A DNA stretch of 64,000 bases, from contig CAJOJA010000003.1 of the NCBI GenBank assembly GCA_905234735.1, positions 62,001 through 126,000 on the forward strand, in the 5' to 3' direction. A model generated the notes under the pieces. That model had not been told where the DNA came from. It worked only from the letters and a program-made list of their open reading frames with translations, and made no database searches. The translations under genes were made by a program, and so were the position numbers. The stretch comes from an uncultured Bacteroidaceae bacterium. Its GTDB lineage: Bacteria; Bacteroidota; Bacteroidia; Bacteroidales; Bacteroidaceae. This document shows, piece after piece, positions 1-64,000 of the stretch; position 1 is the first letter of the stretch; the number at the start of each line of letters is the position of its first letter.

Positions 1-255
1 ACACTGAAGCTGGCAGCATCCTCTGTTTATGTTTACAACGGTGTGGATGAAGCCCAGAAAAGGGGGGATGTAAATGGCGACGGCAATCTTACTATAGCCG
101 ATGTAACAGCTTTGGTCAACGTCATCTTGGGAAAAGACAACATAAGTCCATACCTGTACGACCACGATGCTGCTGACGTGAATGGAGACGGTTCCGTCAA
201 TATTGCAGATGTCACGACCATCGTGAATCTTATTTTGGGGAAGGAAAGCAAATAG
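1..255 (+). CDS. C-terminal part of a dockerin type I repeat protein (5' end outside window)
   Basis: Two Ca-binding repeats: GDVNGDGNLTIADVTALVNVILGK and ADVNGDGSVNIADVTTIVNLILGK; frame open from base 1. Confidence 0.75.
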   Translation, partial: TLKLAASSVYVYNGVDEAQKRGDVNGDGNLTIADVTALVNVILGKDNISPYLYDHDAADVNGDGSVNIADVTTIVNLILGKESK

Positions 256-276
256 AGTAAGAAAATAGCAAAAATA

Positions 277-308
277 TTTTGTATTTCGCTCAAATTGTTG
301 TACCTTTG
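277..308 (+). promoter_or_regulatory. Bacteroidetes-type promoter upstream of rplM
   Basis: TTTTG (277-281), 19-nt spacer, TACCTTTG (301-308) matching TTTG/TAnnTTTG. Confidence 0.5.
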
Positions 309-348
309 CAAGCCGATTATTATCAGGGTACCCTAAAAAGTGCCTAAA

Positions 349-402
349 CTGCGTGTGAATAGTCCGTTTCATTGGCCTGGACGGATGGTTCGTGAATCGC
401 AG
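349..402 (+). promoter_or_regulatory. Structured 5' leader of rplM (candidate ribosomal-protein leader)
   Basis: Nested stems CTGCG(349-353)/CGCAG(398-402) and TCCGT(363-367)/ACGGA(381-385) between promoter and rplM. Confidence 0.4.
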
Positions 403-446
403 AGAATTAAGAAGTTAAAAGTAGTAACGAACACAAAAAACAAAAC

Positions 447-908
447 ATGGACACATTGAGTCAGAAGACCACTTATGTGAACAAGGTGACCGCAACCAAA
501 GAGTGGGTGGTAGTAGATGCTACCGACCAGGTGCTGGGTCGCCTCTGCACCAAAGTGGCAAAAATGTTGAGAGGTAAGTACAAGCCCAACTTCACTCCGT
601 TTGTGGATTGCGGCGACAATGTTATTATCGTAAATGCGGACAAGATTGTCCTGACGGGCAACAAGATGACAGATCGCACCTACCTGACCTATTCGGGTTA
701 CCCCGGTGGCCAGAAGGAACACACGCCTGCCAGCATCATTGCCAGGAAGAACGGTTATGAGAAACTGATCCGCAAGGTCGTAAAGGGTATGCTGCCCAAG
801 AACAAGTTGGCCAGCCAACTGCTTGACAACCTCTATATTTACGAAGGCGGTGAGCACAAGCATGAAGCTCAGAGCCCCAAGACAATCGATATTAACCAGT
901 ACAAATAA
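447..908 (+). CDS. rplM: 50S ribosomal protein L13
   Basis: WVVVDATDQVLGRLCTKVAKMLRGKYKPNFTPFVDCGDNVIIVNADK...YPGGQK. Confidence 0.97.
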   Translation: MDTLSQKTTYVNKVTATKEWVVVDATDQVLGRLCTKVAKMLRGKYKPNFTPFVDCGDNVIIVNADKIVLTGNKMTDRTYLTYSGYPGGQKEHTPASIIARKNGYEKLIRKVVKGMLPKNKLASQLLDNLYIYEGGEHKHEAQSPKTIDINQYK

Positions 909-917
909 TAACGAAAG

Positions 918-1304
918 ATGGAAGTAGTTAATGCACTTGGTCGCCGTAAGAGCGCCGTTGCCCGCATCTATGTAACTGAAGGTACGGGTAAGATTACCAT
1001 CAACAAGAGAGACCTTACAGAATATTTCCCCAGCTCCATCCTGCAGTTCGTGGTAAAGCAGCCGCTGACCACCGTTGACGCCGTTGAGAAGTACGACATC
1101 AAGGTGAACCTGAACGGAGGTGGCTATACGGGCCAGTCTCAGGCTCTGCGCTTGGCTATTGCCCGCGCACTGGTGAAAATCAACGCCGAGGATAAGACCG
1201 CACTGCGTGCCGAAGGCTTCATGACACGTGACCGTCGTGAGGTTGAACGTAAGAAGCCGGGTCGTCCAAAGGCACGTCGTCGCTTCCAGTTCAGCAAGCG
1301 TTAA
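918..1304 (+). CDS. rpsI: 30S ribosomal protein S9
   Basis: ALGRRKSAVARIYV...GRPKARRRFQFSKR. Confidence 0.97.
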   Translation: MEVVNALGRRKSAVARIYVTEGTGKITINKRDLTEYFPSSILQFVVKQPLTTVDAVEKYDIKVNLNGGGYTGQSQALRLAIARALVKINAEDKTALRAEGFMTRDRREVERKKPGRPKARRRFQFSKR

Positions 1305-1429
1305 TCTGTTGGAAGCTGTTTAGTATCTAAACCTGCGCGACTCCTAAATAATCGGGGGACTACCCGTGGGTTGATTCTAAGAAACAAAAGAATTAAAAAG
1401 AAAGTAAACAAAACAAAAAAAGAAAACAA

Positions 1430-2221
1430 ATGTCACGAACAAATTTTGACCAACTGTTGGAGGCTGGTTGTCACTTCGGCCACCTCAAGAGAAAGTGGAA
1501 TCCCGCCATGGCTCCCTACATCTTCATGGAGCGCAATGGCATTCATATCATCGACTTGCACAAGACCGTAGCCAAGGTTGACCAGGCTGCAGAGGCTCTG
1601 AAGCAGATAGCCAAGAGCGGCAAGAAGATACTGTTCGTCGCTACGAAGAAACAGGCCAAGTCTGTTATTGCCGAGAAGGCAACCAGCGTAAATATGCCCT
1701 ACGTCATCGAGCGCTGGCCCGGTGGCATGCTCACCAACTTCCCCACCATCCGCAAGGCTGTGAAGAAGATGTCTACCATCGACAAACTGATTGCCGACGG
1801 CACCTATAGCAACCTCTCGAAGCGCGAGCTGCTGCAGGTTACCCGTCAGCGTGCCAAACTCGAGAAGAACCTTGGCAGCATCGCCGACCTGAACCGTCTG
1901 CCCAGCGCCCTGTTCGTTGTGGACGTGCTGAAGGAGCAGATTGCCGTTCGCGAGGCCAATCGTCTGGGTATCCCCGTGTTTGCTATCGTCGACACCAACT
2001 CCAACCCCGACAACGTGGACTTTGTAATCCCCGCTAACGACGATGCCAGCAAGAGCATCGAGGTTATCCTCGACGCATGTTGCGCCGCCATCAACGAGGG
2101 CCTGGAGGAGCGCAAGGTAGAGAAGGCTGATGCCGATGCTGCTGCCGCAAGCCAGAAGGACGGCCACGAAGCTGAGGAAGAGGATGCAGAGGAAGTGGTT
2201 GAGGAAGAGGCTGCTGAATAA
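1430..2221 (+). CDS. rpsB: 30S ribosomal protein S2
   Basis: LLEAGCHFGHLKRKWNPAMAPYIFMERNGIHIIDL; acidic C-terminal tail. Confidence 0.97.
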   Translation: MSRTNFDQLLEAGCHFGHLKRKWNPAMAPYIFMERNGIHIIDLHKTVAKVDQAAEALKQIAKSGKKILFVATKKQAKSVIAEKATSVNMPYVIERWPGGMLTNFPTIRKAVKKMSTIDKLIADGTYSNLSKRELLQVTRQRAKLEKNLGSIADLNRLPSALFVVDVLKEQIAVREANRLGIPVFAIVDTNSNPDNVDFVIPANDDASKSIEVILDACCAAINEGLEERKVEKADADAAAASQKDGHEAEEEDAEEVVEEEAAE

Positions 2222-2260
2222 GTTGATAATTGAAAATTGACAATTGAAAATAATTGTACT

Positions 2261-3253
2261 ATGGAAGTTACAATGAATGATATCAAGAAGCTCCGCGAAA
2301 TGACGGGCGCAGGTCTGGCCGACTGTAAGAAGGCCCTGGCCGAGTCTGACGACATGGACGGTGCTGTTGCATACCTCCGCAAGAAGGGTGCTGCTGTTGC
2401 TGCCAAGCGCAGCGACCGCGACGCTGCCGAGGGTTGCGTACTGGTGAAGGCACAGGGTGGTTTTGGTGCTATTATCGCCTTGAAGTGTGAAACCGACTTC
2501 GTTGCCAACAATGCCGACTTCGTGGCGCTGACGCAGCAGATTCTCGACGCTGCCGTTGCCAATAAGTGCAAGACGCTGGACGAGGTGAAGGCTCTGCCCA
2601 TGGGCGATGGCACCGTACAGGACGCCGTCGTAGCTCGTAGCGGCATCACGGGCGAGAAGATGGAACTCGACGGATACAACGTCATCGAGGCTGATTCCAT
2701 CGCCTGCTACAACCACATGAACCGCAACGGTCTGTGCACAATGGTTGCCCTGAACAAGGCCCTTGAGGACGAGACCGTGGGCAAGAACGTGGCTATGCAG
2801 ATTGCCAGCGCTGCTCCCGTGGCTGTCAGCGAGGCTGGTGTACCCCAGAGCGTGAAGGACAACGAGTTCAACGTGGCTATTGAGAAGACCAAGGAAGAGC
2901 AGGTACACAAGGCAGTCGAGGCTGCCCTGCGCAAGGCCGGCATCAACCCCGCACACGTGGACAGCGAAGACCACATGGAGAGCAACATGGGCAAGGGCTG
3001 GATTACAGCCGAGGATGTTGCCCGCGCTAAGGAAATCATTGCTACCGTAAGTGCTGAGAAGGCTGCCAATCTGCCTGCTGCAATGGTTGAGAACATTGCC
3101 AAGGGTCGTCTGAACAAGTTCTTGAAGGAGAACTGCCTACTCAGTCAGGAGTACATCTGGGACAAGAACCAGACCGTTGACCAGTACCTGAAGTCGGTAG
3201 ACAAGGACCTCACCGTGCTGGACTTCAAGCGCTTCACCCTGCGTGCCGAGTAA
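2261..3253 (+). CDS. tsf: Translation elongation factor Ts
   Basis: IKKLREMTGAGLADCKKALAE; ATG at 2261 preferred to the TTG that opens the listed ORF inside a microrepeat. Confidence 0.95.
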   Translation: MEVTMNDIKKLREMTGAGLADCKKALAESDDMDGAVAYLRKKGAAVAAKRSDRDAAEGCVLVKAQGGFGAIIALKCETDFVANNADFVALTQQILDAAVANKCKTLDEVKALPMGDGTVQDAVVARSGITGEKMELDGYNVIEADSIACYNHMNRNGLCTMVALNKALEDETVGKNVAMQIASAAPVAVSEAGVPQSVKDNEFNVAIEKTKEEQVHKAVEAALRKAGINPAHVDSEDHMESNMGKGWITAEDVARAKEIIATVSAEKAANLPAAMVENIAKGRLNKFLKENCLLSQEYIWDKNQTVDQYLKSVDKDLTVLDFKRFTLRAE

Positions 3254-3274
3254 TTTTAGGACTTCTAAAATAAG

Positions 3275-3313
3275 AAAAAAGCGTCTGACCTTAGTGTCGG
3301 ACGTTTTTTTTTT
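3275..3313 (+). terminator. Rho-independent terminator after tsf
   Basis: A-tract, GCGTCTGAC (3281-3289) / GTCGGACGT (3296-3304) stem allowing G-U pairs, then a T run. Confidence 0.75.
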
Positions 3314-3314
3314 G

Positions 3315-3322
3315 TATCTTTG
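3315..3322 (+). promoter_or_regulatory. -7 element TATCTTTG just upstream of the FAH-family gene
   Basis: TATCTTTG ends 8 nt before the ATG at 3331. Confidence 0.45.
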
Positions 3323-3330
3323 ACCTCGCT

Positions 3331-3948
3331 ATGAAGATATTTGCAGTTGGAATGAACTATATCCAGCACAATAAAGAGCTGGATGGAACGTTATATAAAC
3401 CAGAGGAGCCCGTAATCTTTACGAAAGCGGATTCGGCTCTGGTGAAGGACGGAAAGCCTTTCTTCGTGCCCGACTATACCCAGCGGTGCGAATACGAGGC
3501 AGAACTGGTGGTGAGGATATGTCGCCTGGGGCGAAGTATTGCCCAGCGCTGGGCTCATCGCTACTATGACCAGGTGACCGTGGGCATCGACTTCACGGCA
3601 CGCGACTTGCAGCGGAAGCTGAGGGAGAAAGGGTTGCCCTGGGAACTGAGCAAAGGCTTCGACGGCAGTGCCGTGATAGGCGAAATGCAGCCGTTGGCCG
3701 ACTATGCCGATGTGCAGAACCTGCACTTCCGGCTCGACAAGAACGGTGAGACGGTGCAGGAGGGCCATACGGCCGACATGCTGTTCCGCGTGGACGAGAT
3801 AGTCAGCTTCGTCAGCCGCTTCTTCACCCTGAAGATGGGCGACCTCATCTACACGGGAACTCCCGTAGGTGTGGGGCCTGTGCATGAGGGTGATCACCTC
3901 GAGGGATTCCTCGAAGGACGGAAAGTACTGGACTGCAACGTGCGATGA
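3331..3948 (+). CDS. Fumarylacetoacetate hydrolase family protein
   Basis: YEAELVVRICRLGRSI...DFTARDLQ...KGFDGSAVIG...IYTGTPVGVGPVHEGD. Confidence 0.9.
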   Translation: MKIFAVGMNYIQHNKELDGTLYKPEEPVIFTKADSALVKDGKPFFVPDYTQRCEYEAELVVRICRLGRSIAQRWAHRYYDQVTVGIDFTARDLQRKLREKGLPWELSKGFDGSAVIGEMQPLADYADVQNLHFRLDKNGETVQEGHTADMLFRVDEIVSFVSRFFTLKMGDLIYTGTPVGVGPVHEGDHLEGFLEGRKVLDCNVR

Positions 3949-3958
3949 AAATAAGAAA

Positions 3959-6900
3959 ATGAGACGGAATTTATCATATAAGGTTTGGGGAAGGAGTAAG
4001 TGGCTAATGTTGCTTTCTCATTTTCTCATTCTCTCATTTTCTCATTCTCTTTCTGCCCAAATTACCACCCTCGACTGGAACGAACTGCGCATCGACACGG
4101 TGCTGCCTCTTTATAGCGAAGTGGTGCCCTTGGAGTCGGATTTCCGACGGTTCGACTATCGGGTCTGCATCGAATATCCCGAGTGGGCGCCGTTGACGGC
4201 CGAAGAGGTGCGCCGTGTGGAACGCATAGGGGCGACCTTGTCCGATGACTTGCAAGTGACATCAGCTGTGACCGTTAGTCGAAAGCGCGGCATGATGGAC
4301 ATCGTCTTTTGTCCCATTGTGAAACGTGATGGGCGCTACCTGAAGTTGCTCAGTGCAAAGATCAGCATCCTGCCCGTTGAAAAGGCAAAGGGCAAAGGGC
4401 AAAGGGCGAAGGCTCTGGCGGCTACGGATCACGCAGGAAGATACACCCGACAGAGCGTGTTAGCCGAGGGCAAGTGGGTGAAGATAGCCATCACGGAGGA
4501 TGGAATGTATCGCCTGACGCGTAGTGCCCTGATAAAGATGGGATTCACGAATCCCGACAACGTGCGACTGTATGGTCACGGAGGTTACCGTCTGAGCGAG
4601 GTCTCAGACCCCGATTCGGAATACGATGATTTGCAGGAGGTTCCGCTGTACAAGGCGAATGCCGACACTTGGCTTTTCTGGGGCAACGGACTGGTGTACT
4701 GGGCGGGCAATACGCGCGTGTTCAACCCCTACGCCACACAGGCTTGCTATTTCCTGACCGAAGGCAATAGCCCCGTCGAGATGGCAACGGTGGAGGCAAC
4801 GGAGGAACCCGTGGACACGCTCGATTCGTTCACCGACCATGTGCTGTACGAAAAGGACGAATATGCTTGGTTCCACGGAGGGAGGAATCTTTATGCAGAT
4901 GCGAACTATGCCAATAGTAACTCACATACCTATAAACTGACCACTCAGTCGAGTTTGGGCAATGAGTACCTAACCGTCGTATTTACCGCTTCGGCAGACA
5001 CTCGGACCGAGGTTCAACCCACGGTGAATGGAGAGTCGCTGTCCGTGATGGCGCTTTCGTCGCTGGGCCGCTATGTCTATGCGACCTCGGCCTCTCGCAC
5101 TATGGATGTCAGTTCGTACCGGACGGGCGATACTTGGACGGTCCGGCTCACCAGTACCTCTGGCAACGACGCCCGACTAGACTATCTGGCTATGCACTAC
5201 AACCGCCTGCTCACCCCATATCAGGGTTTCGTGGCCTTCACGGGCAACGAAGCTGTGCCAACGCTCTTTCGCATCGCAGGCTCTGGCTTACAGGTGATGT
5301 GCATCGGTGAAGCCGGTTCCCCGGCGGCGTTGGTGCCCGGAACACAGCAGGGTACATACAATGTGTCGGTGGACGATGGTTCGCGACGCTACGTGGCCTT
5401 TGAACCGCAATACGACTTTCCGCAACCCACGGTGGTGGGCAACATCGACAATCAGAACCTGCACGGGCTGGACAGCTTGGACATGGTCATCATTGTGCCC
5501 ACGAACGACAAACTCACGGCTCAGGCCACCCGCTTGGCCGAGGCGCATGCCCAGTATGATGGTTTGCGCACAGCTGTGGTCCGTGCCGACCAAATCTACA
5601 ACGAGTTCTCCAGCGGGACGCCCGATGCTACGGCCTATCGCCGGCTGATGAAGATGCTCTACGACCGTGCCGAGACGGACGACCAGATGCCGCGCTACCT
5701 CTTGCTCTTCGGCGATTGTGCCTGGGACAACCGGATGTTGAGCACAGCATGGCGCAATTCGAATCCCGACGACTATCTGCTTTGTTTCGAGAGCGAGAAC
5801 AGCTTCAGCGACACCCAAAGCTACGTCATGGAGGACTATTTCGGTCTGCTGGACGACGGGGAGGGTAGTCGACTGACCGACGACAAGGTCGACTTGGGCG
5901 TCGGACGCTTCCCTGTGACAACTCAGGCCGAGGCCCGTATGCTGGTGGACAAAACCATCGCTCATCTGAGCAATGCCAATGCGGGCGACTGGAAGAATAT
6001 CATCATGGTGATGGGCGATGACGGCGACGAGAACGAACACCTCTGGATGGCCGATAGCGTGGCTACGCAGACCATGCGCCTGAATCCGGAAATGGACGTT
6101 CGCAAGGTGATGTGGGACGCCTATACGCGCGTTTCCACGCTTACGAGCAACACCTACCCAGAGGTGACGAACCTCATCAAGGAACAGATGGCAGAGGGCG
6201 CCCTGGTGATGAACTATACGGGACATGCTGCCACGTACTGCCTCTCGCACGAGTTCGTACTGAAACTGGAGGACTTCGCAGCCTTCAGCGGCACGCACCT
6301 GCCCCTGTGGGTTACTGCCGCCTGCGATGTGATGCCTTTTGACGGTCGGTCCGAGAACATCGGTGAGACGGCCATTCTGAACGAAAACGGGGCTGCTGTG
6401 GCCTTCTACGGAACAGCGCGCACGGTCTATGCGTCGAACAATCTGCCCATGAACCGCTGGTTTATGCGCTATCTGCTGGACACCGATGAGGCTGGGCGGC
6501 GCTATCGCGTGGGCGATGCCATACGTCTGGCTAAGAACTACCTGATAACGGGGCGCGTGGAGGTCATGAACCGCGAGAATAAGCTCCACTATGCCCTTTT
6601 GGGCGACCCGGCCCTCACGTTCGGAGCGCCCACCAACCGTGTGGTGCTGGATAGCATCAACGGGCAGTTGGTCCAGGATGCCAGTGAGATGCAGCTCCGC
6701 GCCGGTGAGCTCGTGCGCATGAGCGGACACATCGCCAATGCAGCAGGGGAGAGGCTGACGGCCTTCGACGGCACGCTGTCCGCCCGTGTGTTTGACAATC
6801 TGGAGAGCATCGTCTGCAAGAATAATGCGGGAGCCACTCGCGGACCATACGAGTTCACCAGTCGCGAGAAAATTCTCTATAGCGGTCAGGACAGTGTGCG

Positions 6901-7729
6901 CGCGGGCGTGTTCTCTATTAGTTATGTGATGCCCGTCGACATCAACTTCACCAACGAGAGTGGCCGCGTGGTCTTCTATGCCATCAACAACGCGGGTGAC
7001 GTGGAGGCCAACGGCTACAGCGAGGACTTCCTCGTTGGCGGCATCAGCGAAACAATAGGCGATGACACGGAGGGTCCCCAGATATATGCCTACCTGAACA
7101 GCGACGATTTCGAGAACGGCGGACGGGTGAATGCCACTCCCTACTTCGTGGCACAGCTGCATGACGACAACGGCATCAACTACAGCGGTGGCGGACTGGG
7201 GCACGACCTGTTGCTTACCGTCGATGGTGATGCGGCGAAGACCTACGTGCTGAACGACTACTATACGGGCGAGTTCGGCGACTTCACGCGTGGCACAGTT
7301 GCCTTCAGCATTCCGGCTCTCGAGGACGGTGCTCACTCGCTCAGCTTCCGCGCCTGGGACGTGCTGAACAATACCAGTTCGACGACTCTGGACTTCGTAG
7401 TCGACTCATCGTTGAAGCCTTCGATGCTTAGCCTCGCGGTCAGCCAGAGCCCGGCACTCGTCAGCACCAATTTCCTTATTTCCTATAACATGCCCGGCAC
7501 CGACTGCGAGCTGCTCCTCGAAGTTTTCGACTTCGCCGGACGGCGTATGTGGAGCCAGTCGATGACTGCCAATAGCGGTACGGGCCATCTCAGTGTGCCT
7601 TGGAACCTGACCATGTCGGGCGGCGGACGCCTGGGTGCAGGCATTTATCTCTATCGCGCCACGATGCGACAGGGCAGCAGCAAGAAAGTGACCAAGTCAC
7701 AAAAAATCATCATTCATGGCAATAAATAG
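3959..7729 (+). CDS. porU: Type IX secretion system sortase PorU (C25-like cysteine peptidase)
   Basis: C25-like VMNYTGHAATYCLSHE and LWVTAACDVMPFDG motifs; sorting-domain-like C-terminus; followed by porV; ATG at 3959 in frame with listed ORF. Confidence 0.9.
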   Translation: MRRNLSYKVWGRSKWLMLLSHFLILSFSHSLSAQITTLDWNELRIDTVLPLYSEVVPLESDFRRFDYRVCIEYPEWAPLTAEEVRRVERIGATLSDDLQVTSAVTVSRKRGMMDIVFCPIVKRDGRYLKLLSAKISILPVEKAKGKGQRAKALAATDHAGRYTRQSVLAEGKWVKIAITEDGMYRLTRSALIKMGFTNPDNVRLYGHGGYRLSEVSDPDSEYDDLQEVPLYKANADTWLFWGNGLVYWAGNTRVFNPYATQACYFLTEGNSPVEMATVEATEEPVDTLDSFTDHVLYEKDEYAWFHGGRNLYADANYANSNSHTYKLTTQSSLGNEYLTVVFTASADTRTEVQPTVNGESLSVMALSSLGRYVYATSASRTMDVSSYRTGDTWTVRLTSTSGNDARLDYLAMHYNRLLTPYQGFVAFTGNEAVPTLFRIAGSGLQVMCIGEAGSPAALVPGTQQGTYNVSVDDGSRRYVAFEPQYDFPQPTVVGNIDNQNLHGLDSLDMVIIVPTNDKLTAQATRLAEAHAQYDGLRTAVVRADQIYNEFSSGTPDATAYRRLMKMLYDRAETDDQMPRYLLLFGDCAWDNRMLSTAWRNSNPDDYLLCFESENSFSDTQSYVMEDYFGLLDDGEGSRLTDDKVDLGVGRFPVTTQAEARMLVDKTIAHLSNANAGDWKNIIMVMGDDGDENEHLWMADSVATQTMRLNPEMDVRKVMWDAYTRVSTLTSNTYPEVTNLIKEQMAEGALVMNYTGHAATYCLSHEFVLKLEDFAAFSGTHLPLWVTAACDVMPFDGRSENIGETAILNENGAAVAFYGTARTVYASNNLPMNRWFMRYLLDTDEAGRRYRVGDAIRLAKNYLITGRVEVMNRENKLHYALLGDPALTFGAPTNRVVLDSINGQLVQDASEMQLRAGELVRMSGHIANAAGERLTAFDGTLSARVFDNLESIVCKNNAGATRGPYEFTSREKILYSGQDSVRAGVFSISYVMPVDINFTNESGRVVFYAINNAGDVEANGYSEDFLVGGISETIGDDTEGPQIYAYLNSDDFENGGRVNATPYFVAQLHDDNGINYSGGGLGHDLLLTVDGDAAKTYVLNDYYTGEFGDFTRGTVAFSIPALEDGAHSLSFRAWDVLNNTSSTTLDFVVDSSLKPSMLSLAVSQSPALVSTNFLISYNMPGTDCELLLEVFDFAGRRMWSQSMTANSGTGHLSVPWNLTMSGGGRLGAGIYLYRATMRQGSSKKVTKSQKIIIHGNK
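4012..4053. repeat. CTCATTTTCTCATT microrepeat encoding the PorU signal-peptide core
   Basis: tttctcattttctcattctctcattttctcattctctttct. Confidence 0.85.
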
Positions 7730-7759
7730 CCCGCTGTGCCGTTTATTAATTGTATGTGG

Positions 7760-8938
7760 ATGAAAAATTATCTCAGAATAGTACTTGTCGTACTGCTTCC
7801 GATGGCGGCATGGACGGTACGCGCGCAGGATAAACAGAACATGTTCAATCCTGTAAACTACAGTGTCACTTCGCTGGCCATTGCTCCCGATGCCCGTGCC
7901 GGTGCTATGGGCGATGTGGGTGTGGCCACCGAACCCGATGCCAACTCCCAGTTCTGGAACCCAGCCAAGTACCCCTTCAACATTGCCCGCGCCGGCATCA
8001 GTGCCTCCTACACGCCCTGGTTGCGCAAGTTGGTCAACGACATCCATCTGGCCAACCTGGCTGGTTTCTACCGCATCGGCGACTACAACTCGCTCAGTGC
8101 CTCGTTGCGTTTCTTCTCGCTGGGCGATGTCTATTTGGATCAGTCCGATAATGCCATGACCATCCGGCCCTACGAATTGGCAGTCGACGCGGCCTACAGC
8201 CGTATGCTGAGCGAGTGTTTTGCCATGAGCGTTGCCTTGCGTTTCATCTATTCCGATATTACCTACGACTATACGGCCGAGAGTAAGGCCGGTAAGGCCT
8301 TTTCAGCCGACATCGCCATGTATCGCAACGGCTACTTCATGATGGGCAATCGTGAATGCTCATTTTCCTGGGGGTTGAACATCAACAACATCGGTTCCAA
8401 GATTTCGTACGGCGGCGATGACAACTCTGAGTTCATTCCTACGAACCTTCGCTTGGGATGCAACTTCACCATCCCCTTCAATCAGTATAACAAACTGTCG
8501 ATTACGGCCGACGCCAACAAACTCCTGGTACCCACCTATCCCAAGCAGCGCGAGGGAGAGGCTGACGAGGAGTACACCGACCGCGTGCAGCGCGAGTACT
8601 ACGACCTTTCGCCCATATCGGGTATCTTCAAGTCCTTTCACGATGCTCCTGGTGGCTTCAAGGAGGAGATGCAGGAGATACAGTGGAGTTTGGGTATGGA
8701 ATATAATTACAACGACCGCTTCATGATACGTGCCGGCTACCACCACGAGCATGAGAACAAGGGCAACCGTAAGTACGTCACCGCGGGAGCCGGCTTCAAG
8801 ATGAGCGTCTTCGCCATCGATGCCGCTTATGTGTTCTCCACGTCCCAGTCCAACCCGCTCGACCAGACCATGCGCTTCAGTCTTTCGTTCGACCTGGACG
8901 GCATGAAGGATTTGATCGGAAAACGCAGACGGAGATGA
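7760..8938 (+). CDS. porV: Type IX secretion system outer membrane channel protein PorV
   Basis: NPVNYSVTSLAIAPDARAGAMGDVGVATEPDANSQFWNPAKYPF; downstream of porU. Confidence 0.92.
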   Translation: MKNYLRIVLVVLLPMAAWTVRAQDKQNMFNPVNYSVTSLAIAPDARAGAMGDVGVATEPDANSQFWNPAKYPFNIARAGISASYTPWLRKLVNDIHLANLAGFYRIGDYNSLSASLRFFSLGDVYLDQSDNAMTIRPYELAVDAAYSRMLSECFAMSVALRFIYSDITYDYTAESKAGKAFSADIAMYRNGYFMMGNRECSFSWGLNINNIGSKISYGGDDNSEFIPTNLRLGCNFTIPFNQYNKLSITADANKLLVPTYPKQREGEADEEYTDRVQREYYDLSPISGIFKSFHDAPGGFKEEMQEIQWSLGMEYNYNDRFMIRAGYHHEHENKGNRKYVTAGAGFKMSVFAIDAAYVFSTSQSNPLDQTMRFSLSFDLDGMKDLIGKRRRR

Positions 8939-9411
8939 TACGAGTAGGCATGGGATACGACGTTCACCAGTTGGTCTCGAATCGCGACCTCTGGTTAGGC
9001 GGCATCAAGGTGCCCCACACCTTTGGTCTGCTGGGTCACAGCGATGCTGACGTACTCATCCACGCCATCTGCGACGCCTTGCTCGGTGCCGCCAATATGC
9101 GAGACATCGGCTACCATTTCCCTGACACCAGCGCTGATTTCAAGGACGCCGACAGCAAGATCCTGCTGGCCAAGGTTGTGGAGCTGATAGGCACGAAGGG
9201 CTATCGCGTGGGTAACATCGATGCTACCATCTGTGCCGAACGACCCAAAATCAACCCCCACATCCCAGCCATGCAGCAATGCCTGGCCCAGGTGATGGGC
9301 ATCGATGCAGACCTTGTCTCCATCAAGGCCACCACAACCGAGATGCTCGGCTTCACGGGTCGCGAAGAGGGCATCTCGGCATATGCTGTGGCGCTTATCG
9401 AGAAAGATTAA
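8935..9411 (+). CDS. ispF: 2-C-methyl-D-erythritol 2,4-cyclodiphosphate synthase
   Basis: RVGMGYDVHQLV...LLGHSDADVLIHAICDALLGAA...FTGREEGI. Confidence 0.97.
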   Translation: MIRVGMGYDVHQLVSNRDLWLGGIKVPHTFGLLGHSDADVLIHAICDALLGAANMRDIGYHFPDTSADFKDADSKILLAKVVELIGTKGYRVGNIDATICAERPKINPHIPAMQQCLAQVMGIDADLVSIKATTTEMLGFTGREEGISAYAVALIEKD

Positions 9412-9467
9412 GGGATACAACCCTTTTACCAGCTTTTACCTCATATAACATTTGGTTTGGTCATCCC

Positions 9468-11687
9468 TTATCGGATGAACAGGAGTTCGCGATACTTGGG
9501 CAGTGGCCAGAGGGCATCGTCGACGATGAGTTCGAGTTTGTCAATCTGTCGACGGATGGTATCGAGCATTGGGGCGATGGTGTCGTGATAGGCAATAGCC
9601 TTCTGGTGCTCGTCCTCGATTTTGTTGGCAACCTTGCGGGCGGCAACAAGTTCTTCGACCTGTGTCTCGATGGTGGCCGTGCGCTGTGCAATGTCCTCGA
9701 TGAGCTTGAGGTTGCGGGCGTTGAGTGCAGCGGCTTTCTCGGTGGGGAAGACGGTGCTCATGCGTTCCACGTTGCGAAGGAGTTGGCTCTGGTAGCTGGT
9801 GGCTACGGGGATGATGTGGTTCATCGAGAGGTCGCCAAGCACGCGGGCCTCAATCTGAATCTTCTTGGTGTAGGTCTCCCACTTCACTTCGTTGCGTGCT
9901 TCGAGTTCCTTCTTTGTCATCACGCCCAGGCTTTCGAACATCTGAACGCTGTCGGCATCGAGATAACGCTCGAAGATGATGGGGCAGGAGGTTTCCGTGT
10001 CTAGTCCACGCTTGGCGGCTTCTGCCTTCCATTCGTCGCTGTAGCCGTTGCCGTCGAAGCGGATAGGCTTGCAGGTTTTGATGTCCTCGCGCAGGACATC
10101 GATGATGGCGTGGAAGGTGGCGCTGTGCTCGCTGTTTTCGAAGTCCTTGGCTGTCTGGGCAATACGGGCATCCACACGTTTCTTGAAACTGACGAGGGCC
10201 TCTGCCACAGCGGCGTTCAGCGTGATCATGGCGCTGGCACAGTTGGCCTCACTGCCCACGGCGCGGAACTCGAAACGGTTGCCTGTGAAGGCGAAGGGAC
10301 TGGTGCGGTTGCGGTCGGTGTTGTCGATGAGCAGCTCGGGGATTTCAGGGATGTCGAGTTTCATGCCCTGTTTGCCGTCCATCGAGAAAAGGTCCTCCTT
10401 GTCGGCTTTCTCGATGTGGTCGAGCAGTTCGCTGAGCTGTTTGCCGAGGAAGCTGGAAATGATGGCTGGAGGAGCCTCGTTGGCACCCAGACGGTGGGCG
10501 TTGGTGGCACTCATGATGCTGGCCTTGAGAAGTCCGTTGTGCTTATATACACCCATCAGAGTCTCCACGATGAATGTGGCGAAGCGCAGGTTCTGCTCTG
10601 CCGTCTTGCCTGGAGCGTGAAGTAGCACGCCTGTGTCGGTTGAGAGGCTCCAGTTGTTGTGCTTGCCGCTTCCGTTGATGCCTGCGAAGGGCTTTTCGTG
10701 CAGCAGGGCACGGAACCCATGTTTGCGGGCCACGCGCTTCATGAGCGACATCAGTAGCATGTTGTGGTCTACGGCTAGGTTAGTGTCCTCGAAGATGGGA
10801 GCCACCTCGAACTGGTTGGGAGCCACCTCGTTGTGACGCGTCTTGCAGGGGATGCCCAGTTCCAACGCCTGAATCTCGAGGTCGCGCATGAAGGCAGCCA
10901 CACGTTCGGGAATGGAGCCGAAGTAGTGGTCGTCCATCTGCTGGTTCTTGGCAGAGTCATGACCCATCAACGTGCGACCCGTGAGCAGCAGGTCAGGACG
11001 GGCGGCATAGAGACCTTCGTCCACAAGGAAATATTCCTGTTCCCAACCGAGGTTGCTTGTCACTTTCTTTACGGCAGGGTCGAAGTAGTGGCACACCTCT
11101 GTGGCAGCCACATTCACGGCCTTCAGAGCACGCAGAAGCGGGGCCTTGTAGTCGAGCGATTCACCACTGTAAGAGATAAACACAGTGGGGATGATGAGTG
11201 TGTCGTCGATGATGAAGACGGGGCTCGTGGGGTCCCAGGCCGAATAGCCTCTGGCCTCGAAGGTAGAGCGTATGCCGCCGCTGGGGAACGACGAGGCATC
11301 GGGTTCCTGCTGCACGAGCAGTTTACCGCTGAACTCCTCAATCATACCACCCTTATGGTCGTGTTCGATAAATGAGTCGTGCTTTTCGGCTGTGCCTTCG
11401 GTCAACGGTTGGAACCAGTGCGTATAGTGTGTCACACCGTTTTCCTTGGCCCACTGCATCATGCCGGCTGCCACAGCATCGGCTACTTTGCGGTCCAGAC
11501 CGGCGCCATTGTCGATGACGTCAATCATCTGTTCATAGACGTCCTTGGGCAGATACTTGTACATTTTCTCACGGTTGAAGACATGCTTGCCAAAATACTC
11601 GCAAGGTCTTTCACTGGGTGCTTCTACGTCAAGAGGCTTCTTCTTGAATGCCTCACCGACAACTTGAAATCTTAAATCGTTTGCCAT
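9468..11687 (-). CDS. glnN: Glutamine synthetase type III
   Basis: 739 aa; HYTHWFQPLTEGTAEKHDSF, NQFEVAPIFEDTNLAVDHN, NRTSPFAFTGNRFEFRAVGS. Confidence 0.93.
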   Translation of the reverse strand: MANDLRFQVVGEAFKKKPLDVEAPSERPCEYFGKHVFNREKMYKYLPKDVYEQMIDVIDNGAGLDRKVADAVAAGMMQWAKENGVTHYTHWFQPLTEGTAEKHDSFIEHDHKGGMIEEFSGKLLVQQEPDASSFPSGGIRSTFEARGYSAWDPTSPVFIIDDTLIIPTVFISYSGESLDYKAPLLRALKAVNVAATEVCHYFDPAVKKVTSNLGWEQEYFLVDEGLYAARPDLLLTGRTLMGHDSAKNQQMDDHYFGSIPERVAAFMRDLEIQALELGIPCKTRHNEVAPNQFEVAPIFEDTNLAVDHNMLLMSLMKRVARKHGFRALLHEKPFAGINGSGKHNNWSLSTDTGVLLHAPGKTAEQNLRFATFIVETLMGVYKHNGLLKASIMSATNAHRLGANEAPPAIISSFLGKQLSELLDHIEKADKEDLFSMDGKQGMKLDIPEIPELLIDNTDRNRTSPFAFTGNRFEFRAVGSEANCASAMITLNAAVAEALVSFKKRVDARIAQTAKDFENSEHSATFHAIIDVLREDIKTCKPIRFDGNGYSDEWKAEAAKRGLDTETSCPIIFERYLDADSVQMFESLGVMTKKELEARNEVKWETYTKKIQIEARVLGDLSMNHIIPVATSYQSQLLRNVERMSTVFPTEKAAALNARNLKLIEDIAQRTATIETQVEELVAARKVANKIEDEHQKAIAYHDTIAPMLDTIRRQIDKLELIVDDALWPLPKYRELLFIR

Positions 11688-11707
11688 AATTGTAATCTTT
11701 TATGGGG

Positions 11708-12928
11708 TTAATAAATTTGTTTTATTCTCTCTAATGCTTCAATTGTTCTTTCGCGCTGTCCGAAAGCTGTGAGGCGGACAAAACCTTCTCCGGAAGGACC
11801 AAAGCCGACGCCTGGGGTGCAAACGACATGGGCCTGATGTAAAAGTTCGTCGAAGAAGGCCCAACTGCTCCCCTCGGCCTTTGAAGAGAGGGTAGGGGTG
11901 AGGCTTGGCACACGTACCCATAAGTAGGGCGCATCGTCGCCGCCATAAACCTGCAGTCCGATGGTTTGCAGCGTCTGCTTCATCATACGCGCGTTTTCCA
12001 TATAATAATGTATGGTTGCGCTTGTCTGCACCATACCTTCGGGGGTGTAGATGGCTTCGGCTGCACGTTGACTAAGGTAGCTCGTGCCGTTGAACTTGGT
12101 GCACTGTCTACGGTTCCATAGCGGGTTTAACTTCGCACGGCTGCCGTCGGCACTTCTCCCCACTACCTCCTTAGGTATGACGGTATAGCCGCAACGTATG
12201 CCCGTGAAACCTGCGGTTTTGGAATAGCTATGAAATTCTATGGCACACTCTCTGGCACCGGGAATCTCGTAGATGCTGTGGGGTATGTTGTCACTTTGGA
12301 TGAAGGCTTCATAGGCAGCATCGTACAGGATGAGAGCTTCGTTCCGGAGAGCATAGTTGACCCACTGCCATAGTTCTTTGTACGTGAGCGTCGTGCCCGT
12401 GGGGTTATTGGGATAGCAGAGGTAGATGACATCAACGTGCTGGCGAGGAAGTTCCGGAACAAAATTGTTCTCCGGCGTACAGGGCAGACAGACAATATGC
12501 CTTCCTGCCATCATGTTGGCATCAGTGTACACGGGATAAACAGGGTCCGTGACGGCGATGGTGTTGTTCTTGCCGAGTAGTTCCTGGAAGTTGCCCGTGT
12601 CACTCTTGGCGCCGTCGTTGACGAATATATCGTCAAGGTCGATGGGAATGCCGCAGTCGAGGAAGTCGTTCTTTCGTATGGCCTCGCGCAGAAAACTGTA
12701 CCCCTGTTCAGGCCCATAGCCGCGAAAACTGTTTGCCGTCGCCATCTCGTCCGTAGCCTTGTGCAGGGCTTCTATGACGGCAGGACATAGCGGCTGAGTC
12801 ACATCGCCGATGCCCAGCGAAATGATGTCGGCCTCGGGATGTTCTGTCTTATAGGCAGAAACCTTCTTGGCAACGTCAGCAAACAGATAGTTGCTGCTGA
12901 GGTTTAGGAAATTGTCGTTTATTCTCAT
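11708..12928 (-). CDS. dapL: LL-diaminopimelate aminotransferase
   Basis: YPNNPTGTTLTYKELWQWVNYAL, SYSKTAGFTGIRCGYTVIP, GFGPSGEGFVRLTAFGQRE. Confidence 0.95.
   Translation of the reverse strand: MRINDNFLNLSSNYLFADVAKKVSAYKTEHPEADIISLGIGDVTQPLCPAVIEALHKATDEMATANSFRGYGPEQGYSFLREAIRKNDFLDCGIPIDLDDIFVNDGAKSDTGNFQELLGKNNTIAVTDPVYPVYTDANMMAGRHIVCLPCTPENNFVPELPRQHVDVIYLCYPNNPTGTTLTYKELWQWVNYALRNEALILYDAAYEAFIQSDNIPHSIYEIPGARECAIEFHSYSKTAGFTGIRCGYTVIPKEVVGRSADGSRAKLNPLWNRRQCTKFNGTSYLSQRAAEAIYTPEGMVQTSATIHYYMENARMMKQTLQTIGLQVYGGDDAPYLWVRVPSLTPTLSSKAEGSSWAFFDELLHQAHVVCTPGVGFGPSGEGFVRLTAFGQRERTIEALERIKQIY
11867..11905. repeat. GC-rich semi-palindromic microrepeat inside dapL
   Basis: gctcccctcggcctttgaagagagggtaggggtgaggct; encodes SLTPTLSSKAEGSS in frame. 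Confidence 0.6.
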
Positions 12929-12958
12929 TACTCTATCTTTTTTAACTCCATCACTTCT

Positions 12959-13783
12959 TCACTTCCTCACTTCTATCTCCCCCTCAAAGACAAATTCTGC
13001 CGGGCCGGTCATGTAGATGGTATCCTCAAACCATTTCCATTCGATGTCGAGTGCCCCTCCATCCATGATGATGTGCGAACAACGTCCGCTGCGTCCTGTT
13101 ATGTATGCTGCCACAGCAGTGGCGCAAGCCCCTGTGCCACAAGCCATGGTGATACCACTTCCGCGTTCCCAGACGCGCATTCGAATGCCGCCAGGACGCA
13201 TTTCGGCAAATTCGATGTTGCAGCGTTCTGGGAAACACGGATGGTGCTCGAGTCGTGAGCCCTCTGTGGCAATGTCTATGGCGGAGATGTCCTCTACAAA
13301 GACGACATAGTGAGGATTGCCCATGCACACGAAGGTGCCGTCGGGAAGGGGTTCTTCGCTGGGCGTGAACTGTTTTTCGTTCTTCAGTGAAGGTGTCCCC
13401 ATATCAACGGTGACGGACTCGACCTTATGGGTCGACGGGTCAACCTGAAGCTGCAGCTCTTTGATGCCAGAACGGGTTTGCAGTCGGATGTACTTCTGGC
13501 TGGTGAGCCCGCGCTCGTACACATACTTTCCGATGCATCGGCTGGCGTTGCCACACATCATGGCCTCCGACCCATCGGCATTGAAGATACGCATCCCAAA
13601 GTCTACTTCGGGAGAAGTCGACCGTTCGATGAGCACCAGGCCGTCCGAGCCGATGCCCTTGTGGCGGTCGCTCCAGGCGACGGCTGCAGCCACAGGGTCG
13701 GCAATGGGATAGCGCGATGCATCGACGTAGATGTAGTCGTTGCCGCAACCGTGCATCTTGGTGAAACGGATAGTGTGTGACAT
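12959..13783 (-). CDS. dapF: Diaminopimelate epimerase
   Basis: [52 protein letters not shown]. Confidence 0.96.
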
Positions 13784-13798
13784 AGGGGACTGTGTGAT

Positions 13799-15220
13799 TT
13801 ATTGAGACGAATGGGTGTTGAGATAATCTGCAACCTTCCGGGCTGTTTGCCTGCCGCTGGCAATGGCACGAACCACCAGGGAAGCTCCGTTGGCAGCATC
13901 GCCGCAGACAAAGACATTAGCAGGATACTCGGGATGCTCCGGCTTCAGGAAGCCCATAGCCAGCAGGACAAGTTCGGCCTTGATGATTTCAGGCTCACCT
14001 GCCTCCACCATGATGGGGCGCCCGGCCCCCTGAAGGGTGGAAGCCGGCTTCCAGTCGATGGGCTGAACCCTTACACCAGTGACGTGACCGTTCTCTCCTA
14101 GGAACTCCAGTGTGTTAATGTTCCACCGTCGGGTACACCCCTCTTCGTGACTACTGGTAGTCTTCAGCACGACGGGCCAGTTGGGCCAAGGTGTGTTGGG
14201 ATTGTGGCCAACGGGAGGCTTGGGCATGATTTCTATCTGCGTCACACTCTTGCAGCCCTGACGATGGGCCGTACCGATGCAATCCGACCCTGTATCGCCC
14301 CCACCTATCACAAGAACATCCTTGTCCTTGGCTGTGACGCGCTCCTCGTCGGGGAATGTCGCACCAGCCAACACACGGTTCTGCTGTGCAAGCAGCTCCA
14401 GCGCCAGATGTACACCCTTCAGTTCCCGGCCGGGAACCTTCAAGTCTCTTGCGACAGGGGTGCCTGATGCCATCACGATGGCATCAAATTGACAATTGAT
14501 AATTGATAATTGACAGTTATTATCAGCAGAACCATTATCAATTGTCAATTTTCCATTATCAATTGCTACGGCACAGCCGTAGATAAACTCTATGCCTTCT
14601 TGCTCCATGACCTCAATCCTTCTGTCAATTATTCTTTTGTTGAGTTTGAAGTTGGGGATACCATAACGAAGGAGTCCGCCAGCTGCCTCGTTTTTCTCAA
14701 AGACGGTTACAGCATAGCCCATCAGGTTCAGGTCGTTGGCAGCGGCAAGGCCTGCAGGACCTGCACCGATGACTGCCACCCTTTTTCCGTTGCGCCGGGG
14801 ACTTTCAATGGTCACGTAGCCCTCCAGAAAGGCACGTTCGGCAATTGCCGCCTCATTCTCGCGGTTGGTGACGGCTTCGCCAGTGGTATGATACAACACG
14901 CAGGCTTTCTCACAGAGCGCAGGGCAGATGCGTCCCGTGAACTCTGGGAAGGGGTTGGTCATCTTCAGCAGTTTGTATGCGGTTTCCCACTCACCATGAT
15001 ACAGGGCATCGTTCCATTCGGGGTCTTTATTTCCGAGCGGACAAGCCCAATGGCAGAAGGGGACACCGCAGTCCATGCAGCGGCTGGCCTGCTCCTGCCT
15101 GTCTCTTGTATTTAATGTCTGTTCCACCTCGCCAAAGTCGTGAATGCGGTCGTGGACAGGTCTGTATCCAGCCTCCTTGCGGGGAACTGTCAGAAATGCT
15201 TTAGGATTTCCCATATTCAA
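13799..15220 (-). CDS. gltD: Glutamate synthase (NADPH) small subunit
   Basis: CMDCGVPFCHWACPLGN; GAGPAGLAAANDLNLMGYAVTVFEK; GGGDTGSDCIGTAHRQG; overlaps gltB end. Confidence 0.95.
   Translation of the reverse strand: MNMGNPKAFLTVPRKEAGYRPVHDRIHDFGEVEQTLNTRDRQEQASRCMDCGVPFCHWACPLGNKDPEWNDALYHGEWETAYKLLKMTNPFPEFTGRICPALCEKACVLYHTTGEAVTNRENEAAIAERAFLEGYVTIESPRRNGKRVAVIGAGPAGLAAANDLNLMGYAVTVFEKNEAAGGLLRYGIPNFKLNKRIIDRRIEVMEQEGIEFIYGCAVAIDNGKLTIDNGSADNNCQLSIINCQFDAIVMASGTPVARDLKVPGRELKGVHLALELLAQQNRVLAGATFPDEERVTAKDKDVLVIGGGDTGSDCIGTAHRQGCKSVTQIEIMPKPPVGHNPNTPWPNWPVVLKTTSSHEEGCTRRWNINTLEFLGENGHVTGVRVQPIDWKPASTLQGAGRPIMVEAGEPEIIKAELVLLAMGFLKPEHPEYPANVFVCGDAANGASLVVRAIASGRQTARKVADYLNTHSSQ
14487..14567. 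repeat. AATTGATAATTGACAATTG-type microrepeats with a 16-bp perfect inverted repeat inside gltD
   Basis: ATTGACAATTGATAAT (14488-14503) and ATTATCAATTGTCAAT (14534-14549). Confidence 0.85.
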
Positions 15221-18200
15221 TAGTCTCTTTGGATGTTTGCAATTTTTTCTTGAAGCTTCTTGTTCTGTTCCTCCTGAAGGACACGTTTATACTCGATGGG
15301 AACAACCTGGACAAAGTCCTCCACGTTGCGGTTCCAGTCGTCCAGCATGCGTCCGGCCATGGCAGACCCGGTGTGCAGATAGTGCTGACGGATGAGTTCC
15401 AACAGTTCCTTGCGATGCGAGGCTTCCTCTACGAGATTAATTTCCACCATATCCATATTGCAGAAGTAGTCGAACGTGTGGTCGGGGTCATAGACATAAG
15501 CCACACCGCCACTCATGCCGGCGGCAAAGTTGCGGCCCGTCTTGCCCAGAACCACCACACGGCCTCCCGTCATGTATTCGCAACAGTGGTCGCCTGCGCC
15601 TTCCACGACGGCTATGGCGCCGGAGTTGCGCACGGCAAAGCGCTCACCCACACGACCATTCACATACAGCTCTCCGCTGGTGGCTCCGTACAGGCCCGTG
15701 TTGCCGGCAATGATGTTGTCCTCGGCACGGAAGTCGGCATCGCGCCTTGCGGGAGGCAGAATGCTGATGCGACCACCCGAAAGGCCTTTGCCGAAGTAGT
15801 CGTTGGTCTCGCCCTCAAGCCTGATGTCCAGACCCCTTACGGCAAAGGCGCCAAACGACTGGCCCGCCGACCCCTTGAATTTGATGTTGATGGTGCTGTC
15901 GGGCAGACCTGCCTCGCCGTACTTCCTCGCAATCACACCCGAAAGCATGGTGCAGGCGGCGCGGTCGGTATTCTTGATGGCAAAGTCGAGAGTGACTTCT
16001 TCCTGATTGTCGATAGCCCTCTGTGCAGCAGCCACGATTTCTTCGTCCTTGACACCGCCAACCTTCGTAAACTGACCGCGGTCCCAGTAGAGGGGCTTGT
16101 CACTTTCGGGTTTGTACAGCAGACGGGCAAAGTCGATGGTCCTCTGCTTGTCGGTGGCGTTGGCAGTGTGCACCTCAATGAGTTCCGTGTGCCCGATGAT
16201 TTCCTTGAGGCTATGCACACCCATTTCAGACAGGTATTCTCTTACCTGCTCGGCCAGGAACGTGAAGAAATTCACCACATATTCGGCCCTGCCCAGGAAG
16301 CGGGCCCGGAGGCGTTCGTCCTGCGTAGCCACACCCACAGGACAGGTGTTGGTGTTGCACTTGCGCATCATCACACAGCCCAGTACAATCAAGGGCAGCG
16401 TACCGAACGAGAACTCGTCGGCACCCAGCATGGCCATGATGACGACATCCTTGGCCGTCTTCAACTGACCGTCGGTCTGCAGTCGGACCTGGTTGCGCAG
16501 ACCGTTAATGACCAGCGTCTGCTGCGTTTCGGCCAGACCTATCTCAGGTGAGATGCCGGCAAAGCGCATGCTGCTGGCAGGACTGGCTCCTGTGCCGCCC
16601 TCGGCCCCACTGATGACAATCAGGTCAGCCTTCGCCTTTGCCACACCGGCGGCAATGGTTCCCACACCGCTTTCTGCAACCAACTTCACGCTGACGGCAG
16701 CCGTGGGGTTGATGTTCTTGAGGTCGAAAATCAGCTGTGCCAGGTCCTCAATTGAATAAATGTCATGGTGTGGCGGAGGCGAAATCAGGGATATGCCAGG
16801 GATGGCATTACGCGTCTTGGCGATAATCTCATTCACCTTGAACCCAGGCAACTGACCGCCCTCGCCAGGCTTGGCGCCCTGTGCCACTTTAATCTGTATC
16901 TCCTCGGCATTCACCAGATATTCTGCCGTCACGCCAAAGCGTCCGCTGGCTATCTGCTTGGTCTTGCTGGAGAGTGAAACACCTTCCACATCCGAGTGAT
17001 AGCGGGTATTGTCCTCGCCACCTTCACCCGTATTGCTGCGTGTGCCCAGTTTGTTCATGGCCAAAGCCAACGCCTCATGGGCCTCGATACTCAGGGCGCC
17101 GAAACTCATGGCACCCGTAACAAAGTGCCTTACGATGCTCTCCGCAGGCTCCACTTCCTCCAGGGGTGTGGGCTTTGCGGCCTTCTTGAAACCAAAGAAG
17201 TCGCGAATGAAGATGGGTTTTTCCTTCTCATCCACCATTGCAGACCACTCTTTGAATTTCTTGTACGAACCCAGGCGCGTGGCAATCTGCAAGTTGGCAA
17301 TAGTATCTGGATTCCAGGCATGAAGGATGCCGTCCTTGCGCCAAGAGAACTGACCGTTGTTTCTGAGAGTTGGCGAGTCAACTTGTTTACTCGTCAACTT
17401 GTCAACTTCAAAAGCCTCGTCGTGCAGGCGTATGGCATCGCGGGCAATGTCCGCCAGTCCGATGCCGCCGATGGTGCTGACATCCGTACCGAAATAGCGC
17501 TTCAGCAGGTCTTCGGAAAGGCCGATGCTTTCGAAAATCTTCGCACCGCGATACGAACGGATGGTCGAGATGCCCATCTTCGACATAATCTTCTTTAGCC
17601 CCTTGTCCACAGCCTTGATGTAGTGGGCCTCTGCCGTCGCGTAGTCCTCCTGGATCTTGTGTTTCTTCACCAAATCGTCCAGCACAGCAAAGGTCATGTA
17701 GGGGCATATGGCACTTGCACCATAGCCCAATAGCAGGGCGGCATGCATCACCTCACGAATTTCGCCGCTCTCCACGACGAGGGCGGTCTGTACCCGCTTG
17801 CCCACACCTATCAGATAGTGGTGAACAGCCGAGACTGCCAACAAACTCGGCACCGCAGCGTGCGTCTCGTCGATATCCCTGTCCGAAAGGACGATGTAGT
17901 TCACACCTTCATCTACCGAAGCTTCAGCCTCCTTGCATAGGCCCTCGATGGCCTGACGTAGTCCGCTGGCGCCCAACTTGATGTCGAACAGCATCGCAAG
18001 TTTCTTGGTCTTGAACCCCTTATACCTTATATTACACAGTATGTCGAGTTGTGTGTTCGTCAGCACCGGTTGGGGCAACCTCACCATCTTGCAGTTGCTG
18101 GCATCGGGGGTCAGAATGTTCGTACCCACGGCTCCGATGTATTCTGTCAGACTCATGACGAGTTCCTCACGAATCGGGTCGATGGCAGGGTTTGTGACCT

Positions 18201-19716
18201 GGGCAAACTGCTGGCGGAAGTAGTTGAAGAAGATTTGTGGACGGTCGCTGATGACGGCCAACGGAGTGTCGTTACCCATCGCTGCCACTGGCTCCTGACC
18301 GGCAGTTGCCATCGGGACCACCGTTTTATCGATGTCCTCCTGACCGAAGCCGAAGTTGATGAGCTTGCGTTCATAGTTTTCTACAGAGTTTTCTACATGG
18401 CGACCGCTCTTCAGTTTTTCCAACTGGATGCGGTTGGTCGAGAGCCATTCGCGATAGGGATGTGCCTTAGCGAGCTGCTCCTTGATTTCGCCATCATAGT
18501 ATATTCTGCCCTCTTGCGTGTCGATGAGCAATAACTTACCGGGCTGCAAACGTCCCTTGCTCACAACGTCGCTGGGTTCGAAATCCATTACGCCTACCTC
18601 CGACGCAACGACCATCATGCCGTTCTTCGTAATCGTGTAGCGGCTGGGGCGCAGGCCGTTTCTGTCCAGCATGCCTCCAGCATAGCGACCGTCTGAGAAG
18701 AGCAGTGCGGCAGGCCCGTCCCACGGTTCCATCAGGATGGAGTGGTATTCGTAGAACGCCTTCAAATCCTCGCTAATCGGGTTCTTGTCGTTGAACGACT
18801 CCGGCACCAGGATGGCCATTGCCTGCGGCAGACCGAGTCCGCTCATTGTCAGGAACTCAAACACATTGTCGAGGCTTGCCGAATCGCTCATGCCCTCCTG
18901 TACGATGGGACGTAGATTCTTGATGTCGCCCAGTGCCTCGCTCGAGAGCACACTCTCGCGCGCCTTCATCCAACCGCGGTTGCCTCGGATGGTGTTGATT
19001 TCGCCGTTGTGTGCCAGCAGGCGGAAGGGCTGTGCCAACTTCCACTTGGGGAAGGTGTTGGTAGAGAAACGTGAATGCACCAATGCCAATCCGCTCGTGA
19101 AATAAGGATTGGACAGGTCGGGGAAATAGCGTCTGAGCTGGCCGCTCGTCAGCATGCCCTTGTATACGATGTTCTTGTTTGAAAGAGAGCAGATGTAGAA
19201 ATCCTCATTGCTGACGCGGTTTTCAATCCGCTTCCTTACCTTATATAATATACGCTCAAAAGTTTCAACCCCATCCTCTGAGATGCCCGTCACAAACACT
19301 TGTCTGATTTCGGGTTCCACCTCTTTCGCTCCTACGCCCAATGCTTCCGGACAAGTAGGAACCAAACGCATGTGCATCAGTTGCAAACCTTCGCGTTCCG
19401 TTTCCTCAATCATGATGCTCAGGATGTCCTCCTGCGCCTTAGCATCCTTGGGCAGGAACACCAATCCCGTTCCGTAACGACCCTTCTCAGGCACAGGAAT
19501 CCCCTGTAACAGAATGAACTCGTGTGGAATCTGCACCATGATACCAGCGCCGTCGCCCGTCTTGTCGCGCGTTTCAGCGCCGCGGTGCTCCATATTCTCC
19601 AGCACTTTCAGTGCATTATCCACCAGTTCATGACTCTTCCCGCCGTGGATGTTCACTACCATTCCCACGCCGCAAGCGTCATGTTCATAAGCTTCGTTAT
19701 ACAAACTGCGTCCCAT
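15217..19716 (-). CDS. gltB: Glutamate synthase large subunit
   Basis: EHDACGVGMVVNIHG (class II GATase), HSRFSTNTFPKWKLAQPFRLLAHNGEINT, GEGGQLPGFKVNEIIAKTR; start trimmed to MGRSLYNEAYEHDACGVG. Confidence 0.95.
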   Translation of the reverse strand: MGRSLYNEAYEHDACGVGMVVNIHGGKSHELVDNALKVLENMEHRGAETRDKTGDGAGIMVQIPHEFILLQGIPVPEKGRYGTGLVFLPKDAKAQEDILSIMIEETEREGLQLMHMRLVPTCPEALGVGAKEVEPEIRQVFVTGISEDGVETFERILYKVRKRIENRVSNEDFYICSLSNKNIVYKGMLTSGQLRRYFPDLSNPYFTSGLALVHSRFSTNTFPKWKLAQPFRLLAHNGEINTIRGNRGWMKARESVLSSEALGDIKNLRPIVQEGMSDSASLDNVFEFLTMSGLGLPQAMAILVPESFNDKNPISEDLKAFYEYHSILMEPWDGPAALLFSDGRYAGGMLDRNGLRPSRYTITKNGMMVVASEVGVMDFEPSDVVSKGRLQPGKLLLIDTQEGRIYYDGEIKEQLAKAHPYREWLSTNRIQLEKLKSGRHVENSVENYERKLINFGFGQEDIDKTVVPMATAGQEPVAAMGNDTPLAVISDRPQIFFNYFRQQFAQVTNPAIDPIREELVMSLTEYIGAVGTNILTPDASNCKMVRLPQPVLTNTQLDILCNIRYKGFKTKKLAMLFDIKLGASGLRQAIEGLCKEAEASVDEGVNYIVLSDRDIDETHAAVPSLLAVSAVHHYLIGVGKRVQTALVVESGEIREVMHAALLLGYGASAICPYMTFAVLDDLVKKHKIQEDYATAEAHYIKAVDKGLKKIMSKMGISTIRSYRGAKIFESIGLSEDLLKRYFGTDVSTIGGIGLADIARDAIRLHDEAFEVDKLTSKQVDSPTLRNNGQFSWRKDGILHAWNPDTIANLQIATRLGSYKKFKEWSAMVDEKEKPIFIRDFFGFKKAAKPTPLEEVEPAESIVRHFVTGAMSFGALSIEAHEALALAMNKLGTRSNTGEGGEDNTRYHSDVEGVSLSSKTKQIASGRFGVTAEYLVNAEEIQIKVAQGAKPGEGGQLPGFKVNEIIAKTRNAIPGISLISPPPHHDIYSIEDLAQLIFDLKNINPTAAVSVKLVAESGVGTIAAGVAKAKADLIVISGAEGGTGASPASSMRFAGISPEIGLAETQQTLVINGLRNQVRLQTDGQLKTAKDVVIMAMLGADEFSFGTLPLIVLGCVMMRKCNTNTCPVGVATQDERLRARFLGRAEYVVNFFTFLAEQVREYLSEMGVHSLKEIIGHTELIEVHTANATDKQRTIDFARLLYKPESDKPLYWDRGQFTKVGGVKDEEIVAAAQRAIDNQEEVTLDFAIKNTDRAACTMLSGVIARKYGEAGLPDSTINIKFKGSAGQSFGAFAVRGLDIRLEGETNDYFGKGLSGGRISILPPARRDADFRAEDNIIAGNTGLYGATSGELYVNGRVGERFAVRNSGAIAVVEGAGDHCCEYMTGGRVVVLGKTGRNFAAGMSGGVAYVYDPDHTFDYFCNMDMVEINLVEEASHRKELLELIRQHYLHTGSAMAGRMLDDWNRNVEDFVQVVPIEYKRVLQEEQNKKLQEKIANIQRDY
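17366..17410. repeat. GTCAACTTGT-type microrepeat inside gltB
   Basis: gagttggcgagtcaacttgtttactcgtcaacttgtcaacttc; encodes EVDKLTSKQVDSPT. Confidence 0.6.
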
Positions 19717-19875
19717 AAATGAATTATTGTAATAATAATATTGAATTTTATAACATTTTGTCATCAAGACAATGCAAAGTTAAACATTTTGACAATAATC
19801 GCAACAACAAAATGATATTATTTTTGTAAAACAGGCGAAATTCTTGATTTATGTCAATAAAGTTTCAGATTATTG

Positions 19876-19900
19876 TGACAAAATGATGCGTATTTTGTCA
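19876..19900. promoter_or_regulatory. Perfect 9-bp inverted repeat in the gltB / P-II divergent intergenic region
   Basis: TGACAAAAT-gatgcgt-ATTTTGTCA, next to a TAATTTTG -7-like box at 19909-19916. Confidence 0.6.
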
Positions 19901-19972
19901 AAAAGATGTAATTTTGCCACCGAAATCATTACAATGGATTACAGGACGCTCATTTATTAACAGTTTTAAGGT

Positions 19973-20320
19973 ATGAAGAAGATTGAAGCAATCATCAGAA
20001 AGACCAAGTTTGAGGAGGTCAAAGAGGCTTTGCTCAGTTCGGACATCGACTGGTTTGAGTATCACGATGTCCATGGAATTGGTCAGAGTCGACAAGAGCG
20101 TATTTATCGTGGTGTACAGTATTCCACGGATGTCATTGAACGAGTGGCCATCAGCATTGTTTGTCGCGATCAGTTTGTCCAGCCTACCATCCAGGTAATC
20201 ATCCAGACTGCTCATACGGGTGAGGTTGGTGACGGCCGCATCTTCGTGAGTGACATGATTGACACCTGGAGCATCCGAACAGGAGAACACGGAGACACGG
20301 TGTTGAGAGACAAAAAGTAA
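19973..20320 (+). CDS. glnB: P-II family nitrogen regulator
   Basis: MKKIEAIIRKTKFEEVKEAL...ERIYRGVQY...TGEVGDGRIFVSDM...IRTGE. Confidence 0.9.
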   Translation: MKKIEAIIRKTKFEEVKEALLSSDIDWFEYHDVHGIGQSRQERIYRGVQYSTDVIERVAISIVCRDQFVQPTIQVIIQTAHTGEVGDGRIFVSDMIDTWSIRTGEHGDTVLRDKK

Positions 20321-20334
20321 TTAGAATAACTTAA

Positions 20335-21600
<1,266 letters not shown>

Positions 21601-21695
21601 AGACCCGCACTTGTCTCCTCCCTCCTTGTATAGCAAGTGTTGACTGATTGGTAGGATAGGGAATAAATGTTTTTTTTCATTCAAATAATTTGATT

Positions 21696-22466
21696 ATGAA
21701 GACCATATCAAAAATGGGCTTTAAAGCCCTCGCTATATCCATTTTTTTAACATTGTCTACCACTCTTTCCGCCCAAGAAACAACTTCCCGCCTATACAAA
21801 GAGGAAGCGGGGAAGAGCCCGAAAGATTCATTTTCGGCAACCATTGGTGTCGACCTCGTCGACCAATACATCTGGCGTGGTCAGAATCTTGGTAATGTAG
21901 GTCTGCAACCCACTCTTGGCATTAGTTACAAGGGTCTCAGCCTTTCGACCTGGGGACACATCGGCATTGCCAATTGGGCCGATACCAAGGAGTTGGACTT
22001 CACCCTCAGCTATACCTACAAAGGTTTCTCTGTTTGCCTGACCGACTATTGGTTTTCACAAGGCAGCTATTTCCAATATAAGAACGGCAAGACCACCCAC
22101 ATCTGGGAGGCTGGTATCGGCTATGATTTTGACTTTCTTGCAGTCAAGTGGTTCACCAGCCTTTCTGGTAATGATGGTTTAAATGGTAGTGGTAATCGGG
22201 CCTACAGTAGTTATTTCGAACTCGCAGCCCCTTTCCGTCTGGCTACGCTCGATTGGTTGGTTACTGTCGGCTGTTCGCCTTGGTATAGCACGTTCTATGG
22301 TAATACACATTTCGCCGTTACGAATGTCACCCTAAAGGCTACCAAGGACTTCCTGTTCAAAGAGAAATACCATCTTCCCGTTTTCGCAGGTCTTACTGTA
22401 AACCCCGATTCCAAGAAGGTTTACCTCCTTTTTGGTGTCGGTTTCAACTTCGAGGCCAAACGTTGA
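21696..22466 (+). CDS. Outer membrane beta-barrel protein downstream of amt
   Basis: Signal peptide then SATIGVDLVDQYIWRGQNLGNVGLQPTLGISYKGLSLSTWGHIG; alternating strands; C-term FLLFGVGFNFEAKR-like barrel pattern. Confidence 0.7.
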   Translation: MKTISKMGFKALAISIFLTLSTTLSAQETTSRLYKEEAGKSPKDSFSATIGVDLVDQYIWRGQNLGNVGLQPTLGISYKGLSLSTWGHIGIANWADTKELDFTLSYTYKGFSVCLTDYWFSQGSYFQYKNGKTTHIWEAGIGYDFDFLAVKWFTSLSGNDGLNGSGNRAYSSYFELAAPFRLATLDWLVTVGCSPWYSTFYGNTHFAVTNVTLKATKDFLFKEKYHLPVFAGLTVNPDSKKVYLLFGVGFNFEAKR

Positions 22467-22593
22467 TAGTTTCCCCTTATGAATACAAAGAATCCACTCC
22501 CCCTGAAGAATAAATAGTATGAAATATATCAATGAATATGAGTGGATGTTTGCATTTTGTCCTTCAAATTTTGTATATTAGAACAAAAAGTAA

Positions 22594-22601
22594 TATCTTT
22601 G
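22594..22601 (+). promoter_or_regulatory. -7 element (TATCTTTG) upstream of pyrG
   Basis: TAATATCTTTGC, 34 nt before ATG. Confidence 0.5.
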
Positions 22602-22634
22602 CATCGATTTTAAGCAAAATGACAACTTAAGGTG

Positions 22635-24233
22635 ATGATGAATACAAAATATATCTTTGTCACGGGTGGTGTGGTTTCTTCATTAGGAAAGGGCATCATC
22701 TCGGCCAGCATAGGTAAACTGCTGCAGGCACGTGGCTTTAAGGTCACGATTCAGAAATTCGATCCCTACATCAACATCGACCCTGGGACGCTGAACCCTT
22801 ACGAGCACGGGGAGTGCTACGTGACGGAGGACGGTTTCGAGACCGACCTGGACTTGGGACATTATGAACGGTTTACGGGCATACACACTACGCGTAACAA
22901 CTCGATTACGACGGGGCGCATCTACAAGACGGTGATAGACCGCGAACGGCACGGCGACTATCTGGGCAAGACGATCCAGGTGGTGCCGCATATCACGGAC
23001 GAAATTAAACGGAGAATGTTGCGTGAGGGTCTAGACGAGGGCCTAGATTTCGTGATAACAGAGGTCGGCGGTACCATCGGCGACATAGAGAGTGCACCGT
23101 TTATGGAGGCCATCCGGCAGCTGCGTTGGCAACTGGGACGCGATGCCGTGTGTGTGCATCTGACTTATGTGCCCTATCTGAAGGCGGCGGACGAACTGAA
23201 GACGAAGCCGACGCAACACTCTGTAAAGGAACTGCAAGGGATGGGTATTCAGCCGGATATTCTCGTCCTCAGGACGGAACGCCACCTCGATGACCACGTG
23301 CGCATGAGGGTGGCATCTTTCTGTAATGTGGACTTGGAGTGCGTGGTGCAGAGCGAGGATATGACGAGTATCTACGAGGTGCCCGTGAACATGCAGAAAC
23401 AGGGACTGGACGCTGCTATCATGCGAAAGATTGGAATCCCCGTAGGTGAGACGCCAACTATGAAACCTTGGCATGACTTCCTCGACAAACAGCGCAATGC
23501 CAAGCACGAAGTACACATCGGACTGGTGGGCAAATACGACCTGCAGGATGCCTATAAGAGCATTCGCGAGAGTCTGAATCTGGCAGGCATCTACAACGAC
23601 GTGAAGGCACGGCTGCACTTTATCAATAGCGAGGAAATCAGTCGTGAGAACGTAGCCGAGAAGCTCGACGGTATGGCAGGCATCATCATTTGTCCTGGTT
23701 TCGGACAGCGAGGCATCGAGGGCAAGATTCTCGCTGCAGAATACACGCGCACCAACGAAATTCCCACCTTCGGCATCTGTCTGGGTATGCAAATGATGGT
23801 GATTGAGTTTGCCCGTAACGTGCTGGGCTACGAGGATGCAAACAGTCGCGAGATGGATGAGCAGACACCGCACAACATCATCGACATCATGGAGGAACAG
23901 AAGAATATCACGCAGATGGGCGGCACTATGCGACTGGGTGCCTATGAGTGCGAACTGCGGAAAGGCAGTCGCGTCTACGAGGCATACGGTGATGAGGTGC
24001 TGATAAGTGAGAGGCATCGCCATCGCTACGAGTTCAACAACGCCTACAAAGAGGAATGCGAGTCCAGGGGAATGAAGTGCGTGGGCATCAACCCTGCCGC
24101 AAACCTCGTGGAGATTGTCGAGATACCGGAAAAACGCTGGTACGTCGGCACGCAGTTCCACCCAGAATACTCGTCAACGGTACTGCATCCGCATCCGCTC
24201 TTCATGTCGTTCATTAGGGCTTGCATTGAATAA
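22635..24233 (+). CDS. pyrG: CTP synthase
   Basis: KYIFVTGGVVSSLGKGIISASIGKLLQARG; GATase FGICLGMQ. Confidence 0.97.
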   Translation: MMNTKYIFVTGGVVSSLGKGIISASIGKLLQARGFKVTIQKFDPYINIDPGTLNPYEHGECYVTEDGFETDLDLGHYERFTGIHTTRNNSITTGRIYKTVIDRERHGDYLGKTIQVVPHITDEIKRRMLREGLDEGLDFVITEVGGTIGDIESAPFMEAIRQLRWQLGRDAVCVHLTYVPYLKAADELKTKPTQHSVKELQGMGIQPDILVLRTERHLDDHVRMRVASFCNVDLECVVQSEDMTSIYEVPVNMQKQGLDAAIMRKIGIPVGETPTMKPWHDFLDKQRNAKHEVHIGLVGKYDLQDAYKSIRESLNLAGIYNDVKARLHFINSEEISRENVAEKLDGMAGIIICPGFGQRGIEGKILAAEYTRTNEIPTFGICLGMQMMVIEFARNVLGYEDANSREMDEQTPHNIIDIMEEQKNITQMGGTMRLGAYECELRKGSRVYEAYGDEVLISERHRHRYEFNNAYKEECESRGMKCVGINPAANLVEIVEIPEKRWYVGTQFHPEYSSTVLHPHPLFMSFIRACIE

Positions 24234-24283
24234 TAACAAATTGGTAATCAAGTAAATCATAATAATAATTTAAGATAAAGGTT

Positions 24284-26131
24284 ATGTGCGGAATTGTAGG
24301 ATATATAGGTACGAGACGTGCCTATCCCGTATTGATAAAAGGACTGAAAAGATTGGAATATCGTGGCTACGACAGCGCAGGTGTGGCCATGATTAGTAAC
24401 AATGGCAATCTGAATGTGTACAAGTCCAAAGGTAAGGTTGCAGACCTTGAAACTTTCTGCGAAGAAAAAGACACAACGGGTTGCGTGGGAATCGCTCATA
24501 CAAGATGGGCTACGCACGGCGAACCTAACAGCACCAACGCTCATCCCCATTATTCTGCATCGGGGCGTCTTGCTCTCATACACAATGGTATCATTGAGAA
24601 CTATGCGACAATTAAAGAGAATCTCATAGCTCGTGGCATACAGTTCAAGAGTGCCACAGACACAGAGGTGCTTGTCCAATTCATTGAGCACATCATGCTC
24701 AGCAACGACCTTCCGCTGCTCGAAGCCGTACAAGTGGCTTTTCGTCAAGTGATTGGTGCATACGCTATCGCCATACTCGACCGCGAACACCCTGACACTA
24801 TTGTCTGTGCGCGTCAGAGTTCGCCGCTTGTCGTAGGGCTTGGGGACGATGGTGATTTCTACCTTGCTTCAGATGCCAGTCCCATTGCCGAGTATACAGA
24901 CCGTGTGGTATATCTCAATGATGGTGATATTGCAGTGATGCGATTGGGCCAGGAGTTGAAAGTTGTGAATATCGATAACGAGACACAACATCCGAAGGTG
25001 AAGCAGATAGATGTCACTCTCGGTCAGTTAGAGAAAGGCGGCTATCCCTTCTTCATGCTCAAGGAGATTTTCGAACAACCCAATTGCCTGCGCGACTCCA
25101 TGCGTGGCCGCATTAATGTAGAAGCCGACCGCATCACACTCTCTGCCGTAATCGACTACCGTGAGACTCTAATAAATGCACGTCGCATTATCATCGTGGC
25201 CTGCGGTACAAGCTGGCATGCCGGGCTCATTGGGAAACAGCTGATTGAGAGTTTGTGTCGCATCCCTGTAGAAGTGGAATATGCCTCGGAGTTTCGTTAT
25301 CGTCAACCTGTCATATACCCTGACGATGTGGTCATTGCCATTTCACAGAGTGGTGAGACCGCTGATACGCTGGCAGCCATTGAACTGGCACGCCAGGCAG
25401 GAGCTTTCGTCTTCGGTGTATGCAATGCTATTGGTGCTTCTATTCCCCGCCAGACTCAGACGGGTGTTTATATCCATGTGGGGCCAGAGATAGGCGTGGC
25501 ATCGACCAAGGCTTTTACGGGACAGGTCACCGTGCTGTCAATGCTTGCACTCTGCATAGCCAATGAACGCCACACGATTTCTGATGAACAGTACAAGGAG
25601 ATGGTGGCCGAGCTGACACGGATTCCTGCAAAAATGGAGGAAGCTCTGAAAACCAACGAGCAGATAGAACGCTTAGCAGCTATCTTCACCTACGCAAAGA
25701 ATTGCTTGTATCTGGGACGTGGCTACAATTATCCCGTCGCCCTTGAAGGTGCCCTCAAACTGAAGGAGATCTCTTACATCCACGCCGAGGGCTATCCTGC
25801 GGCAGAAATGAAGCATGGTCCTATAGCCCTCATAGACAGCGAGATGCCCGTTTTCGTGATTGCCACGCGTGATAAACTTCATGGGAAAGTTATAAGTAAC
25901 ATACAAGAGGTGAGGGCACGAGGCGGACGTGTCACAGCCCTCGTCACTGCTGGTGATGAAGAAATCTGCAAGCTGGCCGACCATGTCATTGAACTGCCAG
26001 ATACCCTTGAGTGTTTTCAACCTCTTATCGCCAGCATTCCATTGCAATTGCTGGCCTATCACATCGCAGTATGCAAGGGCAAGGACGTAGACCGTCCTCG
26101 CAACCTCGCCAAGAGTGTAACCGTTGAATAA
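24284..26131 (+). CDS. glmS: Glutamine-fructose-6-phosphate aminotransferase (isomerizing)
   Basis: MCGIVGYIGTRRAYPVLIKGLKRLEYRGYDSAG; C-term RNLAKSVTVE. Confidence 0.97.
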   Translation: MCGIVGYIGTRRAYPVLIKGLKRLEYRGYDSAGVAMISNNGNLNVYKSKGKVADLETFCEEKDTTGCVGIAHTRWATHGEPNSTNAHPHYSASGRLALIHNGIIENYATIKENLIARGIQFKSATDTEVLVQFIEHIMLSNDLPLLEAVQVAFRQVIGAYAIAILDREHPDTIVCARQSSPLVVGLGDDGDFYLASDASPIAEYTDRVVYLNDGDIAVMRLGQELKVVNIDNETQHPKVKQIDVTLGQLEKGGYPFFMLKEIFEQPNCLRDSMRGRINVEADRITLSAVIDYRETLINARRIIIVACGTSWHAGLIGKQLIESLCRIPVEVEYASEFRYRQPVIYPDDVVIAISQSGETADTLAAIELARQAGAFVFGVCNAIGASIPRQTQTGVYIHVGPEIGVASTKAFTGQVTVLSMLALCIANERHTISDEQYKEMVAELTRIPAKMEEALKTNEQIERLAAIFTYAKNCLYLGRGYNYPVALEGALKLKEISYIHAEGYPAAEMKHGPIALIDSEMPVFVIATRDKLHGKVISNIQEVRARGGRVTALVTAGDEEICKLADHVIELPDTLECFQPLIASIPLQLLAYHIAVCKGKDVDRPRNLAKSVTVE

Positions 26132-26162
26132 AATGTAAAATTGTAAATAGTAAATTATCATT

Positions 26163-27863
26163 ATGTGCGGAATTGTATCTATTTTTAACATAAAACAGCA
26201 GACCCCAGAGCTGCGACATAAAGCATTGCGTATGAGTCAGAAAATCCGTCATCGCGGACCTGACTGGAGTGGAATATATTGTGGTGGCAGCGCCATCCTG
26301 GCTCACGAACGGCTGAGTATCGTCGACCCGGAGAGCGGTGGCCAACCGTTGTATTCGCCTGAACGTAAGCAGGTGTTGGCGGTGAATGGCGAGATATACA
26401 ATCATCAGGAGATACGCCGCCGTTTTGCTGGACAGTACGAATTCCAGACAGGTAGTGACTGCGAGGTTATTCTGGCACTTTATCGCGAATGGCGCCAGCA
26501 GTCTCCTTCCCTTCGGGAGGGGGTGGGGGGCGGCTCTTTCCTCGAAGACCTCAACGGCATCTTTGCCTTTGCTCTCTACGATGAGGAGCGCGATGAGTAT
26601 CTAATAGCCCGTGACCCTATCGGCGTGATACCTCTTTATATCGGCTATGATGGCGACGACACCGTATATGTCGCCTCAGAACTGAAAGCCCTCGAAGGGC
26701 AATGCGAGCGCTACGAGCCTTTCCTGCCCGGCCACTATTATTGGAGCAAGGAGCCTGGAATGAAGCGCTATTACCGGCGCGATTGGTTCAATTATGAAGC
26801 CGTGAAGGGCAATCCCGCCAGCGTTTCTGCCATCCGCGAGGGACTGACCGATGCCGTCAAGCGCCAGTTGATGAGCGATGTGCCATACGGTGTGCTCTTG
26901 TCTGGAGGTCTCGATTCCTCGGTCATCTCAGCCCTTGCCGAAAAGTTCAGCGAACACCGCATTGAGGATGACTCGAAGACTCGTGCCTATTGGCCCCGTC
27001 TGCATTCCTTTGCCGTAGGTCTGAAGGGCGCTCCGGATTTGGCAAAGGCCAGACTTGTGGCCGACCATATCGGTACCGTACACCACGAAATCAACTACAC
27101 CATTCAGGAGGGACTGGATGCCATCCGCGACGTCATCTATTTCATTGAGACCTACGATGTCACCACCGTTCGCGCCTCCACACCGATGTACCTATTGGCG
27201 CGAGTCATCAAGTCGATGGGTATCAAGATGGTGCTCAGCGGCGAGGGGGCCGACGAGATCTTCGGTGGCTACCTCTATTTCCACAAAGCTCCCTCGGCTC
27301 AGGCCTTCCATGAAGAGACTGTTCGCAAGCTTGGCAAGCTCTATCTCTACGACTGCCTCCGTGCCAACAAGAGCCTGTCGGCCTGGGGCGTAGAGGGCCG
27401 TGTGCCTTTCCTCGACAAGGAGTTCCTCGATGTCGCCATGCGCACCAATCCAGAGGCCAAAATGTGTCCTGGTCAGACGATGGAGAAGAAAATCGTCCGC
27501 GAGGCCTTTGCCGACATGCTGCCTGCCGAAGTCGCCTGGCGACAGAAGGAGCAGTTCAGCGATGGGGTGGGCTACTCATGGATCGACACGCTGAAGCAAA
27601 TCACCTCAGAGGCCGTTGCCGACGAACAGATGGCCCATGCAGCCGAGCGTTTCCCCATCAATCCGCCGAAGAACAAAGAGGAATACTACTACCGCAGCAT
27701 CTTCGCCGAGCATTTCCCCAGCGACTCTGCGGCTCGCACCGTTCCCTCCGAGGCCTCTGTCGCCTGCAGTACAGCCATCGCCCTCGAATGGGACGCCGCC
27801 TTCAAAGGCATGAACGACCCCAGCGGCCGAGCTGTCAAAGGCGTACACGAAAGTGCGTATTAA
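26163..27863 (+). CDS. asnB: Asparagine synthase B (glutamine-hydrolysing)
   Basis: MCGIVSIFN, AILAHERLSIVD, YGVLLSGGLDSSVISALA, VLSGEGADEIFGGYLYF. Confidence 0.95.
   Translation: MCGIVSIFNIKQQTPELRHKALRMSQKIRHRGPDWSGIYCGGSAILAHERLSIVDPESGGQPLYSPERKQVLAVNGEIYNHQEIRRRFAGQYEFQTGSDCEVILALYREWRQQSPSLREGVGGGSFLEDLNGIFAFALYDEERDEYLIARDPIGVIPLYIGYDGDDTVYVASELKALEGQCERYEPFLPGHYYWSKEPGMKRYYRRDWFNYEAVKGNPASVSAIREGLTDAVKRQLMSDVPYGVLLSGGLDSSVISALAEKFSEHRIEDDSKTRAYWPRLHSFAVGLKGAPDLAKARLVADHIGTVHHEINYTIQEGLDAIRDVIYFIETYDVTTVRASTPMYLLARVIKSMGIKMVLSGEGADEIFGGYLYFHKAPSAQAFHEETVRKLGKLYLYDCLRANKSLSAWGVEGRVPFLDKEFLDVAMRTNPEAKMCPGQTMEKKIVREAFADMLPAEVAWRQKEQFSDGVGYSWIDTLKQITSEAVADEQMAHAAERFPINPPKNKEEYYYRSIFAEHFPSDSAARTVPSEASVACSTAIALEWDAAFKGMNDPSGRAVKGVHESAY
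26501..26535. repeat. GC-rich microrepeat inside asnB
   Basis: tctccttcccttcgggagggggtggggggcggctc; encodes SPSLREGVGGGS. Confidence 0.65.
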
Positions 27864-27933
27864 CTTATGTAGTTGCTAAAGAGGTGCGAGCTAATGCTAT
27901 AGTAGTGCATGGAGTAGTCATACATCTTCCATC

Positions 27934-28518
27934 TTACATCCCCATCCCATAATACCCTTGTCGACGGATTTCCTGCCATACGGCGCGGGGAAGTCCCTTG
28001 CCGTGGTAGTTGCCCTGGGCGATGGCCTGGCGCACCTGGGTGCTGCTGATGTCGAGCAGGGGGGTGTTGACGAGGCGGACGCCGGGGGGCAGGGCGGTGG
28101 CGTCCAGCTCGTAGCCAGGACGGGGGTAAACGAGGATGCGGTGGTGACGGAGTATCTCGTCGCTGTCCTTCCACTGGGGGAAGCGGAGCCAGTTGTCGCT
28201 GCCGATGACGAGGGCGAACTGGTGCTGGGGATAGGTGGCGCGAAGCTGCTGTAGCGTATGTACCATGTAGGAAGGCCGGGGCAGGTGCATCTCGAAGTCG
28301 GAAACTTGCAGGTGGGGTTTGCCTTCGACGGCCAGACGAGCCAGCCGAAGTCGCGAGGTGTCGTCAAGTAGGTCGGTGGCGTGCTGCTTGAAGGGGTTGA
28401 GGGGTGAGACGAGGAACCACAATTCGTCGACCAGTCCCCTTTGGCAGAGCCATTGTCCGAGGTGCAGATGACCCAGGTGAATGGGATTGAACGAACCGCC
28501 GAAGAGACCGATTAACAT
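27934..28518 (-). CDS. nadD: Nicotinate-nucleotide adenylyltransferase
   Basis: IGLFGGSFNPIHLGHLHL, WFLVSPLNPFK, VIGSDNW, ISSTQVRQAI. Confidence 0.94.
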   Translation of the reverse strand: MLIGLFGGSFNPIHLGHLHLGQWLCQRGLVDELWFLVSPLNPFKQHATDLLDDTSRLRLARLAVEGKPHLQVSDFEMHLPRPSYMVHTLQQLRATYPQHQFALVIGSDNWLRFPQWKDSDEILRHHRILVYPRPGYELDATALPPGVRLVNTPLLDISSTQVRQAIAQGNYHGKGLPRAVWQEIRRQGYYGMGM

Positions 28519-28541
28519 GGAAAAAATAAAGATTTAAAGAT

Positions 28542-29117
28542 TTAAGAGTGAAGGAAATCCGTGAGCAGGGCAACAGCTTCGGCCTTGGCTGTTTCAAGGT
28601 CGTCGTTGACCAGTATCTTGTCGAAGCGTGGGGCGTAGGACATTTCCTCCTCGGCCTTGGCCAGTCGGCGTTCTATCTGTTCGGCATCGTCAGTGGCGCG
28701 GCTCACCAGTCGCTGGCGCAGCGCATCTACCGAGGGGGGCTGGATGAAGATGCTCAGGGCACGGTCGCCATAGAACTGCTTGATGTTGCAACCGCCCTTC
28801 ACGTCCACATCGAAGACCACGTTCTGACCGTTGTCCAACTGGACCTCAACCTGCGACTTGAGTGTGCCGTAGAATCGGTCGGGGTATACCTCCTCGTATT
28901 CGAGAAACTCGTTGCTCTCGATTTTCTGGCGAAATTCTTCGGGCGAGAGGAAGAAGTATTCCACTCCGTCCTGTTCCTTGCCCCTTGGTGGGCGACTTGT
29001 TGCGCTGATGCTGAAAGCCAGCCGGAATTCCGGATGTTCCTGCATGAGATACTGCACGATAGTGCTCTTGCCGCTGCCCGACGGGGCGCTGACGATGATT
29101 AACCTCCCCCTATTCAT
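28542..29117 (-). CDS. gmk: Guanylate kinase
   Basis: MNRGRLIIVSAPSGSGKSTIVQYL, SATSRPPRGKEQDGVEYFFLS; listed ORF 28542-29678 is read-through upstream of this ATG. Confidence 0.95.
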   Translation of the reverse strand: MNRGRLIIVSAPSGSGKSTIVQYLMQEHPEFRLAFSISATSRPPRGKEQDGVEYFFLSPEEFRQKIESNEFLEYEEVYPDRFYGTLKSQVEVQLDNGQNVVFDVDVKGGCNIKQFYGDRALSIFIQPPSVDALRQRLVSRATDDAEQIERRLAKAEEEMSYAPRFDKILVNDDLETAKAEAVALLTDFLHS

Positions 29118-29995
29118 TACATTACGTTTAAGACTTGTTCCTTGATTTGTTCCAGTTCGTCCTTCATGCGGACGACGATGTTCTGCATTTCGGCCTCGTT
29201 CGACTTCGAGCCCGTAGTATTGATTTCGCGCCCCATTTCCTGGGCGATGAAGCCGAGTTTCTTGCCCTGCCCGTGTCCGTCGGCCATAGTCTGGCGGAAG
29301 TAGGCGAGGTGATTCTGCAGGCGCTGCTTCTCCTCGTTGATGTCCAGCTTCTCGATGTAGTAAATCATCTCCTGCTCCAGCCGGTTGCGGTCGTAGTCGA
29401 CCTCCTTGATGCTCTCCAGCCCCTCCACGATGCGCTGCCGAATCCGCTCCACACGGCTCTGCTCGTAGGGTTCGATGCTCTTGAGCAGTTGGGCGATGTT
29501 GTCCAGCTTCTCTTCGAACTTGCGCTGCAACGCCTCGCCCTCCTGTCGACGGAAGTCCATCAGCTGGCGTATGCAGTCTGCTACGGCAGTGCGTGCTACG
29601 GTCCATTCGGCTTCCGTCAGTTCGGTTGAATCCTCTTCGCGACTCATCACATCGGGCATGCGCAGCAGCAGAGACCACCAGTCCGTGGGTTCGGGGATGC
29701 CATACGTGTGGCTGTAGTATCGGATTTGTTTCCGATAGCTGTCGGCCAGTGCTCCGTTGATGGGGGCTGCCGTATCGCTGCCGACGTTTTCGACCCGCAG
29801 GCTGAAGTCCGCCTTGCCGCGCTCCAGTTCGGAGGCAATCATGCTGCGTATCTCCATCTCCTTTTCGCGGTATACGGGTGCAATGCGTGTCGATAGGTCA
29901 AGTGCCTTGCTGTTCAGCGACTTTATCTCTGCCGTGATTTTCTTTCCTTCGAATACGACTACGGCCTTGCCGTATCCTGTCATGGATAATATCAT
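29117..29995 (-). CDS. YicC family protein
   Basis: MILSMTGYGKA, EIKSLNSKALDL, GREINTTGSKSNEAEMQNIVVRMKDELEQIKEQVLNVM; stop overlaps gmk start (TAATG). Confidence 0.92.
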   Translation of the reverse strand: MILSMTGYGKAVVVFEGKKITAEIKSLNSKALDLSTRIAPVYREKEMEIRSMIASELERGKADFSLRVENVGSDTAAPINGALADSYRKQIRYYSHTYGIPEPTDWWSLLLRMPDVMSREEDSTELTEAEWTVARTAVADCIRQLMDFRRQEGEALQRKFEEKLDNIAQLLKSIEPYEQSRVERIRQRIVEGLESIKEVDYDRNRLEQEMIYYIEKLDINEEKQRLQNHLAYFRQTMADGHGQGKKLGFIAQEMGREINTTGSKSNEAEMQNIVVRMKDELEQIKEQVLNVM

Positions 29996-30020
29996 TCCTT
30001 TTCTTACTTAAATATAGTGC

Positions 30021-30049
30021 AAAAGTACAAATAATTTTGTATCTTTGCA
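30021..30049. promoter_or_regulatory. Back-to-back -7 elements between yicC (-) and tsaB (+)
   Basis: TACTTTTGC on minus (30021-30029) and TATCTTTG on plus (30042-30049). Confidence 0.5.
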
Positions 30050-30097
30050 AACGAATTAGTAAATCGTGAATCGTAAATCGTTAAATCGTAACTAAAA

Positions 30098-30799
30098 TTG
30101 GCTTGCATACTACATATTGAGACGAGTACCAAGGTCTGTTCAGTGGCTGTCAGTCAGGATGGAGTCTGCATCTACGACCAGGCAGACAAGGAAGGCCCCA
30201 ACCATGCCACCCTGTGCGGTGTGTACGTCGAGGAGGCTCTGTCGTTTGCCGAGAGCCACGCCATTCCCCTCGATGCCGTAGCCATAAGCGAGGGCCCTGG
30301 AAGCTATACGGGACTGCGCATAGGCTATTCGATGGCCAAGGGCGTATGCTACGGGCGCAACGTTCCCCTGATAGCCCTGCCCACGCTGGAGGTGCTGTGC
30401 GTGCCCGTGCTCCTCTACCACGAGGAGGTGGAGGACAACGCCCTTCTGGTGCCCATGATTGACGCGCGGCGCATGGAGGTCTATGCAGCCGTCTATGACC
30501 GTGCGCTGAAACCCGTCCGCCCCGTTCAGGCCGATGTCGTGGATGGAGACGCCTATCGGGAATACCTCGACCGCGGCCCGGTCTACTTCTTCGGCGATGG
30601 GTCGGAGAAGACAAAGACCGTCATCCGGCACCCCAATGCCCGTTTCATCGACGGCATCAACCCGCTGGGCAAGTACATGTTCCCCCTGGCCGAACGGAAG
30701 TTCCTGCGCGATGAGTTTGCCGATGTGGCCTACAGCGAGCCCTTCTATCTGAAGGAGTTCGTGGCCATAAAGTCGAAAAACCCTTTAACTTCCCTATAA
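30098..30799 (+). CDS. tsaB: tRNA threonylcarbamoyladenosine biosynthesis protein TsaB (TTG start)
   Basis: ACILHIETSTKVCSVAV, AISEGPGSYTGLRIGYSMAKG. Confidence 0.93.
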   Translation: MACILHIETSTKVCSVAVSQDGVCIYDQADKEGPNHATLCGVYVEEALSFAESHAIPLDAVAISEGPGSYTGLRIGYSMAKGVCYGRNVPLIALPTLEVLCVPVLLYHEEVEDNALLVPMIDARRMEVYAAVYDRALKPVRPVQADVVDGDAYREYLDRGPVYFFGDGSEKTKTVIRHPNARFIDGINPLGKYMFPLAERKFLRDEFADVAYSEPFYLKEFVAIKSKNPLTSL

Positions 30800-30820
30800 C
30801 TTCCCTTTAACTTCCCTTCA

Positions 30821-31414
30821 ATGAAATACAACACCCAAAAAGAGAAACTTCAGATGCCTGAGTACGGAAGAGGCATCCAAGATATGATAGCCTACGCCAC
30901 CGCTCTCCCCAGCAAGGAAGAGCGCCAGCAATGTGCAGAGTCCATATTCCGCATTATGTCCAGCATGCAACCACAGATGCGCGAGCTGCCTGACTACCGT
31001 CACCGCATCTGGGATCACATAGCCTTCATCTCCGGCTATCAGCTCGATATCGACTATCCCTGCGAAATCACCCATCTGGGCGCTGAAGCACCGAAGCCCG
31101 AACCCATAAAGTACCCGATGAAGGACATCGGTCAGCGACAGTACGGTTACCTGATTGAAGAGTCGCTGCGCCAGTTGGCCGAAATGCCCGAGGGCGAGGA
31201 ACGCGATGTCATGTTGACCCTGACCGCAAACCAGATGAAGCAGACCCTCTTTAACTGGAACCGCGACGCAATGGATGACACGAAGGTGGCCAGCGACATC
31301 AGCCGCTACACCAAGGGGCGCGTATCGCTCGACCTTTCCACCTTCCATTTTGCTCCCGTACAAACCCTGCCGCGCCAGGACGCCGGGTGCGGTAAAAAGA
31401 GAAAGAAGAAATGA
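30821..31414 (+). CDS. DUF4290 domain-containing protein
   Basis: MPEYGRGIQDMIAYATALPSKEERQQCAESIFRIMSSMQPQMRE; typical position before murA. Confidence 0.8.
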   Translation: MKYNTQKEKLQMPEYGRGIQDMIAYATALPSKEERQQCAESIFRIMSSMQPQMRELPDYRHRIWDHIAFISGYQLDIDYPCEITHLGAEAPKPEPIKYPMKDIGQRQYGYLIEESLRQLAEMPEGEERDVMLTLTANQMKQTLFNWNRDAMDDTKVASDISRYTKGRVSLDLSTFHFAPVQTLPRQDAGCGKKRKKK

Positions 31415-32718
31415 GCAGTTTCGTCATCGAAGGCGGTCACCGGCTGCAAGGTGAAATCATGCCGCAGGGAGCAAAGAATGAAGCACTGCAGGTGCTCTGT
31501 GCCACATTGCTGACGAGCGAGCCTGTGCGCATAAAGAATATTCCGGACATTGCCGATGTCAACAATCAGATTCGTCTGCTCTCCGAGATGGGGGTGAAGA
31601 CCACGCAGAACGGGGTGGGCGACTTTACGTTTCAGGCTGATAGTGTGAACCGCGACTATTTGCGCAGCGACGAATATCTGTCGCAATGCTCCCACCTGCG
31701 AGGTAGCGTCATGTTTCTCGGCCCCTTGTTGGCTCGCTTCGGTGCTGCCTGTGTGTCGCGCCCCGGAGGCGACCAGATAGGCCGTCGCCGACTGGACACA
31801 CACTTCCTGGGTTTCAAGAAACTGGGTGCCGACTTTGTTTACGACAAGGAACGTGGCATCTTTGACATCAAGACAGACGATCTGCGTGGCAACTACATGT
31901 TGCTCGACGAGGCTTCGGTGACGGGTACGGCCAACATAGTCATGGCTGCCGTCTTCGCCCAGGGCACAACGACCATCTACAATGCCGCCTGCGAACCCTA
32001 CATCCAGCAACTCTGCCTGCTGCTCAACCGCATGGGAGCCCGCATTTCGGGCATCGCCAGCAACCGCTTGACGATTGAGGGCGTCACCAGTTTGCACGGA
32101 GCCGAACACACCATCCTACCCGACATGATCGAGGTGGGGTCGTTCATCGGAATGGCCGCAATGTGTGGACGCGGAGTCCGCATCAAGCAGACAGGATACA
32201 ACCAGTTGGGCATCATCCCCTACACCTTCCGCCGCCTGGGCATAGAGGTGCGCCATGAGGACGATGACATCTTCATCCCCGAACAGGATCATTATGAAAT
32301 AGACTCCTTCATCGACGGCTCGTTCATGACACTGGCCGATGCTCCCTGGCCCGGACTCACTCCAGACTTGCTGAGTGTGCTGCTCGTTGTGGCTACGCAG
32401 GCCAAGGGATCGGTCCTCATCCACCAGAAGATGTTCGAGAGCCGCCTCTTTTTTGTCGACAAACTCATCGACATGGGGGCACAAATTATTCTTTGTGACC
32501 CGCACCGCGCCGTTGTGGTCGGTCACGACAAACGAATGCCCCTGCATGGAGGCCGAATGACCAGCCCCGACATTCGTGCGGGCATCGCACTGCTCATCGC
32601 CGCCATGAGTGCCGAAGGTGTGAGCCAGATTGACAATATTGGACAGATAGACCGCGGCTACCAGAACATCGAGGCACGACTGAATGCCTTGGGCGCACAT
32701 ATCACACGAATCAAATGA
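31411..32718 (+). CDS. murA: UDP-N-acetylglucosamine 1-carboxyvinyltransferase
   Basis: FVIEGGHRLQGEIMPQGAKNEALQVLCATLL, LRGSVMFLGPLLARFG, RPGGDQIGRR. Confidence 0.96.
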   Translation: MSSFVIEGGHRLQGEIMPQGAKNEALQVLCATLLTSEPVRIKNIPDIADVNNQIRLLSEMGVKTTQNGVGDFTFQADSVNRDYLRSDEYLSQCSHLRGSVMFLGPLLARFGAACVSRPGGDQIGRRRLDTHFLGFKKLGADFVYDKERGIFDIKTDDLRGNYMLLDEASVTGTANIVMAAVFAQGTTTIYNAACEPYIQQLCLLLNRMGARISGIASNRLTIEGVTSLHGAEHTILPDMIEVGSFIGMAAMCGRGVRIKQTGYNQLGIIPYTFRRLGIEVRHEDDDIFIPEQDHYEIDSFIDGSFMTLADAPWPGLTPDLLSVLLVVATQAKGSVLIHQKMFESRLFFVDKLIDMGAQIILCDPHRAVVVGHDKRMPLHGGRMTSPDIRAGIALLIAAMSAEGVSQIDNIGQIDRGYQNIEARLNALGAHITRIK

Positions 32719-33233
32719 TACACGAGCAGGAGGTTGTACATATCGGCAAGTTGGGTAAGCCGCATGGCGTGAAGGGGGAGATTACTTTCACCTTCACCAC
32801 CGATGTATGGGACAGGGTAGATGCCGACTATCTGGTGCTGATGGTGGATGGCATCCTGGTGCCTTTCTTCCTGGAGGAGTACCGTTTCCGTGGCGAGCAT
32901 TCCGCGCTGCTGAAGTTCCTGGACATAGATTCGATAGAGGATGTGCAGGAGTATGCCGGTGCGGAAGTTTACTTCCCCCTGTCGTTGGTGCCCGACGATG
33001 AGGATGTCGACTATACGTGGGCGTACTTCGTGGGCTTCCGTGTCCACGATGCCGGAGCAGGCGAACTGGGCGAGATAGTGGCTGTCGACGAGTCGACGAT
33101 GAACGTGCTCTTCGAAGTCCGAACAACACGGGGTAACATACTGGTTCCAGCAGCTGAAGACTTTATACGTGAGATAGACCATGAAAATCGAATCGTCCGT
33201 ATGGACCTTCCGAAAGGACTTTTGGAAATATAA
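32715..33233 (+). CDS. rimM: Ribosome maturation factor RimM
   Basis: VVHIGKLGKPHGVKGEITF; C-term EDFIREIDHENRIVRMDLPKGLLEI. Confidence 0.92.
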   Translation: MIHEQEVVHIGKLGKPHGVKGEITFTFTTDVWDRVDADYLVLMVDGILVPFFLEEYRFRGEHSALLKFLDIDSIEDVQEYAGAEVYFPLSLVPDDEDVDYTWAYFVGFRVHDAGAGELGEIVAVDESTMNVLFEVRTTRGNILVPAAEDFIREIDHENRIVRMDLPKGLLEI

Positions 33234-33245
33234 GTAACAGAGAGA

Positions 33246-34394
33246 ATGAAAAAGAAAATAGCAATACTTGGTTCTACTGGGAGCATTGGTACACAGGCTC
33301 TTGAGGTTATTGAAGAACATAGCGATTTGTACGAAGCCTACGTACTGACGGCCAACTCACAGGCCGACCTTCTTATTCAGCAGGCCCGCCGATTCCAGCC
33401 GGCACAGGTGGTTATTGCCGATGAGTCGCGATATGACTATGTCAGTGAAGCCTTGGCCGACCTGCCCATTCAGGTCTATGCTGGAGCCGATGCGCTCTGT
33501 CAGGTGGTGCAGAATGATGAAGTCGACATCGTGCTGACGGCCCTCGTAGGCTTTGCTGGATTGCGTCCCACGGTGGCTGCCATCAAGAACCGCAAACAGA
33601 TAGCCCTGGCTAATAAGGAGACGCTGGTCGTGGCTGGCGAACTGGTCACGCAGCTGGCGATGGAGAACCACGCAGCCATACTTCCCGTGGACAGCGAACA
33701 TTCCGCCATTTTCCAGTCGTTGATGGGCGAACAGTCGGAGATAGAGAAAATCATACTGACTGCATCGGGCGGTCCCTTCCGCAAGTTCTCGATGGAACAG
33801 TTGCAGACCGTCACACCTGGTCAGGCGCTGAAGCACCCTAACTGGGACATGGGAGCAAAGATTACCATCGACTCCGCATCGATGATGAACAAAGGCTTCG
33901 AGGTCATCGAGGCCAAGTGGCTCTTTGGTGTCGAGGCCGACCGCATCCAGGTGGTGGTGCATCCACAGAGTGTGGTTCACAGTGCCGTGCAGTTTCGCGA
34001 CGGAGCTGTGAAGGCCCAGTTGGGAGTACCCGACATGCGCGTACCTATCCAGCTGGCTTTCAGTTATCCTATACGTCTGGCAAGTACGTTTGACCGGCTC
34101 GATTGGTATCACATGGCCGACCTGACCTTTGAGGCTCCCGATCTCGGAAAATTCCGTTGTCTCGGTTTGGCCTTTGAGGCCCTGCGCCAGGGCGGCACGA
34201 TGCCCTGTGTGGTGAATGCAGCCAACGAAGTGGTTAATCTGGCTTTCCGTCAGGAACGTTGCTCTTTCCTCCAGATGTCGGATATCATCGAGTCAACGAT
34301 GCAGCGCACGACATTCGTCGCTCAGCCTACGCTCGACGACTATTTCGCCATCGATGCTGAGGCGCGACGCGTGGCCGATGAGTTGATTGCTTGA
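33246..34394 (+). CDS. dxr: 1-deoxy-D-xylulose-5-phosphate reductoisomerase
   Basis: KKIAILGSTGSIGTQALEVI, LANKETLVVAGELV, LPVDSEHSAIFQ, LTASGGPFR. Confidence 0.97.
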   Translation: MKKKIAILGSTGSIGTQALEVIEEHSDLYEAYVLTANSQADLLIQQARRFQPAQVVIADESRYDYVSEALADLPIQVYAGADALCQVVQNDEVDIVLTALVGFAGLRPTVAAIKNRKQIALANKETLVVAGELVTQLAMENHAAILPVDSEHSAIFQSLMGEQSEIEKIILTASGGPFRKFSMEQLQTVTPGQALKHPNWDMGAKITIDSASMMNKGFEVIEAKWLFGVEADRIQVVVHPQSVVHSAVQFRDGAVKAQLGVPDMRVPIQLAFSYPIRLASTFDRLDWYHMADLTFEAPDLGKFRCLGLAFEALRQGGTMPCVVNAANEVVNLAFRQERCSFLQMSDIIESTMQRTTFVAQPTLDDYFAIDAEARRVADELIA

Positions 34395-34452
34395 GAAATT
34401 TCAGGATAATTAAGGTATAATAGTTTTAAGGTTTAATTTTGAATTATTTAAT

Positions 34453-35976
34453 ATGAGTGTAATATTGATTAAGACCCTGCAACTGCTCGTGTGTCTGTCG
34501 TTGCTCGTGGTGCTGCACGAAGGCGGACATTTTGGGTTTGCCAAGCTGTTCAAGACCCGTGTGATGCGTTTCTATATGTTCGCCAACTGGGGTTTCCACC
34601 TCTTCAGCTCCTACGATAACTGGTTTCGTCGTCTATGCGGCAAACCGCTTATCACCAAACGTGGAGAGGAGGGGAATAACTTCTTTGCCAGGTTGCGCAA
34701 TTTCTTCTACAGACTGACTGGTCAGAACGATAAAATCCAAACCGAAGGCCTTGGCAATAAGGAGTACGACCCAGAGGCCGGTACGGAGTACGGTATCGGC
34801 TGGTTGCCCATTGGTGGTTACGTGGCCATAGCTGGAATGATTGACGAGACGAACCAGAAACTGTCCGGCGAGCCGCAACCCTGGGAATTCCGTTCGAAGC
34901 CTGTGTGGCAGCGTTTCTTCATCATGGTTGGCGGTGTGCTCATGAATCTTATCACAGCCTTCGTGATCTACTGTGGCATCATGTTTTTCGTAGGCGAAGA
35001 CCGCTTACCCATGCGAAATGTCACGCGCGGTTTCGCCTTCAATCCCGAGGCCGAGGCACTGGGTTTTCGCGATGCTGATATCCCCATCCGGGCCGATGGC
35101 GAAGAACTGGGCGCGTGGGGCGGACAGGTGCTGCGCGACTTGACCGATGCCCGAGTAGTAACTGTGCTTCGCGAGGGTAGGGAAGTTGATTTGACTATGC
35201 CCGACGAACGCCCCGATTTGTTGCAAGTGATGAAGATGCAACCAGCCTTTCTGGCCCCTGTTTCTGTGGCCCTGGTGGACAGCGTCTTGACTGATGGACC
35301 TGCTGGAAAAGCTGGCATGCAAGCGGGAGCGCGCCTGTTGGCTGTCGACGGAACGGACATCCGCTACTGGAACGATTACGATTCGCTCTACCTGCGCCGT
35401 CAGGATGTGTTGGCGATGAAGGGATGCAGTCATGCCGATAGTCTACGTATGCGCCGTATGCAACTTGTCTTCCTCAATCCTGATGCAGCTTCGCCCGATA
35501 CCGTTTCGTTGCTTCTCGACGATAACTATATGATGGGCCTTATCCGCCATATCGACCTCTTGGACTATGAGGTGGAGCACATCGACTATTCGCTGCTTAC
35601 CTGCATCCCTGCGGGCCTGAAGCTGGGTTGGAGCACTCTTTCAAACTACGTGGGCGACATGAAGTATGTTGCTACGAAAGAGGGAGCGCAAGAGGTGGGC
35701 TCGTTCATCGCCATCGGCAATCTCTTCCCCGAATCTTGGGACTGGTTGCGCTTTTGGATGATGACCGCCATGCTCAGCATCGTGCTGGCTGTGATGAACA
35801 TTCTGCCCATTCCTGGGCTGGATGGTGGACATGTAGTCATTCTGCTCTACGAGGCCATTACGGGTCGCCAACCCAGTGAACGGGTGATGGTATGGCTCGA
35901 ATATATTGGTATGGGTTGCCTTATCGCCTTGATGCTGTTGGCCTTTGGTAATGATTTCCGTCGCTTTATACTATAA
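34453..35976 (+). CDS. rseP: RIP metalloprotease RseP
   Basis: HEGGHFGFAK zinc motif, PDZ region, NILPIPGLDGGHVVILLYEAI. Confidence 0.94.
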   Translation: MSVILIKTLQLLVCLSLLVVLHEGGHFGFAKLFKTRVMRFYMFANWGFHLFSSYDNWFRRLCGKPLITKRGEEGNNFFARLRNFFYRLTGQNDKIQTEGLGNKEYDPEAGTEYGIGWLPIGGYVAIAGMIDETNQKLSGEPQPWEFRSKPVWQRFFIMVGGVLMNLITAFVIYCGIMFFVGEDRLPMRNVTRGFAFNPEAEALGFRDADIPIRADGEELGAWGGQVLRDLTDARVVTVLREGREVDLTMPDERPDLLQVMKMQPAFLAPVSVALVDSVLTDGPAGKAGMQAGARLLAVDGTDIRYWNDYDSLYLRRQDVLAMKGCSHADSLRMRRMQLVFLNPDAASPDTVSLLLDDNYMMGLIRHIDLLDYEVEHIDYSLLTCIPAGLKLGWSTLSNYVGDMKYVATKEGAQEVGSFIAIGNLFPESWDWLRFWMMTAMLSIVLAVMNILPIPGLDGGHVVILLYEAITGRQPSERVMVWLEYIGMGCLIALMLLAFGNDFRRFIL

Positions 35977-35980
35977 GATA

Positions 35981-36292
35981 ATGGGAAAGATTAATAATCT
36001 TTTGGCTGCCTCGCTACTATTGACTTTGGCTGCTTGCACGAAGGTTGACCCAGAAGAACAGGGGCGACAGATGCTTTGCGAGGCACGTGCGGCCTATACC
36101 CAAGGCGACTACACAGCAGCCCGCGATACGATTCTGAGTCTGCGTCAGCGTTTCCCCAAGGCTCTTGATGCACGTAGGCAGGCCATTTTGTTGCTCGACA
36201 GTGTGGAGCTGAAGCTTGCCGATGGTGACAGCTTGAAGCAAGAGTTCTTCCGCAGGAAACTGGAGCATGATGTGTTGAAAATGAGAGAATGA
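35981..36292 (+). CDS. Small lipoprotein, unknown function
   Basis: MGKINNLLAASLLLTLAACTKVD lipobox; compact gene between rseP and cca. Confidence 0.65.
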   Translation: MGKINNLLAASLLLTLAACTKVDPEEQGRQMLCEARAAYTQGDYTAARDTILSLRQRFPKALDARRQAILLLDSVELKLADGDSLKQEFFRRKLEHDVLKMRE

Positions 36293-36296
36293 GAAA

Positions 36297-37820
36297 ATGA
36301 GAGAAATAAGTCGCGAGGAGATGCAGCAGTTGCTGTCGGCCCCCATATTTCACCAAATTGGGCAGACGGCTGACGAACTTGGTTTGGAGTGCTATGTGGT
36401 GGGGGGCTACGTGCGCGACCTCTTTCTGGAGCGCCCGTCGAAAGATATTGACTGTGTAGTGGTTGACCCACACCAATCCTCCCAAAAAGAAAAGGAGGGT
36501 GGTACCGGACCCGGTATCGCTCTTGCCCAGACATTGAAAAACAAATTGGGACACAAGGCGCATCTCTCCGTGTTCAAGAACTTTGGCACGGCCCAATTGT
36601 CTTATCCTTCCCCCTCGGAGGAGGATGGGAGAGGGGCCGTGGAATTTGTTGGTGCCCGTAGTGAGAGCTATAGTCGCGATTCGCGAAAGCCCATCGTCGA
36701 GGACGGAACGCTGGAGGACGACCTGGATCGGCGCGATTTCACCATCAATGCTCTTGCCGTTTGTTTGAATAGCGAACGCTTTGGCGAACTCATCGACCAG
36801 TTCGATGGACTGCTGGATATGGAGGACCGTCTCATTGCTACACCGCTCGACCCTGATATCACGTTCAGCGACGACCCGTTACGTATGATGCGCTGTGTCC
36901 GATTTGCCACTCAGCTTCGTTTCCAGATTGAAGAGGAGACGCAGGAGGCTCTTGTGCGCAATGCCGAGCGCATACGCATCATCTCGCAGGAGCGCATCAT
37001 CGACGAACTGAACAAAATCATGCTTTCGCCTCGTCCGTCCATCGGATTTGTGGAGCTTTCCCGTGCTGGTCTTTTGCCTATCATCTTTCCTGAATTGGCC
37101 GCGATGGAAGGGGTGGAGGTCAAGAATGGTCGTGCCCATAAGGATAATTTTTACCACACTCTTGAAGTGTTGGATAATGTGGCTGTGGCTACGAATGGAG
37201 ATAACGATGGTCTTTGGCTTCGTTGGGCTGCTCTGCTTCACGACATCGGCAAGCCTCGCTCGAAGCGCTGGGACCCTATTGCCGGTTGGACATTCAAGAA
37301 CCATAACTACGTGGGACAGAAGATGGTGGCTCCAATTTTCCGTCGTATGAAGCTGCCCTTGGACGAGCGTATGCATTATGTGGAGAAACTTGTAGGTCTG
37401 CACATGCGTCCCATTGCCATTGCTGACGAGGAGGTCACCGACTCCGCTGTGCGACGTCTGCTCTTTGAGGCAGGGGAGGACATTGATGACCTGATGCTCC
37501 TGTGCGAAGCGGACATCACCAGCAAGAATGCCGAGCGCAAGCGCACCTTCCTGCATAATTTCCAACTCGTTCGTGAGAAGTTGCGTGACCTTCAGGAGCG
37601 CGACAACTACCGCACCTGGCAGAACCCCATTACTGGCGAGGAAATCATGGAGACCTTCGGCCTTGGTCCGTGCCGCGAGATAGGCACGCTGAAACAAGCC
37701 GTCAAGGATGCTATCTGGGAGAGCCGCATCCCCAATACTCACGAGGCTGCTCGCGAGTATATGCTGCAGTTGGCCGCCGAGATGGGGTTGAAGCTCGGTT
37801 CTGCTACTTCGATATCGTGA
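36297..37820 (+). CDS. CCA tRNA nucleotidyltransferase / HD domain protein
   Basis: YVVGGYVRDLFLERPSKDIDCVV, RRDFTINALAV, LRWAALLHDIGKPRSK. Confidence 0.92.
   Translation: MREISREEMQQLLSAPIFHQIGQTADELGLECYVVGGYVRDLFLERPSKDIDCVVVDPHQSSQKEKEGGTGPGIALAQTLKNKLGHKAHLSVFKNFGTAQLSYPSPSEEDGRGAVEFVGARSESYSRDSRKPIVEDGTLEDDLDRRDFTINALAVCLNSERFGELIDQFDGLLDMEDRLIATPLDPDITFSDDPLRMMRCVRFATQLRFQIEEETQEALVRNAERIRIISQERIIDELNKIMLSPRPSIGFVELSRAGLLPIIFPELAAMEGVEVKNGRAHKDNFYHTLEVLDNVAVATNGDNDGLWLRWAALLHDIGKPRSKRWDPIAGWTFKNHNYVGQKMVAPIFRRMKLPLDERMHYVEKLVGLHMRPIAIADEEVTDSAVRRLLFEAGEDIDDLMLLCEADITSKNAERKRTFLHNFQLVREKLRDLQERDNYRTWQNPITGEEIMETFGLGPCREIGTLKQAVKDAIWESRIPNTHEAAREYMLQLAAEMGLKLGSATSIS
36474..36509. repeat. 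Microrepeat-like insertion 1 in the CCA-transferase gene
   Basis: caatcctcccaaaaagaaaaggagggtggtaccgga; encodes HQSSQKEKEGGTG. Confidence 0.5.
36604..36637. repeat. GC-rich microrepeat insertion 2 in the CCA-transferase gene
   Basis: tccttccccctcggaggaggatgggagaggggc; encodes YPSPSEEDGRGA. Confidence 0.6.
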
Positions 37821-38673
37821 TGGGAATTCGTCGCACGTTCATCTGCGGGTCTTTCCGTCGATGACGGACGAGCCATTGGTTGAAGTCAGCGAAGGAAAGC
37901 TGGCGAGGTAATCCTGAGTCCATGCTGGTGTCTGCAGCTTTGGCAAACTGCTTTGGCGAGAATACGATGAAGACAAGGTTCTGTTCTGACGAGCGTTCGC
38001 ACGTCATCGTATATTCGTCTACCACGGAGCGCTCCTCTGCTGGAGCCGATTTCTCGTGGAAAAAGACGTAGCGGCGGTTGGCCTCGATGGGGTAGATACC
38101 CGACTGTTGTCGCTGATAGGGTAGGAGGCAGAATGCCTGCCTCTCGGCATCCACCAGATAGACAGCCAGATAGCCACCTACTGGCGACAGGAAAGAGAGG
38201 TATAAATCATCGCCCGAGCGAAACTCGCCGCCCTCGAACTTGTCCTCTGTGCCATTGCGCAGGATGCGGCACTTCAGGTCAAAGGCTTCGGTGGTAATCT
38301 CGCGGGCACGTCCTTCCACGCGGCAACTGATGATGAGCATATTCTCGGCGTAGCGTGGTTCGGAGTATTCGGGCTCGCCTATGGTCTCCAACCATTCGCC
38401 TTTCACTTCAGTGGCGCCGATGGAGGAGAAATCGATATTCGATTTTCCGTTGCGGTTGTCCGTGAGCGAGGTGTTCACCTGCGACACTGTGGTTCCGAAG
38501 GCATCTGCCAGTGCCTGCACGATGGCGCGTTCCAACACCGTCTGGCGTGCCTCTTCCAGTGTCACGTTCGTGGGAGCGTGGTACGTGGCCTCGCCCTTCA
38601 CCTTTATGATTTTCTGTGCTCCGAGTCCTACCCATATGCAGCAGAGCACCAATGTCAGTAGAGTCTTCTTCAT
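37804..38673 (-). CDS. DUF4384-like secreted protein
   Basis: Signal peptide; GDDLYLSFLSPVGGYLAVYLVDAERQAFCLLPYQ. Confidence 0.65.
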   Translation of the reverse strand: MKKTLLTLVLCCIWVGLGAQKIIKVKGEATYHAPTNVTLEEARQTVLERAIVQALADAFGTTVSQVNTSLTDNRNGKSNIDFSSIGATEVKGEWLETIGEPEYSEPRYAENMLIISCRVEGRAREITTEAFDLKCRILRNGTEDKFEGGEFRSGDDLYLSFLSPVGGYLAVYLVDAERQAFCLLPYQRQQSGIYPIEANRRYVFFHEKSAPAEERSVVDEYTMTCERSSEQNLVFIVFSPKQFAKAADTSMDSGLPRQLSFADFNQWLVRHRRKDPQMNVRRIPITISK

Positions 38674-38723
38674 AGTTCTCGGTTCATTGTTATGTTGAAA
38701 GTTTGTGAATGCTGCGAAGACAT

Positions 38724-39431
38724 TTAGTCCTTGACCTCAAAGTAGTCTTCGAGCTCGGCCTGGGCTTCGCCGTTGTGGTTGGCGATGTCGCGGATGATGT
38801 GTCCGTTCTCCAGCAGGGCAATGCGCGGACAGATGTCGACGGTATGGTTCAGATTGTGACTGGAGATGAGGATGGTGGCACCCGTCTCGCGGTTGTAGTC
38901 GGTAATCAGATGCTTGATGACCGATTGGCTGGAGGGGTCGAGGAAGTTGAAGGGTTCGTCCAGAATGAGCACCTGCGGACGGAGTAGCATGGCAGCCACG
39001 ATGCCCACCTTTTGCTTATTGCCGGCTGAGAGATTGCGGATAAGCTTTGTCTGTCCCGTCACCTCACCAGCCATGAAGTGTTCGAAGCGCTGCAGGTCGT
39101 CCTGTAGTTGTTCTTCGCTGATGCCGCTGATGCGGGCTATGAATTGGAAATACTCGTCGGGTGTCAGGTAGTCGATGAGGAACGAGTCGTCGATGTAGGC
39201 ACCAGTCCACTCCTTCCATTCTTCGGTCTTGCTGACATCAACATCGTTGACCAGCACGGTGCCCGTGTCGGCCTTGATGAGGTCGAGGATGAGGCGGAAC
39301 ATGGTACTCTTGCCAGCTCCGTTATTTCCCACGAGACCCAGGATTTCCCCCTTGTTTATCTGATATTGTTCGATGTCGATGGCAACCTTCTCACCGAACG
39401 TCTTCTTGAGGTTATCTATCTTAATAGTCAT
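38724..39431 (-). CDS. ABC transporter ATP-binding protein
   Basis: GLVGNNGAGKSTMFRLI, LSAGNKQKVGIVAAMLLRPQVLILDEPFNFLD. Confidence 0.95.
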   Translation of the reverse strand: MTIKIDNLKKTFGEKVAIDIEQYQINKGEILGLVGNNGAGKSTMFRLILDLIKADTGTVLVNDVDVSKTEEWKEWTGAYIDDSFLIDYLTPDEYFQFIARISGISEEQLQDDLQRFEHFMAGEVTGQTKLIRNLSAGNKQKVGIVAAMLLRPQVLILDEPFNFLDPSSQSVIKHLITDYNRETGATILISSHNLNHTVDICPRIALLENGHIIRDIANHNGEAQAELEDYFEVKD

Positions 39432-39432
39432 A

Positions 39433-39480
39433 ATGAATTATCAATTTTCAATTATCAATTATGCATTCTCAATTATCCAT
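39433..39480. repeat. AATTGATAATTG-type microrepeat between DUF5687 and ABC ATPase genes
   Basis: aatgaattatcaattttcaattatcaattatgcattctcaattatccatt. Confidence 0.8.
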
Positions 39481-40969
39481 TGCGCGAAGCGCGAAAGCCC
39501 TCCATGTTCTCAAAGCGACGCAGCATGAAGCGTTGATAGATGTTGCGCAGCCAGATGTGGTGTGCGGCCAGGCCGACGATACCCATCAGGATAAGGGGTA
39601 TATACCCCCATACAGGACCAAGTAGCAGTACGCAGACCTTCTCCAAGGCAATGGGAAGTAACAACATCACGATGGAGATGATATTCTGCAACATAGTGCC
39701 TGAGTTGGTCTTAGCAAGTTTGACGTTCAGCGGCAGGGTGTTCTTGTTGTACACGGCCAACTGGAAGACGCAGGGATAGAGCACTCCGACGGTGAAGAAC
39801 AGGTAGCCAAGATTCATCCATACGCTGATCTTGCCGATAATCATCAAGGGCAAAATAAAGAGGAAGGGGATGAGCAGCATGGCGGAGTTGAAGTAATACT
39901 TGGCTCGCAGCAGGTCGTAGATACTGTCACGTCGGCTCATGAGTCCGTCGATGTAGTTTCCCTCGTAGCACATAACGGAGATAAGAGTGGTGGCTCCTAG
40001 TATGACGTAGTCGTAGAGGCAGATGAATGACTTCATGAATCCCGTATCGTACATATCGGTGAAGTAGAGTGCGAGGCTGAAGAACGTAATTAGGCCTATG
40101 CCCATGTAGAATTGTATGCGAGGTTGCTTGTTGCGCATGCGCAGACGGATTTCCATCTTCAGGTACTCGCCCATGATACCGTAGCGGTTGAGGACGGTGA
40201 ACTTCGATGCCTTCTTCAGGTCCACCTCCTCCTTTTTCCCAATCTCGTTGTACACCATGTCCATCTGTAGCTTGTAATTAGCCCAGAAAGCAAAGGCTAT
40301 GAGTGCGCCCACGATGAGGTAGGGTAGGAGCTGCCATTCGACAAACCCCTCCATGAACATCACGAAGGGTACACGTAGAACGTTGTGGTCGGGCAGCACG
40401 CAGGCGCATATCAAGGCTGCGTGCAGGACTGCCGGAACGAGGAACCAGAGCATGTGCTTCATGCACAGGGCACGCGTGAAGATGTAGCACAAACCATTGA
40501 AGACAAAGAGTAACCAATAGCCAACCAACCAGCCGAAGAAGGCCCACCAACCCATCAGGGGTACAACGGACACAAGGCCAAAGGGCACGAGGAAGAACCC
40601 CCAGAACGTGTTACCCCAGGAGAATATGTTACGCAGGAGGTAGCTCTTCATCAAGAACGAACGGCGAACGGGCAATAGGGCGTAGGCCTGTGCCTTCTGT
40701 GCCGGAGTCTCTTGCATCATGAAGCGCATCCAAAAGTCAATAATAAGCAGGTAGAAGAATCCACCGTCCAGACGATGGTAGGCCGCTGAATAATCGCCCT
40801 TCAGTCCGAAGCCCAGTGAGACGCCCATAATGAGTAGCAGGGCTGCATAGTAGGCCACCATGAACCAGGTGAGAAACTTCATGAAGCGGTTGCGCTCGAA
40901 CATCGGGTGCCGCTCGTCCTTGAGCGATTCCGTCTTCTCTAGCAAGCGGTATAGTTGGTATTTGTTCAT
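39473..40969 (-). CDS. DUF5687 family multispanning membrane protein (ABC permease-like partner)
   Basis: About 10 hydrophobic segments; RNRFMKFLTWFMVAYYAALLLIMG, ALLPVRRSFLMKSYLLRNIFSWGN; adjacent to the ATPase. Confidence 0.75.
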   Translation of the reverse strand: MNKYQLYRLLEKTESLKDERHPMFERNRFMKFLTWFMVAYYAALLLIMGVSLGFGLKGDYSAAYHRLDGGFFYLLIIDFWMRFMMQETPAQKAQAYALLPVRRSFLMKSYLLRNIFSWGNTFWGFFLVPFGLVSVVPLMGWWAFFGWLVGYWLLFVFNGLCYIFTRALCMKHMLWFLVPAVLHAALICACVLPDHNVLRVPFVMFMEGFVEWQLLPYLIVGALIAFAFWANYKLQMDMVYNEIGKKEEVDLKKASKFTVLNRYGIMGEYLKMEIRLRMRNKQPRIQFYMGIGLITFFSLALYFTDMYDTGFMKSFICLYDYVILGATTLISVMCYEGNYIDGLMSRRDSIYDLLRAKYYFNSAMLLIPFLFILPLMIIGKISVWMNLGYLFFTVGVLYPCVFQLAVYNKNTLPLNVKLAKTNSGTMLQNIISIVMLLLPIALEKVCVLLLGPVWGYIPLILMGIVGLAAHHIWLRNIYQRFMLRRFENMEGFRASRNG

Positions 40970-40994
40970 AGGCTATATAGGTCTTAGAGGGGTC

Positions 40995-41927
40995 CTATAG
41001 GGTTGCAAGATAGCGTTCGGCCTCGATGGCTGCCTTGGCACCAGAGCCTGCGGCAATGACGGCTTGACGATAGTGCGGGTCGGCTACGTCGCCTGCGGCA
41101 AACACCCCAGGAATGCCTGTGCGAGGACTGTCCCCCTCAACCAAGATGTACCCCGTCTCATCGGTCTTCACCCACGGGCGGAAGATGTCACTATTGGGTT
41201 TATGGCCGATAGCCAGGAAGAAACCGTCTATTTGGATGTCGTAGTGCCGTTCGTCGGCTTCACCCTTGCGATGTACCAGGTGGGCACCCTCTAGGTGCTC
41301 CGTTCCAAACAGACCTTCTGTGTTGTGTTCGAACAATACCTGAATTTTGGGATTCTGGAGCACGCGGTCTTGCATGATTTGCGTGGCACGCAGGTAGGGC
41401 TTGCGAACAATGAGGTAAACCTTCTGAGCCAATCCAGCCAGATAGGAGGCCTCCTCACAAGCCGTGTCGCCACCGCCAACGACAGCCACCGTCTTCTTGC
41501 GATAGAAGAAGCCGTCGCACGTGGCACAAGCCGAGACACCGCGTCCGTTGAAGTCCTTCTCGTCCTGTAGTCCTAGATACTTGGCCGTGGCTCCAGTGGC
41601 AATGATGATGGAGTCGGCAGTCACCTCTGTCTCGTCGTCAAACCAAACGTGGAAGGGAGTCTTCGATAGGTCGGTGCGCACGGCAATGGCGGGGCGCATC
41701 TCGCAACCGAAGCGCTCTGCTTGTCGGCGGATGTCCTCCATCAAGTCGAAGCCCTGCACTCCATCGGGATAGCCGGGGAAGTTTTCGACTTCGGTGGTCT
41801 GCGTCAGCTGACCACCAGGTTGTATGCCCTCGTACAGTACGGGGCTCAGATTGGCGCGGCCTGCATAAATGGCAGCTGTGTAACCGGCAGGGCCTGCACC
41901 GATGATTAAGCAACGAATATGTTCCAT
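40995..41927 (-). CDS. trxB: Thioredoxin-disulfide reductase
   Basis: CLIIGAGPAGYTAAIYAGRA, SACATCDGFFYRKKTVAVVGGGDTA, GVFAAGDVADPHYRQAV. Confidence 0.96.
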   Translation of the reverse strand: MEHIRCLIIGAGPAGYTAAIYAGRANLSPVLYEGIQPGGQLTQTTEVENFPGYPDGVQGFDLMEDIRRQAERFGCEMRPAIAVRTDLSKTPFHVWFDDETEVTADSIIIATGATAKYLGLQDEKDFNGRGVSACATCDGFFYRKKTVAVVGGGDTACEEASYLAGLAQKVYLIVRKPYLRATQIMQDRVLQNPKIQVLFEHNTEGLFGTEHLEGAHLVHRKGEADERHYDIQIDGFFLAIGHKPNSDIFRPWVKTDETGYILVEGDSPRTGIPGVFAAGDVADPHYRQAVIAAGSGAKAAIEAERYLATL

Positions 41928-41952
41928 AATTTAGAGGGTAGTTAAAAGGGAG

Positions 41953-42606
41953 TTATCGGAGGTCAATGATTTCTGCGTTGGGATACTTCTTCGTAGGGAA
42001 GGTAAAGTGCCCTTCGGCAAATTTCTGTCCCGTCTTGAACGAAGTGACGACCAGTCGCACCCAGTGGCTCTTGCCTTGCCGAATGCTTACGCGAACGGGA
42101 TTGTACTGGTTGTCGATTTCCAGAAACATCTCGCGTATGTCCTGCCTGGCATTGTCTGCATTGAGGTAGACTTTGTAACCTTCCTTTCCGTTGGACAGCG
42201 TGCCCTTCTTCATCTTGTAGTTGAATCCGCGTTTGTAGACGGAGAGGAAGGCATATGGGTTGAGAGTTTGCAGTTCAGTCCCTGTGGGTTCGGTCAGGTT
42301 TACCTCGTTGTCGCCTGTCTGCATACTCCATTGCTGTTTGCCATCGAACCACGTCAGCATGTCGGGCGTACTCATGTAGAGTTTATTTCCCATGATGTCC
42401 ATTCGTCCGCTTGTTGACCCTTGGACTGTTTTGCCTGAAAGTGTGGTGGCGATGAATTGGAGACTGATGCCGCCGGCCTTCTGGATGTGTGCGGCCGTCG
42501 CATCCAACACCTTCCGTGTGCCTGCATCCTTCGTGCCAGCCAAGGCGGTGAGGGTGAGAAGGTGTGAAAATGAGAAAATGAGAAAAAGGAATATCGTACG
42601 TTTCAT
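41953..42606 (-). CDS. LolA-like outer membrane lipoprotein carrier protein
   Basis: Signal peptide; GRMDIMGNKLYMSTPDMLTWFDGKQQWSMQTGDNEVNLTEPT; C-term FTFPTKKYPNAEIIDLR. Confidence 0.88.
   Translation of the reverse strand: MKRTIFLFLIFSFSHLLTLTALAGTKDAGTRKVLDATAAHIQKAGGISLQFIATTLSGKTVQGSTSGRMDIMGNKLYMSTPDMLTWFDGKQQWSMQTGDNEVNLTEPTGTELQTLNPYAFLSVYKRGFNYKMKKGTLSNGKEGYKVYLNADNARQDIREMFLEIDNQYNPVRVSIRQGKSHWVRLVVTSFKTGQKFAEGHFTFPTKKYPNAEIIDLR
42550..42588. repeat. Same ATGAGAAA/TTTCTCAT microrepeat encoding the LolA-like signal-peptide core
   Basis: gagggtgagaaggtgtgaaaatgagaaaatgagaaaaa. Confidence 0.8.
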
Positions 42607-42630
42607 CTATATCTTAGCTAAACTTTTAAA

Positions 42631-45084
42631 TTATCTTATATTCTCCAGAATTTGCATCAGTTCGATGTCGCCCATGCAGAGGACATCGCGCGGTTTAGCT
42701 CCTACTTGAGGGCCTACTACACCGATGCGTTCTAGTTGATCCATTAGTCGACCTGCACGATTGTAACCTATTGAGAACTTGCGCTGTATCATGCTCGTAG
42801 AACCTTGTTGAGTCTGAACGACAAGTTTGGCAACCTCCTCCAGCATGGGGTCAAGATGGTTCATGTCCACGTCAGCTGCCCCTCCGCCATCTTCGCCCTC
42901 CATAGCTACTGGCGGCAGGGGGAAGGGATGATTGTAGCTCTGTTGGCAAGCGATGTAGCTGGCAATGGCTTCCACCTCGGGGGTGTCGACGAAGGCGCAC
43001 TGTACGCGCACGGGTTCATTGCCCGCCAGGAACAGCATGTCGCCCTTTCCAACCAGTTGGTTGGCACCTGGGCGGTCCAGGATGGTACGCGAGTCAATCA
43101 TGGCACTGACCTTGAAGGCCATACGGGCTGGGAAGTTGGCCTTGATGGTTCCAGTGATGATGTTGGTGGTTGGGCGCTGAGTGGCAATAATCATGTGGAT
43201 ACCTACGGCACGGGCCAGCTGGGCGATGCGTGCGATGGGTAGCTCTATCTCCTTGCCGGCGGTCATAATGAGGTCTCCGAACTCGTCGATAATGACCACG
43301 ATGTAGGGCATGAATTTATGGCCATTGTTGGGGTTCAGGTGACGCGCCTTGAATTTCTCGTTGTATTCCTTTATATTGCGCGCGCGAGCTTTCTTCAGCA
43401 GGTCGTAGCGGGTGTCCATCTCCACGCAGAGGCTCTTCAGCGTCTGCACCACCTTGTTGACGTCGGTGATGATGGGTTCGTCGGTGTCTTCGTTGCCCTC
43501 CACCTGGGCCAGGAAGTGGTTGACGATGGGGTTGTAGACAGAAAATTCCACCTTTTTCGGGTCAACCATTACCAGCTTCAGTTCGGCGGGATGCTTCTTG
43601 TAGAGCAGGCTGGTGATGATGGCGTTCAGGCCGACGGACTTACCCTGACCTGTGGCACCGGCCACGAGCAAGTGAGGCATTTTGACCAGGTCGACCATGA
43701 AGATTTCGTTCGTGATGGTTTTGCCCAGTGCCATAGGCAGTTCGAACTCTGTAGTCTGGAACTTGCGGCTGTTGATGATGCTCTCCATCGACACCATTTG
43801 GGGTTTGGCGTTCGGCACCTCGATACCTACCGTGCCCTTACCAGGAATGGGAGCAATGATGCGGATGCCCAATGCTGAAAGCGAGAGGGCGATGTCGTCC
43901 TCCAGGTTGCGAATCTTGGAGATGCGGATGCCTGGGGCGGGCGTAATCTCGTAGAGGGTAATGGTGGGGCCCACGGTGGCTTTGATGCTGCTGATTTCCA
44001 CGCCGAAATTGTGCAGGACTTGCAGAATCTGGTCTTTGTTTTTCTTCTGCTCCTCCATGTCGATGGCCACGCGGTCGGTCTCGTAGTGCTTGAGCAGGTC
44101 GATGGTGGGATATTTGTACTGCGAGAGGTCCAACTTCGGGTCGTAAGGTTCCAAGGCCATTGTCTCGTCCAGCTCGGCTTCGGGTTCGCCTTCGCCCACG
44201 TGCACCTTCATTCCTTCCTGCTCTACGTCGCCGCGAAGGGGCTGCCCCGTTCCTTCTATTTCAAAGGGGATGTTCTGCGTCTCTTGTGGCACATCCTCTA
44301 TGGGTTGATTGGTTTCGAAGGTGACAGTTGTTGCCGTGTCGGCTTTCAGGGTCAGTGGAGTGGCGTCCAGACTGAGGGTAACGGGGCTTTCGGACTCGTC
44401 CTGCGGATTTTCGTCGTCCCCCTCCTTTTCCGTAGTGGGTTCTTCACCGCCTTGGCGCTCGGCCCTGCGGCGTGCAGCCTCCAGTGTACGTCGGATGATG
44501 TGAATGGTCTCGCCGCTCAGGTAGAGCGCGTAGGCTACAGCAGTGACGATGAGTGCAATGAACGTTCCGGCCATGCCGATGTGCTCCTTCAGGTAGTCGA
44601 GGGCCGTAAACCCATGTCCGCCACCCAGTATGATGTAGCTGTCCTGGAACAGGAATGTCTGCAGGTAGGCGCCAGCTACGGAGAACCACACGAGCAAGAG
44701 GATGCAGTTGATGAGCCACTTCCAGAGTCGGATGCGTCCGATCTGCAGGATGCGGAAGGCCGTGACTATCATCAGTACAGGCAGTATGAACGTGGCTTGG
44801 CCAAAGGTGCGGTCCATAACGATTCTTACCAGCCAAACGCCGAAGCCTCCGAGCCAGTTGGCGGCCCGTTCTGCGTTCGGGTAGCTCTGGTCCTCGGCAC
44901 CTGTGAACAGGTTCGAGGTGAAGGCTATGAGCATCAGTATGGCGCAGAGAATAAGTAACCCTCCGCCTATCCAGCGTATCAGTTCGCTGTTGCTGATGGG
45001 TTCCTCCATGTCGCCGTTGGCCGTGGCGGCCTTGTGCGGTTTCTCGCTTGTCTTCGTATTCCTTTTTTTTGTATCTTTAGTCAT
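42631..45084 (-). CDS. ftsK: DNA translocase FtsK
   Basis: 4 TM N-terminus; PHLLVAGATGQGKSVGLNAIITSLLYK; RLMDQLERIGVVGP gamma domain. Confidence 0.96.
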   Translation of the reverse strand: MTKDTKKRNTKTSEKPHKAATANGDMEEPISNSELIRWIGGGLLILCAILMLIAFTSNLFTGAEDQSYPNAERAANWLGGFGVWLVRIVMDRTFGQATFILPVLMIVTAFRILQIGRIRLWKWLINCILLLVWFSVAGAYLQTFLFQDSYIILGGGHGFTALDYLKEHIGMAGTFIALIVTAVAYALYLSGETIHIIRRTLEAARRRAERQGGEEPTTEKEGDDENPQDESESPVTLSLDATPLTLKADTATTVTFETNQPIEDVPQETQNIPFEIEGTGQPLRGDVEQEGMKVHVGEGEPEAELDETMALEPYDPKLDLSQYKYPTIDLLKHYETDRVAIDMEEQKKNKDQILQVLHNFGVEISSIKATVGPTITLYEITPAPGIRISKIRNLEDDIALSLSALGIRIIAPIPGKGTVGIEVPNAKPQMVSMESIINSRKFQTTEFELPMALGKTITNEIFMVDLVKMPHLLVAGATGQGKSVGLNAIITSLLYKKHPAELKLVMVDPKKVEFSVYNPIVNHFLAQVEGNEDTDEPIITDVNKVVQTLKSLCVEMDTRYDLLKKARARNIKEYNEKFKARHLNPNNGHKFMPYIVVIIDEFGDLIMTAGKEIELPIARIAQLARAVGIHMIIATQRPTTNIITGTIKANFPARMAFKVSAMIDSRTILDRPGANQLVGKGDMLFLAGNEPVRVQCAFVDTPEVEAIASYIACQQSYNHPFPLPPVAMEGEDGGGAADVDMNHLDPMLEEVAKLVVQTQQGSTSMIQRKFSIGYNRAGRLMDQLERIGVVGPQVGAKPRDVLCMGDIELMQILENIR

Positions 45085-45124
45085 TTTGTAGGGTATGTTA
45101 CGTGTACGTTATATCATTTAGCGT

Positions 45125-45133
45125 GCAAAGATA
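45125..45133 (-). promoter_or_regulatory. -7 element TATCTTTGC upstream of ftsK
   Basis: gcaaagata on plus strand, about 40 nt before ftsK ATG. Confidence 0.5.
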
Positions 45134-45209
45134 CGTAAAAATCGGGAATTTTCAGCTATCTTTTGGCAAGTTTAGTGATAATTAACGATTCGGCTTTGTC
45201 AAAGCGGAT

Positions 45210-46118
45210 TCAGGGGATGATGAAGTTGATGTATTCCTGTCGTGTGGAAACCTCCATGGGGAGGGTTGTTCCCGTGAGCACCTGTCCGTCGATGCTGATG
45301 CACGACTTGCTGGTCTCGTAAATGTGGATTTTCTGTCGCGAGCGGTAGGGGCGTACGTTGCGGTGGGCAAGGAATTTCCCCGTTGTCATCATGTACATTC
45401 CGGCCACGAGCTGGGCAACGGCAGGGTGGGATATGGTGGTGACGTCGAGCATCCCATTGTAGGGTACCGCGTTGGGGGTCATGCCGTAGCCTTGGGCGTT
45501 TCCGATGCATACGTTCATTAGCCGCCCCTCTATCTTTTCGTGGTTGATGCTGAGACTCATTTTCTGTTCCATACGCTGGAACAGGAGCAGCACGAAACTG
45601 CTCAGATAACTGAGTGACGAAAGCCCCCAGAATCGGTATGTCTTGTGCTTGATGTCCATGATGTTGGCTGCCAGTCCCAGATTAAGGCAGTTGAGGAAGT
45701 AGTGCTCGCGTTCTCCCTCTTTCAGGACTCCGAGATCGACTTTGCGGATGCGCCGTCGCAGGAGCACATTGACGGCCTTCAGCGGCTCGCCCTCGTCGAG
45801 GCCCCAGAAACGGGCATAGTCGTTGCCGTGTCCGTTGGGTATGATACCGAACGTCACGCTCTTGTGCAGTTCGGGGTCTACGGCCATCATCCCGTGTATG
45901 GCCCGATTCAGGGCACCATCTCCTCCGACGATGACGATTGTCGTGTAGCCGTTCTTGACCAGCATTGCTGCCAGCCGTTCCTCGGAGCCTCTCCCCTCGC
46001 TCTGCACGAAGTCGTATTCAACTCCCTGCTCTTGCAGGTATCTCCGTATGTTCTCCCATCGGCGATGTGTGTGCAGTACGCCCGACTTTGGACTGTAAAT
46101 TATTCCCCAGCGTTCCAT
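45210..46118 (-). CDS. Diacylglycerol/lipid kinase family protein (YegS-like)
   Basis: WGIIYSPKSG, IVIVGGDGALNRAIHGM, FGIIPNGHGNDYARFWG; start at MERWGIIYSP (46118). Confidence 0.88.
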   Translation of the reverse strand: MERWGIIYSPKSGVLHTHRRWENIRRYLQEQGVEYDFVQSEGRGSEERLAAMLVKNGYTTIVIVGGDGALNRAIHGMMAVDPELHKSVTFGIIPNGHGNDYARFWGLDEGEPLKAVNVLLRRRIRKVDLGVLKEGEREHYFLNCLNLGLAANIMDIKHKTYRFWGLSSLSYLSSFVLLLFQRMEQKMSLSINHEKIEGRLMNVCIGNAQGYGMTPNAVPYNGMLDVTTISHPAVAQLVAGMYMMTTGKFLAHRNVRPYRSRQKIHIYETSKSCISIDGQVLTGTTLPMEVSTRQEYINFIIP

Positions 46119-46846
46119 AATTCTATTATCTGCTCTATTTTTTCTTCCATCGGCAGTGTGGCATCTATCCAGTGGATGGGCAGTCCGCGACGCTCTTCCA
46201 TTCCGCGGAACCACGTCATCTGCCGCTTGGCAAACTGGTGGATGGCAATCTCTAGCAGATGGAACATTTCTTCATATGTGAGTTGTCCTGTCAGGTATAG
46301 TGTCACGTACTTGTACTCCAGTCCGTAGCGGATGAGCCGCTCAGGTGGCAAGTGTCTCAGGAGTTCCTCCACTTCTTCAATCATTCCGTGCTCTAGTCGT
46401 TCCTTTAATCTTCTGGTTATCTTTTCTCTACGTAGATTACGGTCAATCTTTACTCCAATTGTTAGGCTGCGTCTGTCAGGGAATCGGACGGCCCCCAGTT
46501 CGTAGCTCTTCAGGACAGATTCGATGTACAGCCCTGTGCCTCCGCACATAACGGGAACCTTACCTCTGGCCGTGATGTTCATGTAGGCGTTTTGGAAGGC
46601 ACATTGGAACTCGTAGACGTTGAATCGGTATCCGGCTTCTGCGATGTCTATCAGGTGATAGGGTATGGACGTACCCTCTACGATGTATTCATTCAGGTCC
46701 TTGCCGCTCCCTATGGTCATACCCCGATACACCATACGGCTGTCGGCCGAGATAATCTCTCCGCCTATGCGATGACATAGGTGAGCCGCAAGGGCTGTCT
46801 TGCCGCTAGCTGTTGGTCCAAGGATGGTTATCAGTTCATAATGCAT
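46100..46846 (-). CDS. miaA: tRNA dimethylallyltransferase (MiaA family, short 248-aa form)
   Basis: ITILGPTASGKTALAAHLCHRIGGEIISADSRMVYRGM; CGGTGLYIESVL. Confidence 0.85.
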   Translation of the reverse strand: MHYELITILGPTASGKTALAAHLCHRIGGEIISADSRMVYRGMTIGSGKDLNEYIVEGTSIPYHLIDIAEAGYRFNVYEFQCAFQNAYMNITARGKVPVMCGGTGLYIESVLKSYELGAVRFPDRRSLTIGVKIDRNLRREKITRRLKERLEHGMIEEVEELLRHLPPERLIRYGLEYKYVTLYLTGQLTYEEMFHLLEIAIHQFAKRQMTWFRGMEERRGLPIHWIDATLPMEEKIEQIIELWNAGE

Positions 46847-46862
46847 AATGGGGCAGTGCCTT

Positions 46863-46910
46863 TCTCATTTTCTCATTCTTTCATTTTCCCATTTTCCCAT
46901 CATCCCATGC
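46863..46910. repeat. TTTCTCAT/TTTCCCAT microrepeat between miaA and crp
   Basis: ctcattttctcattctttcattttcccattttcccatcatcccatg. Confidence 0.8.
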
Positions 46911-47601
46911 GCGATATTTTCTCCAGTTCCGCTTCGTTGATGAGTTTTATCTTCTTGCCGTCGATGGCCACAAGGTGTTCACTGGCAAAGGCACTCAGGG
47001 TGCGTATGGCGTTGCTGGTGGTCATATTCGACAGGTTGGCCAGGTCCTCGCGGCTTAGGTAGATGGAGAGTGTGCATCCGTCCTCCTCCAGTCCGTAGCT
47101 GTCGCGCAGGTATAGAAGCGATTCGGCCAGTCGTCCGCGTATGTGTTTCTGGGTCAGGTTGACGGTGCGCTCGTCCGACATACCCAGCAGCTTGGCTAGG
47201 CTCTGGATGAAGAACCAAGCCAGGTTGTTGTTGCTTCGAATGAAGTTAACCAACAGGTCTAGGGGGATTTTGGCAATCAGGCTTGCCTCGAAGGCGGCCG
47301 CCGTGCAGTGGATGTTCTCGCCGGTGATGTAGGCTCGATAGCCGAAGTATTCCACGGGTTTGTACAGGCGCATGGTTTGTGCCCGTCCGCCTACTCCCTC
47401 CTTGTAGACCTTGACCTTTCCGCGCAGCAGGCAGAGCAGATGCTGGGGGATGTCTCCCTCGCGATAGATAATCTCGTTTTTCTTGTATTCCTGCAGTACG
47501 ATGGTTTGTTCCAGCTGTCTTTTTTGATCGTCTGTCATGTGCTGACAGAGTGCAGACAACTTTTCCATCACATTTTTAATAGATTCTTGCTTTTTTGACA
47601 T
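46900..47601 (-). CDS. Crp/Fnr family transcriptional regulator
   Basis: cNMP-type domain EIIYREGDIPQHLLCLLRGKVKVYKEG; HTH STREDLANLSNMTTSNAIRTLSAF-like; start at MSKKQESIKNV. Confidence 0.88.
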   Translation of the reverse strand: MSKKQESIKNVMEKLSALCQHMTDDQKRQLEQTIVLQEYKKNEIIYREGDIPQHLLCLLRGKVKVYKEGVGGRAQTMRLYKPVEYFGYRAYITGENIHCTAAAFEASLIAKIPLDLLVNFIRSNNNLAWFFIQSLAKLLGMSDERTVNLTQKHIRGRLAESLLYLRDSYGLEEDGCTLSIYLSREDLANLSNMTTSNAIRTLSAFASEHLVAIDGKKIKLINEAELEKISRMG

Positions 47602-47715
47602 CGCAAATGTGCCTGAAAATGTGTTTAACGACACAAATTTACGCTTTTTGAGGCTTTCAGACAAGAAAAATGTAAAATTAATTGCCATTTCTTTTTGGCT
47701 TTTAATATTTTTCAC

Positions 47716-47723
47716 TAAATTTG
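47716..47723 (+). promoter_or_regulatory. -7-like TAAATTTG upstream of debranching enzyme gene
   Basis: TAAATTTG about 70 nt before ATG 47794. Confidence 0.35.
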
Positions 47724-47793
47724 AATGTCCGTATGTCGATATGGGCCGCCTTAACTATCAAAATGTAAAACACTAACATAATCAACTACAACT

Positions 47794-49740
47794 ATGAGTT
47801 ATTTGCGCTTTGACAAGACTCTGATGACGAACCTTCAGGATTCGCTGCCCAAGGAAATCCTGCGTTCGAATCGTTCAGGAGCCTACTCGTGTACGACCCT
47901 GGTGGATTGTAATACGAGAAAGTATCATGGCCTGTTGGTTGTGCCTGTGCCCGAGTTGGACGACGAAAACCACGTCCTGCTCTCCTCGTTGGATGCTACT
48001 GTCATCCAGCACGGGGCTGAGTTCAATCTGGGCCTGCACAAGTACCACGGCGACAACTTTGCACCTCGTGGACACAAGTACATCCGCGAGTTTGACAGCC
48101 TGCAAGTGCCCACCACGACCTATCGTGTGGGTGGCGTACTTCTGCGTCGGGAGATGGTGTTCCAGCACTTCGAGAACCGACTGATTATCCGCTACACTCT
48201 GCTCAATGCCCACAGCGAGACGACCCTGCGCCTGCGCCCCTTCCTGGCCTTCCGCAGTGTTCGCGAGTACACCCACGAGAACAGTCGTGCCAGCCGCGAC
48301 TATCAGGAGGTGGAGAACGGCATCAAGACCTGCATGTATCCGGGCTACCCCGAGTTGTATATGCAGGTGGACAAGGAGAACAAGTTTGTCTTCCAGCCCG
48401 ACTGGTATCGCGGTGTCGAGTATCCGAAGGAGCAGGAGCGCGGATATGCTACGAACGAGGACTTGTACGTTCCTGGCTACTTCGAGTTCAATATCAAGAA
48501 CGGCGAGAGCGTAGTCTTCAGCGCTGGTCTGTCGGAGATTAAGACCTCCTCGCTGGCTCAGCTGGCCGACTTCGAGGTCAACGTTCGCACGCCGCGCGAC
48601 AACTTCTACAACAATCTGGTCAATTCGGCCCATCAGTTCATCATCAGCCGTGACGGCGAGAATTACGTGCTGGCCGGCTATCCCTGGTTCAAGTCTCGTG
48701 CCCGCGACCTCTTCATCTCATTGCCTGGACTGACGCTAACCAACAACGAGATTGAGAAGTTCGAGCTGGTGATGAAGACTGCCGAGAAGGCCATCCGCCA
48801 GTTTATTGCCGGCGACCCCATTGGCGTGAAGATATATGAGATGGAGCAGCCCGACGTACTCCTGTGGGCCGTATGGTGCATTCAGCAGTATGCCAAGATT
48901 GTGGGCCTGCAGAAGTGCATCGACAAGTACGGCCTACTGGTTCAGGAGATGATGGAGTGGATACGTGCCGGCAAGCATCCCGGTCTGGAACTCCACAGCA
49001 ACGGACTGCTCTACGCTCCGGGTGGCAAGAACAAGGCCATCACCTGGATGAACAGTTCGTCGTTCGGTCGGCCCATCGTTCCGCGCACGGGCTACATCGT
49101 GGAGTTCAATGCCCTCTGGTACAACGCCCTGATGTTCAGTGCCGAGATATGCCGCCAGATGAACGACGAGAAGGTGGCCATCACGCTGGAGGGCCTGGCC
49201 AAGAAGGCGGGCGCCAGTTTCCTGGAGACGTTCCTCAACGAACACGGCTATCTGCTCGACTATGTCGACGGCAACATGATGTCATGGGAAGTGCGTCCGA
49301 ACATGGTATTTGCTGTAGCCTTTGACTACAGCCCGCTCGATGCCAAGCAGAAGAAGTCGGTACTCGACTTCTGCACCAAGGAACTGCTCACCCCCAAGGG
49401 CCTTCGTTCGCTCTCGCCCAAGAGCGGTGCCTACAACCCGATGTACGTTGGCCCGCAGCAGCAGCGTGATTATGCCTACCATCAAGGTACGGCTTGGCCC
49501 TGGCTGGCCGGTTTCTACATGGAGGCCTGCCTGCGCGTCTTCGGCCGTTCGCGTGTCAGCTTCATAGAGCGCCAGTTGGTGGGCTATGAGGAGGAACTCT
49601 TCTACCATTGCATCGGTACGATTCCCGAACTCTTCGATGGCAATCCTCCCTTCCACGGACGTGGTGCCATCTCGTTTGCGATGAACGTGGCCGAAATCAT
49701 GCGCGTCGTGAAGTTGCTGGATAAATATAATGAATACTAA
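47794..49740 (+). CDS. Glycogen debranching enzyme (amylo-alpha-1,6-glucosidase family)
   Basis: SNRSGAYSCTTLVDCNTRKYHGLLV, GYPWFKSRARDLFISLPGLTL, YHQGTAWPWLAGFY. Confidence 0.93.
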   Translation: MSYLRFDKTLMTNLQDSLPKEILRSNRSGAYSCTTLVDCNTRKYHGLLVVPVPELDDENHVLLSSLDATVIQHGAEFNLGLHKYHGDNFAPRGHKYIREFDSLQVPTTTYRVGGVLLRREMVFQHFENRLIIRYTLLNAHSETTLRLRPFLAFRSVREYTHENSRASRDYQEVENGIKTCMYPGYPELYMQVDKENKFVFQPDWYRGVEYPKEQERGYATNEDLYVPGYFEFNIKNGESVVFSAGLSEIKTSSLAQLADFEVNVRTPRDNFYNNLVNSAHQFIISRDGENYVLAGYPWFKSRARDLFISLPGLTLTNNEIEKFELVMKTAEKAIRQFIAGDPIGVKIYEMEQPDVLLWAVWCIQQYAKIVGLQKCIDKYGLLVQEMMEWIRAGKHPGLELHSNGLLYAPGGKNKAITWMNSSSFGRPIVPRTGYIVEFNALWYNALMFSAEICRQMNDEKVAITLEGLAKKAGASFLETFLNEHGYLLDYVDGNMMSWEVRPNMVFAVAFDYSPLDAKQKKSVLDFCTKELLTPKGLRSLSPKSGAYNPMYVGPQQQRDYAYHQGTAWPWLAGFYMEACLRVFGRSRVSFIERQLVGYEEELFYHCIGTIPELFDGNPPFHGRGAISFAMNVAEIMRVVKLLDKYNEY

Positions 49741-49758
49741 AGAAAGGAGGCCATCACT

Positions 49759-51048
49759 ATGAAAGTCTTAATGTTCGGATGGGAGTTCCCTCCTAAAATC
49801 TATGGCGGACTGGCCGTTGCCAGTTACGGTATCACCAAGGGTCTGAGCGTGCAGCCCGACGTAGAAACCACGTTCTGTATGCCCAAGCCCACGGGCGAGG
49901 AGGAGAAGTTCCTCAAGATTATCAACATGAGTCAGGTGCCCATTGTATGGCGCGACGTGAATTACGACGACATCAAGGACCGCTTTGTGGGCCACACGGC
50001 CGAGGACTACTATCGCTTCCGCGACCACCTCTATGCCGACTTCAACTACATGCAGGGACTGGACGATCTGGGCTGCATGGGCTTTGCCGGGGGCTATCCG
50101 GGCAACCTGCACGAGGAGATCAACAACTTCAGCATCATCGCAGGTGTGCTGGCGCGAAGCGAACAATTCGACGTTATTCACGCCCACGACTGGCTGACCT
50201 ATCCCGCTGGCGTTCATGCCAAGATGGTGAGCGGCAAGCCTCTCTGCATCCACGTTCATGCCACCGACTTTGACCGTTCGCGCGGTAAGGTCAATCCCAC
50301 TGTCTACAGCATCGAGAAGAATGGTATGGACCATGCTGACTGCATCATGTGCGTCTCGGAACTGACCCGTCAGACAGTCATCCACCAGTACCATCAGGAC
50401 CCCCGCAAGTGTGTTGCCATGCACAATGCCGTGTACCCCCTGAGCGAGGAGTACCAGGCCATCGAGGGACAGAAGAAACCCGATGAAAAGGTTGTTACCT
50501 ACCTGGGCCGCATCACCATGCAGAAGGGGCCTGAGTACTTCATCGAGGCCGCTAAGCGCGTGCTCGACCGCTCGCGCAACATCCGCTTCTGCTTTGCTGG
50601 TTCGGGTGACATGATGAATGCCATGATCGACTTGGCTGCGGCCTATGGCATTGCCGACCGCTGCCACTTCCCTGGCTTCCAGCGCGGCAAGCAGGTCTAC
50701 GAGATGTACAAGAGCTCCGACGTCTTCGTGATGCCATCCGTCAGCGAACCCTTCGGCATCGCACCCCTGGAGGCCATGCAGTGCGGCTGTCCCAGCATCA
50801 TCTCCAAGCAGTCCGGCTGCGGCGAGATTCTGGACAACGTCATCAAGGTCGACTACTGGGACATCGACGCTATGGCCGATGCCATCTACAGCATCTGTAC
50901 CAACGAGGCCCTGCACAAGTACCTGGCCGAGGAGGGCATGAAGGAGGTCGATGGCATCACCTGGGAAAAGGTAGCCGTGCGCATTCGTTCCTGCTACGAC
51001 CAGCTCATCTCGCGTGGCTACTTCGATGTGAACGACTATCATGCCTGA
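49759..51048 (+). CDS. Glycosyltransferase / glycogen synthase-like
   Basis: MKVLMFGWEFPPKIYGGLAVASYGITKGL; VIHAHDWLTYPAGVHAK; PSVSEPFGIAPLEAMQCGCPSI. Confidence 0.92.
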   Translation: MKVLMFGWEFPPKIYGGLAVASYGITKGLSVQPDVETTFCMPKPTGEEEKFLKIINMSQVPIVWRDVNYDDIKDRFVGHTAEDYYRFRDHLYADFNYMQGLDDLGCMGFAGGYPGNLHEEINNFSIIAGVLARSEQFDVIHAHDWLTYPAGVHAKMVSGKPLCIHVHATDFDRSRGKVNPTVYSIEKNGMDHADCIMCVSELTRQTVIHQYHQDPRKCVAMHNAVYPLSEEYQAIEGQKKPDEKVVTYLGRITMQKGPEYFIEAAKRVLDRSRNIRFCFAGSGDMMNAMIDLAAAYGIADRCHFPGFQRGKQVYEMYKSSDVFVMPSVSEPFGIAPLEAMQCGCPSIISKQSGCGEILDNVIKVDYWDIDAMADAIYSICTNEALHKYLAEEGMKEVDGITWEKVAVRIRSCYDQLISRGYFDVNDYHA

Positions 51049-51094
51049 TAAATTTAAAAGTGAAAAGTAAAAAATGAAAAAGTAATAAATGATT

Positions 51095-52534
51095 ATGAAA
51101 ACAATTTGCTTATATTTCGAGATTCATCAGCCGGTGCACCTGAAGCGCTATCGTTTCTTCGAGATTGGTACCGACCACTACTATTATGACGATTACGAGA
51201 ACGAGCGCGCCATCACCGAGACCGCCCAGAAAAGCTACATCCCTGCCCTGACCGCAATGCTGGAGATGACCAAGACCTACGGCAAGCAGTTCAAGGTGGC
51301 CTTCTCGCTCTCCGGTGTAGCCATCGAACTTCTGGAGGTCTATGCTCCTGAGGTCATCGAGCTCCTGCAGCAGTTGGCCGAGTCGGGATGCGTAGAGTTT
51401 CTGGCCGAGCCCTACAGTCACGGTCTGTCGTCGTTGGCCAACGAGGAAGTCTTCATTGAGGAGACCAAGCGCCAGGCCAAGAAGATCAAGGAGATGTTCG
51501 GCCAGACCCCCAAGGTGCTGCGCAATTCCTCGCTCATCTACTCCGACGAAATCGGTTCGTTGGCCGGCCGCATGGGGTTCAAGGGCATGATAGCCGAGGG
51601 TGCCAAGCACATACTGGGCTGGAAGAGCCCCCACTTCGTCTACCATTGCGCCATGGACCCCAACGTGAAGCTTCTGCTGCGCGACTATAAGCTCTCTGAC
51701 GACCTCTCGCTGCGCTTCAGCGACTCCTCGTGGAACGAATATCCCCTCTTCGCCGACAAGTACGTCGACTGGATTGCCCAGCTGCCTGAGGAGGAACAGG
51801 TCATCAACATCTTCATGGAGCTCTGCGCACTGGGCGTATTCCAGCCCCTGTCGAGCAACATCCTGGAGTTCCTGAAGGCACTGCCCGCTGTAGCCAAGGA
51901 GCGTGGTGTCACCTTCGCTACGCCCAGCGAAATCATCGGCAAGACCAAGTCCGTCAGCCCCATGGAGGTAGCCTATCCCGTCAGCTGGAACGACGAGGAG
52001 CGCGACACCTCCTGCTGGCTCGGCAACGGCATGCAGCGCGAGGCCTTCAACAAACTTTATCAGGAGGCCGACCGCATCCTGGCCTGCAAGGACCGTCGCA
52101 TCAAGCAGGACTGGGACCGCATCCAGGCCTCGAACAACTTCCGCTACATGACCACCAAACCCGCCAGTGTCGGTATGTTCCGCGGCTTCTATGACTCGCC
52201 CTACGATGCCTTCACCAACTACATGAACGTCCTGGGCGACTTCATCAAGCGCGTACAGGACCTCTTCCCCGTCGAGGTGGAGAGCGACGAGCTGAATGCC
52301 CTCTACACCACCATCCACAACCAGGGTAAGGAATTGGCCGTGAAGGACAACGAAATCAGCCGCCTGCGTGCCCGTCTGGAGAAGTACGAGCCCGCTCCCG
52401 ATGCTGAGAGCCCCAAGAGCTTGGAAGATCCCAAGAAGGAGGAGAAGAGGTCCGTGGCCAAGAAAGCTGCTCCTGCCAAGAAGGTCGAGTCCGCAAAGAA
52501 GCCCGCAGCCAAGAAACCTGCTACCAAGAAGTAG
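51095..52534 (+). CDS. Glycoside hydrolase family 57 alpha-amylase-like protein with basic C-terminal tail
   Basis: ICLYFEIHQPVHLKRYRFFEIG; EFLAEPYSHGLSSL; tail KKAAPAKKVESAKKPAAKKPATKK. Confidence 0.9.
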   Translation: MKTICLYFEIHQPVHLKRYRFFEIGTDHYYYDDYENERAITETAQKSYIPALTAMLEMTKTYGKQFKVAFSLSGVAIELLEVYAPEVIELLQQLAESGCVEFLAEPYSHGLSSLANEEVFIEETKRQAKKIKEMFGQTPKVLRNSSLIYSDEIGSLAGRMGFKGMIAEGAKHILGWKSPHFVYHCAMDPNVKLLLRDYKLSDDLSLRFSDSSWNEYPLFADKYVDWIAQLPEEEQVINIFMELCALGVFQPLSSNILEFLKALPAVAKERGVTFATPSEIIGKTKSVSPMEVAYPVSWNDEERDTSCWLGNGMQREAFNKLYQEADRILACKDRRIKQDWDRIQASNNFRYMTTKPASVGMFRGFYDSPYDAFTNYMNVLGDFIKRVQDLFPVEVESDELNALYTTIHNQGKELAVKDNEISRLRARLEKYEPAPDAESPKSLEDPKKEEKRSVAKKAAPAKKVESAKKPAAKKPATKK

Positions 52535-52557
52535 CCACTCTAACGGCATATCCGCAT

Positions 52558-52592
52558 TTCCGCCCCATGAGACCTATTCCCATGGGGCGGAA
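52558..52592. terminator. 12-bp perfect stem-loop downstream of GH57 gene
   Basis: TTCCGCCCCATG (52558-52569) / CATGGGGCGGAA (52581-52592), 11-nt loop; no long T run. Confidence 0.6.
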
Positions 52593-52695
52593 CTCTTTCC
52601 CGCTTTGACTTTAAGGCTCAACAGAGGACACAATGTAGGAGAATAGTAATGCGAGTGCACGCGCGTTACTAATGGCGAGAACCCCAACATTACTA

Positions 52696-53379
52696 TTAAC
52701 CAACATTCGAAGTTGTTAAAGTACTCAGTAGCCCCTCCACCGAAGGCTCCATCGGCAACATACCGTTGAATAGGGCCTTAAGTCGTCCTTCATCTTCAAT
52801 GAGTTGGCGCAGTTGTTCCAGCCGGAGGGCATTGGGCGAATCAGGAAACCATAGGTGCAGATAGCCCTCGCGGCCGTATTTCTCTCGCAGGTGCTGGAGC
52901 ATCCGGCGGTAATGTTCGTCACGCGATAGAGTGGGATAGTGGTCAAGGCCAAACTGGATGGTACGGCGGATGATGGTTTCGGGGTCGATGTAGCGGTCTG
53001 CCTCCGCCACGATGCGTCCGTAGATGGTTCGTGGTGCATGAGCTGCCGAAGCCCGGTGGTCCTCGGCAGCATCAGCCATGACCTCGACTTCTTCCTCCGT
53101 AAACCACTGGCGCAGGCGCTGGTCGCTGCGGATGATACGGGCCGATGCCTCGTGGTGCAGTTCGCGCCCTTCGACGAGTCCGGTATCATGGTATGCAGCA
53201 ATGGCGTACACCATGTCGGGGTTCACGTAGAACCGACGGGCCAGTTCCATGCTTTGGCTGATGACCATTTCTGCATGACTGCGCTGATGCGCTTTGTCGA
53301 AATGGTCGTAGCGGGGTAGGATCTCCGTCTCGATGTATTGTCGCAACTCCGCATTCGTAGTACAGTTTTTGCTGTTCAT
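52696..53379 (-). CDS. HD domain-containing protein
   Basis: HFDKAHQRSHAEMVI, YAIAAYHDTGL, VMADAAEDHRAS; start at MNSKNCTTNAE. Confidence 0.85.
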   Translation of the reverse strand: MNSKNCTTNAELRQYIETEILPRYDHFDKAHQRSHAEMVISQSMELARRFYVNPDMVYAIAAYHDTGLVEGRELHHEASARIIRSDQRLRQWFTEEEVEVMADAAEDHRASAAHAPRTIYGRIVAEADRYIDPETIIRRTIQFGLDHYPTLSRDEHYRRMLQHLREKYGREGYLHLWFPDSPNALRLEQLRQLIEDEGRLKALFNGMLPMEPSVEGLLSTLTTSNVG

Positions 53380-53398
53380 CTTTTTACTTATTACGGTT

Positions 53399-53407
53399 GC
53401 AAAGGTA
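53399..53407 (-). promoter_or_regulatory. -7 element TACCTTTGC upstream of HD gene
   Basis: gcaaaggta on plus strand, about 20 nt before ATG 53379. Confidence 0.5.
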
Positions 53408-53514
53408 CGTTTTAATCGCGAATGCGGCAAATGCCAGCACAAAAAATGAGTGAAATATGTCGCGGTTTTAATTTTATATTGTACCTTTGTACTGCCAAAT
53501 TAAAGATTCGTAAT

Positions 53515-55026
53515 ATGAAAAAGACATTTGTTGCACTATTTTTGAGCATTATTATATGCTGCGGTATGGCTTCTGCCCAGAAGGTGCAGAAGAGCGAACT
53601 GCAGCAACAAGCCGAAGCTGCGGCTAACAATAAGGGGGGTAGTGTGGCATCGGCGCGCTACCTGTACATTCGCGCCTTTGAGGACTATGCTGGAAAAAAC
53701 AAACCCCAGTCGGCAACGGAGTGCGCCGTGAAGGCTGCGGCCATGTACTATAAGGAGAATTATTACAAGGAGGCCTTTGACCTACTGCGTCGTGTCGACC
53801 AAAACATCAGCGCGTCCCAGCTGTCGGAGAGTGAAAAGGCCGCTCTGCGCTATCTGACAACGAAGGAGCACATGCAGATGTATATGCGTCTGAAAAAGGG
53901 TACGAACGTCAAGGAGCAACTCAATATCATGGAGAACTTTGCCACCCAGTCGGGCAAGGAAGATGTGCGGAACGATATGCTCTACAACAAGGCGGTCTAC
54001 TACTACACGTTCGGACAAAACGCACAGGGAAACGCAGTGTTCAAGGAACTGTCCGTGAAGCTGACAGCTCAGAAGGAGTACGATAAGGTCGACGAAGTGT
54101 ATCGTACACTGATTTCAAGTGCCTGTAAGTCGGGAAGTTCGAACATGGTTGCCCAGTCCTACAACAACTATATCGCCTGGAAGGATTCTGTCAGCGCGCT
54201 GAAGGTGCGCGACGAGATAGGTGCCCTGAAGCAACAGATAGCCGACAACGAATCCAGTATCGCCGAGAAGGACAGCAAACTCTCGTCGCGCTGGGTGGTG
54301 ATTATCGGGCTGTGTGTGCTGTTGGCTGCCTTGTCGGTAGCTCTGGTCCTGGGAGGCATAGTGCTCATTCGCTTCATCCTTCGGAACCGCAAGCAGAAGA
54401 AGACCATCCGTGAGCTCAAGGAGAACAACGCCCTGAAGGCGAAGTTCATCAGCAACATCTCGGCTCAGTTGGAACCGACGTTGCAGAAACTGGACGAGCG
54501 CGCACCCGAGGTTCGGGCCTTGCTGGACTTCTCGAAGCACATACAGGTGCTGTCGGAACTGGAGAACAACTCACAGGCGGAGGTCGAACGGACAGATGTC
54601 TCCCTCCAGCCTTTTGCCGAGGGGCTCATGAACGAGATCCGAGACCAGCTGCGCAGCAATGTCACCTTGACGATGAATGTTCCGAAGCTGAGTGTCTCCA
54701 TGAATAGGGAATACGTCGCCCACATCCTTTCGCACTTGCTGCGGAATGCCGCATTGTATACTCACGAAGGGGGAAAGATAGAACTGGACTTCATGAAGCG
54801 AAGCGCCCACACCTGCCAGTTCCTGGTTTCGGATAACGGACCGGGCATCCCCGAAGAAAAGCGCGAGGACGTCTTCAAACCCTTCCTCGAGATTCGCGAC
54901 TTGACCACTGGCGACGGCCTAGGTCTGCCCATCTGCAGGCAGATGGCATTGAACATGGGCGGCGAACTGGAGATAGATTCCATGTACAACAAGGGGACGC
55001 GTTTTGTGTTGAAGTTGCAAATGTAA
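53515..55026 (+). CDS. Histidine-kinase-like membrane protein with TPR-type periplasmic region and degenerate H-box
   Basis: Signal peptide, TM VVIIGLCVLLAALSVALVLGGIVLI, N-box HLLRNAALYT, G1 DNGPGIPEE, G2 GDGLGLPI; H-box reads NISAQLEPTL. Confidence 0.85.
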   Translation: MKKTFVALFLSIIICCGMASAQKVQKSELQQQAEAAANNKGGSVASARYLYIRAFEDYAGKNKPQSATECAVKAAAMYYKENYYKEAFDLLRRVDQNISASQLSESEKAALRYLTTKEHMQMYMRLKKGTNVKEQLNIMENFATQSGKEDVRNDMLYNKAVYYYTFGQNAQGNAVFKELSVKLTAQKEYDKVDEVYRTLISSACKSGSSNMVAQSYNNYIAWKDSVSALKVRDEIGALKQQIADNESSIAEKDSKLSSRWVVIIGLCVLLAALSVALVLGGIVLIRFILRNRKQKKTIRELKENNALKAKFISNISAQLEPTLQKLDERAPEVRALLDFSKHIQVLSELENNSQAEVERTDVSLQPFAEGLMNEIRDQLRSNVTLTMNVPKLSVSMNREYVAHILSHLLRNAALYTHEGGKIELDFMKRSAHTCQFLVSDNGPGIPEEKREDVFKPFLEIRDLTTGDGLGLPICRQMALNMGGELEIDSMYNKGTRFVLKLQM

Positions 55027-55101
55027 TGCAAAAAAACGTTAAAGTCGACGGATTGTGAAGAAAATGCATTACCTTTGCAGTCGGAACATCAATAAGATAG
55101 G

Positions 55102-55860
55102 ATGAAAAGAATCATATTACTGGCAATATGCCAATTTCTGCTCGTGACCACGATAATGGCCGCGAATATCGACAGCCTGAAGGTGGCCGCCGACAGCGCC
55201 TATGCTCGCGAGGATTTCGACAAGGCCGCCCGGCTCTACCACCGCATTGCCAAGGCGGGTGAGAGTGCAACCGTCTGTTACAATCTGGGCAACTGTTACT
55301 ATCGGAACGACGACATAGCCCATGCCATCCTCTGGTACGAAAGGGCCTTTCTGTTGAGCCCGGGGGACGAAGACATCCGCTTCAACCTGGACCTGGCCCG
55401 CTCCAAGACCATCGACCGTGTGACGCCAAAACACGAATTCTTCTTTGTCACTTGGTATCGTGCGATGACCAACTGGATGAGTGCCGACAACTGGGCACGC
55501 ACGTCGGTCGCCTTCTTTGTCCTGGCTCTCATCAGTATTTCCATATATATATATGGGCGGCAGATATGGTTGCGCAAGGTCGGTTTCACGTTGGCAATAG
55601 TCCTGATTCTGCTGACGCTTCTGGGCAATCTCTGCGCATGGTCGCAGAGTGTCTACCTGCAGAACCGGACGGGTGCCATTGTAATGTCGGCTTCGGCAGT
55701 GGTCAAGAGCACACCTGCCCAGTCGGGCAGCGACTTGTTTGTCCTTCACGAGGGAACCTACGTCAGCATTCGCGACAACTCCCTGAGCGAATGGGCCGAA
55801 GTATCGTTGGCCGACGGCAAACAGGGCTGGATTGAACGTAAACAGATTGAAATTATATAA
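55102..55860 (+). CDS. BatE-like TPR/SH3 protein
   Basis: TPR DKAARLYHRIAKAGESATVCYNLGNCYYRNDDIAHAILWYERAFLLSPGDEDIRFNL; two TM; SH3-like C-term. Confidence 0.65.
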   Translation: MKRIILLAICQFLLVTTIMAANIDSLKVAADSAYAREDFDKAARLYHRIAKAGESATVCYNLGNCYYRNDDIAHAILWYERAFLLSPGDEDIRFNLDLARSKTIDRVTPKHEFFFVTWYRAMTNWMSADNWARTSVAFFVLALISISIYIYGRQIWLRKVGFTLAIVLILLTLLGNLCAWSQSVYLQNRTGAIVMSASAVVKSTPAQSGSDLFVLHEGTYVSIRDNSLSEWAEVSLADGKQGWIERKQIEII

Positions 55861-55886
55861 GTCCTATAAGACCTATAAGACCTACC
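55858..55886. repeat. CCTATAAGA microrepeat between batE-like and PAP2 genes
   Basis: taagtcctataagacctataagaccta. Confidence 0.8.
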
Positions 55887-55890
55887 CCCA

Positions 55891-56586
55891 ATGATAGAGC
55901 AACTGAAAGCATGGGACAACAGCCTCTTCCTGGCCTTGAACGGTAGCGATTCTGTCTACTGGGATGCCGTGATGTGGATTGTCACCAAAACGGTTACATG
56001 GCTGCCTCTACTGTTCGTCTTGCTCTACGTGGTGATGAAGAATAGCGACGTACGCCGCTTGCTGCTTATCATTCTTGCGATGGCGCTGACGGTGGCCTTG
56101 GCCGATTCGCTGTCGAGCGCTGTCATCAAGCCACTGGTCATGCGATGGCGTCCGACGAACGATGCCACTTTCCTTCACACCATCGACACCGTTTTCGGCT
56201 ACACGGGCGGGCGCTTCGGTTTTGTCAGCAGCCATGCGGCCAACACCTTCTCCCTCTTCGTGTTCCTTTCCCTGCTACTGCGCAGCCGCCTGATGTCGGT
56301 GTGCCTTTTCGTATGGGCGTGCCTATCCTCCTATTCACGCATATATCTTGGCGTACATTTTCCGGGCGATATCCTATGCGGGGCCATTCTGGGTATGTTG
56401 GTAGGCGGCCTTGTCTATTACCTATATAATTATATGAGTAATCGCATTTGCGGCGAGCGCAAGTTCTATTCTTCGGCTTACACCCCGACGGGCTTCCTCC
56501 ACAGCGATATGAGTGTTGTTGCGTTTGCCTTCATGGCCACATACTGCGTGGTGTTGCTGGCCGCTATCCCCTTGGCTGCCAAATGA
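55891..56586 (+). CDS. Phosphatase PAP2 family protein
   Basis: KPLVMRWRPTND, GFVSSHAANTF, SRIYLGVHFPGDILCG. Confidence 0.92.
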   Translation: MIEQLKAWDNSLFLALNGSDSVYWDAVMWIVTKTVTWLPLLFVLLYVVMKNSDVRRLLLIILAMALTVALADSLSSAVIKPLVMRWRPTNDATFLHTIDTVFGYTGGRFGFVSSHAANTFSLFVFLSLLLRSRLMSVCLFVWACLSSYSRIYLGVHFPGDILCGAILGMLVGGLVYYLYNYMSNRICGERKFYSSAYTPTGFLHSDMSVVAFAFMATYCVVLLAAIPLAAK

Positions 56587-56617
56587 TATTGAAAAAAGAA
56601 AATAAGATAATTCCGAT

Positions 56618-58474
56618 ATGAAAAGACTGATACTTGCTTGTCTGTTGATGCCGCTGGTCAGCATGGCCCAGGCACAGGAAGACGTTTGGGAGTGGTTCCA
56701 GAACCAACGCCCAGAACACATCGTGGAGGATGCCAATCCCCAGAGCGCCCTCAAGGCTCCTCGCCGCATAGGTTCGCAGGCTACTGCCCCCTTGCATTCC
56801 AGGGGGGAGCAGCATGTGCCGGTGGTGTTGGTGGCATTTGCCGATAAAGTCTTCACCGCAGCCGACGGCGACGATGCTGTTCGCGAGTTTTACGATAAGT
56901 TCTGCAACGGAACGATGGATGGGAAACTCTACACGGGGCACGGCAGTCACGGCAGCATCCGCGACTACTTCGTGGAGCAGAGCGACTCCGTCTTTTTCCC
57001 TCTGTTCACAATCATAGGTCCCGTTACCCTGGACAGTTGCTACGCCTATTATGGTAAGAACTCTGGGGACTCGAAGGACGTGAACTTCTCCAAATTCCGC
57101 GACGAGGCTATAGTCAAGGCCATAGATCTGCATACGGATTGGGGACGTTTCGATAACGACGGCAACGGCAGCATCGATATGGTCTTCTTTGTCTATGCCG
57201 GTCTGGGCGAAAACAGCGGTGGCGACGAGGATTGCATCTGGCCCAAGGAGAGCACCGCCAAAGCCACTATCAGCGGACGCGTCTTTGCCACCAGTGCAGC
57301 AACCTGCGAGTGCCGTCCCAGGTCGAAGGACGAAAACGGACACATTACGGCTACCCGTACGGACGGTGTAGGTGTCTTCATCCATGAACTCAGTCACGCC
57401 CTGGGACTGCCTGACTTCTACGATACCAATTACAAGGGCTTCGGCATGGACCTCTGGAGCGTGATGGACTACGGCGAATACGGCAACAACGGATATAACC
57501 CTGGAAATTATACGGCCTACGAGCGCGACTTTATGGGATGGCGTCCGCTGAAGACATTGACAGAACCCTGCATTGTGACCATCCCCTGTTTTGCCGATGG
57601 AGGTTATGGCTATAAGATTCAGAACCCCGCCAGCGCCAACGAGTACTACGTCATCGAGAACCGTCAGGCCAAGGGCTGGGACGACCAGATTGGGCGCATC
57701 GGTCACGGCTTGCAAGTGACTCATGTCGACTATAACGCCGAAGCATGGAACGGCAACCGGGTGAACACTGTTGTCAACCACCAACGCATGACCATCATCG
57801 CTGCCAACAATAACTACAACGGTACCAATGCCACCAAGGATGCCAAGGTCTGGCAGGCTGCTATTAGCGGCCATCTCTATCCTGGCGATACGTTCAATTA
57901 CGAGCTGACGGACGAGAGCACGCCTGCTGCAGCGGTTTACGAGGGCGGACTGATGCACAAACCCCTGCGCAATATCACGGAGAACGAGGACGGCACCATC
58001 ACGCTGTGCTTCCGCACGAACGGCCAGCTCGAAGCGCCCGCTTCCCTTGAGGTAGGCAATATCCTTATGGACGGGGCCGATGCTCGCTGGGAGCCTGTGG
58101 ACAATGCCACGACGTATGCCTATGAGCTATATAGTGAAGAAGAGGAACTACTCGTCAGTGGAACGACCATCGACAATGCCTGTCGTCTTGAAGGCCTGCC
58201 TTCCTCCAGCCATTTGAGCCTGCGCGTTCGGGCTTTGGCCGATTCACCCGAGGACTATCTTCCGAGTGAGTGGAGCGACGGGTACCGTTTCGACACGTTG
58301 GCCGACTACATTGATTCCGTTGCCGACAGCGACCAGTGGGTCGAGGTGTTCTCGACTAATGGCGTCTGCGTCAGCCGTTGCCGTAGTGGGCAGGTTGGGC
58401 GCCTCGATTTGCGTCGTGGCGTCTACGTGGTTCGTTGTGCCGACGGCTCGGTTCGTAAGGTATTGATGCGCTAA
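56618..58474 (+). CDS. M6 family metalloprotease domain protein, secreted
   Basis: HELSHALGLPDFYD zinc motif; signal peptide; short C-terminal sorting-like segment. Confidence 0.88.
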   Translation: MKRLILACLLMPLVSMAQAQEDVWEWFQNQRPEHIVEDANPQSALKAPRRIGSQATAPLHSRGEQHVPVVLVAFADKVFTAADGDDAVREFYDKFCNGTMDGKLYTGHGSHGSIRDYFVEQSDSVFFPLFTIIGPVTLDSCYAYYGKNSGDSKDVNFSKFRDEAIVKAIDLHTDWGRFDNDGNGSIDMVFFVYAGLGENSGGDEDCIWPKESTAKATISGRVFATSAATCECRPRSKDENGHITATRTDGVGVFIHELSHALGLPDFYDTNYKGFGMDLWSVMDYGEYGNNGYNPGNYTAYERDFMGWRPLKTLTEPCIVTIPCFADGGYGYKIQNPASANEYYVIENRQAKGWDDQIGRIGHGLQVTHVDYNAEAWNGNRVNTVVNHQRMTIIAANNNYNGTNATKDAKVWQAAISGHLYPGDTFNYELTDESTPAAAVYEGGLMHKPLRNITENEDGTITLCFRTNGQLEAPASLEVGNILMDGADARWEPVDNATTYAYELYSEEEELLVSGTTIDNACRLEGLPSSSHLSLRVRALADSPEDYLPSEWSDGYRFDTLADYIDSVADSDQWVEVFSTNGVCVSRCRSGQVGRLDLRRGVYVVRCADGSVRKVLMR

Positions 58475-59214
58475 TCCAGGAAGCCCTGCCGGCGCAGCGT
58501 GTCCAGGAACACTCCCGATAGGGCTTCGTTGTCTTTCCGCGTATATCGTATTTCTGCAAACACCTGGGCCAGTGTCTCCTTGTGGTTAAACTCCACGAAG
58601 TGCTGGTTCTCAGGCAGCGACTCCTTGGGGCCGTAGAGGCAGTCGATGTCGGCTGCGTCGTAGTCGCTATACGTCTCGCGGTGCACGATGGCCTCCAGGG
58701 GCAAGCGATCGCTGAGCACCGGTTGTTCGTCGGGCCAGCCGATGGTCAGTGTGGCGATGGGCATCACCAGGCGTGGAAGTTTCAGGATGTCGATAATCTG
58801 CTGGGGCTGATAGACCGTCGTGCCCAGATAGCATACGCCCAGACCGGCTTCTTCAGCCAGGTTGCAAAGGGTTTGGGTATAGAGCAGTGCATCGCTGGCT
58901 GCATTGATGAAGCTGAGGAAGTTGTCGTATCCAGGTTCCGCCCGACGCTGCCGACACCATTGGCTGGTGCGATTGAAGTCTGCGCAGATAGTCAGCACGA
59001 CGGGAGCTTGCACGACCATGGGCTGATTGAAGTGACAGGGGGCGAGCCGTTGCTTCATCTCCGCGTCGCGGGTAACCACCACGCTGTACAACTGCAGGTT
59101 ACCCATCGTCTGGGTACGGGCTGCGAGCTCGAGCAACTGGTCGAGCAAACTGTTGTCAACTTCCTTCGCCTTGTACTTGCGGATGCTTCTGCGAGTCTTT
59201 ATCGAGTCTGTCAT
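58471..59214 (-). CDS. Nitroreductase family protein
   Basis: TRRSIRKYKAKEVDNSLLDQLLELAARTQTMGNLQLYSVVV; GLGVCYLGT. Confidence 0.92.
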   Translation of the reverse strand: MTDSIKTRRSIRKYKAKEVDNSLLDQLLELAARTQTMGNLQLYSVVVTRDAEMKQRLAPCHFNQPMVVQAPVVLTICADFNRTSQWCRQRRAEPGYDNFLSFINAASDALLYTQTLCNLAEEAGLGVCYLGTTVYQPQQIIDILKLPRLVMPIATLTIGWPDEQPVLSDRLPLEAIVHRETYSDYDAADIDCLYGPKESLPENQHFVEFNHKETLAQVFAEIRYTRKDNEALSGVFLDTLRRQGFLD

Positions 59215-59237
59215 AGTGCTTTATTTGTTTTTCGGTT

Positions 59238-59297
59238 GCAAAGATACAAATTAATCCCTAATCCCTAATCCCATTCCAAAATAAATTTGTATTTTTG
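59238..59297. promoter_or_regulatory. Divergent -7 elements for nitroreductase (-) and NrdJ-C-like gene (+)
   Basis: TATCTTTGC minus (59238-59246), TATTTTTG plus (59290-59297), separated by TAATCCC microrepeats. Confidence 0.5.
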
Positions 59298-59317
59298 CAC
59301 GATAAATGTGTACCGAC

Positions 59318-59830
59318 ATGCAAGAACAAAACACCGAAGAACTGCGCCCAGAGGTTGTGGAAGTCCGCCCTGAGGTGCTTGAGTGCGATGTTGTCCGCTT
59401 CCAGAACAACAAGGAAAAGTGGGTCGCTTTTGTGGGCCTGCTGAACGGTGAACCCTACGAGATATTCACAGGTCTGATGGACGACGACGAGGGTATCATG
59501 ATTCCCAAGAGCGTCAGCAAGGGCCGCATCATCAAGGCCGCGACGTCCAACGGCAAACGCTACGATTTCCAGTTCGAGAACAAGCGAGGCTACAAGATTA
59601 CTGTCGAGGGTCTCTCCGAGAAGTTCAATAAGGAGTATTGGAACTATGCCAAGCTCATCAGTGGCGTCCTGCGCTATCGAATGCCGTTGGAGAACGTCAT
59701 TCGTCTGGTCAGCAGCCTATCGCTCGACGATGACAGCATCAACACCTGGAAAGCGGGTGTGGTGCGTGCGCTGAAGAAGTATGTCCCAGGGGCAGCAGAG
59801 GAGGAGCAGAAGGATGAAGATATTTATTAA
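59318..59830 (+). CDS. Stand-alone protein resembling the C-terminal segment of Bacteroidetes class II ribonucleotide reductase
   Basis: ECDVVRFQNNKEKWVAFVGLLNGEPYEIFTGL, KRYDFQFENKRGYKITVEGLSEKFNKEYWNYAKLISGVLRY; no catalytic core in this ORF. Confidence 0.75.
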   Translation: MQEQNTEELRPEVVEVRPEVLECDVVRFQNNKEKWVAFVGLLNGEPYEIFTGLMDDDEGIMIPKSVSKGRIIKAATSNGKRYDFQFENKRGYKITVEGLSEKFNKEYWNYAKLISGVLRYRMPLENVIRLVSSLSLDDDSINTWKAGVVRALKKYVPGAAEEEQKDEDIY

Positions 59831-60170
59831 CGACATCCGGCTTCGTGCCCGTCACGGCGTGCTGGCTCAGGAGCGTGTCGTGGGTGGCGACTTCCTCGTT
59901 TCTGTGGTAGTAGAGACAGAACAGGAGCAGGCTGCGGAAACCGACAATCTGGCAGACACCGTCAACTACGCCCTCATTGCCGATGTTGTGCGGCAGGAGA
60001 TGGGCCAACCCAGTCAGTTGCTTGAGCACGTCTGCGGACGCATCTGTCGCCGTCTGCTCAGCGAATTTCCCTCGTTGTGCAACGCCACGGTGCGCATCAC
60101 CAAGGAGAATCCCCCCATCATCGGCCTTCAGTGTGCAGGGAGTGGGGTAGAACTGAGCATGGCTACTTGA
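59814..60170 (+). CDS. folB: Dihydroneopterin aldolase
   Basis: IFINDIRLRARHGVLAQERVVGGDFLVSV; VRITKENPPIIG. Confidence 0.92.
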   Translation: MKIFINDIRLRARHGVLAQERVVGGDFLVSVVVETEQEQAAETDNLADTVNYALIADVVRQEMGQPSQLLEHVCGRICRRLLSEFPSLCNATVRITKENPPIIGLQCAGSGVELSMAT

Positions 60171-60305
60171 CCTCGTACCACTTCTTCTGCACATACTAAG
60201 CCTTCTTGCGCTCGCCCTTGTCGCTGACGATGATGAGCTTGTCGTGGGGTATCTCCCAACGCATCTTCGGAGCATCGTTCACGTCGCGTAGAGCCAGTCG
60301 CCGCC
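60164..60305 (-). pseudogene. Remnant 3' end of an unidentified gene
   Basis: Minus frame GRRLALRDVNDAPKMRWEIPHDKLIIVSDKGERKKA*YVQKKWYEVK* with in-frame TAG and no 5' part. Confidence 0.35.
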
Positions 60306-60453
60306 CTAAACTCAAAATTTACACCTATTGCTGTCCGAGAAAATGCGTACCTTTTTTCATGTGGAGATCAAAATGTTTTAGTGGACGGTAATAAATCTTT
60401 TTTTTCTGACTTCGGCGATGCATTCCCCTGCTCGCGCGTACGCCTATATTAGT

Positions 60454-60580
60454 TTAGTCATTTTTCTTGTCGAGTATGTCCATGATGTCGAAGAGAGGTT
60501 TTACTTGTTGGTGACATAGCCTTTTAGACCATCCCACTTCCTGTCATTCTCTATCTCATCCTCGTTTAAATGTTAAAACC
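60454..60580 (-). pseudogene. Frameshifted transposase-like remnant (IS4/IS1634-like)
   Basis: Minus strand HLNEDEIENDRKWDGLKGYVTNK* then +1 frame QVKPLFDIMDILDKKND*; WDGLKGYVTN resembles a conserved transposase segment. Confidence 0.4.
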
Positions 60581-60604
60581 GCCGAAATTAAGGGCTGAAT
60601 ATTG

Positions 60605-61040
60605 CCCTCACTGCCCTCACACCCTCACGGTCCCTCTATTTATCGACCATGCAGACCGTGAGGGTAGAGTGAGGGCGTGAGGGTGGAATGCTTAAAACAA
60701 GTATTTGAGACGTGTTTTACCAGCCCTTACCACGCCCGGGTAATCCGTTTACCCGAATGGGGTAATCCGTTTACCACGTCAGGTAAAACGTTTGTTCACG
60801 TATGGTAGCGACCGCTGCCTCCCGATGCGTCGCCTGCTGCATTGTGCAGCATCGCTTACTGTATCCTGATGCTCTGCCTGCTGCCTCCCGAGAATCCTTA
60901 CGACGAAAAACAGACTAAAATTTCGTCTCCATCCGCGTTTTTCACCATTTTGCCCTCACGCCCTCACTTTGCCCTCACTCCACAGAGGTGCGATAAACAT
61001 TGGCATTGTGAGGGTGTGAGGGCAGTGAGGGCAAAAAAAC
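60605..61040. repeat. CCCTCAC / GTGAGGG heptamer-type repeat clusters
   Basis: tgccctcactgccctcacaccctcac; gtgagggtagagtgagggcgtgaggg; ccctcacgccctcactttgccctcac; gtgagggtgtgagggcagtgagggc. Confidence 0.85.
60739..60795. repeat. Tandem palindromic units GGTAATCCGTTTACC
   Basis: 60739-60753 and 60761-60775, then a degenerate third copy ggtaaaacgttt; 22-bp period. Confidence 0.75.
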
Positions 61041-61156
61041 TGAGTCACCCAAGTCGCCGAGCAAAACTCCCTGTTTATCGGGTAGGCAAGAAGGTTATGC
61101 ACTTGGAAATGTTAAAACCGCCGAAGTCAGGAAGAATGACTGCACAGGATGGGAGG

Positions 61157-61720
61157 CTATTTCCTCAGTTTGCCTTTACTTTCCAGATATTTAGTGAAGG
61201 TCTCCCACTGTGCAGCTCGTTTTATACGGTTGGCTTGCACACGCTCGTCATTGATAAACTGAAGGGGGTAGCAGTCGTAGAGATGGTAGTGACCGTCATC
61301 GATTACTTCACCGTCAATCTTTCCGCAGCAGAGTACGAGGTCATCGAATATTTGGTTACAGATGAGACCGACGTGGGTAGCTCCGCCAGAAAAGAGGTAT
61401 TCGCCACTTAGGTAGAAGTCGACCCCGGCAAGCAATGGTATTGTTTCACGCAGCGGCCCCATCGTGTCGCGGAAGCGTATTTCACGGGTATTCACGTCGA
61501 ACCACAGGATATCATCCTCCGAAAAAAGTGCATTATGAGTATCCTCGATTGAGCGAGTCCCTGAAGAACTAATACCATAGGCATAAAGTGTTGAGGACTC
61601 AACAGGATCGGTCGTGGAAGGCTTCTCTGTCACTTCGTCGTCACTGCCGCACGCAGTCATCGACATACAGGCAATGGCTATCGCCACTGTCCAAATACTG
61701 TTCTTGATAATCTTCTTCAT
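61157..61720 (-). CDS. Predicted lipoprotein with surface-export-like N-terminus; unknown function
   Basis: MKKIIKNSIWTVAIAIACMSMTACGSDDEVTEKP lipobox followed by acidic SDDE. Confidence 0.75.
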   Translation of the reverse strand: MKKIIKNSIWTVAIAIACMSMTACGSDDEVTEKPSTTDPVESSTLYAYGISSSGTRSIEDTHNALFSEDDILWFDVNTREIRFRDTMGPLRETIPLLAGVDFYLSGEYLFSGGATHVGLICNQIFDDLVLCCGKIDGEVIDDGHYHLYDCYPLQFINDERVQANRIKRAAQWETFTKYLESKGKLRK

Positions 61721-61768
61721 AACAATGTTTTTTTAGATGAATAATTGGAATGGATCTCCATATATATA

Positions 61769-61795
61769 GTCCGTCGAACATTGAAAAGACTGCAC
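61769..61795 (-). promoter_or_regulatory. Putative ECF-type promoter element upstream of lipoprotein gene
   Basis: Minus strand GTGCAGTCTTTTC-N9-CGGAC, identical 13-mer to the element upstream of the sigma fusion gene. Confidence 0.6.
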
Positions 61796-61798
61796 CGA

Positions 61799-63505
61799 TT
61801 ACCAGGTAAATCTAATTCCCAAGGGCAAAGAGAACGTAAATGGATGCTCTGTGCGATAGGTTTCAACGTTGCTGCCTGTCGGGATATAATATTGCAGGCT
61901 TGGCTCTGCAAACAATCCGATGTTGGGCGTGAATTTGTATTGCAGGCCGAGGCCCGTGCCGACCGACCACTGCCACGGAGCACGGAAGGTAGTCTTGTCG
62001 GTAGCCTCCAATATGCCATGCAAGTAGTAACTTGTATTGAACGTCGAGTGAACGGGGATTTCCATCGTCAGTCCGAGACTGCCGTAGAGACTCCACGCCT
62101 TTCTGTTGTATATGCTGTAGATGCCCTTCACGGGGATGCCGAGGTAATGGATGGTCTGCTGTTCGTTGATGGTGTTGCCGTTTGAGCCCATCTCAAACTC
62201 AGACCTTATCCGACTATAGTTCAACCCGGTCTCCAGCGCGAAGCGATGATCCAGTCTATACTTCAACGCCAACGAGAAGTTAATGGGCATGTAGTGGTGA
62301 CTCTTTCGGATAATCTTATCTGCGCCTGTACCTGGGGCATCGCCTGCATTGTTCAGGGCAATGTTCATGATGACGCTGCGAGTATGACTATTGCCATTGT
62401 CGGGATTGTCGGCTAAGAAGGCTGCATAGTCGCTCCAGTTCTCGAAAGTGACAGGCGATGGCGGTTCACCAGAGATGGCTAACGTCGGTGTTTCCGTGAA
62501 GCTGTATGGGCGGCTCGCATTTTGCTCACCCATGCCTCCGGCGTATGCGAGGTCTATTGACCACCTTTGCTTATTGCGGGGTCTGATGACCGGTTTGTCG
62601 GGGAACAAGTCGGCAATGTTGTAATGAGGCAGATTCAGCTTATCTATAATATGTGTCGTATCTGCTTGTTCGTTATTCTTTATTGTGTCTGGAGTAGTCT
62701 GCTCCTGTGCAATCATCTTTGCCAAGGAGTCCGGCATAATGGAATCAAGAGTCTGGGCAATGACTGGCTGGAGCGTATCAATCGGCGTATGATGTACTGG
62801 GATATGTACAATTACAGGTTCTTGTGCCTGTTCTGTTGATGGTTCATTTGTCTGTGTTTTTTGCTTAGGCGTATCTTTCTGCTTGGCAATGGCGGGCTTT
62901 TCTTTGATTGTGATATCTTCTTTTTTGAGTAGAAAAAACGTTAAGGGGATGAGCAACAACAAAAGTACCGCCCAATACTGCTGCATCATCTTGCGGAGTA
63001 TCTTCTTGGCCCGCGCCAATTGCGACGATGAAGAATGAGGTTCAATGCCCAGCATTTCTGCAATCTCCTTGTGCGACATACCTTCAAAAACTGAAAGTCG
63101 GAACACCTTGCCATATCCCTCCGGCAACTTGTTTATCAGCTTCAACACTTCTTCCAATGGAACACCTTTCACACTGGCCTCTTCATTAGGAGCTACCAAC
63201 GACTCTGTTTCCTCCCATGGAACGAAGGAAAGACTTTTCAGATGGTCTTTGTATTTCGATGCTACGTTTCGTGTAATCGACATCATCCATGATTCAGCCT
63301 TTCGATTGTCTCGCAAACGGTCAAACGAAGTAAAGATAATTACAAAAGCATCGTGCAACACATCATCCACCGCCTGTTCGTCACTGACATACCGACGGCA
63401 CACGCCCCTCATTCTCTGGGCGTATGCCTTGTACAGTTCTCCGAGCGCATCTGCATCGCCCTGTCTGCATCGTTCTATCAGCCGTGTAACTTCCATCGAA
63501 AACAT
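61799..63505 (-). CDS. ECF sigma factor - TM helix - periplasmic linker - outer membrane beta-barrel fusion protein
   Basis: Sigma region 2 AVDDVLHDAFVIIFTSFDRLRDNRKAESWMMSITRN and region 4 LINKLPEGYGKVFRLSVFEGMSHKEIAEMLGIEPHSSSSQLARAKKILRKM (aa 4-173); TM WAVLLLLLIPLTFFLL (aa 178-193); Pro/Thr/Gln/Lys-rich linker; barrel aa 313-568 ending FSLPLGIRFTW. Confidence 0.9.
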   Translation of the reverse strand: MFSMEVTRLIERCRQGDADALGELYKAYAQRMRGVCRRYVSDEQAVDDVLHDAFVIIFTSFDRLRDNRKAESWMMSITRNVASKYKDHLKSLSFVPWEETESLVAPNEEASVKGVPLEEVLKLINKLPEGYGKVFRLSVFEGMSHKEIAEMLGIEPHSSSSQLARAKKILRKMMQQYWAVLLLLLIPLTFFLLKKEDITIKEKPAIAKQKDTPKQKTQTNEPSTEQAQEPVIVHIPVHHTPIDTLQPVIAQTLDSIMPDSLAKMIAQEQTTPDTIKNNEQADTTHIIDKLNLPHYNIADLFPDKPVIRPRNKQRWSIDLAYAGGMGEQNASRPYSFTETPTLAISGEPPSPVTFENWSDYAAFLADNPDNGNSHTRSVIMNIALNNAGDAPGTGADKIIRKSHHYMPINFSLALKYRLDHRFALETGLNYSRIRSEFEMGSNGNTINEQQTIHYLGIPVKGIYSIYNRKAWSLYGSLGLTMEIPVHSTFNTSYYLHGILEATDKTTFRAPWQWSVGTGLGLQYKFTPNIGLFAEPSLQYYIPTGSNVETYRTEHPFTFSLPLGIRFTW

Positions 63506-63523
63506 AACGTCTCTATCTGTTAT

Positions 63524-63549
63524 GTCCGATAATCACGAAAAGACTGCAC
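63524..63549 (-). promoter_or_regulatory. Putative ECF-type promoter element upstream of the sigma fusion gene
   Basis: Minus strand GTGCAGTCTTTTC-N8-CGGAC ending 19 nt before the ATG at 63505. Confidence 0.6.
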
Positions 63550-63620
63550 GGGAACAGTAACTTTTTTGCATTGAATTCTCTTTTTTTTGCCAACGAAGTT
63601 ACAAAAAGGCACACAAATAA

Positions 63621-63655
63621 ACCCTCGGCAAGCCTGAAAATCGGGTGCCGAGGGT
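63621..63655 (-). terminator. Stem-loop downstream of MFS gene
   Basis: ACCCTCGGCA / TGCCGAGGGT 10-bp perfect stem followed on minus strand by TTATTTG. Confidence 0.55.
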
Positions 63656-63716
63656 GAAGAGAATGTGCCTATTTGGGTACCCCCTCCTTGGTTATAGATA
63701 CTGCGTTCTAAGGGGC

Positions 63717-64000
63717 TTATTCCTTGATGTTGGGCTCTTCAAGACCGATGCCCTTGCGCTTGTCGACTACCTTGAGCAGGAGGCCCAGCAACAGGGCGGC
63801 TACACCCAACGAGGCGAGCATCACGAGTGGAGCAGTGTAGTTGAACTGAGTGGGGTCGGTGACACCTGGGTTGGTCTTGTCGAGCACCTTGCCGATGAGC
63901 AGCGGGAAAAGCCAGAGGCCGATGTTCTGAATCCAGAATATTAGTGCGTAGGCCGAACCTATCACCTTGGCATCCACCAACTTGGGCACTGAGGGCCACA
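63717..64000 (-). CDS. C-terminal part of an MFS transporter (5' end outside window)
   Basis: GSAYALIFWIQNIGLWLFPLLIGKVLDKTNPG...LVMLASLGVAALLLGLLLKVVDKRKG; frame open to window edge. Confidence 0.75.
   Translation of the reverse strand, partial: WPSVPKLVDAKVIGSAYALIFWIQNIGLWLFPLLIGKVLDKTNPGVTDPTQFNYTAPLVMLASLGVAALLLGLLLKVVDKRKGIGLEEPNIKE

Follow-up and report, generated by a model that had tools for sequence, protein, structure and literature searches.

How is an ECF sigma factor controlled when it appears to be made as one chain with a membrane helix and an outer-membrane barrel? This question is raised by a gene in the window, i.e., the whole 64-kb stretch of DNA analysed here, from an uncultured Bacteroidaceae bacterium. 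Reading of its open reading frames placed a single uninterrupted ORF of 568 codons at 61799-63505 on the minus strand, while the plus strand across these positions is filled with stops. The original prediction thus had the ORF and its coordinates right, and the strand is corrected here.

Domain layout of the fused protein

The encoded protein has 568 aa and starts with MFSMEV; Met4 may be the conserved start. Sigma region 2 (aa 24-85; 63251-63436, minus strand as all features below) matched PF04542 (Sigma70_r2, 1.1e-10), and sigma region 4 (aa 118-169; 62999-63154) matched PF08281 (Sigma70_r4_2, 8.6e-15). The latter carries the clade-specific motif IEPHSSSSQLARAK, which is near-invariant over 47 homologues. 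The C-terminal part matched the barrel families OMP_b-brl_2 (8.4e-13, aa 406-529) and OMP_b-brl (5.8e-7; PF13568/PF13505). All of these Pfam matches exceed the curated cut-offs, as does the match to TIGR02937 (2.2e-21), so that the HMM check proposed for the sigma and barrel parts came out in favor of both. Judged by Pfam and TIGR02937, the protein contains regions 2 and 4 only and lacks regions 1.1 and 3, as is typical of ECF sigma factors.

Between these parts lies a single TM helix at about aa 177-195 (62921-62977), as indicated by hydrophobicity and by a helix modelled over residues 156-197; the most hydrophobic 19-mer of the protein begins at aa 175. A single helix had been predicted correctly, with its limits (aa 178-193) set slightly too narrow. 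It is followed by a disordered tether rich in K, P, T and Q (aa 196-312; 62570-62920; pLDDT <50 over aa 194-311), whose length ranges from 101 to 142 residues among 99 fused homologues. The outer-membrane β-barrel (aa 313-568; 61802-62569) ends in FTW and harbors a helical insertion at aa 357-388.

The AlphaFold2 model, built from 47 homologues, shows the sigma helices, the continuous helix 156-197 that unites the end of region 4 with the TM segment, disorder over residues 194-311 and a β-barrel at 315-568, the C-terminal barrel that the original prediction had called for. Its mean pLDDT of 70 and pTM of 0.45 mean that the placement of the domains relative to each other is not predicted; such modest global confidence is what a flexible connection between the domains would lead one to expect. 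A Foldseek search against the PDB returned sigmaE, AlgU and SigW for the N-terminal half, region 2 included, and barrels of the OmpA/OmpT class for the C-terminal half, while a PDB search by sequence matched the sigma half only. Pfam, AlphaFold2 and Foldseek therefore agree on the single-chain arrangement proposed at the outset. On sequence and model, the protein is a rumen Prevotella-type sigma factor that continues, in one chain, into an inner-membrane helix, then a long tether and finally an outer-membrane barrel, with the sigma part presumably in the cytoplasm and the barrel in the outer membrane.

Conservation and origin of the fusion

A scan of genome contigs yielded 67 homologous loci in Prevotellaceae and Bacteroidaceae assemblies, chiefly MAGs from the rumen and other ruminant guts. 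In 60 of them the fusion is whole. Of the other seven, L049, L057, L061 and L063 are truncated at contig ends, and L001, L039 and L066 are disrupted or altered. Against six relatives, dN/dS ranged from 0.02 to 0.31 in the two sigma domains, in the linker and tether and in the barrel; for the TM segment it was mostly not computable. The entire frame, tether included, is thus under purifying selection. Matches at E<=1e-40 were obtained in 66/251 genomes of the family, representing 16 of 30 genera; nearly all are full-length fusions, and a few are broken or partial. The fused clade extends to a Bacteroides-like genus (g2), and, among 393 genomes across the order, fusions occur in further Bacteroidales families (G357, G221, G365 and G377).

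That the gene is a non-functional relic or an assembly join of two genes therefore has a negligible chance of being true. A few broken homologues would fit such a reading (L001 has an early internal stop, and L101 and L102 carry frameshifts), but the 60 intact loci already refute it, as do the low dN/dS in all measurable regions and the conserved promoter described below. Likewise, the intact loci and the matches in family genomes rule out an assembly or sequencing error, a concern raised beforehand, and the survey of relatives establishes the fused architecture as an old and widespread family, judged by its sequences. The frameshifts of L102 (G059) and L101 (G302) fall after the TM segment, and L102 adjoins a transposase-like gene.

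In a tree of the sigma domains, 35 fused sigmas fall on one side of a single branch (99/97) and 22 split sigmas, encoded by genes of their own, on the other (94/97), the root resting on long-branched outgroups. One fusion event explains the sampled data, and many independent fusions are ruled out for this set, in which the tree shows one change.

Relation to the Dma family and to anti-sigma factors

The original prediction named the Dma (dual membrane-spanning anti-sigma) proteins of Bacteroides thetaiotaomicron as partners of a separately encoded sigma factor. Novelty of the fusion is not supported: Dma3 of B. thetaiotaomicron is described as carrying a sigma domain at its own N-terminus (Pardue 2024 PNAS, cited in PMC13088901), so the envelope-spanning fused architecture has been briefly reported before. 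By its description, Dma3 (BT_2778-2779) resembles the fused protein in its N-terminal sigma domain, its span across both membranes and the lack of an adjacent cognate sigma gene. The fused protein itself shows the layout of the Dma family (a single TM helix, a long disordered tether and a C-terminal β-barrel) and the Dma3-type combination of an N-terminal sigma domain with no cognate sigma gene next to it. In contrast to Dma3, the neighbors of the fused family vary between a lipoprotein, a radical SAM protein plus oxidoreductase, and a methyltransferase. Deletion of dma3 left vesiculation unaltered in dma1 or dma2 mutants (PMC13088901), and BT_2778, annotated as a sigma-70 factor, was ~2.3-fold up under iron limitation (PMC10434189).

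A TM helix, disordered tether, C-terminal barrel and related ECF sigma are likewise found in Dma1/Das1, Dma2/Das2, the EcfO pair of B. fragilis and M0N98_03760-61 of P. vulgatus; in these, however, the sigma and the anti-sigma factor are encoded separately, and an anti-sigma domain begins the membrane protein (PMC13088901, PMC9308784). A split pair was induced by a bacterial toxin via probable envelope stress, and O-antigen was lengthened (PMC9308784). Most Bacteroidales genomes also encode related sigmas as separate genes, and the nearest split sigmas sampled neighbor Dma-like proteins. At L069, L108 and L110, the sigma gene adjoins a barrel protein with an N-terminal anti-sigma region of its own. 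In such split membrane proteins, a cytoplasmic anti-sigma region of ~50 aa precedes the TM helix, whereas the fused proteins have none: the N-terminal domain of the Dma1/Dma2 type is absent, and the TM helix follows region 4 after ~7 residues. An anti-sigma domain hidden between the two is ruled out by sequence and spacing. The sequences thus add two features to the family, namely the missing anti-sigma domain and the direct junction of sigma region 4 with the membrane helix, from which a mechanism of control different from that of Dma1 and Dma2 is expected.

At L108 (1495-3270), split sigma and anti-sigma genes lie in one frame with one stop codon and a few codons between them, an arrangement that may yield a fusion by read-through or illustrate how fusions start. 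The genome of the window also has a split sigma/Dma-like pair (L069, contig C14), which is divergent from a serpin-like gene.

An unlinked anti-sigma factor, e.g., the Dma-like protein of the C14 pair, might silence the fused sigma, with the fusion mainly setting its location. We give this only an outside chance. The pair does reside in the same genome, and the dma3 locus is up in dma1 and dma2 mutants, which suggests cross-talk (PMC13088901); such cross-talk is, however, equally explicable as transcriptional. Moreover, the fused clade has diverged from the split sigmas in sigma regions 2 and 4, and no anti-sigma gene was found beside any fused gene examined, that of the window included.

The distance from His157 to Tyr177 is exactly 21 residues, with no indel, in 99/99 aligned fused proteins. 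Such rigid spacing of recognition helix and TM segment would be needed for mechanical coupling, as in a sigma that stays active at the membrane in the manner of the membrane transcription activators ToxR or CadC, the barrel acting on the cytoplasmic domain through its conformation or clustering rather than through cleavage. The spacing is no more than suggestive, since part of it comes from the conserved region 4 helix, which could account for it altogether. This reading also gains from the fact that no protease site was identified, but a sigma factor must join RNA polymerase and leave again after initiation, and region 4, only ~20 residues off the bilayer, should be hindered in meeting the polymerase. 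Furthermore, the characterised fused membrane sigma IutY, in which the sigma is fused to its membrane anti-sigma, is freed by Prc and RseP (PMC8999054). Overall, we regard activity in the membrane-bound state as unlikely.

IutY (ECF243, Pseudomonas putida) and the groups ECF48/52/53 share with the fused protein an ECF sigma with a C-terminal membrane segment, but have an anti-sigma-like domain and lack an outer-membrane barrel on the same chain (PMC8999054). Pro-sigmaK of Bacillus subtilis is likewise made in an inactive form bound to the membrane, from which an intramembrane protease cuts it (PMC6242693). It differs in its N-terminal pro-sequence, its Gram-positive host, its non-ECF class and the lack of a sensor domain.

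Promoters, candidate targets and proposed mechanism

Upstream sequences of almost every fused gene contain an ECF-type element, TGCAGTCTTTTC-N8-10-GGAC-TATA. Across all lineages, with positions measured from the aligned start codon, TGCAGTC, the -35 element of the promoter TGCAGTCTTTTC-N8-10-GGACTATA, was counted upstream of 87/93 fused genes vs 2/34 split sigma genes. Among 62 Prevotella-type loci, 59 have TGCAGTC at -42 to -45 (~43 nt upstream of the start codon), where 0.007 is expected per search window. In the window, the promoter of the fused gene, TGCAGTCTTTTCGTGATTATCGGAC, is located at 63524-63548, and a second copy, TGCAGTCTTTTCAATGTTCGACGGAC, precedes the next gene at 61769-61794 (both minus strand).

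The -10 element varies by lineage, being GGACTATA in Prevotella types and CTATCATAT or ATATC in the Bacteroides-like genus, and its change parallels differences in sigma region 2. The -35 element and region 4 (IEPHSSSSQL.RAK) stay constant across lineages while it changes. Such a pattern would follow from recognition of its own promoter by each fused sigma, although it is a correlation only. The promoter of the fused clade and its lineage-dependent -10 element are, as judged from upstream sequences, new here.

The promoter also precedes the next gene in 54/67 loci. In the window this predicted target gene (61157-61720, minus strand) encodes a putative lipoprotein of 187 aa with an invariant A23-C24 lipobox, for which no Pfam or NCBIfam family over cut-off and no significant PDB fold was found; its family shares the motif F.EDDI.WFDVNTRE. 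The fused sigma apparently activates both its own gene and the lipoprotein gene next to it. The strict motif has three matches in the 2.95 Mb of the window's genome, before the fused gene, before the lipoprotein gene and inside a coding region. A relaxed motif with up to three mismatches gave 30 sites vs 22 for the reversed control, so that no further site in this genome is credible and a larger regulon there is ruled out; the regulon may be tiny. Strict-motif counts per genome did not separate fused from non-fused genomes and are uninformative, as control counts were equally high; location alone separates the two.

In many relatives, the promoter also lies before a radical-SAM/SPASM gene (PF04055, PF13186) that is followed by a GFO/IDH/MocA oxidoreductase gene; a radical-SAM partner was not matched in the window's own genome (assembly 87% complete). 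At L063, L022 and other loci, this promoter copy (TGCAGTCATTCGTTGCAATTTTGGACTTTATAAG...) contains an inverted repeat, ATTCGTTGCAATT ... AATTGCAACGAAT, one arm of which sits between -35 and -10; the repeat resembles an operator at which a second regulator would act. Several Bacteroides-like genomes have a class I methyltransferase gene after the fused gene. One genome, G221, has promoter copies with near-identical spacers before a C10 peptidase operon and before an OmpH/Skp chaperone gene, the latter followed by acyltransferase and FKBP genes (L186:565-3017). This target set hints at envelope maintenance, akin to an envelope-stress regulon. The recurrence of this promoter before genes for the lipoprotein, for radical-SAM proteins and, in one genome, for Skp is a further addition suggested by these sequences.

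Starting from the computed architecture, conservation, single origin, missing anti-sigma domain and shared promoter, we infer a membrane topology, an off-state, a signal and a release. The protein is probably an autoregulated sigma factor of the Dma3 type that is kept at the inner membrane, linked by its tether to a sensor in the outer membrane and freed by proteolysis; the Dma1-3 proteins are precedents for the layout, and IutY is one for RseP-dependent release of a fused sigma (PMC8999054). The N-terminal ECF sigma would lie in the cytoplasm, its TM anchor directly prolonging the region 4 helix that recognizes DNA, and the tether of ~118 disordered residues would span the periplasm to the barrel. 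At rest, anchoring would make the sigma unable to cooperate with RNA polymerase. Once the barrel senses a disturbance of itself or of the tether, cleavage would follow in the tether and then, by an RseP-type protease, in the TM helix. The freed sigma would direct transcription from the TGCAGTCTTTTC-N-GGACTATA promoters of its own gene and of the neighboring lipoprotein gene, in a positive feedback. The M50 protease gene predicted at 34453-35976 is indeed present, unlinked and of housekeeping type. More tentatively, we could picture the recognition helix near the inner membrane as the off-switch that replaces an anti-sigma factor, outer-membrane stress (pull on the tether or its loss) as the on-switch, and the sigma's own promoter as the amplifier.

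Dma3 has hitherto been described in one sentence; the fused family now has a clade, a testable promoter and candidate targets. If the proposed mechanism is true, outer-membrane sensing would be wired directly to a sigma factor, an exceptionally short signalling route in bacteria that are common in the rumen and gut.
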